A DNA stretch of 37,424 nt, taken from positions 1 through 37,424 of the forward strand of contig CAJTGF010000054.1 in assembly GCA_910575585.1 (NCBI GenBank). The letters are read 5' to 3'. The notes under the pieces are model-generated. The model made no database searches, had not been told where the DNA came from, and saw nothing but the letters and a program-made list of their open reading frames with translations. Both the position numbers and the translations under genes were made by a program. Of the stretch, positions 1-37,424 are shown in pieces. Position 1 is the stretch's first letter, and every line of letters begins with the position of its first letter. Source of the stretch: Clostridiaceae bacterium (GTDB taxonomy: Bacteria > Bacillota > Clostridia > Lachnospirales > Lachnospiraceae).

Positions 1-189
1 TCCCTATCGAAACCACCTTAAGCGAGCAAATCCCGGCCAGCGAATTCTGCTTTTGCCCGGGAGGGAAGGGAGGCTGTGTGCCGGGCGGGTGAATATATGC
101 TATGGAGATGAGACCAGGAAAGCAGGAGGGATGATACCCGACTGATTTCCGCTTTGGGCTCATCGGAATGTCTGGCATATCTGAACCCG
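1..189 (+). repeat. Foldback repeat copy A (3'-truncated)
   Basis: This stretch matches copies B and C near 16.3-17.0 kb: the 5' leader with CACCTTAAG and GAGCAAA, the long arm (55-87), the conserved inner segments with GATGAGACCAGG (about 108-119) and CTCATCGGAATG (159-170), and GGCATATCTGAACCC (174-188). The apical stem keeps pairing (GGAAA at 117-121 with TTTCC at 146-150). Similarity stops at about 189. The 3' arm and 3' basal strand expected by comparison with B and C are missing, so the copy is truncated. Its 5' end may lie outside the window. The arm sequence is close to that of copy B. Confidence 0.85.
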
Positions 190-394
190 AATGAATCAAT
201 GCCCTTCCAATAATATCTTTACATCTTGGACAAGTTACGATATATTTAAAGAAAAAAGAAATCTGCGGCAATACTCTGACCGAATCTTAAAAACTATTTC
301 AATGACACATCACAGCATACAAAAGACTTGCGTAAAGGGGCGCCATCTGTCACAAAGATGATCAGCAACAGAGTACAGGAAGGCAGGAGGAAAG
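190..394. other. Intergenic leader upstream of the RpiR-type gene
   Basis: No credible coding region is seen. The stretch is AT-rich around 200-310 and probably carries the promoter of the downstream regulator, but I could not find a convincing -35/-10 pair. The short open frame starting at 328 overlaps the regulator in another frame and has no family resemblance. A GGAGG-type ribosome binding site lies just before 395. Confidence 0.5.
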
Positions 395-1252
395 ATGTCA
401 GTTTTAAGTCAGTTAAAAGAAGAGCAGCTTTTTACCAATGCGGAGCAGGAGGTAGTCCGCTACATCCTCAAACACCCAAAAGCCGTCATAAACGCCACCA
501 TCGGGGAGATCGCGGAGGCGGCCTACTCATCGCCGTCCACCATCGGGCGGGTGTGCAAGAAGGTGGGGGTGGACGGGTTTGCCCAGTTAAAAATCAGGCT
601 GGCCACGGAGCTGGACCGGCTTATTGAGAATGAGAAGGCGGTGGACGTGATGCTGCCGGTGAGTAAGGAGGATGATGTAAGGGATTTCCCCAAGGTCCTG
701 TTCAATCTTCACCACCAGTCGCTTTTGAACGCGTACCATTCTTTGGATATCCGTATGGTGCAGAGGATGGCGGAGGTTTTGTACAGGGCGGACTTTGTGT
801 ATGTACTGGGTTCCCAGCAGTCTTTTATCCTGGCTCAGGATTTTCTGTGCAAGACTGCCAAGCTGGGGCTGCCGTTTTTCAACCCGTCCATGGGAGGGTT
901 TAACAATAATCTTTACAGCCAGCGGAAGGCAAAAAGGCAGGCGGCGCTGATCATCTCCCAGTATGCCGACAGCCGGCGGGTGGACAGGTGGGTGGATGAT
1001 CTAAAGCACATCAAGAGCGAGATCTGCCTTGTGACAGGCAATGCCAAAAGCCCCAATATCTGGAAGGCCAACCATACTGTTATCGTTGAAAACCAGGAGG
1101 CGGGGGTGGGCAAGATCGGCAATTTTTCCTCCCGCACAGGGCTTTCCTTTGCCCTTGATGTTCTGTATATGCTGCTGTTTGTGAAAGATTACGATGAAAA
1201 TCTGGAGACCATACAGACGTTTATAGGAGGCAGGGAGAGGCCGGACTGGTAG
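395..1252 (+). CDS. RpiR-family transcriptional regulator (HTH + SIS domains)
   Basis: A 285-residue protein of the usual RpiR length. Residues about 1-80 form the RpiR helix-turn-helix region, with the family-typical pattern of an early AEQEVVRYIL helix and SSPSTIGRVCKKVG recognition helix. Residues about 105-270 resemble a SIS phosphosugar-binding domain. RpiR proteins sense phosphorylated sugars and control catabolic genes. The gene stands directly upstream of a GH4 phospho-glucosidase and a PTS permease, so it is inferred to regulate them, responding perhaps to a phosphorylated beta-glucoside. The ATG at 395 follows an AGGAGG-like site at proper spacing. Whether it activates or represses cannot be read from the sequence. 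Confidence 0.88.
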   Translation: MSVLSQLKEEQLFTNAEQEVVRYILKHPKAVINATIGEIAEAAYSSPSTIGRVCKKVGVDGFAQLKIRLATELDRLIENEKAVDVMLPVSKEDDVRDFPKVLFNLHHQSLLNAYHSLDIRMVQRMAEVLYRADFVYVLGSQQSFILAQDFLCKTAKLGLPFFNPSMGGFNNNLYSQRKAKRQAALIISQYADSRRVDRWVDDLKHIKSEICLVTGNAKSPNIWKANHTVIVENQEAGVGKIGNFSSRTGLSFALDVLYMLLFVKDYDENLETIQTFIGGRERPDW

Positions 1253-1421
1253 AGGGAACAGTTGGCAGCCGACAGCCTGCCAAAAACAGGAGCGCGCTCC
1301 AGGGTTTAGGGATGGGGACGGAAAACCGGAGCCTGCCAAAATGAAAAATCGAAAGTACTAAATTGTGCGAAAGTCGGCAATAAATACCGAAAATTAGCCC
1401 TAATATTAATAGAATTTGGGT

Positions 1422-1434
1422 AATGGTTACCATT
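1422..1434. promoter_or_regulatory. Candidate operator (AATGGT-T-ACCATT palindrome)
   Basis: Perfect 6-bp inverted repeat with one central base, about 15 bp upstream of the -35 box of the sugar genes. A half site (AATGGTA) recurs at 1478-1484, downstream of the -10 box. Its position suits the adjacent RpiR-type regulator, but binding is inferred. Confidence 0.45.
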
Positions 1435-1448
1435 ATTCCTGCAGCTTC

Positions 1449-1477
1449 TTGTCAAAACGCAAAAAAGATTTTATGTT
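1449..1477 (+). promoter_or_regulatory. Promoter of GH4-PTS genes
   Basis: TTGTCA (1449-1454), a 17-bp spacer and TATGTT (1472-1477), about 40 bp before the GH4 start codon. It fits a sigma-A type promoter. The palindrome at 1422-1434 lies just upstream. Confidence 0.5.
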
Positions 1478-1518
1478 AATGGTACAAAGAATTTTCAGAG
1501 ACCAAGGAGGCAGGTACA

Positions 1519-2910
1519 ATGGAGAAAAAACCAATCAAAGTCGTTACGATCGGTGGCGGCAGCAGCTACACACCGGAACTCATGGAAGGTTTTATCAAGC
1601 GGTATGACGAGCTGCCGATCAAGGAGATCTGGCTGGTGGACATTGAGGAAGGCAAGGAGAAACTGGAGATCGTGGGGGCCATGGCCCAGAGAATGTGGGA
1701 TGCCACGCCTTACGGCGTGAAGGTGCATCTGACTCTGGATCGGAGAGAGGCTCTTCCAGGCGCTGACTTTGTTACCACCCAGTTCAGGGTCGGTCTTTTG
1801 AACGCCAGGATCAAGGACGAGAGGATTCCTCTTTCTCACGGTATGATGGGGCAGGAGACCAACGGCGCAGGCGGCATGTTTAAGGCATTCCGTACCATCC
1901 CGGTGATCCTGGACATTGTAAAGGATATGAAGGAGCTGTGTCCCGACGCATGGCTGATCAACTTTACCAACCCGTCAGGAATGATCACGGAGACGGTGAT
2001 CAAGCACGGCGGCTGGAAGAAGTGCATTGGTCTGTGCAATGTGCCTCTTGGATTTTTGCGCAGGGAGCCGGGGCTTTTAGATATGCCGGAGGAGGAATTG
2101 TTCCATCAGTTTGCCGGGTTGAACCATTTCCATTGGCATAAAGTCACAGACTGCCAGGGCAATGACAGAACGCCGGAGATCATCGCCAAGATGAATACCG
2201 GAGATGACGGCACGCCGGCTAACATTTTCAAGGCGCTGTTCCTTAGCGATCAGCTGAATCAGATGAACCTGATTCCCTGCGGTTATCACAGATATTACTA
2301 TCTGCAGGAGGAGATGTTAAAGCACAGCTTAGAAGAGTATGAGGGCATCGGCACCAGAGGCGAGCAGGTGAAGAAGACCGAGGCGGAACTGTTTGAGCTG
2401 TACAAAGACCCCAACTTAAACTACAAGCCGGAGCAGCTGACCAAGAGAGGCGGAACCTACTACAGCGACGCTGCCTGCGAGTGCATCAGCTCCATTTACA
2501 ACGACAAGAGACAGATCATGATTGTTAGCACGGAGAATAAGGGCGCTTTGGAGGATCTGCCATACGACAGCATCGTGGAAGTGTCTTCCATGATCACCGG
2601 AAAAGGCGCGGTTCCCATTACCTGGGGCAAGTTTGAGTCCGCTGAGCGCGGCTGGGTACAGGTGATGAAGGCCATGGAAGAGTGCGTGATCAAGGCTGCC
2701 ATTACCGGTGACTACGGTTTGGCCCTTCAGGCATTTTTGCTGAATCCGCTGGTGATCGGCGGCGGATGCGCCAAGAATCTGCTGGATGAGATGCTGGTTG
2801 CCCACAAGAAATACCTGCCACAGTTTGCAGAGAAGATCGCTCAGCTGGAGGCTGAGGGCGTTACGGTAAAAGATAAAGTTGTCTGCGATCTGATCGCTCA
2901 GGGCTTATAA
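1519..2910 (+). CDS. Glycoside hydrolase family 4, 6-phospho-beta-glucosidase type
   Basis: A 463-residue GH4 enzyme. These enzymes hydrolyse phosphorylated disaccharides in the cytoplasm by an NAD- and divalent-metal-dependent oxidation/elimination mechanism. An N-terminal Rossmann motif (GGGSSYTPEL, residues about 11-20) binds NAD. TNPSG is present near residue 153, C173 lies in GLCNVP and H203 in NHFHW; these are the expected metal ligands. The CNVP form is typical of 6-phospho-beta-glucosidases, whereas 6-phospho-alpha-glucosidases usually have CHS. The ATG at 1519 follows an AAGGAGG site. The PTS permease gene starts 27 bases downstream, so the pair is likely one transcript for import and cleavage of a beta-glucoside such as cellobiose. 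The exact sugar is inferred. Confidence 0.9.
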   Translation: MEKKPIKVVTIGGGSSYTPELMEGFIKRYDELPIKEIWLVDIEEGKEKLEIVGAMAQRMWDATPYGVKVHLTLDRREALPGADFVTTQFRVGLLNARIKDERIPLSHGMMGQETNGAGGMFKAFRTIPVILDIVKDMKELCPDAWLINFTNPSGMITETVIKHGGWKKCIGLCNVPLGFLRREPGLLDMPEEELFHQFAGLNHFHWHKVTDCQGNDRTPEIIAKMNTGDDGTPANIFKALFLSDQLNQMNLIPCGYHRYYYLQEEMLKHSLEEYEGIGTRGEQVKKTEAELFELYKDPNLNYKPEQLTKRGGTYYSDAACECISSIYNDKRQIMIVSTENKGALEDLPYDSIVEVSSMITGKGAVPITWGKFESAERGWVQVMKAMEECVIKAAITGDYGLALQAFLLNPLVIGGGCAKNLLDEMLVAHKKYLPQFAEKIAQLEAEGVTVKDKVVCDLIAQGL

Positions 2911-2937
2911 TCGGGCCAGTCAGTAGGGGGTGGAAAT

Positions 2938-4257
2938 ATGACAGAAAAAATTATGAACGGGCTTCTTGTGTTTGCAGCGAAACTTTCCAGCCAAAGACAT
3001 CTCCAGGCGATCCGAAACGGTTTTAGTTCCCTGCTTCCTGTGGTTGTTACAGGCGCGTTCTGTACCTTGATCTCTAATGTAGTGTGTAATGTGAAGCCGG
3101 GATACATAAGTCTTGCCAATCTGCCGGGAATGGCATGGCTGGGCGGCTTGAACCCGGTGTTTACGGCGGCCAATTACGGCACCATGAGCTTCATTACCAT
3201 AGGCATCGTTATCCTCATCGCCCTGGGACTGGGCGAGAGCTACGGCGTTAAAGATTTTGCCTTGGCGCCGGTGGCTTTGGGAGCTTATATCTCCCTGTGC
3301 CTCACCTCCATGGACGTGGAGTGCGCGGCGGCAGAGGGCGGGATCCACACCGTAGCCAATGTGCTGGGAGCCAGCTTTACGGACGCAAAAGGGCTGTTCG
3401 TGGGACTGATCACGGCTCTGTGCGCCACGGAGCTGTACTGCCATCTGGTCCAGAGCGGAAAGATGGAGATCAAGCTTCCCGAGGGCGTTCCCTCCAACGT
3501 GGCCAGATCATTTACGGTTCTGTTCCCGTCCTGCATCACGATTTTGACCGTTTCCCTGGTGGGATTCGTGTTTAACAAACTTACGGGAATGACCATATTT
3601 GTGGCCATCACCACATTTATCCAGGCTCCTCTTATGAACATCCTTACAGGTCTGCCGGGATACTTATTCCTGATCTTCATGAGCACGGTGCTGTGGACCT
3701 TTGGTATCCACGGGACTCAGACCTTGAGCGCTATTTACTCACCCATTCTTCTGGCGGCTTACGCGGAGAATGAGGCTGCCTACGCGGCAGGCACGGCTGT
3801 GCCCAATATTATCTGTTCCCCGTTTATGTCCTGTTTCTCCATTATCACGGGAGCAGGCATTACAGGCGGACTGCTGATCGCCATTATGCTGTTTTCCAAG
3901 AGGGATGACTACCGGGCCATCGCCAAGATCGCCATTCCCTGCGCGATCTTCAATATCAATGAGCCGGTTACCTTCGGTCTGCCCATCGTGCTGAACCCGC
4001 TGCTTGCGATCCCGTTTATGATCGCTCCGGCTGCGTCCGCTACATTTGCTTACTTTATGACTTCTATCGGGTTCTGCGGAAAAATGGTGGTGAACTCTCC
4101 GTGGACAACGCCGCCGGTGCTGATGGGCTTCCTCTCATCAGGAGGCTCCATCGGGGCGGCCATCACCCAGCTTCTGTGCATCCTCATTGCGGCGGTGATC
4201 TACACGCCATTTGTGCTGGCGGCTAATCACCAGAAGCCGGAGGAGGAAGAGGCGTAA
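2938..4257 (+). CDS. PTS EIIC permease, lactose/cellobiose family
   Basis: A 439-residue polytopic membrane protein with the length and features of stand-alone CelB/LicC-type EIIC subunits. Visible are many hydrophobic segments, a WTFGIHGTQ segment mid-protein and the family signature NINEPVTFGLPIVLNP near residue 340. EIIC forms the sugar channel; phosphate comes from EIIA and EIIB. No EIIA or EIIB gene is present beside it, and the protein has no fused EIIB domain, so these partners must be encoded elsewhere. A GGGGGTGG site precedes the ATG. A terminator-like hairpin follows, closing the operon. The likely substrate is a beta-glucoside, inferred from the GH4 neighbour. Confidence 0.9.
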   Translation: MTEKIMNGLLVFAAKLSSQRHLQAIRNGFSSLLPVVVTGAFCTLISNVVCNVKPGYISLANLPGMAWLGGLNPVFTAANYGTMSFITIGIVILIALGLGESYGVKDFALAPVALGAYISLCLTSMDVECAAAEGGIHTVANVLGASFTDAKGLFVGLITALCATELYCHLVQSGKMEIKLPEGVPSNVARSFTVLFPSCITILTVSLVGFVFNKLTGMTIFVAITTFIQAPLMNILTGLPGYLFLIFMSTVLWTFGIHGTQTLSAIYSPILLAAYAENEAAYAAGTAVPNIICSPFMSCFSIITGAGITGGLLIAIMLFSKRDDYRAIAKIAIPCAIFNINEPVTFGLPIVLNPLLAIPFMIAPAASATFAYFMTSIGFCGKMVVNSPWTTPPVLMGFLSSGGSIGAAITQLLCILIAAVIYTPFVLAANHQKPEEEEA

Positions 4258-4330
4258 AGCCGGATAAAGGATAAAATACATGATATAACTGAAATTAGAA
4301 GGATTTAAAACATAATTTGCAGTAAAAAGA

Positions 4331-4378
4331 AAAAGGCATCGGCCGGGGAGTACATTTCCTTTGGCGGATGCTTTTTGC
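4331..4378 (+). terminator. Terminator after the PTS gene
   Basis: AAAAGGCATC (4331-4340) can pair with GATGCTTTTT (4367-4376), with short GGCC/GGCG pairing inside and a T run on the 3' side. It lies about 75 bp after the EIIC stop codon. Confidence 0.6.
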
Positions 4379-4401
4379 TTCCCAAATATGGAAAAAGGGT
4401 G

Positions 4402-4407
4402 TATACT
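4402..4407 (+). promoter_or_regulatory. -10 box of the xpaC-like gene
   Basis: TATACT within GTATACTATC, a string also present at the ftsK promoter (17106-17115). No clear -35 is seen at 17-bp spacing. A start site near 4414 makes the in-frame ATG at 4416 an unlikely start codon. Confidence 0.5.
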
Positions 4408-4445
4408 ATCTATAAATGCCACACAGAAAGGGAGTATGGGGACAG

Positions 4446-5177
4446 GTGAACAAATATATGAAGCTTTTGGGGGCCAACGCCGCCTTTGCCGCCGCCATGG
4501 TGTGCCTCTTTTCTCCGGGGCTTCTGGGGCTGTCGCCCTTTGCGGCCAATGCGGCAGCCGCGGCAGCGTCCATTGCCGTGGGCGTTGTGGCTGTGCCGTC
4601 TTTTGTCATGATGAACCGGGCTCTTTTGGCGGAGAGGAAGGAGGAGCTTTTGGAGGCGGATGAGGCGGATGCCGGGGAAAAAGCCGCAAGCCTTCTGGAA
4701 CGGTACGCTTCCAGCAAAGCTCTGGGAGGGATCGCCCGGTCGGCGGCAGGACAGGCAGAGAGGATGGAAAAACAGTCCGCCAATTTTGAGACTCTGGCGG
4801 CGCGCCGGTTCGGCCGGGGGACTTTAAGCTATGAGAAGTTCATGGGCGTTATCCGCTGTGCCGGGGAAGCCCTAAAAAGGGGGAGCATCCGGATCGCCAA
4901 CAAGATGGTGATCTTTGATGAGCGGGAGTACAAAAAGTTAAGTTCCGGGGAGTACAAGCTGGACGACATTCCCGATGATATCCAGGAGGAGAAGCGGAAG
5001 CTTTATGAGGAGAATCTGGAGGACATGCGCTCCATCCTGGAAAGGAATGAGAAGGTCCTTCTGGAGGTGGATCATCTGATGATGGAGATGTCCCAGATGG
5101 ACTACTCGGAGCAGGAGATCGACGGCGTGGCGGACCAGATCCGTGAACTTTTGGGACAGCTGGAGTATTATAGCTAG
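4446..5177 (+). CDS. XpaC-like membrane protein
   Basis: A 243-residue protein if the GTG at 4446 is used. An ATG 30 bases upstream would start almost at the transcription start; the GTG has AAAGGGAG about 11 bases ahead. Two hydrophobic segments (residues about 5-25 and 32-52) are followed by a charged, largely helical cytoplasmic part. This layout, and its place before a VWA protein and a TelA protein, match the XpaC family (annotated as 5-bromo-4-chloroindolyl phosphate hydrolysis protein, PF10112). The biochemical role of that family is not well established; the name comes from an indirect phenotype. The family call rests on architecture and context more than on a diagnostic motif. Confidence 0.62.
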   Translation: MNKYMKLLGANAAFAAAMVCLFSPGLLGLSPFAANAAAAAASIAVGVVAVPSFVMMNRALLAERKEELLEADEADAGEKAASLLERYASSKALGGIARSAAGQAERMEKQSANFETLAARRFGRGTLSYEKFMGVIRCAGEALKRGSIRIANKMVIFDEREYKKLSSGEYKLDDIPDDIQEEKRKLYEENLEDMRSILERNEKVLLEVDHLMMEMSQMDYSEQEIDGVADQIRELLGQLEYYS

Positions 5178-5245
5178 GGGATAACGACGCCGGTTTTCGC
5201 GCCGGATGCCCAAAGGCTGTCTCCGGCAGCTAAGGAGGAGAGACC

Positions 5246-6931
5246 ATGAAGAATAATAAAAAACAGGCGGCAATTATCGCAGCCATCGGCTTGGCGGTGT
5301 TTGTAATCGCCTTTGCCGGCATTATGCTGACGAGAAATGTAGGGAAGTCGGCCAAGACCGTCAGCACGGAATCCGCAGTGGCTTCTATTGAAAAATATAT
5401 CAAGAAGATTGCTCCTAAGGAGGCGGAGCAAGTAAAGTCTCCTGTGGAACTGGCGGGAAACGATGTGGATGAGCTGCCGGATATTGACACCAATGAGATC
5501 ACCGTGAAACCGTCTACATCGCTGTACGCGGAGATCTTTTCCACATCGGAAAAGTGCGGACCCGGAAAGGACGGATGGATCAACCAGGTGGCCAGATCGT
5601 TTAATGAGGCGGGATTTGAGGTGGACAAAGAGCCGGTTTCGGTGATGATCCGGAATGTGGCTTCCGGCCTTGGCATGGATTACATCCGCGCCGGCAAATA
5701 CATTCCCGACGGCTATGCGCCGTCCAATGATTTCTGGGGCCGGATGCTTGTGGCGGACGGGGTGGCTATGGAGATGGTGGAGGAGACTCTGGTGGAGAAC
5801 ACAGCGGGGATCCTTCTTTCAAAGGACACCCAGAAAAAGCTGGTGGAAAAGTACGGAGCCATTAATCTGAAAACCATTGTGGACGCCACGGCAGGCGGGG
5901 AGTTTGCCATGGGCTACACCAACCCTTACGCCTCGGCTACGGGGCTTAATTTCCTGATTTCCACCCTGCAGACCTACAGCGCCCACGATCCCCTGGATGA
6001 TGAGGCGGTGGAGGGCTTCCAGTCTTTCCAGGCCAATGTTCCCTTTGTGGCCTACACTACCCTCCAGATGCGGGACGCGGCGGAGACGGGGACCCTGGAC
6101 GGGTTTGTAATGGAGTATCAGACGTATCATAATGATCCGGAACTGGTAAGGAAGTATGAGTTTACGCCCTTTGGATTTGTTCACACCAATCCTCTGTACA
6201 CCACCAAGGACGCGGAGGAGCGTAAGAAAGAGATCCTGCGGCTTTTTTCGGAGTTTGCCAGGTCAAAGGAGAATCAGGATTTGGCCCGGGAGTACGGGTT
6301 TAACCAGGATCTGCGGTACACGGTGGAGCAGGAGGAAGTTGACGGAGCCACCCTCTTAAACGCCCAGGAGCTGTGGAAAAAGGAGAAGGACAGCGGCAAG
6401 CCTATACTGGCGGTATTTGTGGCCGATATATCCGGCTCCATGAACGGGGAACCTTTAAATTCCCTAAAGACGTCCCTGATCAACGGGATGCGCTACATCA
6501 ACACCACCAACTATGTGGGGTTGGTGTCTTACTCTGACGACGTGGTGATCAATGTTCCGGTAGGCGAATTTACGTTAAATCACCAGTCCGCCTTTAAGGG
6601 GGCTGTGGAGAATCTCAGCGCCTCGGGAGGCACGGCCACCTTTGACGGGATCATCGTGGCGGCGGATATGCTGATCAAGGCGTCCCGGCAGTATCCGGAC
6701 GCGAAGATGATGATGTTTGTCCTGTCAGACGGGGAGACCAACCGTGGGTATTCGCTTAAGGATATTGAGGAGCCCATAGACGCGCTGAACATCCCCATTT
6801 ACACCATTGGGTACAATGCGGATATTCCGGCTCTTGAAAGTATTTCCGCCATCAATGAGGCGGCCAACATCAATGCGGATTCCGATGACGTGATCTATAA
6901 ATTGAAAAATTTGTTTAATTCCAGCCTGTAG
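5246..6931 (+). CDS. Membrane-anchored solute-binding-like protein with VWA domain
   Basis: A 561-residue protein with a short basic N-terminus and one hydrophobic segment (residues about 8-28), so it is exported and probably membrane-tethered. Residues about 80-370 resemble a bacterial periplasmic-type binding fold (SBP_bac_11-like). Residues about 385-555 are a von Willebrand A domain with a complete MIDAS: DISGS near residue 395, a conserved Thr in GGTATFDG, and Asp in LSDGE. VWA domains bind a metal ion and mediate protein contacts. The neighbours are XpaC-like and TelA-like genes, a combination seen in Firmicutes and linked loosely to toxic-anion or envelope stress. AAGGAGGAGAG precedes the ATG. 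No ligand can be named. Confidence 0.8.
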   Translation: MKNNKKQAAIIAAIGLAVFVIAFAGIMLTRNVGKSAKTVSTESAVASIEKYIKKIAPKEAEQVKSPVELAGNDVDELPDIDTNEITVKPSTSLYAEIFSTSEKCGPGKDGWINQVARSFNEAGFEVDKEPVSVMIRNVASGLGMDYIRAGKYIPDGYAPSNDFWGRMLVADGVAMEMVEETLVENTAGILLSKDTQKKLVEKYGAINLKTIVDATAGGEFAMGYTNPYASATGLNFLISTLQTYSAHDPLDDEAVEGFQSFQANVPFVAYTTLQMRDAAETGTLDGFVMEYQTYHNDPELVRKYEFTPFGFVHTNPLYTTKDAEERKKEILRLFSEFARSKENQDLAREYGFNQDLRYTVEQEEVDGATLLNAQELWKKEKDSGKPILAVFVADISGSMNGEPLNSLKTSLINGMRYINTTNYVGLVSYSDDVVINVPVGEFTLNHQSAFKGAVENLSASGGTATFDGIIVAADMLIKASRQYPDAKMMMFVLSDGETNRGYSLKDIEEPIDALNIPIYTIGYNADIPALESISAINEAANINADSDDVIYKLKNLFNSSL

Positions 6932-6998
6932 CCGGCGGCGGGTATTGGCGGGAACGCAGGGCCGGAGGAGAAAAGTCCCGGCATGAAGGAGGATGGAC

Positions 6999-8144
6999 AT
7001 GGCATTTACACTGGAACTTCCCAGGAAGGAAGAGATCAAAAAGGCTGTGGAGGCGGAGACGGCAGTGGACAGGGAGACTTCCCTGATGATCTCGGACGCG
7101 TCCAAAGAAAAGGGCGACGAGATCCTTAACACGGATATTGACAATTTTCATGACAGGAAGGAGCTTACGAAGGCTATCGAGGAGTTCGGGTCTGATGTGG
7201 TGAAGAAATCGGCGGATAAAAATTCCGTTATGAAGACCAGGCTGGGGGAATTGTCCAGGGCAGGCGGAGAGAGCGGCGCCGTGGCCAGAGGGCTGGAGGA
7301 GCTTTCCAGGCAGATGAAGGATCTGGACCCGTCGGGGGTGGATTTTCTAAAAAAAGGGCCTTTGGGCAACCTGTTTAACCCGGTGCGTTCTTATTTTAAC
7401 AAATTTAAGGCGGCGGATTCCGTTATCGGGGAGATTGTGGAGTCCCTGGACAAGGGGGCAAGGACCCTTCGGGACGACAATACCACCCTGGAGCTGGAGC
7501 AGGCTTCCATGCGGGAACTGACAAAGCAGCTGAACCAGAAGATCGCCTTAGGCCAGGAATTGGACGATTATCTGACGGAGCAGATTCAGCGGCAGAGAGA
7601 TCTTAATGGGGACAGCGAGAAGGTGAAGTTTGTGGAGGAGGAGATCTTATTTCCACTTAGGCAGCGGATGATCGATTTTAGCCAGATGCTGGCGGTGAAC
7701 CAGAACGGAATCCTTGCCATGGAGGTGATCCGGAAGAATAATTACGAGCTGATCCGTTCCGTGAACCGGGCCCAGACTGTGACAGTTGCGGCTCTTAATG
7801 TGGCGGTCACCGTAGCCGGGGCCCTGTACAACCAGAAGATCGTGCTGGAGAAGGTGAAGGTGTTAAACCAGGCCACCAATGACATGATCGCCTCCACATC
7901 CCGGATGCTGAACACTCAGGGGGCCGAGATCCAGAAGCAGGCCATGGACTCCAATATCCAGGTGGAGACGCTTAAGGACGCGTTTCGGGAGACGCTGGGG
8001 GCTTTGGATTCCATTAACCAGTATAAGCAGAAAGCCCTTCCCCAGATGAAGGAGACCATCGCCCAGTTTCGGGAGCTGGCCCTGGAGGGGGAGCAGGTGA
8101 TCCGCAATATTGAGGAGTCAGAGGTTATGAGGAGAGGGGATTAA
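6999..8144 (+). CDS. TelA-like toxic anion resistance family protein
   Basis: A 381-residue, almost wholly helical soluble protein resembling the TelA family (PF05816). Recognisable are the FNPVRSYFNKFKAAD segment, the long coiled-coil run with LTKQLNQKIALGQELDDYL, and a C-terminal helical part. TelA homologues are linked to tellurite and cell-wall-antibiotic tolerance, but their molecular action is unclear. Two ATGs are possible: the one at 6993 directly abuts the AAGGAGG at 6986-6992, so the second at 6999 is favoured. It is third in the XpaC-VWA-TelA set, with gaps under 70 bases on each side, which suggests co-transcription and joint function. Confidence 0.85.
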   Translation: MAFTLELPRKEEIKKAVEAETAVDRETSLMISDASKEKGDEILNTDIDNFHDRKELTKAIEEFGSDVVKKSADKNSVMKTRLGELSRAGGESGAVARGLEELSRQMKDLDPSGVDFLKKGPLGNLFNPVRSYFNKFKAADSVIGEIVESLDKGARTLRDDNTTLELEQASMRELTKQLNQKIALGQELDDYLTEQIQRQRDLNGDSEKVKFVEEEILFPLRQRMIDFSQMLAVNQNGILAMEVIRKNNYELIRSVNRAQTVTVAALNVAVTVAGALYNQKIVLEKVKVLNQATNDMIASTSRMLNTQGAEIQKQAMDSNIQVETLKDAFRETLGALDSINQYKQKALPQMKETIAQFRELALEGEQVIRNIEESEVMRRGD

Positions 8145-8218
8145 GGCGGCGACGCCCATGGGGAGAAAACGCAAAACGGTTAAAGCGTGTTTGTATGAGC
8201 TTTGAGGGAGGAAAGAAG

Positions 8219-8695
8219 ATGGCCATAGACAGAGTGAGAGCGTATTTTAAAACCTGGGGGATCGAGGGAAGGATACAGGAGTTTGACGTGTCCAGCGCCA
8301 CGGTGGAGCTGGCGGCTGCGGCTCTTCACTGCCAGCCTCAGCGGATCGCCAAGACCTTGTCCTTTATGGTGGATGATCAGGCGCTTTTGGTGGTGGCGGC
8401 AGGGGATGCCAAGATTGACAATAAAAAGTACAAGGCCCAGTTTGGCGCAAAGGCCAAGATGCTTTCGCCCCAGGAGGCGGAATGTCTGGTGGGCCATGCC
8501 GTAGGCGGCGTCTGCCCTTTTGGGATCTTTGAGGGGGTCAGGGTGTGCCTGGATGTGTCGCTGAAACGGTTTGAGACGGTTTTTCCCGCCTGCGGAAGCT
8601 CCAACAGCGCCATCCAGCTGACTATCCCCGAATTGGAGCAGTATTCCGGGTATGAGCAGTGGGTGGATGTGTGCAAGGGGTATGAGGGAGCGTAG
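8219..8695 (+). CDS. YbaK/EbsC-type aminoacyl-tRNA deacylase
   Basis: A 158-residue protein of the YbaK/ProX fold. The family hydrolyses mischarged aminoacyl-tRNAs such as Cys-tRNA(Pro) or Ala-tRNA(Pro), acting as a free-standing editing domain. Visible marks are the segment RIAKTLSF with its conserved Lys near residue 45, GDAKIDNKKYK, and the GGVCPFGIF stretch typical of the family. An in-frame ATG at 8195 precedes this start, but GGGAGG at 8206-8211 fixes the start at 8219. The tRNA substrate cannot be told from sequence. A Nudix gene follows eight bases after the stop. Confidence 0.85.
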   Translation: MAIDRVRAYFKTWGIEGRIQEFDVSSATVELAAAALHCQPQRIAKTLSFMVDDQALLVVAAGDAKIDNKKYKAQFGAKAKMLSPQEAECLVGHAVGGVCPFGIFEGVRVCLDVSLKRFETVFPACGSSNSAIQLTIPELEQYSGYEQWVDVCKGYEGA

Positions 8696-8702
8696 GCGGC
8701 AG

Positions 8703-9281
8703 ATGGGAAAGGAAAAAATCAGGGAACAGTTAAGGCAATATTGTCCGTGGAATGAGCAGGAGGAAAGGGACAGGGAAGTGATCCTTAGGTGCCTGGAATC
8801 GATGCCGGATGTGTTCTTTCGGACCAGCCTTACGGCGCATATGTCGGCTTCGGCCTGGGTGGTCAATACCACGTTTGACAAGGCGCTGATGGCGTACCAC
8901 AAACTTTATGATTCCTGGGCCTGGCTGGGAGGCCATGCGGACGGCCAGGAGGATCTGCTGGCCGTGGCGCTTAAGGAGGTCCGGGAGGAAAGCGGCATCC
9001 GGGTGGTGGAGCCTGTGACGGAGGATATTTTTTCTCTGGAAGTGCTGACTGTGGACGGTCACGAGAAGCGGGGCGTATATGTACCCAGCCATCTCCATCT
9101 TAATGTGACGTATCTCCTTAAGGCGGATGAGTCCCAGGAACTTCGGGTGAAGGAAGACGAGAACAGCGGCGTGGCCTGGTTTGGGATCGGACAGGCTGTG
9201 GAGGCGTCGGCGGAGCCGTGGATTCGAAGGAGGATTTATGGGAAGCTGAATGAGAAACTGGGTAGTGCAGCGAGGCATTAA
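8703..9281 (+). CDS. Nudix hydrolase
   Basis: About 192 residues from the ATG at 8703. In-frame ATGs at 8652 and 8682 would overlap the preceding gene and cannot be excluded. The Nudix box GX5EX7REUXEEXGU is present around residues 78-100 as G-HADGQ-E-DLLAVAL-KEVREESGI, with Lys replacing the usual Arg; the catalytic Glu residues remain. Nudix enzymes cleave nucleoside diphosphates linked to another group. The C-terminal segment with HLHLNVTYLL resembles the YfcD/IDI-like subset, but the substrate is unknown. It probably shares a transcript with the YbaK-like gene. Confidence 0.85.
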   Translation: MGKEKIREQLRQYCPWNEQEERDREVILRCLESMPDVFFRTSLTAHMSASAWVVNTTFDKALMAYHKLYDSWAWLGGHADGQEDLLAVALKEVREESGIRVVEPVTEDIFSLEVLTVDGHEKRGVYVPSHLHLNVTYLLKADESQELRVKEDENSGVAWFGIGQAVEASAEPWIRRRIYGKLNEKLGSAARH

Positions 9282-9310
9282 TCTTCGAGCAATAAGATTC
9301 TCTGATTTTC

Positions 9311-9339
9311 TTAATAGAATTCCAGATTAGGTATATAAT
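9311..9339 (+). promoter_or_regulatory. Promoter of the toxin-antitoxin pair
   Basis: TTAATA (9311-9316), 17-bp spacer, TATAAT (9334-9339). It lies in an AT-rich stretch 55 bases before the antitoxin start. Autoregulation by the antitoxin is expected for DinJ/RelB systems but no clear operator palindrome is visible. Confidence 0.6.
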
Positions 9340-9393
9340 GGCAATAAAAACAACTGCAAAACAACTTCTATATGAAGTGAAATGGAGCATATT

Positions 9394-9693
9394 ATGGCAG
9401 AACAGGTATTGATTCAGTTTCGTGCGGATAAAGCATTAAAACAGGAAGTGACAGAAATATATGAATCTCTTGGGATGGACTTACCTACAGCATTACGTAT
9501 GTTTATGAATAAAAGTAGAATGGTCAGAGGAGTTCCGTTTGATGTAAGGCTTACAGAGAATATGGTTACAAGATCTGAAGCAATGAGAGCTTTTGACGAT
9601 CTGCGGGCGCAGGCCAGTGATCTTCCGGAGATGACATTAGAAGAAATCAATGAAGAAATATCGGTGGCAAGAGCAGAAAGGGAAAAGAGGTAA
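9394..9693 (+). CDS. RelB/DinJ-family antitoxin
   Basis: A 99-residue protein with the ribbon-helix-helix layout of RelB/DinJ antitoxins: a short N-terminal beta strand (QVLIQFRADK), the helix region ending in GMDLPTALRMFMNKS, and an acidic/basic C-terminal tail that would wrap the toxin. The ATG at 9394 is favoured over the one at 9382 because TGGAG sits at 9383-9387. It neutralises the downstream PIN toxin and probably represses the operon. The pairing is type II toxin-antitoxin; DinJ-type antitoxins more often pair with RelE/YafQ toxins. Local AT content is higher than in the neighbours, suggesting acquisition by transfer. Confidence 0.85.
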   Translation: MAEQVLIQFRADKALKQEVTEIYESLGMDLPTALRMFMNKSRMVRGVPFDVRLTENMVTRSEAMRAFDDLRAQASDLPEMTLEEINEEISVARAEREKR

Positions 9694-9697
9694 CAGC

Positions 9698-10126
9698 ATG
9701 ATATATTATGCGGTAATTGACACCAATGTGTTTATATCTGCTTTGCTATCAAAAAATAGTGATGTTGCGACTGTAAAAGTGATGCGGGCAATTTTTGATG
9801 GTATAATTGTTCCCCTGTATCATAGTGAGATTTTAGTCGAGTATAACGAAGTGTTACACAGAGATAAGTTTCATTTTAAAGAAAAATCTATTCAAGTGGT
9901 GCTGACAGCGATTAAAAAGTTTGGGATAGAGGTTTTTCCACAGCCTTCAGGAGAAATTTTGGTTGATATGGATGATTTGATTTTTTATGAGGTAGCCATG
10001 GAAAAGCGGGATAATGATGCGCATTTAGTGACAGGAAATCAGAAACATTATCCGATTAGGGACTTTATTGTTACCCCGGCAGAGATGATGAAAATTATCC
10101 AAGAAGGGGAAGATACAGATGGATAA
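9698..10126 (+). CDS. PIN-domain toxin (COG1569/TIGR00305-like)
   Basis: A 142-residue PIN-domain protein. The first acidic residue is in VIDTNVFISALL at the N-terminus. A conserved Glu is in SEILVEYNEVL, and later Asp residues lie in KRDNDAHLVTGN, consistent with a metal-dependent ribonuclease site. The family is annotated as the PIN-type toxin component of toxin-antitoxin systems. An open frame begins upstream at 9650 inside the antitoxin, but the true start is the ATG at 9698, four bases after the antitoxin stop, with AAGAGG just before it. RNA target unknown. Codon and base use are AT-rich, like the antitoxin. Confidence 0.85.
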   Translation: MIYYAVIDTNVFISALLSKNSDVATVKVMRAIFDGIIVPLYHSEILVEYNEVLHRDKFHFKEKSIQVVLTAIKKFGIEVFPQPSGEILVDMDDLIFYEVAMEKRDNDAHLVTGNQKHYPIRDFIVTPAEMMKIIQEGEDTDG

Positions 10127-10221
10127 GCAGTAGTTTAAGGAAACATTTGAAAAGAGCTGACGCTCCAGGGGAACGAGTAAGCGCCTCCCTGGCATGGAAT
10201 CAAACAACCGTGAAAATGCCG

Positions 10222-10250
10222 TTGCAAAATCATCGGACTTGGTATATACT
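10222..10250 (+). promoter_or_regulatory. Promoter of the SEC-C gene
   Basis: TTGCAA (10222-10227), 17-bp spacer, TATACT (10245-10250). The same -35 and -10 hexamers at the same spacing occur before ftsK (17084-17112). Confidence 0.65.
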
Positions 10251-10309
10251 AGAAAAGAATTTGCCCCAGGGCATTGGAAAAGAAATCAAGAGAAAAGGAT
10301 GGAATGGAC

Positions 10310-10819
10310 ATGGCACTGTTAGAGACATGGCGGAAATTGGCCTATGGAGACGGCCTGAATGATAAAGAGAGAGAGAAGCTCTGGTCCGGTTATTTTGCCA
10401 TTGAGAAAGGGATCTATGAGAAACTGCTGTCTGACCCCGCCCAGGTGGTGGAGGGCAGCGTAAAGGAGCTGGCAGAAAAGTATGAGACGGAAGTGCTCAT
10501 TATGACCGGATTCCTGGACGGCATCAACGAGAGCTTAAAGGGGTATCAGAATCCCATCGACACCATGGAGGAGGATACGGTGGTGAAGATCGAGATCGAG
10601 CCCGAGAAGCTGTATTACAACATGGTTGAGGCAAAGGCGGACTGGCTGTACAACCTGCCTATGTGGGATGCGATCCTGACCCAGGACAAGCGCAAGGAGC
10701 TTTACAAGGCGCAGAAGGCGTCGGGAACCATCGTCAAAGGACCAAAGGTAGGGAGAAACGATCCATGTCCCTGCGGCAGCGGCCTGAAGTATAAGAAGTG
10801 CTGCGGCAAGAACAAATAG
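10310..10819 (+). CDS. SEC-C metal-binding motif protein
   Basis: A 169-residue protein of unknown role. The C-terminus holds a SEC-C zinc motif, [19 protein letters not shown], with the C-x-C and CC ligands, as also found at the tail of SecA. The N-terminal 140 residues are charged and helical, with no enzyme motif seen. The start is at 10304 or 10310; AAAAGGATGGA lies just upstream, and 10310 has the better spacing. It has its own promoter and terminator, so it is probably monocistronic. A protein-binding or chaperone-adaptor role is possible but only inferred from the zinc tail. Confidence 0.75.
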
Positions 10820-10866
10820 CCGATATTTGATGGGCAGATTGGCAGATGGGCTGATTGGCAGATGGG

Positions 10867-10901
10867 AGCAGAGACGTCGCTGTGATGGTCTCTGCTTTTT
10901 T
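10867..10901 (+). terminator. Terminator after the SEC-C gene
   Basis: A 9-bp perfect stem, AGCAGAGAC (10867-10875) with GTCTCTGCT (10888-10896), followed by a T run to 10901. Confidence 0.85.
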
Positions 10902-11036
10902 GCGGCGATTACAGACCGTGACCCTTTGGAAAAGTCTGGACGTTTGCCGCGTCAAATATAGGAAAGCGTTGGATGCCGCGGTTTTAGGCGGGCAGAGTTA
11001 TTGACACAAAAAGAGCCGGAGAGGAAGGGATGAGCG

Positions 11037-11801
11037 GTGGAGGCGTACACGGCGTTTGCAGAGGTTTATGACGCGTTTATGGATAATATTCCTTATGAAA
11101 AATGGGCAGACTATGTTCATGGACTGTTAGAGGAATACGGGATCAAGGACGGCCTGGTGCTGGAGCTGGGATGCGGAACAGGGAGTCTGACGGAGCTTTT
11201 GGCTGTTATGGGGTATGACATGATCGGGGTGGACAGCTCCGGGGACATGCTGGGGACAGCCATGGAAAAGCGGGAGCGATCGGGACTTGATATCCTGTAC
11301 CTGCTTCAGGATATGCGGGAATTTGAGCTTTACGGCACTGTCAGGGCCGTGGTTTCGGTCTGCGACTCCATGAACTATATCACGGAATATGAAGACCTTA
11401 CGCAGGTGTTTCGCCTTGTAAATAATTACCTGGACCCAGGCGGGATGTTTATATTTGACCTGAACACGGAGTACAAGTACAGGCAGGTGCTGGGCAGCCA
11501 GACCATTGCCGAATCCAGGGAGGACTGCGGTTTTATCTGGGAAAATGAGTACGACGAGGAAACAAAGCTTAATGAGTACGATCTGACCTTGTTTGTCAGA
11601 GAGGAAGGGGAGCTGTTTCGCAGGTACGAAGAGACCCATGTTCAGCGTGCCTACTCCGTGGAGGAGATCAAGGCGGCTCTTTTGGAGGCGGGTATGGAGT
11701 TTGTGGCTGTGTATGACGCGTTTACAAGAGATGGCGCAGAGGACCGCAGCCAGCGGATCTATGTCATCGCCAGGGAGCAGGGGAAAGAAAAGGGAGAATA
11801 A
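11037..11801 (+). CDS. Class I SAM-dependent methyltransferase
   Basis: A 254-residue protein with a Rossmann methyltransferase domain. Motif I is VLELGCGTGSL near residue 42, followed by the acidic residue in GVDSS after the second strand, and LDPGGMFIFDL near residue 138. The family resembles small cytoplasmic methyltransferases annotated only by domain; the substrate is unknown. The start is GTG at 11037, seven bases after a GAGGAAGGG site; the nearby ATG at 11030 is out of frame. The hslO gene begins 23 bases after its stop, so the two are probably co-transcribed. Confidence 0.85.
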   Translation: MEAYTAFAEVYDAFMDNIPYEKWADYVHGLLEEYGIKDGLVLELGCGTGSLTELLAVMGYDMIGVDSSGDMLGTAMEKRERSGLDILYLLQDMREFELYGTVRAVVSVCDSMNYITEYEDLTQVFRLVNNYLDPGGMFIFDLNTEYKYRQVLGSQTIAESREDCGFIWENEYDEETKLNEYDLTLFVREEGELFRRYEETHVQRAYSVEEIKAALLEAGMEFVAVYDAFTRDGAEDRSQRIYVIAREQGKEKGE

Positions 11802-11824
11802 GAACAGGAAAGGACGGGATCGGG

Positions 11825-12706
11825 ATGGCGGATTACATGATCAGGGCCACGGCGGCCCAGGGACAGATACGGGCGTTTGCGGCTTCTGCCAGGGATTTGG
11901 TGGAACAGGCCAGGGCAGGCCATAATACCAGCCCTGTGGCCACGGCGGCTTTGGGGCGGCTTTTGACGGCAGGGGTTATGATGGGTTCCATGATGAAAAA
12001 TCAGCAGGATCTTCTGACTTTGAAGATCCGGGGGGACGGCCCCATAGGAGGGCTGACCGTGACTGCGGACGCCAACGGCAATGTGAAGGGATATGTCAAC
12101 AATCCCCTGGTTGTGCTGCCCTGCAATGACAAGGGCAAACTGGATGTGGCAGGAGCCCTTGGGATCGGCGTGTTAAGCGTGATCCGGGACGTGGGATTGA
12201 AAGAGCCCTATGTGGGGCAGACGATCCTTGTCAGCGGGGAGATCGCGGAGGATCTGACCTACTATTATGCCACATCGGAACAGACGCCTTCCAGCGTGGC
12301 CTTAGGGGTGCTGATGAATAAGGACAATACGGTGAGACAGGCGGGAGGATTTATGATCCAGCTGATGCCTGGGGCCACAGAGGAGGTCATCGGAAAGCTG
12401 GAGGAGAGGATCGGGGCCGTCTCTTCGGTCACCTCTCTTTTGGACGAGGGCATGAGCCCGGAGCAGATCCTGGAGGAGCTGCTTGCGGGAATGGATGTGG
12501 AGATCACGGACAGGATGGACGTCCGGTTTTACTGCGGGTGTACCAGAAAGCGGGTGGAAAAGGCCCTTGTGAGTATCGGAAAGAAGGAACTGGAGGACAT
12601 GATCCGCGAGGGCAAGCCGATTGAGATGAACTGCCATTTCTGCAACGCGGCATATGAATTTTCCGTGGAGGAATTAAAGGAGCTTCTTGTAAAAGCCGCA
12701 GGCTAG
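11825..12706 (+). CDS. hslO: Redox-regulated chaperone Hsp33
   Basis: A 293-residue protein of normal Hsp33 length. Hsp33 is a cytoplasmic holdase switched on by oxidation: zinc-bound cysteines form disulfides and the linker unfolds. The four ligands are present as C237-x-C239 and C270-x-x-C273, so the redox switch is intact. The N-terminal domain carries the family stretch TAALGRLLTAGVMMGSMM (residues about 40-57) and GDGPIGGL. It follows the methyltransferase closely. A strong terminator lies downstream, shared with the convergent cold-shock gene. Confidence 0.95.
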   Translation: MADYMIRATAAQGQIRAFAASARDLVEQARAGHNTSPVATAALGRLLTAGVMMGSMMKNQQDLLTLKIRGDGPIGGLTVTADANGNVKGYVNNPLVVLPCNDKGKLDVAGALGIGVLSVIRDVGLKEPYVGQTILVSGEIAEDLTYYYATSEQTPSSVALGVLMNKDNTVRQAGGFMIQLMPGATEEVIGKLEERIGAVSSVTSLLDEGMSPEQILEELLAGMDVEITDRMDVRFYCGCTRKRVEKALVSIGKKELEDMIREGKPIEMNCHFCNAAYEFSVEELKELLVKAAG

Positions 12707-12784
12707 CCCAAAACGCGGCGGATTTGCGTATCTGCAGATAGGAGATGCCAAGAAAGCGGTCTGTGTCCCTGCAGAAAAAGAAAA

Positions 12785-12815
12785 GCAAAAAACGCATCCA
12801 AGATGCGTTTTCTGC
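12785..12815. terminator. Bidirectional terminator between hslO and cold-shock gene
   Basis: AAAACGCATC (12789-12798) pairs perfectly with GATGCGTTTT (12802-12811) around a CAA loop, and pairing extends outward with one mismatch. A and T runs flank the stem on either side, so it can stop transcription of hslO from the left and of the minus-strand cold-shock gene from the right. Confidence 0.8.
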
Positions 12816-12902
12816 TTTAATCACATAGGACGTATACTGCTTTCCTCTCTTACATAAATAAATTATATATAGAATGAAAAAGGTACACTGAAAACTAGAT
12901 GA

Positions 12903-13103
12903 TTATAATTTTGTCACATTTGTTGCCTGTGGTCCTTTAGCGCCTTCGATCACGTCGAACTCAACAGCAGCGCCCTCATCCAGGGACTTGTAGCCGTCCA
13001 TGTTCAGGCCGGAGTAATGTACGAATACATCGTTCCCCTCCTCATCACAGATGAAGCCGTATCCTTTCTGATTGTTGAACCACTTAACTGTACCCTTGCT
13101 CAT
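12903..13103 (-). CDS. Cold-shock protein (CspA/CspB family)
   Basis: A 66-residue single OB-fold protein with both RNA-binding motifs: KGYGFI (RNP1) and VFVHYS (RNP2), plus the family start GTVKWFN. It binds single-stranded RNA and acts as an RNA chaperone. A longer frame reads upstream to 13247, but the first 48 residues of that have no family match; the ATG at 13103 is preceded by GGAGG about ten bases away. The 5' untranslated region is roughly 60 bases, long enough for structure-dependent control. It is the only gene on the minus strand here. Confidence 0.95.
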
Positions 13104-13170
13104 GATGCTAATACCTCCAAGATAGATATAAAAATTATTAATGCCGCAAAATGTTATTGCAACTTTACTA

Positions 13171-13199
13171 AGAATAGCACAAGAACCAGGGCATGTCAA
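13171..13199 (-). promoter_or_regulatory. Promoter of the cold-shock gene
   Basis: Read on the minus strand: TTGACA (13199-13194), 17-bp spacer, TATTCT (13176-13171). The -35 is a perfect consensus. It sits about 70 bases upstream of the cold-shock start codon. Confidence 0.75.
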
Positions 13200-13276
13200 A
13201 TGCTTTTTACTGTAAAACGCCATAAAAACACCATAAATACACGGCAAAAGACCGGCCGTGGAGAAGGAGATTATTT

Positions 13277-13840
13277 ATGAAGCTGGCAAACGTCTGGAAT
13301 CATTTAAAAACCATAACAGAGCACAAATTTTTTGTCATGAAAAACTGTTTTCGGGTAGGGCTGTACCGGCAGGGATTGCTTCATGACCTGTCAAAATACA
13401 GCCCGGAGGAATTTGTGATCGGGGTAAGGTATTATCAGGGAAACCGCAGCCCCAACGCGGCGGAGCGGGAGAAGTACGGTTTTTCCAAGGCATGGCTCCA
13501 CCACAAGGGGAGAAATAAGCACCACTTTGAGTACTGGATTGATTTTTCCATTAACAAGGAGGAGGGGCTGACGGGCCATGAGATGCCCGTTAACTATGTT
13601 GTGGAGATGGTCATGGACCGGATCGCTGCCTGCAAAGTCTATAAGGGAAAGGATTACACGGATAAAAGCCCTTTGGAGTATTACAACAGGGAAAGCCGGT
13701 TTATTGTGATCAATCCAAAGACAAGGGCGCTGCTTGAAAAGCTTCTTGTGATGCTGGCCGAAAAAGGGGAGAGGAAGACTTTTGCCTATATGAGGAAGCT
13801 GCTTAGGCAAAAGGCGTGGACAAGGGCAGGCCGTGCATAA
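13277..13840 (+). CDS. DUF5662-like protein
   Basis: A 187-residue protein that I recognise only as resembling the DUF5662 group found in Firmicutes and phages. Visible are a HDLSKYSPEEF segment near residue 36, a HHKGRNKHHFEYW segment near residue 75, and a later MVMDRIAA helix. The spacing of His and Asp residues recalls metal-dependent HD-like hydrolases, but that is inference. The ATG follows GGAGAAGGAG. It is divergent from the cold-shock gene and lies 58 bases before the TepA-like gene. No function can be assigned. Confidence 0.6.
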   Translation: MKLANVWNHLKTITEHKFFVMKNCFRVGLYRQGLLHDLSKYSPEEFVIGVRYYQGNRSPNAAEREKYGFSKAWLHHKGRNKHHFEYWIDFSINKEEGLTGHEMPVNYVVEMVMDRIAACKVYKGKDYTDKSPLEYYNRESRFIVINPKTRALLEKLLVMLAEKGERKTFAYMRKLLRQKAWTRAGRA

Positions 13841-13898
13841 AAAAACAGGTTCCGGCGCAGACTAAAACGGAAAAATGTTTGCAAAGGAGCAGGAAGCT

Positions 13899-14609
13899 AT
13901 GAACCAGGAGAAGAAGAAAGCGGAAAAAGAGCTGGAAGAGAAGCGGGATGAAAAGATTGAGGAGTACGGTCAGCTGACGCTGGAGGAGAATCAGAAAAAG
14001 CGGAAGATCCATCTGCTGTCTATTATCGGTGAGGTGGAGGGTCACGAGAACGCCCCGGGAAGCTCAAAGACCACCAAGTATGACCACGTGCTGCCGCAGC
14101 TGGCCCAGCTGGAGGATGACGATCAGGTGAAGGGCATGCTGGTGCTGCTGAATACCTCAGGAGGCGATGTGGACGCGGGACTGGCCATTGCGGAGATGAT
14201 CGCTTCCCTGTCTATGCCTACGGTGTCCCTGGTGCTGGGCGGAAGCCACTCCATCGGAGTGCCGCTGGCAGTGTCCACGGATTACTCGTTTATTGTGCCT
14301 ACGGGGACTATGATGGTGCATCCTGTGCGGATGACCGGGATGGTCATCGGGGCCTCCCAGACGTATGAATATTTTGAGATGATCCAGGATCGGATCATAA
14401 GCTTTGTGTCCGGCCACGCCTCCATCGGGTATGACCATGTGAAGGAGCTGATGCTGAACACCAAGATGCTTACCAGGGATCTTGGCACCGTGCTGGTGGG
14501 GAGAGAGGCTGTGGAACAGGGGCTTATTGATGAAGTGGGAGGGATTAAGGAGGCGCTTTTAAAACTGCATCAGCTTATTGACGAGAGGGAATCCGGGATG
14601 GAAGGATGA
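13899..14609 (+). CDS. TepA/ClpP-like serine protease
   Basis: A 236-residue member of the ClpP/crotonase fold. The N-terminal 40 residues are charged and helical. The core has NTSGGDVDAGLAIAE, the catalytic Ser region GGSHSIGVPLA, and the catalytic His in MMVHPVRM, with an aligned TRDLGTVLVGREAVEQGLID near the C-terminus. TepA of Bacillus lies just upstream of spoIIIE, and here ftsK/spoIIIE is the next conserved gene, with a DUF362 gene and repeats in between. The start is at 13899, after AAGGAGCAGG; the upstream ATG at 13875 lies before this site. Role in protein turnover or translocation is inferred from family. Confidence 0.82.
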   Translation: MNQEKKKAEKELEEKRDEKIEEYGQLTLEENQKKRKIHLLSIIGEVEGHENAPGSSKTTKYDHVLPQLAQLEDDDQVKGMLVLLNTSGGDVDAGLAIAEMIASLSMPTVSLVLGGSHSIGVPLAVSTDYSFIVPTGTMMVHPVRMTGMVIGASQTYEYFEMIQDRIISFVSGHASIGYDHVKELMLNTKMLTRDLGTVLVGREAVEQGLIDEVGGIKEALLKLHQLIDERESGMEG

Positions 14610-14693
14610 ACCTGAAAATTGGGATATAGCCAGTCCGGCAAAACTGTGTTAAACTTAAAAAAACACAGAGAAAGCAGGGGAGGCTTGACCGGA

Positions 14694-16244
14694 ATGAAGA
14701 AATTGTGGATTTATTTGGCAATGCCTGTGGCGCTGTTAAACGGATGTCAGCGTCAACAGGCTCTTTTAGATGAAGCGGGAAGTCTGGCAATGGAGAGTCC
14801 TAAGGACAGCGGACAGCAGGACGGGGCAGCGAAAGATCAGGAGGAGACCGGCAGGGAGCAGGATGGGACAGTTAAGGATCAAGAGGAAACCTGGGATGAG
14901 TCCCTTCCCCAGGGCAGCGGGGGCAAGCCGGCAAGCGTGGTCTTAAGCCAGAACAGCGTCAGAGAGGCGGCTTTTGAGGGCTCCACGGTATCTCTTGTCA
15001 GGTCTGTAAAGGAGGAGGCGTCAGCCATTGACGAGGCGGAGATTGAGGCCATGGTCCGGGAGGCGGCAGCAGATCTTTACACGGTGGTGAAAAACGGGCA
15101 GACGGTTGTGATCAAACCCAACCTGGTGCAGATGATCGTGGATTCCACAGGGGAGAAACTGGACCAGGAGGTAAACGGGGTCACCACGGACTGGCGGGTA
15201 ACCAAGGCGGTTCTTAAGATGGTTCGGGAACTGAACCCGGACGGAACGGTATACATCATGGAAGGTTCCGCCACCGGGCCTACCAGGGAGGTAATGGAGT
15301 ATTTTCATTACACCGATGCCTATCTGGAAGGGGTGGACGGATTTATTTGTCTGGAGGAGGACTGCGGCGATTGGCAGGATTTTGACGCCAAAGAGGTGGT
15401 GAAGGTGGAGACGCCGGAAGGGCTTTTGCACAAATCCTACTATTTTAATAAGATTCTCTACGAGGCGGATGTGGTCATCAGCATTCCGGCCCTGAAAACT
15501 TCCTCCGGCGTGGTGGTGACGGCGGGGATCAAGAATGTCAGCCTGGGAACGCCTCCCGGCAATCTTTACGGCGCAGGGCCGGATACGCCCAGCAAACAGA
15601 AGATGGTTTCCCACAAGATCGTGGACGGGGAATTGGACAAATGGATCTACGATTACTACAAGGCAAAGCCTGTGGATTATGTGATCGTGGACGGTCTGCA
15701 GGGATTTCAGAGCGGGCCTGTGCCTATGTCATCTCAGCGGAAAGAGTCGGACAAGATGAATATGCGTCTGGTGCTGGCAGGCAGGGACGCGGTGGCGGTT
15801 GATACGGTGTGCTGTCTTATCATGGGCTGGGACCCGGAAAGTGTAGGGTATCTGAATCTGTTTCGGGAAAAAGACGGCCTGGGGGATCTGGCAGATATCC
15901 GGGTGAAAGGGATTTCGGCGGATCAGGTTCGGCGGCAATTTACCATCTATAAGGAAAACCTGGGCGGAAAAATGGCTCTGCAGACCCAGGGACCCAATCT
16001 GTGGGCGGACATGATAGCAGACGGGGACAGCGCGGTTATACGCTACCGGACAACGGAGGAGGCTGCCAGGGTGGAGGTGTATGTCGACGGGCTGTTTCAG
16101 GGGTCCAGGCCAGTGGATGAGGGGACGAAGGAAGGGAGGATCGATCTGATCATACCGGGGCTGGGGTCAGGGGAACACGAGATCTTCGTGGCGGCTTATG
16201 ACAGATTTTTGAACCGGACCGTTAAGACCGTGGGCGGGAAGTAG
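14694..16244 (+). CDS. DUF362-domain lipoprotein
   Basis: About 516 residues from the ATG at 14694, with GGGGAGG upstream; an open frame from 14619 adds 25 unlikely residues. The N-terminus is a lipoprotein signal: two Lys, a hydrophobic run and a lipobox ending at C18 (LLNGC). Residues about 40-85 are an acidic low-complexity linker with KDQEET occurring twice. The DUF362 domain spans about 115-420, with VVIKPNLVQ, SIPALKTSSGVVVTAGIKN and a later AVAVDTVCC segment. DUF362 proteins are sometimes linked to metal or iron-sulfur chemistry, but no cysteine cluster is visible here. The last 80 residues look like a beta-rich module. It separates tepA from ftsK, so it may be an insertion into a conserved pair. 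Confidence 0.78.
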   Translation: MKKLWIYLAMPVALLNGCQRQQALLDEAGSLAMESPKDSGQQDGAAKDQEETGREQDGTVKDQEETWDESLPQGSGGKPASVVLSQNSVREAAFEGSTVSLVRSVKEEASAIDEAEIEAMVREAAADLYTVVKNGQTVVIKPNLVQMIVDSTGEKLDQEVNGVTTDWRVTKAVLKMVRELNPDGTVYIMEGSATGPTREVMEYFHYTDAYLEGVDGFICLEEDCGDWQDFDAKEVVKVETPEGLLHKSYYFNKILYEADVVISIPALKTSSGVVVTAGIKNVSLGTPPGNLYGAGPDTPSKQKMVSHKIVDGELDKWIYDYYKAKPVDYVIVDGLQGFQSGPVPMSSQRKESDKMNMRLVLAGRDAVAVDTVCCLIMGWDPESVGYLNLFREKDGLGDLADIRVKGISADQVRRQFTIYKENLGGKMALQTQGPNLWADMIADGDSAVIRYRTTEEAARVEVYVDGLFQGSRPVDEGTKEGRIDLIIPGLGSGEHEIFVAAYDRFLNRTVKTVGGK

Positions 16245-16314
16245 TGTTACTGTTTAGGTCCAATAGCATTAACTTAAGTGCTGAGAACGATTTCTTGCGC
16301 AAAATAGAAAAAAT

Positions 16315-16587
16315 TAAATTGTTGTATTGTTGAGTGAGCAAAGGCGGGGATAGTCGCGGAGCCCGGGAGGGAAGGCAGGCTGTGTGCCGTCCGGGTTCAG
16401 ATATGCCAGACATTCCGATGAACCCAAAACGGGAACCAGGAGGGGTTAGGCCCTCCTGGTTCCCTGGTCTCATCTTCATGGCATAGATTCACCCTGCCGG
16501 CACACAGCCTGCCTTCCCTCCCGGGCAAAAGCAGATATTGGCTGGCCGGGATTTGCTCGCTTAAGGTGTTTTTGATAGGGGACGCTG
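16315..16587 (-). repeat. Foldback repeat copy B
   Basis: A long rod-like inverted repeat oriented on the minus strand. Basal stem: 16330-16342 with 16552-16564 (11 of 13 pairs). Outer arm: 16361-16388 is the exact reverse complement of 16499-16526 (28 bp). Apical stem: 16431-16444 pairs perfectly with 16451-16464 around a 6-base loop. The inner segments match copies A and C. The arm sequence (GCCCGGGAGGG...) is shared with A but differs fully from that of C. No coding potential is seen. Outer limits are approximate and set by similarity to copy C. Confidence 0.9.
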
Positions 16588-16720
16588 TTTCGACTCTGTA
16601 GTGAAAAGATAACTGCTTTGGCGGCAGATCCTTTCAGGTTCCCAACAACATCACCTTACCATTACTCAACAATATACTTGAGGCCATAAAAACAGCTTTT
16701 TTTTCGCTGCAAAGCTGAGG
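16588..16720. other. Spacer between repeats B and C
   Basis: No gene is seen. It is bounded by GGGGACGCTG (16578-16587) and CAGTGTCCCC (16721-16730), which pair at 9 of 10 positions and belong to the 5' ends of the two facing repeats. ATTACTCAACAATATA at 16661-16676 resembles the 3' end of copies B and C, perhaps a remnant of a further copy. Confidence 0.5.
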
Positions 16721-16984
16721 CAGTGTCCCCTACCGAAACCACCTTAAGTGAGCAAACCTTAGCCAGCGAATTCTGGTTTTGCCAGTCAGAGGAGAGCTGT
16801 CCCGGCAGGGTGAATCTATGCCATGGAGATGAGACCAGGAAAATAGGAGGGCCTCACCCCGAGTGTTTTCCGCTTTAAGGGCTCATCGGAATGTTCGGCA
16901 TATCTGAACCCGGACGGGACAGCTCTCCTCTGACTGGCCTCACGACAATCCCCGCCCATTGATCACTCAACAATCCAGCAATAT
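16721..16984 (+). repeat. Foldback repeat copy C
   Basis: Same organisation as copy B, opposite orientation. Basal stem: 16744-16756 with 16958-16970. Outer arm: 16781-16804 is the exact reverse complement of 16915-16938 (24 bp), but its sequence is unrelated to the arms of A and B. The inner segments CTATGCCATGGAGATGAGAC (from 16816) and CTCATCGGAATG (16882-16893) are conserved. Apical GGAAAA and TTTTCC pair where copy B has GGGAAC and GTTCCC. The 3' limit is approximate. Confidence 0.9.
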
Positions 16985-17083
16985 GACGAATTTAAAGTTC
17001 TGCGCTATCCTGGTTAGAGTGAATGAATGGCAGGATTCGCTAAACTAAATGACATTGGTTCAGGTCAGAGTTTTTGCAATGCC

Positions 17084-17112
17084 TTGCAATTTCATCTGTT
17101 TTTTTGTATACT
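17084..17112 (+). promoter_or_regulatory. Promoter of ftsK
   Basis: TTGCAA (17084-17089), 17-bp spacer, TATACT (17107-17112), about 70 bases before the GTG start. The hexamers equal those of the SEC-C gene promoter. Confidence 0.7.
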
Positions 17113-17180
17113 ATCCTAAGTGAGAAGGGAAAAGGGAACATTTGTACTCTTTTGATTCATAGTAAGGAGGCACGAAACAG

Positions 17181-20100
17181 GTGGCTGGAACGGCAAAAAG
17201 CAGCAGGACGACGGCGAAAAAGTCATCGTCTTCAAGATCAAAAAAACAGACCCAGGCAAAGCAGCAAAAAGATACCGCATTTATGCGGGGGGAAGTGTTC
17301 CTGATCGCTTCCTTTGCCTTGGCGGTCTTATTATTTTTAAGTAACTTTCACCTGTGCGGCGTGGCAGGGGACTATCTTAGAAAGGTGCAGCTGGGGATCT
17401 TTGGGATGATGGGGTTTCTTGCTCCGATCCTCCTGTTTGTGGGTACATGCTTTGCCATGTCCAACCAGGGCAATCCCATTGCGGCCCTTAAGATGGCAGC
17501 GGCGGTGACAGGGGGGTTGATCCTCTGCGGCCTGGCGGAGATGGTGTTTGGCGGAGGCTATAAAGCGGGGCAGAAGATCATGGACGCCTATATCCGCTCC
17601 TCGGAAAACGGCCTTGGAGGCGGTCTGGTGGGCGGTATTTTGGCCCAGGGGCTGGGATCGGTTCTGGGCGTGGTGGGGACATACCTGATCCTTTTGGTGG
17701 TATTTTCCATCTGCTGCGTGTGCGTCACGGAACGGTCCCTGGTGGCTCTGGTGAAACGGGGCGGAGGACGGGCCTATGCCTATGCCAAGGAGGATGCCCG
17801 CCGCCGCAAGGAGATCCATGAGGAGCGCAGACAGGAATGGATTAGACGGCGGGAGGAAGAGGAAATTCGCCGCCAGGAAGAGCAGCGGGTGCGGGGCGTT
17901 AACCTGGATGCCACCAAGCTTGGCGGCTATGAGGAAGAGACGTACGCAGATGGGTACAGCGGCGTTTATCAGGAGGATGAGTATTACGACGAAGCCTATG
18001 AGGATGGCGGGACAGACGGATACATAGATGAAGAAGCGGACGGCTGGGACGAAAACGGCGTTCCGATGACTGCGTCCGGCCGCATGCCTCAGGAACACCG
18101 GGAGGATGTCTTTACCGGGGAGATCTCCCTGCCGCCTCAATACACAGACGAGGAGGAAGGGGACTTTGACGAGGAGGACGTGATGGCGGTCCATGACGCC
18201 CTGCGGACCGTGTGGCAGGATGTGGCCGATGAGGCTGTCTCGGACGGGGATTGGGATACCCTGGATGCCAGAGGACCCTATGACACCGGCGGCGCCAGGA
18301 ACAGCCGCGTTGGGCAGACGGAAGAGGAAAGCGATCAAAGGCACAGCCGCGGGCATGAGCCGAATCCGGGCCAAAAGGCGGGAAGCGGGATGTACGGGAC
18401 ATCCGCGGCTTACCAGGGGCCGGAGCACTCCGGGGAGCTGGACCAGGATGAGGGTTTTGGAGCATACCAGACATCCGTGGAAGATCAAAGGCCGGTATAC
18501 GGCGATGATCCGATCCGGTATCCCGATGCCGGGATTTATGAAATGCCAAAGACAGGCCGGGAACAGGAATACCCGGAGGATGTTGGCCGCAGTCACCAGG
18601 ATGACCCCATGCCGGAGACCATCAGCCACTGGGTACCGGAGCTTAAAGAGGAGCCTATTCTGCGGGTGCCGCCTGCCGGGGCGGCAGGTTCCGTCTTTGA
18701 CCAGGATCTGTCCGCTTTTAGCAGGAAAGACCGGGGAGAAGAGCCGGAAGCGGATGTCCAGGATCCGGGGGACTTTCGGATCCCCGAGGAGAGCAAGCGG
18801 GTGGTGACAGCTTCCGGCAAGATCATAGAAAATGACACGGAGGCCCTGCAAAAGAAGGTGGAAAGTCGCCGCCGGGAAGTGGCGGCGGAGCGCGGGGACG
18901 ATGCCCTGGGGGTGGCGGCTCAGATAAAAGAGAAGGAGATTGTGAAAAAAGAATATCAGTTCCCTCCCGTGACTCTGTTAAAGAGGGGGAGCAAGCCGGC
19001 GGGGGCCTTTTCCGAGCAGGAGTACAAGGATACGGCCATTAAGTTACAGCAGACCCTAAAGAATTTCGGCGTGGGCGTGACGGTGACCAACATCAGCTGC
19101 GGGCCGTCGGTGACCCGGTATGAACTGCGGCCGGAGCAGGGGGTAAAGGTCAGCAAGATCGTAGGGCTGGCGGACGACATCAAGCTTAGTCTGGCGGCGG
19201 AGGATATCCGAATCGAGGCCCCCATCCCAGGGCGGTCCGCCGTAGGCATCGAGGTGCCAAACAAGGAGAATACCACGGTGTATCTGCGGGAGATTTTTGA
19301 GGCGGAGGACTTTAAGAAAGCCGCCTCTGGCCTGTCCTTTGCCGTAGGCAAGGATATCGGCGGCCAGGTGGTGGTGACGGATATTGCGAAGATGCCCCAC
19401 CTTTTGATCGCCGGCGCCACAGGATCGGGAAAATCGGTGTGTATCAACACTCTGATCATGAGCATTCTGTTTAAGGCAAGCCCCGATGACGTGAAGCTGA
19501 TCATGGTTGACCCCAAGGTGGTGGAATTAAGCGCTTACAACGGCATCCCGCACCTTTTGATCCCTGTGGTCACGGACCCGAAAAAGGCTTCGGGGGCGTT
19601 AAACTGGGCGGTGGCGGAGATGATGAGCCGCTACGACAAATTTGCCAAATACAACGTAAGGAATCTGAAGGGATACAACGCTAAGATCGAGTCCATAAAT
19701 GACATTGAGGATGAGGACAAGCCTCAGAAAATGCCCCAGATCGTCATCATCATCGACGAGCTGGCGGACCTTATGATGGTCTCGCCCGGGGAGGTGGAGG
19801 ACGCCATCTGCCGTCTGGCCCAGCTTGCCAGGGCGGCGGGCATCCATCTGGTTATTGCCACCCAAAGGCCGTCGGTCAACGTTATCACAGGTCTAATTAA
19901 GGCCAACGTTCCTTCCAGGATCGCCTTTGCCGTCTCCTCGGGAGTGGACTCCAGGACTATTATCGATATGTACGGGGCGGAGAAGCTTTTGGGAAAAGGC
20001 GACATGCTGTTCTACCCCTCCGGGGTTCCCAAGCCCCAGAGGGTCCAGGGAGCCTTTGTCTCCGACCAGGAGGTGGCGGACGTGGTGGAATTTCTGGCGT

Positions 20101-20414
20101 CCCAGGGCATGGAAGCCGGGTATCAGGCGGATATTGAAAGTAAGATTGCGGCCGCGCCGGCAGGCGGCGGGGGAGAAGCCCCAAAAAACAACGGCCGGGA
20201 TGAATATTTTGAACAGGCAGGAAAATTTATCATAGAGAAGGACAAGGCTTCCATCGGTATGCTCCAGAGGATGTACAAGATTGGATTTAACCGCGCCGCC
20301 AGGATCATGGACCAGCTGGCCCAGTTCGGGGTAGTAGGCGAGGAGGAGGGCACAAAGCCCAGAAAAGTCCTGATGACTGTTGAAGAATTTGAGGACCTGT
20401 TGTCACAGGAGTAA
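17181..20414 (+). CDS. ftsK: DNA translocase FtsK/SpoIIIE
   Basis: A 1077-residue DNA translocase that pumps chromosome ends across the division or sporulation septum. Four hydrophobic segments (residues about 36-56, 70-90, 103-122, 155-180) anchor it. A long acidic, Tyr/Gly/Asp-rich linker spans about 200-600. The motor has Walker A GATGSGKS near residue 745 and Walker [12 protein letters not shown] near 853. The winged-helix gamma domain, which reads polar DNA sequences, is at about 1010-1075 ([20 protein letters not shown]). Start is GTG at 17181, ten bases after AAGGAGG. The linker is longer than the short one in Bacillus SpoIIIE. It has its own promoter, just past the repeat cluster. Confidence 0.95.
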
Positions 20415-20471
20415 GGTGTCAAAACGAAACCTGACGATGGAAAACAACGGCTTATAAGGAGGAAAATGTAC

Positions 20472-22142
20472 ATGAAGACGGATATTCAGATTGCCCAGGA
20501 AGCAGAGATGATGCCCATAAAGGATGTGGCGGCGGCTTATGGCATCAGGGAAGATGATTTGGAGATGTACGGAAAGTATAAGGCCAAGCTGGCGGACGGA
20601 CTGTGGGAAGAGGTCAAGGACCGCCGGGATGCCAGGCTGGTTTTGGTGACAGCCATTAACCCCACTCCGGCAGGGGAGGGAAAGACTACTACCAGCGTAG
20701 GACTGGGGGACGCCTTGTCAAGACTTGGGAAAAAGACGCTGATCGCCCTTAGGGAGCCCTCTTTAGGACCCTGCTTTGGGATCAAAGGCGGAGCGGCAGG
20801 CGGCGGATATGCCCAGGTGGTGCCTATGGAGGATCTAAACCTTCACTTTACAGGAGATTTCCATGCCATCACCTCTGCCAACAATCTGTTAGCCGCCCTT
20901 TTGGACAACCATATCCAGCAGGGCAATGCCCTTCAGATTGACACCAGGCAGATCCTGTGGAAACGGTGCCTGGATATGAATGACCGGGTTCTGCGCAATG
21001 TGGTGGTGGGCCTTGGGGCCAAGGCCGACGGCGTGGTGCGGGAGGATCATTTTGTCATCACCGTGGCTTCGGAGATCATGGCCATCCTCTGCCTGGCCGA
21101 CGACATGGCGGATCTGAAGGACAGGCTGGGGCGGATCATCGTGGCCTACAATTACGCAGGGCAGCCGGTGACAGCCGCGGATCTTAACGCGGTGGGCGCC
21201 ATGGCGGCGCTTCTGAAGGATGCCATTAAGCCCAACCTGATCCAGACACTGGAACACACCGGGGCCGTGGTCCACGGCGGGCCATTTGCCAACATCGCCC
21301 ACGGGTGCAACAGCGTCAGGGCCACTAAGACAGCCTTAAAACTGGCTGATATCGTGGTGACAGAAGCCGGGTTCGGCGCAGATCTGGGGGCGGAGAAGTT
21401 CCTTGACATCAAGTGCAGGAAAGCCGGGTTAAAGCCGGACGCGGTGGTGCTGGTGGCTACGGTGCGGGCCCTGAAATACAACGGCGGCGTGGCAAAGGCA
21501 GACCTTGGAACGGAGAATCTGGAAGCCCTTAAGAGAGGCATCGTGAACCTGGAGAAGCATATTGAGAACATCCAGAAGTACGGGGTTCCCGTGGTGGTGA
21601 CGCTTAATTCGTTCATTTCCGATACCGAGGCGGAATATGCATATATTAAGGAGTTCTGTGAGGAGAAAGGCTGTGAGTTCGCTCTGTCCCAGGTGTGGGC
21701 AAAAGGCGGCGAAGGCGGGGAGGAGCTGGCAAAGAAGGTCCTTTGGACCCTTGAACACAAGGAGAGCCATTACAAACCCATCTATCCCGATGACATGAGC
21801 TTAGAGGAGAAGATCGCCACCGTGGCAAAGGAGATCTACGGGGCAGACGGGGTGAACTATGCCCCGGCGGCAGAAAGAGCCCTTAAAAAGATCGCGGACA
21901 TGGGATTTGGCCATCTGCCGGTATGCATGGCCAAGACCCAGTACTCCCTTTCGGACGACCAGAACAAGTTAGGAAGGCCGGAGGGCTTTGAGATCAGCGT
22001 CAGGGACGCTTACGTGTCGGCGGGAGCGGGCTTTGTGGTGGTCCTTACGGGAGCGATCATGACTATGCCCGGGCTTCCCAAGAAGCCGGCGGCCGACGGC
22101 ATCGACGTGGATGACAGAGGTTTTATTACAGGACTGTTTTAA
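20472..22142 (+). CDS. fhs: Formate-tetrahydrofolate ligase
   Basis: A 556-residue enzyme that makes 10-formyl-tetrahydrofolate from formate, THF and ATP, the entry step of one-carbon metabolism and of the methyl branch in acetogens. Marks are the ATP loop TPAGEGKTT near residue 65, [23 protein letters not shown] written here as [10 protein letters not shown] and KGGAAGGG, and FTGDFHAI. Length is normal. Two ATGs stand six bases apart; the second, at 20472, has nine bases from AAGGAGG and is favoured. It ends in TAATG overlap with an in-frame ATG of the next gene. Product also feeds fmt downstream in the window, a functional but not genetic link. Confidence 0.95.
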
Positions 22143-22159
22143 TGGATTTGGAGGATGGC

Positions 22160-23650
22160 ATGAACGTGTTGGAGAGCCTTAAGGCGATTGGCGGTGTTTT
22201 GCTTTTGGGGGATCCCAAGGCAGAGGTGACAGAGGTGGCCTATGATTCCCGGAAAGCTGCCCCGGAGTGTGTATTTGTGGCCATGAAAGGGACCAAGACG
22301 GATTCCCACGATTTCATCGGCCAGGTTATGGAACAGGGATGCAGATGCCTGGTGGCGGAGGAAAGCCTGGAACAGATCCGCTCCCGGGTGGGACAGCTGC
22401 CAGAGGACATGACCGTGTTCCGGGTAAGGAACGGCCGGGAAGGGCTGGCCCATTTATCGGCGGCCAGATTTGGCTGGCCGGCCAAAAAGATGGTGTGCAT
22501 CGGCGTCACCGGAACCAAGGGAAAGACTACCACCACCTACATGATCAAGGCGATTTTAGAGGCTGCGGGGAAGAAGGTGGGGCTTATCGGGACGGCGGGA
22601 GCCGTCATCGGGGATACCACCTATCCTACGGTGAACACGACGCCGGAGTCTTATGAGTTGGAGCGGTATTTTTCAAAGATGGCGGAAGCAGGCTGTGAGT
22701 ACATGATCATGGAGGTGTCCTCCCAGGGGCTTAAGATGCACCGGGTTGACGGGATCGTTTTTGACTACGGCATCTTTACCAACATTTCCAATGACCACAT
22801 CGGGCCTGATGAGCACAAGGATTTTCAGGAGTATCTGTATTATAAGAAACAGCTGCTGGACCGGTGCGCCGTGGGGATCGTAAACCGGGATGACGCGCGG
22901 TTTGACCAGATCATAGAAGGCCATGGCTGTAGGCTTTATACCTACGGCCTGGAGGGAAACGGGGATTTTCAGGCCAGGGATATCCGCTATGTGGCGGAGT
23001 CGGATTTTGTGGGCCTTTCGTTTTTTGTAAAGGGCGCCTGGGACATGGACGTTAAGGTGAACATCCCCGGGAAGTTTAACGTCTACAACGCCATGGCGGC
23101 CTTAAGCGTCTGCAGCTTTCTTGGGCTTTCTCCGGACCGTGTGCGCCACGCGCTGGAGCATCTGTACGTCAACGGGCGGATGGAGATCGTCCATGCGTCT
23201 TCCAAATGCACGGTGATTGTGGATTATGCCCACAACGCAATCAGCATGGAAAGCCTTCTGAAAACCTTGAGGGATTACGGCCCCAGGCGGCTGGTGTGCG
23301 TTTTTGGATGCGGCGGGAACCGGTCCAGGGACCGGCGGTATTCCATGGGGGAGATCGGCGGAAAGCTGGCGGATCTGTGTATCCTGACAGCGGATAATTC
23401 CCGCTATGAAAAGACGGAGGATATTATAAAAGATATCCGGGAAAGCCTTGTAAAGACAGGGGGAAGCTATGTGGAGATCCCTGACAGGAGAGAGGCCATT
23501 GCCTACAGCATCACCCATGCCCAGCCGGGAGACATGATCGCGGTCATCGGAAAAGGGCATGAGGATTACCAGGAGGAAAACGGGGTTCGAAGACCGTTTC
23601 TGGACAGACAGGTGATCAAGGAAGTTGTTGCGGGGCTTAAAGAGAAGTGA
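22160..23650 (+). CDS. murE: MurE-like UDP-MurNAc-peptide ligase
   Basis: A 496-residue Mur ligase that adds the third amino acid, usually meso-diaminopimelate, to UDP-MurNAc-Ala-Glu. The ATP loop GVTGTKGKTTT begins near residue 115, NTTPESYELERYF follows, and the C-terminal domain has GKGHEDYQ. Two spots differ from the usual family pattern: the amino-acid selecting DNPR motif reads DNSR, and the DYAHTPD motif reads DYAHNAI. The Arg that contacts the diaminopimelate carboxylate is kept, so mDAP use is likely, but a MurE paralogue is possible. The start at 22160 follows GGAGG; an ATG at 22142 overlaps the fhs stop. Confidence 0.82.
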   Translation: MNVLESLKAIGGVLLLGDPKAEVTEVAYDSRKAAPECVFVAMKGTKTDSHDFIGQVMEQGCRCLVAEESLEQIRSRVGQLPEDMTVFRVRNGREGLAHLSAARFGWPAKKMVCIGVTGTKGKTTTTYMIKAILEAAGKKVGLIGTAGAVIGDTTYPTVNTTPESYELERYFSKMAEAGCEYMIMEVSSQGLKMHRVDGIVFDYGIFTNISNDHIGPDEHKDFQEYLYYKKQLLDRCAVGIVNRDDARFDQIIEGHGCRLYTYGLEGNGDFQARDIRYVAESDFVGLSFFVKGAWDMDVKVNIPGKFNVYNAMAALSVCSFLGLSPDRVRHALEHLYVNGRMEIVHASSKCTVIVDYAHNAISMESLLKTLRDYGPRRLVCVFGCGGNRSRDRRYSMGEIGGKLADLCILTADNSRYEKTEDIIKDIRESLVKTGGSYVEIPDRREAIAYSITHAQPGDMIAVIGKGHEDYQEENGVRRPFLDRQVIKEVVAGLKEK

Positions 23651-23712
23651 TAACCGTTGAGGCAGGTCTGCGCGTTTACCGCGCTGACCGTACGAAAACG
23701 TAATGGCAGCAG

Positions 23713-23752
23713 GCATCCGGCCCATGGCGAAGCGATTTTCATGGCCGGATGC
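23713..23752 (+). other. Hairpin before priA
   Basis: GCATCCGGCC-C-ATG (23713-23726) pairs with CATGGCCGGATGC (23740-23752) with one bulged base. No T run follows, so it is not a typical terminator. It covers an in-frame ATG at 23749, which speaks for translation from 23770. Confidence 0.5.
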
Positions 23753-23769
23753 GTAACAGGGAGCAGAGC

Positions 23770-26007
23770 ATGTACGCCAACATCATCATTGACATCTCCC
23801 ACGAAATGGTAGACAGACCGTTTCAGTACCGGATCCCGGCCCATTTAGAGCCGGAGATCCTGGTGGGGACTCAGGTGCGGATCCCTTTTGGCGCAGGAAA
23901 TCATCTGCGGAAAGGGTATGTGGTGGACCTGACGAAACAGGCCGAATTTGATATCCAGAAGATAAAAGACATAGCCGGGGTGGTCGTTGAGGGTGTGACG
24001 GCGCAGACCCGGCTGATTCAGCTTGCGTGGTGGTTAAAGGAGCGGTACGGGTCCACCATGAACCAGGCCCTAAAGACCGTTCTGCCCGTAAAGCAGAAGG
24101 TAAAGCAGAAACAGGCCCGGTTTATCCGGCGTCTTTTGACCAGGGAGGACATAAGGGCAGCGGCAGATGAGGCGGCCAGAAAGCATTACGGGGCCAGGGA
24201 GCGGCTTTTGAGGGCTCTGGAAGATGCCGACGAGATCCCCTATGAGGTGGCTGCGGACCAGATGAACCTGACTATGGCATCCATAAAGCCTTTGGTGGAA
24301 AAGGGCATGATCGCCTTGGAGGCGGAGACCGTATTCCGAAATCCCCTGATCCGCCAGGATCTTAAAAGCGCGGCGGTGGAGCTAAACAGGGAGCAAGAGG
24401 CAGCGGTAAAGGACTTTGCCGATCGCTATGACCGGGGGATCCGGGAGACGGCTCTCCTATACGGCGTGACGGGCAGCGGCAAGACGGAGGTTTACATGGA
24501 GATGATCGCCCATGTGCTAAAGGCAGGCAGGCAGGTCATCGTGCTGATCCCGGAGATCGCCCTGACTTACCAGACCGTGATGCGGTTTTACAAACGGTTC
24601 GGGAGCCTGGTGTCCATCATCAACTCCCGCATGTCCCAGGGGGAGCGCTACGACCAGTTTGAGCGGGCCAAAAACGGACAGGTACGGATCATGATCGGCC
24701 CCAGGTCCGCGCTGTTTACGCCCTTTTGCGATCCCGGGCTCATTATCATGGACGAGGAGCACGAGACAGCCTACAAAAGCGAGACTTCCCCCCGCTACCA
24801 TGCCAGGGAGGTGGCGGTACGTCTGGGAGCGACGTGCAATGCCTCGGTGGTGCTGGGGTCGGCCACGCCGTCTCTGGAGGCGTACACAAAGGCCGTTGAG
24901 GGAACGTGGCATCTGTACCAATTGACCCAGAGGGCAAAGAAAGACAGCCGCATGGCCCAGGTCCACGTCGTTGACCTGCGGACAGAGCTTAAGGAGGGGA
25001 ACCGGTCCATGTTCAGCCGGAAGCTTTTGGAGGCCATGACCCAGCGGCTTAAGGCAGGGCAGCAGACCATGCTGTTTATGAACCGGAGAGGGTATGCCAG
25101 CTTTGTGTCCTGCCGTTCCTGCGGGGAGGCCGTGAAATGTCCCCACTGCGACGTGACGCTGACCCTCCACTTCGGGCAGAAGCTGGTGTGTCATTACTGC
25201 GGCCACGAGACCAAGGCGCCCAACCATTGCCCCCAGTGCGGTTCCCCCTATATCGCGGGATTTGGCACCGGCACCCAGAAAGTGGAGGAGATGACGAAAA
25301 AAATGTTCCCCCAGGCCAGGGTGCTGCGGATGGACATGGACACCACGTCGAAAAAAGAGGGCCACCAGGAGATTTTGTCGGCCTTTGCCCAGGGCAAGGC
25401 GGATATCCTCATAGGGACCCAGATGATCGTAAAGGGCCACGATTTTCCCAAGGTGACGCTGGTGGGAGTCCTGGCGGCGGATCTGTCTTTGTACACCTCG
25501 GATTTTCGGTGCGGGGAAAGGACTTTTCAGCTTCTGTGTCAGGCGGCGGGACGGGCGGGCAGAGGTGAGCTGTTCGGGGAGGTGGTGATCCAGACCTACA
25601 ACCCGGAGCACTACAGCATAACCTGCGCCGCCGCCCAGGATTACCGGTCCTTTTACCGTCAGGAGATGGTGTATCGGGATATGCTTGGCTATCCGCCCCG
25701 GATCCAGCTTTTGGCGGTTATGGCCTCCTGTAAATCGGAGGAAACGCTGAATGAGGCCATGGAGCATCTAAGCCGGTGGGCCGGGGAGGAAGGCGGTCTT
25801 TTGGAGGCGGAGGCAGAGGGAGGACGGGTGGAGATGATCGGTCCGGCCCAGGCCACGGTCTACAAAGTTAATGATATCTATAGAAAAATTTTATATTTGA
25901 AACAAGAAAACTGTGATATACTGATAAAACTAAAAAGCTGCCTGGAACAGCGCCGCCGCAATGCCTGGTGGCAGCAGCAGGTGATGATCCAGTATGATTT
26001 TGCGTAA
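23770..26007 (+). CDS. priA: Primosomal replication protein N' (PriA helicase)
   Basis: A 745-residue helicase that reloads the replisome at stalled forks. The N-terminal DNA-binding domain starts with YANIIIDISH and DRPFQYRIP. Walker A is GVTGSGKTEVY near residue 232, with the DEEH box near 325. The zinc-binding module (CRSCG, CPHCD, CHYCG, CPQCG) lies at about 447-490 with all eight Cys. The helicase C-terminal half has GTQMIVKGHDFPKV and QAAGRAGR. An in-frame ATG at 23749 exists, but AGGGAG at 23758-23763 favours 23770. It leads the housekeeping run priA-def-fmt that is conserved in Firmicutes. Confidence 0.95.
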   Translation: MYANIIIDISHEMVDRPFQYRIPAHLEPEILVGTQVRIPFGAGNHLRKGYVVDLTKQAEFDIQKIKDIAGVVVEGVTAQTRLIQLAWWLKERYGSTMNQALKTVLPVKQKVKQKQARFIRRLLTREDIRAAADEAARKHYGARERLLRALEDADEIPYEVAADQMNLTMASIKPLVEKGMIALEAETVFRNPLIRQDLKSAAVELNREQEAAVKDFADRYDRGIRETALLYGVTGSGKTEVYMEMIAHVLKAGRQVIVLIPEIALTYQTVMRFYKRFGSLVSIINSRMSQGERYDQFERAKNGQVRIMIGPRSALFTPFCDPGLIIMDEEHETAYKSETSPRYHAREVAVRLGATCNASVVLGSATPSLEAYTKAVEGTWHLYQLTQRAKKDSRMAQVHVVDLRTELKEGNRSMFSRKLLEAMTQRLKAGQQTMLFMNRRGYASFVSCRSCGEAVKCPHCDVTLTLHFGQKLVCHYCGHETKAPNHCPQCGSPYIAGFGTGTQKVEEMTKKMFPQARVLRMDMDTTSKKEGHQEILSAFAQGKADILIGTQMIVKGHDFPKVTLVGVLAADLSLYTSDFRCGERTFQLLCQAAGRAGRGELFGEVVIQTYNPEHYSITCAAAQDYRSFYRQEMVYRDMLGYPPRIQLLAVMASCKSEETLNEAMEHLSRWAGEEGGLLEAEAEGGRVEMIGPAQATVYKVNDIYRKILYLKQENCDILIKLKSCLEQRRRNAWWQQQVMIQYDFA

Positions 26008-26093
26008 AAATCCAGCGATTACGGAAACAAGCGACCCCACAGGTCGTAAAGACCAGGGACAATGATCAATAAAGTGAGAGAGGGCAGAGCAAT

Positions 26094-26600
26094 ATGGCGA
26101 TTAGACAGGTAAGAACCTTGGGAGACGATATTTTGTATAAGAAGTGCAAGCCGGTGAAGGACATGACGCCCAGGCTTGCGCAGCTTATAGAGGATATGTT
26201 TGAGACCATGTATACCAACAGCGGGGTGGGGCTTGCGGCACCGCAGGTGGGGATCTTAAAGCAAGTGGTGGTCATCGACGTGGATGATGAGGACGTGCCG
26301 GATGAGGAGCGGGATCAGTATGTGCTTATCAACCCGGAGATCCTGGAACAGAAAGGAGACACCACGGCCTACGAAGGCTGTCTTAGCGTGCCGGGCAAGA
26401 CCGGGAAGGTCACCAGGCCGGAGTGGGTGAAGGTGCGGTTTTTGGACGAAAACATGGAAGCGTGCGTTATGGAGGCGGAAGGGATGCTGGCCAGGGCCAT
26501 CTGCCATGAGTGCGACCATTTGTCAGGGAAACTGTATGTGGACCTGGTGGAGGGAGAGCTTAAGGACGCGTCGGAGCTGACGGAGGAGGATATGGAGTAG
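26094..26600 (+). CDS. def: Peptide deformylase
   Basis: A 168-residue metalloenzyme that removes the formyl group from nascent N-formylmethionine. All three family motifs are intact: GVGLAAPQ near residue 43, EGCLSVPG with the metal-binding Cys, and HECDH at 138-142 with the catalytic Glu139. The fmt start codon follows its TAG stop directly, coupling the enzyme that adds the formyl group with the one that removes it. A GAGAGAGGG site lies before the ATG. Confidence 0.96.
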   Translation: MAIRQVRTLGDDILYKKCKPVKDMTPRLAQLIEDMFETMYTNSGVGLAAPQVGILKQVVVIDVDDEDVPDEERDQYVLINPEILEQKGDTTAYEGCLSVPGKTGKVTRPEWVKVRFLDENMEACVMEAEGMLARAICHECDHLSGKLYVDLVEGELKDASELTEEDME

Positions 26601-27551
26601 ATGAGGATTGTATTTATGGGTACGCCGGACTTTTCCGTTCCGGTATTGGAAGCGCTGCTAAAAGCAGGTCACGAGATTGCCGGCGTGGTGACGCAGCCGG
26701 ACAAGCCAAAGGGCAGAGGCAAGGCGGTGCTTATGACCCCGGTTAAGGAAAAGGCGCTGGAACACGGCCTTTCGGTGTATCAGCCTTTAAAAGCGCGGAC
26801 TCCCCAGTTTGTGGAGATCTTAAAAGGGTTAAAGCCGGATGTGATGGTGGTGGTGGCCTTTGGCCAGATCCTTACCAAGGAGGTGCTGATGATCCCTCCC
26901 ATGGGCTGTGTCAACGTCCATGCGTCATTGCTGCCTAAGTACCGGGGGGCGGCTCCGATCCAGTGGGCGATCATTGACGGCGAAAAAGAAACCGGCGTTA
27001 CCACCATGATGATGGACGAAGGCATTGACACCGGGGATATGCTGGAAAAAACCGTGATCCCTGTGGCAGACGACGAGACCGGGGACAGCCTCCACGCAAA
27101 GTTAAGCGAGGCAGGGGCAAAGCTGATCGTCTCCACCCTTAAAAAGCTCCAGGACGGCACGGCGGTCAGGATGCCTCAGAGCGATGAAGGGACCTGCTAT
27201 GCCAAGATGCTGAAAAAGGATATGGGAGATATTGACTGGACGATGGATGCCGCAGCCATTGAACGGCTGGTCAGGGGACTCAATTCCTGGCCCGGCACTT
27301 ACACGTCATGGAATGGAAAGACACTGAAAATATGGAAGGCAAAAGCAGTGGATCAGGAGTATGAAGGCGCCTGCGGCGAGGTAGTCTATAAAGATAAAGA
27401 CACCATCCTGGTGAAAACAGGAAACGGGTGCCTGTCTCTTTTGGAGCTGCAGCCGCAGGGAAAAAAGCGGATGGCCGCGGACGCGTTTTTGCGGGGATAT
27501 CCGGTGGAAATGCACGCCATATTTGAGAGGGTGTCAACAGACGGTGTTTGA
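26601..27551 (+). CDS. fmt: Methionyl-tRNA formyltransferase
   Basis: A 316-residue enzyme that formylates initiator Met-tRNA using 10-formyl-THF. The N-terminal formyltransferase domain has FMGTPDFSVPVLEAL at the start and the signature HASLLPKYRGAAPIQWAI near residues 108-125, with the catalytic Asn/His/Asp set. The C-terminal tRNA-binding barrel follows from about 205 (WPGTYTSWNGK). Start at 26601 immediately follows the def stop, so translation is coupled. Length is normal. Confidence 0.96.
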   Translation: MRIVFMGTPDFSVPVLEALLKAGHEIAGVVTQPDKPKGRGKAVLMTPVKEKALEHGLSVYQPLKARTPQFVEILKGLKPDVMVVVAFGQILTKEVLMIPPMGCVNVHASLLPKYRGAAPIQWAIIDGEKETGVTTMMMDEGIDTGDMLEKTVIPVADDETGDSLHAKLSEAGAKLIVSTLKKLQDGTAVRMPQSDEGTCYAKMLKKDMGDIDWTMDAAAIERLVRGLNSWPGTYTSWNGKTLKIWKAKAVDQEYEGACGEVVYKDKDTILVKTGNGCLSLLELQPQGKKRMAADAFLRGYPVEMHAIFERVSTDGV

Positions 27552-27568
27552 GAAAGGAGCTGACGGAT

Positions 27569-28297
27569 ATGTACGGCGGTTATTACGGATACGGCATGGG
27601 GTTTTTTGACCCAACCATGATTTTGCTGCTTATCGGGACTTTGCTGTCTTTAGCTGCGTCCTCTATGGTGAACAGCACGTTTGCCCGGTATTCCAAGGTG
27701 CGCAGCATGACGGGGATGACCGGGGAGGAGGCGGCCAGACGGCTTTTAAATTCCCAGGGCATCTATGATGTGGCCGTAAGAGCAGTGGCGGGCAGCCTGA
27801 CGGACCACTATGATCCCAGGACAAAGACCGTCAATCTGTCGGAGAGCGTGTACCGGTCCGCCTCGGTGGCATCCATCGGAGTGGCGGCCCACGAGTGCGG
27901 CCATGCCATCCAGGACAACGTGGGGTATGCGCCTCTTCGGATGCGGGCGGCCTTTGTGCCGGTGGCCAATTTCGGCAGCAAACTGTCCTGGCCGCTGATT
28001 ATGATAGGGCTTATTATGGGCGGCAGCAATATGCTGACCAGGATCGGCATCTGGATGTTTGCGGCAGTGGTATTGTTCCAGCTGATCACCCTTCCGGTGG
28101 AGTTAAACGCCTCCAGGCGGGCCATTCAGCTTTTGGACCAGCTTGGGATCCTTGGGGGCCAGGAAGTGGGGCAGACAAGGAGCGTATTGGGGGCGGCGGC
28201 TCTTACCTATGTGGCGGCGGCCGCGTCCTCTATTTTGCAGCTTCTGCGTCTGGTGATATTGTTTGGAGGAAGCAGACGGCGTTATGATGACCAATGA
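27569..28297 (+). CDS. Membrane zinc metallopeptidase (YugP family)
   Basis: A 242-residue membrane protein of the YugP/PF04298 family, found beside fmt and rsmB in many Clostridia. A Gly/Tyr-rich N-terminus precedes the first hydrophobic segment (about 12-30). The zinc site HECGH lies at 108-112. Further hydrophobic segments are at about 140-155 and 160-180, and one near the C-terminus. Substrates are unknown. The frame is open from a TTG at 27548, but the ATG at 27569 has AAAGGAG nine bases before it. The rsmB start codon overlaps its 3' end. Confidence 0.88.
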   Translation: MYGGYYGYGMGFFDPTMILLLIGTLLSLAASSMVNSTFARYSKVRSMTGMTGEEAARRLLNSQGIYDVAVRAVAGSLTDHYDPRTKTVNLSESVYRSASVASIGVAAHECGHAIQDNVGYAPLRMRAAFVPVANFGSKLSWPLIMIGLIMGGSNMLTRIGIWMFAAVVLFQLITLPVELNASRRAIQLLDQLGILGGQEVGQTRSVLGAAALTYVAAAASSILQLLRLVILFGGSRRRYDDQ

Positions 28298-29663
28298 GAA
28301 AGAAAGAAAAGGCGTAAATCCCAGGGAGCTGGCGTTGGACATCCTCCTTGAGATCGTGGAGCGGGACGGCTTAAGCCATGTGGTTCTGTCCCAGGCGCTT
28401 TCCAAATATCAGTATCTGGAAAAACAGGACAGGGCGTTTATCACCAGGGTCACTGAGGGGACTTTGGAGTATCTGATACAGATCGACTATGTTCTTGGCA
28501 GATACTCCAGCGTGAAGGTTGAGAAGATGAAGCCTGTCATCCGCGCCCTGCTTCGGATGTCTGTGTACCAGATCCTGTACATGGACCGGATCCCCGACAG
28601 CGCCGTGTGCAACGAGGCGGTGAAGCTGGCGGCAAAGCGGCGTTTTCAGGGGCTAAAAGGGTTTGTCAACGGGGTGCTGCGGACCGTTTCCAGAAATAAG
28701 GGGCAGCTGACGTTTCCCGACGACCGGATCCGTTACAGCATCCCCCGGTGGATCTATGACATGTGGATGGAGGAGTATCCCAAGGAGACGGTAAGGAAGG
28801 TTTTGGAGGCGTTTTTGGATAAAAGCCGTCTCTGCGTCCGCTTATGCGCGGGCAGGGCGGAGGCAGAGGCCATAAAGGACAGTTTGATCCGTCAGGGAGT
28901 CCTTGTGGAGGATAGCGGCTATGGGGACGATCTGGTGTTTTTGGACCATGTGGACTATGTTGAGTCTTTGGAAGCGTTTCAGAAAGGATGGATCCAGATC
29001 CAGGATCTAAGCTCCGCCATGGTGGTAAGGGCGGCAAACCCTCAGAAGGGGTGGCGCTGCATCGATGTCTGCGGGGCTCCCGGCGGGAAAAGCCTTCATC
29101 TGGCAGAGGTCCTTGGGGGGACGGGGCAGGTGGAGGTGCGGGATATCAGCCATTCTAAGGCGGACCTTATTGAGGACAGCGTAAAAAGGCTGGGGTACTC
29201 CAATGTGACAGTTACGGTGATGGACGCCCTTTTCAAAGATGAAAAGTCCGTGGAGGCGGCGGATCTTGTGCTGGCGGACCTGCCTTGTTCCGGTCTGGGG
29301 GTCATGGGGCGAAAGCCGGATATTAAACTGCGGGCCACCCGACAGTCGGCTGAGGATCTGGCGCAGCTCCAGAGAGACATTTTATCTGTGGTGTGGCAGT
29401 ACGTAAAGCCGGGGGGGATCCTGGTCTACAGTACCTGCACCATAAACAGAAAAGAGAACCAGGACAATGCCGCCTGGTTTTCGGACAATTTTCCCTTTGA
29501 GCCTGTGGACATAAGGGGACGGCTGGGGGACGGCATCAGGGAGGACACCATGGAGCAGGGATACGTCCAATTGCTGCCGGGCATTTACCCCTGCGACGGG
29601 TTTTTCCTGGCCGTGTTCCGAAGGGTAGAGGAAAGGGCAGAGGACAGAGTTAAGGGGATATGA
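28284..29663 (+). CDS. rsmB: 16S rRNA m5C967 methyltransferase
   Basis: A 459-residue protein. The N-terminal 140 residues are a NusB-like helical RNA-binding domain; the rest is a SAM-dependent RNA methyltransferase. SAM motif DVCGAPGGKSLHLAE is near residue 262. The two catalytic Cys of the m5C family are present in LADLPCSGLG and STCTINRKEN. It methylates cytosine 967 (E. coli numbering) of 16S rRNA. Start codon choice (ATG at 28284 or 28287) is not fixed by a well-placed ribosome binding site; the GGAGG lies 14 bases upstream, inside the protease gene. Confidence 0.93.
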   Translation: MMTNEKERKGVNPRELALDILLEIVERDGLSHVVLSQALSKYQYLEKQDRAFITRVTEGTLEYLIQIDYVLGRYSSVKVEKMKPVIRALLRMSVYQILYMDRIPDSAVCNEAVKLAAKRRFQGLKGFVNGVLRTVSRNKGQLTFPDDRIRYSIPRWIYDMWMEEYPKETVRKVLEAFLDKSRLCVRLCAGRAEAEAIKDSLIRQGVLVEDSGYGDDLVFLDHVDYVESLEAFQKGWIQIQDLSSAMVVRAANPQKGWRCIDVCGAPGGKSLHLAEVLGGTGQVEVRDISHSKADLIEDSVKRLGYSNVTVTVMDALFKDEKSVEAADLVLADLPCSGLGVMGRKPDIKLRATRQSAEDLAQLQRDILSVVWQYVKPGGILVYSTCTINRKENQDNAAWFSDNFPFEPVDIRGRLGDGIREDTMEQGYVQLLPGIYPCDGFFLAVFRRVEERAEDRVKGI

Positions 29664-30751
29664 TGGAAGAGAGAACAGATGTGAAATCCCTGTTTTTCCA
29701 GGAATTGGACCAGCAGCTGAGGGAAAAAGGGCTGAAAGCGTTTCGGTCCGGCCAGATCTTTCAGTGGATTCATGAAAAACAGGCGGATTCGTTTGCGGAT
29801 ATGACCAATCTGCCTAAGGATCTGCGGCAGCGGCTTATGGAGGGGTATGACCTGGTGACGCTAAAGCAGGAGGATGTAAGAATCTCAAAGATCGACGGCA
29901 CCAGAAAGTATTTGTTTGGGCTAAAGGACGGCCATGTGATCGAAAGTGTGTGGATGAAATACCGGCACGGCAATTCCGTGTGCATCTCCTCCCAGGTGGG
30001 ATGCCGCATGGGATGCCGTTTCTGTGCCTCCACCCTGGACGGGCTGGAGCGGAACCTTAAGCCGTCGGAGATGCTGGATCAGATCTACCGGATCCAGAAG
30101 GATACGGGGGAGCGGGTAAGCCATGTGGTGGTCATGGGTTCCGGGGAGCCGTTGGATAATTACGACAATCTGGTAAGGTTTATCCGCCTTGTTTCCGACG
30201 AGAGAGGCTTGATGATCAGCCAAAGGAATATTACGGTGTCCACCTGCGGCATCGTGCCGGGCATACAGCGGCTTAGTGAGGAAGGACTGTCCGTTACCCT
30301 GGCGCTGTCCCTGCACGCCCCCAACGACCAGGTCAGGAGAAAGCTGATGCCTGTGGCCGGCCGGTACGCCCTTAAGGACATCCTTTCAGCCTGCCGCGGT
30401 TATTTTGAGCGGACGGGGAGACGGCTGACCTTTGAGTACAGCCTGGTAAAAGGGGTCAATGACAACCTTGAGGAAGCCAAGGCTTTGGCGGATCTGATAA
30501 AGGACCAGCAGGGCCATGTGAACCTGATCCCGGTGAATCCCATCAAGGAGCGGTCCTATGTCCAGTCGGACAACGGGGCCGTAGAACGGTTTCGGCGATG
30601 CCTGGAAAAAAGCGGCATCAACGTCACCGTAAGGCGGGAGATGGGGCGGGATATTAACGGGGCCTGCGGGCAGCTGCGCAGAAGTTTTAGGAAACGTACA
30701 TCCGTGACAAAAAGGAGGATTGATGAAGATGAGAGCATATGGGATGACTGA
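29663..30751 (+). CDS. rlmN: 23S rRNA m2A2503 / tRNA methyltransferase RlmN
   Basis: A 362-residue radical-SAM enzyme that methylates C2 of adenosine 2503 of 23S rRNA and of some tRNAs. The cluster ligands are C114-x3-C118-x2-C121 in CRMGCRFC. The conserved Cys near the C-terminus is in NGACGQL. Also visible are VVMGSGEPLDNYDN and LALSLHAPND. Two adjacent ATGs are available; the second overlaps the rsmB stop and is five bases after AAGGGG. Its 3' end overlaps the phosphatase start by about 25 bases. Confidence 0.95.
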   Translation: MEERTDVKSLFFQELDQQLREKGLKAFRSGQIFQWIHEKQADSFADMTNLPKDLRQRLMEGYDLVTLKQEDVRISKIDGTRKYLFGLKDGHVIESVWMKYRHGNSVCISSQVGCRMGCRFCASTLDGLERNLKPSEMLDQIYRIQKDTGERVSHVVVMGSGEPLDNYDNLVRFIRLVSDERGLMISQRNITVSTCGIVPGIQRLSEEGLSVTLALSLHAPNDQVRRKLMPVAGRYALKDILSACRGYFERTGRRLTFEYSLVKGVNDNLEEAKALADLIKDQQGHVNLIPVNPIKERSYVQSDNGAVERFRRCLEKSGINVTVRREMGRDINGACGQLRRSFRKRTSVTKRRIDEDESIWDD

Positions 30752-31469
30752 TGCGGGGAGGGTCAGAAACCGCAACCAGGACTATATTTATTGTTCATCA
30801 GATCCGGTAGGGGGCCTGGACAACCTGTTTTTGGTGGCTGACGGAATGGGCGGCCACAGGGCGGGAGACTATGCGTCCCGTTTTCTGGTGGAGGGCCTTG
30901 CGGAGTACGCGGGGCGCCGGCAGGGCGGCACGGCGGTACAGGTTATAAAAGAGGGTATCCGGCAGATCAACGGGGAGTTATATGAAGTGTCCCAGACAAA
31001 CAGCGCCCTTTCGGGCATGGGGACCACCCTTGTGGCGGCCTCCGTTGAGGGCGGGACGCTGTACGCGGCCAATGTGGGGGACAGCCGGCTGTATCTGTTT
31101 CGGGATGGCTGGCTGTTCCAGATCACCAGGGACCACTCCTACGTGGAGGAGCTGGTGGCACGGGGACAGATGGAGCGGTACAGCAGGGATTATCAGCAGA
31201 AGAAAAATATCATCACCAGGGCCATTGGAGTGGGAAGGCATGTGGAGGCGGATTTTTTTGAGGAGGCCCTTGTTGAGGGGGATATGCTCTTAATGTGCTC
31301 CGACGGACTTTGCAATATGCTTGGGGACGAGGAGATGGCAGCCGTCCTTAACGGAAGGGGTTCCCTTAAACAAAAGACAGAACGGCTTATTGGCCAGGCC
31401 AATGACCGGGGCGGTTTTGACAATATTGCGGTGATCGTGATCGATCCGCAGATAGGCGAGGTGGGTTGA
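30729..31469 (+). CDS. prpC: PP2C-type serine/threonine phosphatase (PrpC/Stp)
   Basis: About 246 residues from the ATG at 30729, ten bases after AGGAGG; an ATG at 30723 is also in frame. It has the PP2C metal-binding pattern: NQD near residue 17, ADGMGGH near residue 38, GMGTTLVAA, VGDSRLYL, CSDGLCNML near residue 192, and GGFDNIAVI near the end. It dephosphorylates targets of the kinase encoded immediately downstream. The stop TGA overlaps the kinase start codon, a coupling seen throughout Firmicutes. Confidence 0.94.
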   Translation: MRAYGMTDAGRVRNRNQDYIYCSSDPVGGLDNLFLVADGMGGHRAGDYASRFLVEGLAEYAGRRQGGTAVQVIKEGIRQINGELYEVSQTNSALSGMGTTLVAASVEGGTLYAANVGDSRLYLFRDGWLFQITRDHSYVEELVARGQMERYSRDYQQKKNIITRAIGVGRHVEADFFEEALVEGDMLLMCSDGLCNMLGDEEMAAVLNGRGSLKQKTERLIGQANDRGGFDNIAVIVIDPQIGEVG

Positions 31470-33799
31470 TGCTGAGAACAGGTGTTTATTTGCAGGGACG
31501 CTATGAGATATTAGGTCTGATCGGTTCCGGCGGGATGTCGGATGTGTACAGGGCGAAATGCCACAAGCTGAACCGCCTGGTGGCGATCAAGGTATTAAAA
31601 CAGGAATTCAGCAATGAGGAAGGGTTTGTGGGAAAGTTCCAGATGGAGGCCCAGGCAGCGGCCAGACTGTCCCACCCTAACATTGTTAATGTGTACGATG
31701 TTGTGGATGAAGGCAGCATTCACTATATTGTCATGGAATTGATCGAAGGGATCACATTAAAAAGCTACATTGGAAAAAAAGGATTTCTGGACGTGAAGGA
31801 AGCGGTGGGCATCGCCATCCAGGTGGCCCAGGGCATTGGAGCCGCCCACGAACAGAATATTGTACATAGAGATATCAAGCCCCAAAATATGCTTATTTCC
31901 AAGGACGGAAAGGTGAAGGTGGCGGATTTCGGCATTGCCAGGGCGGCTTCCACCCAGACCATGACTTCCGAGGCCATGGGATCTGTCCACTATATGGCTC
32001 CGGAACAGGCCAGAGGGGGCTACAGCGACACAAGGAGCGATATTTATTCTTTGGGGATCACCATCTTTGAGATGGTCACAGGGCGGCTTCCGTTTGAGGG
32101 GGAGAGCACGGTGGCCGTTGCCTTGGCGCAGCTTCAGGAACCGATCTCCAGGCCTACCTACTTTAACCCGGAGATTCCCGTAAGCCTGGAAGGCGTCATC
32201 TTAAAGTGTACGGAGAAGAAACCGGAGTACCGCTACAGCCAGATCGCGGAGGTGATCGCGGATCTGCGCCGTGTGCTGGTGTACCCGGACGAGGACTTTG
32301 TGCAGCTGGCCCCGGAGGTGGATATGGATGCCGGTACCGTGATTTTGCGCAAGGAAGAGCTGGAGGAGATCAAGCGGGGGGTGGATTCTTCCAGGGACTG
32401 GGAGGAGGAGCGGACATGGGAGGAGCCGGATGCCAGTGAGCCAAGAGGGGCCGGGGAATGGGATGGCCAGCCTATGGACGGCGGCGGCCAGAACTGGGAG
32501 AACGACCAGGGCTGGAAGGGGCAGGATATGCGGCAGGCAAATCCGCCCAGGGACCGGGAATATATGAGAGAGCGGGATCTTGGGGAGGAGAGAGCAGGCG
32601 CAAGAGACTGGGATTGGGAGGAGGACGAGGAGGACTGGCAGCAGGAACACCGCAGGAATCCCAACCGGAGCCAGGGAAAGAACCGGGGGCGGCGGCCTTC
32701 CGGCGACGGCGTACCCCAGGGGTTTGATAAGCTTTTGGCGGCCCTGGGGGTCCTGGCAGCCGTGATCATCGTGGTGATCCTGGTGGTGGTGTTCTCCAGG
32801 CTGGGCGGACTGTTTCGGTTTGGCTCCGGCGAGACGGAAGCCGACATCCAGACAGAAACCGTGGCGCCTACGGAGTCTCTGAATGACAGGGAGGTGGAGG
32901 CGCCGGATGTTTTGGGGCTGCCGGTGGATCTGGCAGAAGCCAAGTTAAAGGAGCGGACCCTGATCCTGAAAGTAAGCGGTTATGAGGATTCGGATACGGT
33001 GGATAAGGGCTGCGTCATCTCCCAGCAGATCCCGGAGGGGACCATTGTGCAGAAATATACGGCCGTCAGTGTGGTGGTCAGCAACGGCAGCGATCTGGTA
33101 AAGGTGTCGGAGATGTCTCTGGACGGCATGACCGGTGAGGCGGCAAGGCTGCTTTTGGAGCAGAATAAGCTGGTGGTCCAGGAGAAGACGGAATATGACG
33201 ACACGGTGGCCGAGGGCCTGGTGGTCCGGTTTGAGCCGGATAAGGCGCGGCCGGGGGAGACGGTGACTTTGTACATCAGCGCGGGGCCGGCTTCCGCCAT
33301 GCGGTCGGTGCCGGCTATCGACGGGCTGTTTGAGGAAGATGCCATCGGCACTCTGGCAGCGGCGGGCCTGGAACCGGGGGATGTGTCCGAGGAGTACAGC
33401 GACACCTTGGAGATCGGGTATGTGATCCGGCAGGGTGTCGAGGCGGACACTTTGGTGAAGGAAGGGACTCCCATCCCCTACACCGTAAGCCTGGGGCCGG
33501 AGGCAAAGCGGTATGTGGCGTCCATCAATGAGCACTACAACCTGGGAGGCAGTATCGGCCCGGGCGCCGTGGCCGCGGACGTGCGGGTGATGATCCGGTT
33601 AAAGCAGGTGGTCAACGGCGAGACGGTGTATAAGACCCTGATGGATACCATGGTCTACAACGGGACCCAGGATGTACCCATTACGTTTAGTGAGATCGAG
33701 GGAGAAGCGGGAGTGGCAAACGGCGAGGTTGAGGTGGTCAACGCGGATTCCGGCCAGGTGCTGGCCATCTATCCGGTGACCTTTACCCAGACCCATTGA
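31469..33799 (+). CDS. prkC: PASTA-domain Ser/Thr kinase (PrkC/Stk1)
   Basis: A 776-residue transmembrane kinase that senses cell-wall muropeptides or lipid II. The kinase domain (about 12-270) has the G-loop GSGGMSDVY, K41, HRD at 133-135, DFG at 153-155 and an APEQ motif, with TQTMT in the activation loop as likely autophosphorylation sites. A charged Trp/Glu/Arg-rich juxtamembrane linker spans about 300-415, longer than in Bacillus PrkC. The transmembrane helix is at about 422-447. Three PASTA repeats follow (about 475-675) and then an extra C-terminal beta-rich region of about 95 residues. Start overlaps the phosphatase stop. Confidence 0.95.
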   Translation: MLRTGVYLQGRYEILGLIGSGGMSDVYRAKCHKLNRLVAIKVLKQEFSNEEGFVGKFQMEAQAAARLSHPNIVNVYDVVDEGSIHYIVMELIEGITLKSYIGKKGFLDVKEAVGIAIQVAQGIGAAHEQNIVHRDIKPQNMLISKDGKVKVADFGIARAASTQTMTSEAMGSVHYMAPEQARGGYSDTRSDIYSLGITIFEMVTGRLPFEGESTVAVALAQLQEPISRPTYFNPEIPVSLEGVILKCTEKKPEYRYSQIAEVIADLRRVLVYPDEDFVQLAPEVDMDAGTVILRKEELEEIKRGVDSSRDWEEERTWEEPDASEPRGAGEWDGQPMDGGGQNWENDQGWKGQDMRQANPPRDREYMRERDLGEERAGARDWDWEEDEEDWQQEHRRNPNRSQGKNRGRRPSGDGVPQGFDKLLAALGVLAAVIIVVILVVVFSRLGGLFRFGSGETEADIQTETVAPTESLNDREVEAPDVLGLPVDLAEAKLKERTLILKVSGYEDSDTVDKGCVISQQIPEGTIVQKYTAVSVVVSNGSDLVKVSEMSLDGMTGEAARLLLEQNKLVVQEKTEYDDTVAEGLVVRFEPDKARPGETVTLYISAGPASAMRSVPAIDGLFEEDAIGTLAAAGLEPGDVSEEYSDTLEIGYVIRQGVEADTLVKEGTPIPYTVSLGPEAKRYVASINEHYNLGGSIGPGAVAADVRVMIRLKQVVNGETVYKTLMDTMVYNGTQDVPITFSEIEGEAGVANGEVEVVNADSGQVLAIYPVTFTQTH

Positions 33800-33841
33800 A
33801 CGAGAGTACCTAACAAACAAAGAGGGGGTTATGGGACAGAT

Positions 33842-34738
33842 TTGACAAATGTGACAGGTTTGACAGGAAAGATCATAAAGGGGATCGCAGGTTTTTACTA
33901 CGTCCACGGGGAGGACGGAGTGATCTATGAGTGTAAGGCAAAGGGGATCTTCAGGAACAAGAGGATAAAGCCGCTGGTAGGGGATGACGTAAAGATTACG
34001 GTGTTGGAACAGGAGCCGCCCCAGGGGAATATTGATGAGATTCTGCCACGAAAGGGGGAACTGATCCGGCCGGCAGTGGCCAATGTGGACCAGGCACTGG
34101 TGGTGTTTGCCCTGGCGGATCCTGCACCCAATCTGAACCTTTTAGACCGGTATCTGGTACTTATGGAGAAAAGCCGCATTCCTGCCGGCATCTTGTTTAA
34201 CAAGACTGATCTGGCCTCGAAGGAGGACAGAGCCAGATATGAAAGGATCTATGAGGCGGCAGGCTACCGGGTGCTGTTTGCGTCCGCAGGCCAGGGCATA
34301 GGGATGGAGGATGTGAGGGTATACCTGGAGGGAAAGACCACGGTGCTGGCCGGACCTTCCGGGGTGGGCAAATCTTCCCTGACCAATCGTTTGATGCCCG
34401 AGGCCAATATGGAGACGGGAGCGGTCAGCCAAAAGATACGCAGAGGAAGGCATACCACCAGACATTCGGAGCTGTTTTGCGTTGAGCCGGGAACGTATCT
34501 GATGGATACGCCCGGGTTCAGCTCTGTATTTGTGTTTGATATGGAACCGGAGGAGCTTGCAGGGTATTTTCCGGAATTTGAGTCGTATAAGGACGCATGC
34601 CGGTTTTTGGGGTGCGTCCACATGGGGGAGCAGGTCTGTGGGGTGAAGGACGCGGCGAAGGCGGGAGAGATCAGCAGAAGCCGCTATAAAAACTACAGGC
34701 TGATTTATGAGGAATTGAAAGGGAAAAGGAGGTATTGA
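33842..34738 (+). CDS. rsgA: Ribosome small-subunit GTPase RsgA
   Basis: A 298-residue circularly permuted GTPase that checks late 30S assembly. The N-terminal OB fold is followed by G4 (FNKTDL), G1 (GPSGVGKSS, residues 171-179) and G3 (DTPGF) in the permuted order. A C-terminal zinc knuckle is present (CRFLGC-x-H-x5-C). The start is uncertain: TTG at 33842 gives the full protein and GTG at 33851 is an alternative. A four-codon open frame starts with ATG at 33831 and its TGA overlaps the TTG. AGAGGGGG lies at 33821-33828. It follows the kinase, the usual order. Confidence 0.92.
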   Translation: MTNVTGLTGKIIKGIAGFYYVHGEDGVIYECKAKGIFRNKRIKPLVGDDVKITVLEQEPPQGNIDEILPRKGELIRPAVANVDQALVVFALADPAPNLNLLDRYLVLMEKSRIPAGILFNKTDLASKEDRARYERIYEAAGYRVLFASAGQGIGMEDVRVYLEGKTTVLAGPSGVGKSSLTNRLMPEANMETGAVSQKIRRGRHTTRHSELFCVEPGTYLMDTPGFSSVFVFDMEPEELAGYFPEFESYKDACRFLGCVHMGEQVCGVKDAAKAGEISRSRYKNYRLIYEELKGKRRY

Positions 34739-34739
34739 T

Positions 34740-35411
34740 ATGATCATACTTGCGCCCTCCCTTTTGGGAGCGGATTTTAAGCATTTGGAACAGGATATTA
34801 AGGCTGTGGAGCAGGCGGGAGCCATGTATCTCCATCTGGATGTGATGGACGGGGCTTTTGTCCCCAGTATTTCTTTCGGGATGCCTGTTATAAAGGCGCT
34901 GCGGAGCTGCACGGACATGGTCTTTGACGTACACATGATGGTGGAGGAGCCGGCCAGGTATGTGGATGTGGTAAGGGAATGCGGGGCAGATCTGATCTGT
35001 GTCCACGCGGAGGCTTGCAAGCATCTGGATTCTACGGTGAGACAGATCCGCCAGTCCGGCGCTAAGGCGGGGGTGGCCCTGAATCCGGCCACGTCTTTGG
35101 CGGCGGTGGAGATGGTGCTGCCACTGGTGGACATGGTGCTGGTGATGTCCGTAAATCCGGGATTCGGAGGCCAGAAGTTTATTCCTTACACGGTTGAGAA
35201 GGTAAGGAGCCTTAGGAGAAAGCTGGACGAGATGGGGCTGGCGGCGGATATCCAAGTGGACGGCGGCGTAACGCTTGCCAATGTGGAGGAGCTTTTAAAG
35301 GCCGGGGCCAATGTGATCGTGGCCGGTACTTCGGTGTTTCAGGGGGATGCCGGGGAGAACGTGGGACGGTTTCTGGAGATCTTTGACAGGTATGAAAGCG
35401 GCTTGCGATGA
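34740..35411 (+). CDS. rpe: Ribulose-phosphate 3-epimerase
   Basis: A 223-residue TIM-barrel enzyme that interconverts ribulose-5-phosphate and xylulose-5-phosphate in the pentose phosphate pathway. It begins IILAPSLLGADF, has HLDVMDGAFVPSISFG with the metal-binding residues, VHMMVEEP, and VNPGFGGQKF near residue 138. The final phosphate-binding stretch is VAGTSVF. The ATG at 34740 follows AAGGAGG and lies one base after the rsgA stop. Its stop overlaps the thiN start by four bases. Confidence 0.95.
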   Translation: MIILAPSLLGADFKHLEQDIKAVEQAGAMYLHLDVMDGAFVPSISFGMPVIKALRSCTDMVFDVHMMVEEPARYVDVVRECGADLICVHAEACKHLDSTVRQIRQSGAKAGVALNPATSLAAVEMVLPLVDMVLVMSVNPGFGGQKFIPYTVEKVRSLRRKLDEMGLAADIQVDGGVTLANVEELLKAGANVIVAGTSVFQGDAGENVGRFLEIFDRYESGLR

Positions 35412-36073
35412 AGACAGGGCTTATTATCACCGGCGGACGGATCCATAGGGACTTTGCCGGGAAGTTAATCAGGGAGCAGGGGGCTTTGGCAGACTGTGTG
35501 GTGGCAGTTGACGGCGGGCTGGAGGCGACAAAGGCCCTTGGGCTTGCGCCGGATGCCATTGTAGGTGATTTTGACACGGTGCCAGAGGAGATCTTAAAGG
35601 AGTACCAAAAAGATCCCCATATCTTGTGGGATGTCCACCGGCCGGAGAAGGACGAGACAGACACGGAGCTGGCCATTAACACGGCCATGAAGCTGGGCTG
35701 TAAGCGGCTGCTGATCCTGGGGGCCACAGGGGGGAGGCTGGACCATGAGCTGTCCAACATCCACCTGTTAAAGTTGTGCCTGGACCGGGAGACGGAGGCG
35801 TTTCTCTACGATCCCTGGAACAAGGTGTACCTTCTGGATAAGGGGAAGACCTTTCGAAAACAGCAGGTTTACGGCACTTACATATCGTTTATCCCTCTGA
35901 CCCAGCAGGTGAAAGGCATTACTTTGCAGGGATTTAAGTATCCACTTACGAATAAGGATCTGTCAATCGGGGAGGAGGCGGGCCTTTGCGTCAGCAATGA
36001 GCTGGCGCAGGAGGAGGCGGCCATTCGGTTTGACAGCGGGATCTTGATCTGCGTAGAGTCGAAAGATCAATGA
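35408..36073 (+). CDS. thiN: Thiamine pyrophosphokinase
   Basis: A 221-residue enzyme that converts thiamine to thiamine diphosphate with ATP. The N-terminal catalytic domain has DGGLEA, GDFDTV near residue 56, the motif EKDETDTELAI near residue 79, and GATGGRLDHELSN near residue 104. A C-terminal beta domain follows. ATGA overlap with rpe. The order prkC-rsgA-rpe-thiN is conserved in Firmicutes. It is the last gene of the run that begins with priA; no strong terminator follows. Confidence 0.93.
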   Translation: MKTGLIITGGRIHRDFAGKLIREQGALADCVVAVDGGLEATKALGLAPDAIVGDFDTVPEEILKEYQKDPHILWDVHRPEKDETDTELAINTAMKLGCKRLLILGATGGRLDHELSNIHLLKLCLDRETEAFLYDPWNKVYLLDKGKTFRKQQVYGTYISFIPLTQQVKGITLQGFKYPLTNKDLSIGEEAGLCVSNELAQEEAAIRFDSGILICVESKDQ

Positions 36074-36175
36074 AAAACTGGACTGGTCCAAAATATAAAA
36101 ACTGGCTATTTTTATCACTCCACTTATGTGTTATCATAAGGAAGATCTGATTACAACCATAAAGGAGTGAAGAAT

Positions 36176-36826
36176 ATGAGCAGAAAAGACAGCAAGGTAC
36201 AGACACTGGGGGCAGCGTCCCGGGCAGGGGCGGCAAAACCTCAAACTACCGAAAAGGTGCATAAGATAGTCCTTACAGGTCTCATGGCGGCATTGAGCTA
36301 TGTGGCGTTTACGTATCTGAAGATCCCCATTCCCACTTTTGGCGGGGATATGGTGGCTCTTCACATCGGCAACGCGTTTTGCGTTCTGGCGGCGCTTCTC
36401 CTTGGAGGGTTTTACGGCGGGCTGGCCGGTTCCCTGGGGATGACCATCGCCGATCTCATCGACCCGGCTTATGTGACAAGCGCGCCAAAGACGTTTGTGC
36501 TGAAACTGTGCATCGGACTGATCGCAGGTCTGGTGGCTCACAGGATCGCCCATATTACGGACAACCATGACAGCAGATATGTGTTTAAGTGGACGCTGAT
36601 CGCCTCCATCGCCGGGCTGGGATTTAATGTTATCATGGATCCTATCGTCGGGTTCTTTTACAAGAATTATGTCCTGGGCGTGGAGTCTTCGGCGGCAAAG
36701 ATCATGACCACCTGGGCGGCCGGCGTGACGTTTATCAACGCCGTGGCCGGCACGGTGGTGGTAGTGGCGGTCTATATGGCCGTAAGGCCGGTGCTGAAAA
36801 AGGCGGGGCTGTTTTTCAGAATTTAA
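36176..36826 (+). CDS. ECF transporter S component
   Basis: A 216-residue membrane protein with about five or six hydrophobic segments after a 35-residue charged N-terminus. The layout and the stretch IPIPTFGGDMVALHIGNAFC resemble the substrate-binding S component of energy-coupling factor vitamin transporters (PF12822-like). These need EcfA/EcfT encoded elsewhere. Substrate is unknown; the adjacent thiN gene hints at thiamine, but the canonical ThiT pattern is not recognised. GTG at 36167 is in frame, but AAAGGAG at 36160-36166 fixes the ATG at 36176. A strong terminator follows. Confidence 0.8.
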   Translation: MSRKDSKVQTLGAASRAGAAKPQTTEKVHKIVLTGLMAALSYVAFTYLKIPIPTFGGDMVALHIGNAFCVLAALLLGGFYGGLAGSLGMTIADLIDPAYVTSAPKTFVLKLCIGLIAGLVAHRIAHITDNHDSRYVFKWTLIASIAGLGFNVIMDPIVGFFYKNYVLGVESSAAKIMTTWAAGVTFINAVAGTVVVVAVYMAVRPVLKKAGLFFRI

Positions 36827-36847
36827 AAGGGAGCGGTCAGCAGTACG

Positions 36848-36876
36848 ACGGAAGCAGGAGAGTGCTTCCGTTTTTT
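36848..36876 (+). terminator. Terminator after the ECF gene
   Basis: ACGGAAGCA (36848-36856) and TGCTTCCGT (36863-36871) form a perfect 9-bp stem with a 6-base loop, followed by a T run to 36876. Confidence 0.9.
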
Positions 36877-36914
36877 ACTTTATAGGAAATTCCGATTTTT
36901 TAAGACACAGAGAA

Positions 36915-36940
36915 AAACATATGTTCGCTGAACATACGTT
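36915..36940. promoter_or_regulatory. Two adjacent LexA-like boxes
   Basis: Minus-strand CGAACATATGTTT (36927-36915) fits the Gram-positive LexA/DinR box GAAC-N4-GTTT. A second, weaker copy GAACATACGTTA lies on the plus strand at 36930-36941. Their centres are about 15 bp apart. The next gene on the plus strand is the Rpn-type nuclease, about 190 bases away. Confidence 0.5.
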
Positions 36941-36941
36941 A

Positions 36942-37066
36942 GATAGACCTGTGTTTTAGGAACACAAAACAGACAGTAAAGGTTTAGAAGATATCCACGA
37001 GAACGGGACATGACTTTCTCGTACATTTCTTCCAGAGAAACAGGTTCATCCCTACTGAAAAATGTA
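36942..37066. other. Intergenic region upstream of the Rpn gene
   Basis: No convincing gene is seen. It contains a small inverted repeat, TGTGTT with AACACA (about 36951-36967). The minus-strand frame across 36880-37230 and a 22-codon plus frame at 37005 show no family resemblance. Confidence 0.45.
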
Positions 37067-37095
37067 TTGTTTTTTTGATGCCGTTTCGGTATAAT
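37067..37095 (+). promoter_or_regulatory. Promoter of the Rpn-family gene
   Basis: TTGTTT (37067-37072), 17-bp spacer, consensus TATAAT (37090-37095), 35 bases before the start codon. Confidence 0.65.
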
Positions 37096-37129
37096 ATTGG
37101 TATAGAGATTGGTAGTCAGGAAAGGGGTG

Positions 37130-37424
37130 ATGCCGGAAATGGTGGAGATCAACAGGGAACACAAGGACCGTCTGTTTACCTTCCTGTTTGGGAAGAAGGG
37201 GCGAAAGGAGTGGACGCTGAGTCTGTACAACGCGGTGAACGGAACGGACTATACGGATCTGGACAGCATCGAGTTCACGACCATGGAGGACGCGGTATAT
37301 ATGGGTATGAAGAATGACGTTTCGTTTATCCTCTGCCATGTCATGAACGTCTATGAGCAGCAGAGCAGTTATAACCCAAACATGCCGGTGCGCCAGCTGA
37401 TGTACGCGGCGAAGCTGTACGACA
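37130..37424 (+). CDS. Rpn-family recombination-promoting nuclease/PD-(D/E)XK transposase-like protein (partial)
   Basis: An open frame of 98 codons runs from the ATG at 37130 off the window edge; a GGAAAGGGG site lies just upstream. The protein begins MPEMVEINREHKDR, continues with LSLYNAVNGTDYTD, DAVYMGMKNDVSF and NPNMPVRQLMY. These segments are typical of a large clostridial family annotated as Rpn nuclease or PD-(D/E)XK transposase (PF12784-like). The MKNDVSF Asp belongs to the expected nuclease core; the rest of the active site would be beyond the edge. Such genes are often multi-copy in Lachnospiraceae genomes. The function is inferred from family. Confidence 0.82.
   Translation, partial: MPEMVEINREHKDRLFTFLFGKKGRKEWTLSLYNAVNGTDYTDLDSIEFTTMEDAVYMGMKNDVSFILCHVMNVYEQQSSYNPNMPVRQLMYAAKLYD

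What the first reader, a model, noticed from the sequence alone, without database searches (positions are those of the whole stretch)
16315..16984. Foldback repeat family with unrelated yet self-complementary arms
Seen directly: copies B and C share a conserved leader, inner segments and 3' tail. Their long arms (28 bp at 16361-16388/16499-16526; 24 bp at 16781-16804/16915-16938) are perfect inverted repeats with no resemblance between copies. The apical stem also shows pair-for-pair changes, such as GGGAAC/GTTCCC in B against GGAAA/TTTCC in A. Together with a 13-bp basal stem each copy makes one rod about 230 nt long. Compensatory change of this kind suggests that the fold matters, as in a structured RNA or a hairpin DNA substrate for a transposase acting in trans. 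I recognise no named family.
Basis: partly seen in the sequence, partly recalled or inferred. Interest (0 to 1): 0.8.

Follow-up and report, generated by a model that had tools for sequence, protein, structure and literature searches.

The report
Mobile DNA hairpins with self-matching arms
A gut bacterium carries many small non-coding mobile DNA pieces that fold into hairpins; the hairpin tip is shared with related bacteria, while the two long arms change from copy to copy yet stay matched to each other, apparently because one arm is copied from the other.

Summary
B (+ strand) and C (- strand) have perfect 28-bp and 24-bp arms that do not resemble each other. They are two inverted halves of one non-coding mobile element with many relatives in the same genome (genus Hungatella). 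Some relatives carry other arm types, and chimeras with unmatched arms occur. One empty site shows a 2-3-bp target duplication containing TA.

A covariance model of the hairpin finds it in 15 genera of the same family, up to 67 copies per genome. Unpaired tip bases are conserved; 23 of 35 modelled stem positions show all four Watson-Crick pairs. In several genomes nearly every copy has its own arm (about 20-140 bp), about 97% Watson-Crick paired.

That is too quick: even between copies 96-99% identical, 14 of 32 changed arm sites changed on both sides, and tip mismatches show no clear RNA-type wobble bias. Best reading: MITE-like foldback elements whose arms are kept matched by DNA-level copying of one arm from the other, with a tip conserved for an unknown recognition. 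No Rfam family, phage or plasmid match, or transposase partner was found in the searches made.

The parts
16252..16260 (.). left candidate target duplication GTTTAGGTC
   Evidence: 8 of 9 identical to 17058-17066
16261..16278 (+). outer left end (CAATAGCATTAACTTAAG)
   Evidence: 3 mismatches of 18 to the end of an insertion-sequence-like element in L047
16279..16315 (+). B-type end region of the element family
   Evidence: aligned with other copies
16318..16349 (+). left inner terminal repeat with the basal stem strand of unit B
   Evidence: inverted repeat with 16951-16982, 81%
16361..16388 (+). unit B 5' arm
   Evidence: 28 of 28 complementary to 16499-16526
16382..16505 (+). unit B conserved tip with inner arm ends (model R1)
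   Evidence: 132.3 bits
16499..16526 (+). unit B 3' arm
16537..16771 (.). spacer between the two units, itself an imperfect inverted repeat
   Evidence: 16537-16619 with 16689-16771, 75% complementary
16781..16804 (-). unit C 3' arm (read on the minus strand)
   Evidence: 24 of 24 complementary to 16915-16938
16797..16922 (-). unit C conserved tip with inner arm ends (model R1)
   Evidence: 143.2 bits
16915..16938 (-). unit C 5' arm
16951..16982 (-). right inner terminal repeat
16984..17021 (-). A-type end region (approximate limits)
   Evidence: aligned with other copies, diverged (5 mismatches)
17040..17057 (-). outer right end (CAATGTCATTTAGTTTAG on the minus strand)
   Evidence: 2 mismatches of 18 to the L047 end
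17058..17066 (.). right candidate target duplication GTTCAGGTC
76..199 (-). copy A: a further unit at the contig start, 5' arm missing
   Evidence: 114.7 bits; sequence

Best explanation
The region is a non-autonomous, MITE-like mobile element made of two inverted copies of a foldback hairpin unit. SHOWN: dispersed multi-copy family; mostly intergenic units; shared ends; a short duplication containing TA at one empty site of a relative; a hairpin with a conserved asymmetric tip and covarying stems, present in 15 genera of one family; arm sites that changed on both sides together between close copies. INFERRED: arms stay complementary mainly because mismatches are removed at DNA level by using one arm as template for the other (quasipalindrome correction or template switching), so that arm sequence drifts while the palindrome persists. 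INFERRED, weaker: unpaired tip bases stay conserved because some factor in trans must recognise the hairpin for the element to move or survive, and a DDE-type transposase in trans moves the outer shell.
For: 115 blastn matches in the own genome, 16 near-full copies besides the window's at 86-94% identity; end motifs 46 and 42 times, 0 in reversed controls. Empty site in G007 with the flanks overlapping by 2 bp. 7-bp duplications in G328: at least 6 of 7 identical in 23 of 34 units whose ends were found, of 43 given; random 7-mers 2 of 680. Covariation against two controls. Over 110 of 115 units 8233 of 8465 arm cells are Watson-Crick, 110 G.U, 62 A.C, 60 other. Nearest copies: sites changed on both arms against on one arm 113/90 in G328 and 146/87 in G132; in the twelve G328 pairs at 96% identity or more 14/18 with 914 unchanged, where independent change would give below one double (my sum). 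Unit centres in long open frames 9 of 60, against 106 of 120 control positions. Template switching is proposed to create and maintain perfect stems (PMC8794818, passages), and concerted arm evolution is reported in Nematomorpha mitochondria (PMC6649704, passages).
Against: Changes on one arm outnumber those on both in G326 (45/25), G334 (74/54) and G256 (31/21) and in the twelve closest G328 pairs (18/14), so correction is not instantaneous; these pairs share members and are not independent. Arms are fully perfect in only 30 of 110 units. The local alignment favours paired stretches, and one G256 locus was counted twice there (L134 and L201 overlap). G.U exceeds A.C in arms (110/62), which leaves room for weak RNA-level selection. 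Correction keeping the asymmetric tip loops needs added selection. No transposase was found. Shells differ in ends and duplication length, which a single transposase does not explain.
Confidence: 0.62

Rival explanations
1. A structured non-coding RNA family whose stems covary through selection for the RNA fold; the mobile shell only spreads it.
For: Conserved unpaired bases and covarying helices are typical of RNA families; G.U exceeds A.C in arms, 110 to 62.
Against: No Rfam match at gathering score and none at E up to 1 in seven related loci. In the tip G.U 34 against A.C 27 without one junction position. No orientation bias to neighbouring genes. Paired changes at 1-4% divergence are more than stepwise compensation readily gives. 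No transcript data were available.
Confidence: 0.15
2. A DNA hairpin kept complementary by selection alone (for example as a hairpin substrate of a transposase), through ordinary stepwise compensatory mutations and without templated correction.
For: Tip loops are conserved over 15 genera; many one-arm changes exist as possible intermediates.
Against: Arms of about 80-140 bp in G132, G328 and G334 are close to perfect; one mismatch in so long a stem should hardly be selected against. Both-arm changes are common at 1-4% divergence, and a 3-nt insertion is present in both arms of type 2b against type 2.
Confidence: 0.15
3. Arms are captured from phage, plasmid or host sequence, a CRISPR-like or microRNA-like memory.
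For: Nearly every copy has its own arm in G132, G256 and G121.
Against: One G132 arm searched in its genome was found as its own two arms plus two weak partial matches, one of them at another unit. No match for the window element in plasmids or phages, for L173 in phages or for L243 in plasmids. Related copies show arms drifting by substitution. Only these few arms were tested.
Confidence: 0.03

Closest known systems
Bacterial MITEs such as RUP, BOX and ERIC (PMC10969869 passages; PMC3049150 listing and start of abstract; TA duplication of RUP and ERIC recalled)
   Same: Non-coding, intergenic, multi-copy, inverted ends, target duplication, stable fold, insertion into one another
   Different: Here copy-specific arms of up to about 140 bp and one tip conserved across genera in shells with different ends and duplications
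REP/REPIN and RAYT-moved palindromes (PMC3116915 and PMC3733652, listing and start of abstract)
   Same: Dispersed hairpins moved in trans, intergenic
   Different: REPs are 20-40 bp by the abstract seen; here units of about 150-350 bp with target duplications; the GTAG/CGTC tag was not searched for
Concertedly evolving perfect inverted repeats of Nematomorpha mitochondria (PMC6649704, passages)
   Same: Arms change together and stay perfect; a conversion mechanism is proposed there
   Different: Those lie within mitochondrial protein genes; these are bacterial mobile elements with a conserved tip
Repetitive hairpin-forming elements of sponge mitochondria (PMC2800124, listing and start of abstract)
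   Same: Repeated hairpin-forming elements thought to invade genomes
   Different: Mitochondrial; no relation was tested

Membership tests
MITE (non-autonomous DNA transposon) | Dispersed, multi-copy, short and non-coding | tested here: met
   115 blastn matches, end pairs 270-1064 bp apart; no recognisable gene seen inside the window copy (one search lists one 85-codon frame overlapping its left part)
MITE (non-autonomous DNA transposon) | Terminal repeats and target duplication | tested here: met
   Shared ends; empty site; 7-bp duplications in 23 of 34 G328 units
MITE (non-autonomous DNA transposon) | An autonomous partner with the same ends | tested here: not met
   None found: three DDE_3 ORFs of the own genome are not near listed ends; 12 further G328 end regions gave one YhgA-like protein below cut-off. 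Assembly is fragmented and the search was partial
IS630/Tc1-mariner derived MITE | TA target duplication | tested here: inconclusive
   The flanks overlap by 2 bp in G007, but the duplicated letters lie within TAA (TA, AA or TAA fit) and G007 reads CAA; TA fits the other copies by eye
REP/REPIN | 20-40 bp palindrome | tested here: not met
   Units are far longer
Known Rfam family | Match at gathering score | tested here: not met
   0 in the whole window
Functional structured RNA | Covariation with wobble pairs favoured on the transcribed strand | tested here: inconclusive
   Tip G.U 34 and A.C 27 without one position, 83 and 30 with it; arms 110 and 62
Functional structured RNA | Transcript | not testable with these tools
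   No RNA data

The most novel reading that the evidence does not exclude
The conserved tip is the recognition module of an undescribed hairpin-processing system: an enzyme acts on the folded strand and re-makes the second arm from the first at each round of movement or repair, so that arms are nearly perfect, free to drift, and the same tip can ride in unrelated transposon shells.
Probability: 0.15. Interest if true: 0.88.

Novelty: new variant of a known kind. Interest (0 to 1): 0.6.

Why it matters
Here palindrome arms evolve in concert in bacteria, with dozens of copies per genome, so the rate and mechanism of arm-to-arm correction could be measured. It also warns that strong covariation, usually taken as proof of a functional RNA fold, can arise from DNA-level copying between arms. 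And a tip kept over 15 genera, in shells with different ends and target duplications, points to an unknown recognition.

Tried and rejected
Known RNA family: no match. Captured phage, plasmid or host sequence: no support in the few tests made. Cis-regulatory RNA: no orientation bias. Transposase partner: none found; the L047 ORF had no Pfam match. Viruses: the exact tip pattern gave 0 in viral contigs (diverged tips would be missed). Literature: six searches listed no description of this repeat; nothing beyond them was searched. Structure prediction and fold search were not used, as the element shows no protein.

Rows dropped or doubled: 8 reverse readings of 116 before the tip count; 5 of 115 units without usable arms; one G256 locus counted twice there; 4 of 78 loci without a recognised apex; L127 left out of the model alignment (33 of the 34 rows of A1), while chimera L061:2922-3127 was kept. 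Genome scans above 40 genomes score few candidates per genome and lose weak matches.

Mended on checking: the duplication at the empty site is given as 2-3 bp containing TA, not as TA for certain; 'all four pairs' holds for 23 of 35 stem positions, not for almost every one.

Full report
OBSERVATION. Both arm pairs are perfect (28 of 28 and 24 of 24) and unrelated to each other. The repeat map shows that C is on the minus strand and that 16318-16982 is one inverted structure: two hairpin units back to back around a spacer. Copy A (76-199, minus) lacks its 5' arm.

FAMILY IN THE SAME GENOME. The window is contig C54 of a 6.13-Mb genome in 253 contigs. The element gives 115 blastn matches, among them 16 near-full copies besides itself, at 86-94% identity. 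End motifs occur 46 times (A type) and 42 times (B type) with up to 3 mismatches, 0 times in the reversed controls. Of 26 genomes of the genus, own included, 8 have blastn matches. End pairs lie 270-1064 bp apart. Arms come in several types, each with its own complement; some copies join the left arm of one type to the right arm of another (L052, L055, L061; L040).

MOBILITY. In L006 the element interrupts an open frame; in G007 the flanks (77% and 70% identical) are contiguous and overlap by 2 bp. The duplicated letters lie within TAA, so that TA, AA or TAA fit; G007 reads CAA. Other copies fit TA by eye. The window copy has further outer ends like those of an unidentified insertion-sequence-like element in L047, and flanks agreeing in 8 of 9 bases. 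Copies in G001, G003 and G200 have ends AGGYAATTGCG with longer duplications: 13 of 13 in L116 and L120, 12 of 13 in L117 and L137, 11 of 13 in L111; of 17 loci given, several had no clear ends. Copies in G328 have ends CTCAAACTTCGCAGG and 7-bp duplications (at least 6 of 7 in 23 of 34 with ends found, of 43 given; random 2 of 680). One tip in shells with different duplications is the oddest fact here and is unexplained.

STRUCTURE. A1 holds 34 representative units. RNAalifold gives 43 pairs, 29 with changes on both sides. Controls: 95.5% of cells paired (shuffled mean 82.4; slid 35.0-48.2), 193 double-change cells (shuffled 52.4), score 0.393 (shuffled 0.151), each reached by 0 of 500 shuffles; the measure 'further pair types' was not above the shuffles (126 of 500). 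The shuffles do not keep relatedness.

DISTRIBUTION. Model R1 matches 12 of 299 genomes of the family, about one per genus, own included, and 12 of 392 of the order sample; all of these carry the own family label, but the output does not show how many other families were sampled. The genus labels of both lists add up to 15. Presence is patchy: 5 of 13 genomes in the genus of G132. Matches per genome, partial ones included: G132 67, G328 44, G256 26, G222 14, G107 13, G326 11, G334 9, G121 8, G215 5, G329 2, G292 1.

ARMS. In G132, G256 and G121 nearly every copy seen has its own arm; copies in G107 share a similar arm, and the three G200 copies seen share theirs. Over 110 units of 115 given, 8233 of 8465 cells are Watson-Crick, 110 G.U, 62 A.C, 60 other; perfect units are 5 of 41, 9 of 23, 4 of 9, 0 of 9, 12 of 22 and 0 of 6 for G328, G132, G326, G334, G256 and G121 (local alignment favours paired stretches; one G256 locus counted twice). 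Between nearest copies, both-arm against one-arm changes are 113/90 in G328, 146/87 in G132, 25/45 in G326, 54/74 in G334 and 21/31 in G256. The twelve G328 pairs at 96% identity or more sum to 14 double, 18 single and 914 unchanged; seven of them share L274. Independent change would give below one double. A process that changes both arms together is therefore needed; templated correction is the simplest and is described for other inverted repeats (PMC8794818, PMC6649704, passages). Selection on pairing may add to it.

RNA OR DNA. In the tip alignment (108 of 116 rows) there are 3516 Watson-Crick cells, 83 G.U, 30 A.C and 79 other; 49 of the G.U lie at one junction position where A and G alternate opposite T; without it G.U is 34 and A.C 27. 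23 of 35 stem positions show all four Watson-Crick pairs (my count). Units are mostly intergenic (9 of 60 centres in open frames of 150 codons or more, 106 of 120 control positions) and not oriented to their neighbours (38 and 34 of 66).

CONTEXT. The element lies between a DUF362 protein gene (14619-16244) and an FtsK/SpoIIIE gene (17181-20414).

VERDICT. A real family of mobile foldback elements with a conserved tip. Its strong covariation is best read as DNA-level concerted evolution of hairpin arms plus unknown selection on the tip. I found no description of it in six searches of the open library; its kind, MITE-like palindromic repeats, is known.

Noticed in passing
L047:467 and L050:351: Two different inserts with CAATGTCA ends both sit directly after CTCATC in the hairpin tip, as if the tip were an insertion target.
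   Followed up: no
L007, L033, L035, L051, L067, L077: The A-type end often abuts a ribosome-binding-site-like AGGAG stretch in front of a start codon.
   Followed up: no
window 16247-16260; L029, L034, L039, L090: Copies with CAATG-type outer ends are preceded by a similar TTACTGTTCACAGG-like stretch: a target preference or one more repeat.
   Followed up: no
L308:371-450: An 80-bp palindrome with the G328 ends and no tip, perhaps a tip-less deletion derivative.
   Followed up: no
L286, L287, L288, L290: Four G328 copies carry an extra TAAATTACTAAAGTAATT-like stretch on one side of the tip only.
   Followed up: no
L032, about 1421-1470: Two elements abut and share the letters GGGTTAGACCC at the junction, as if one inserted at the end of the other.
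   Followed up: no
G000 contigs C12, C36, C119; several G004 contigs: Many matches lie at contig ends, so these repeats probably break the assemblies and copy numbers are low estimates.
   Followed up: no
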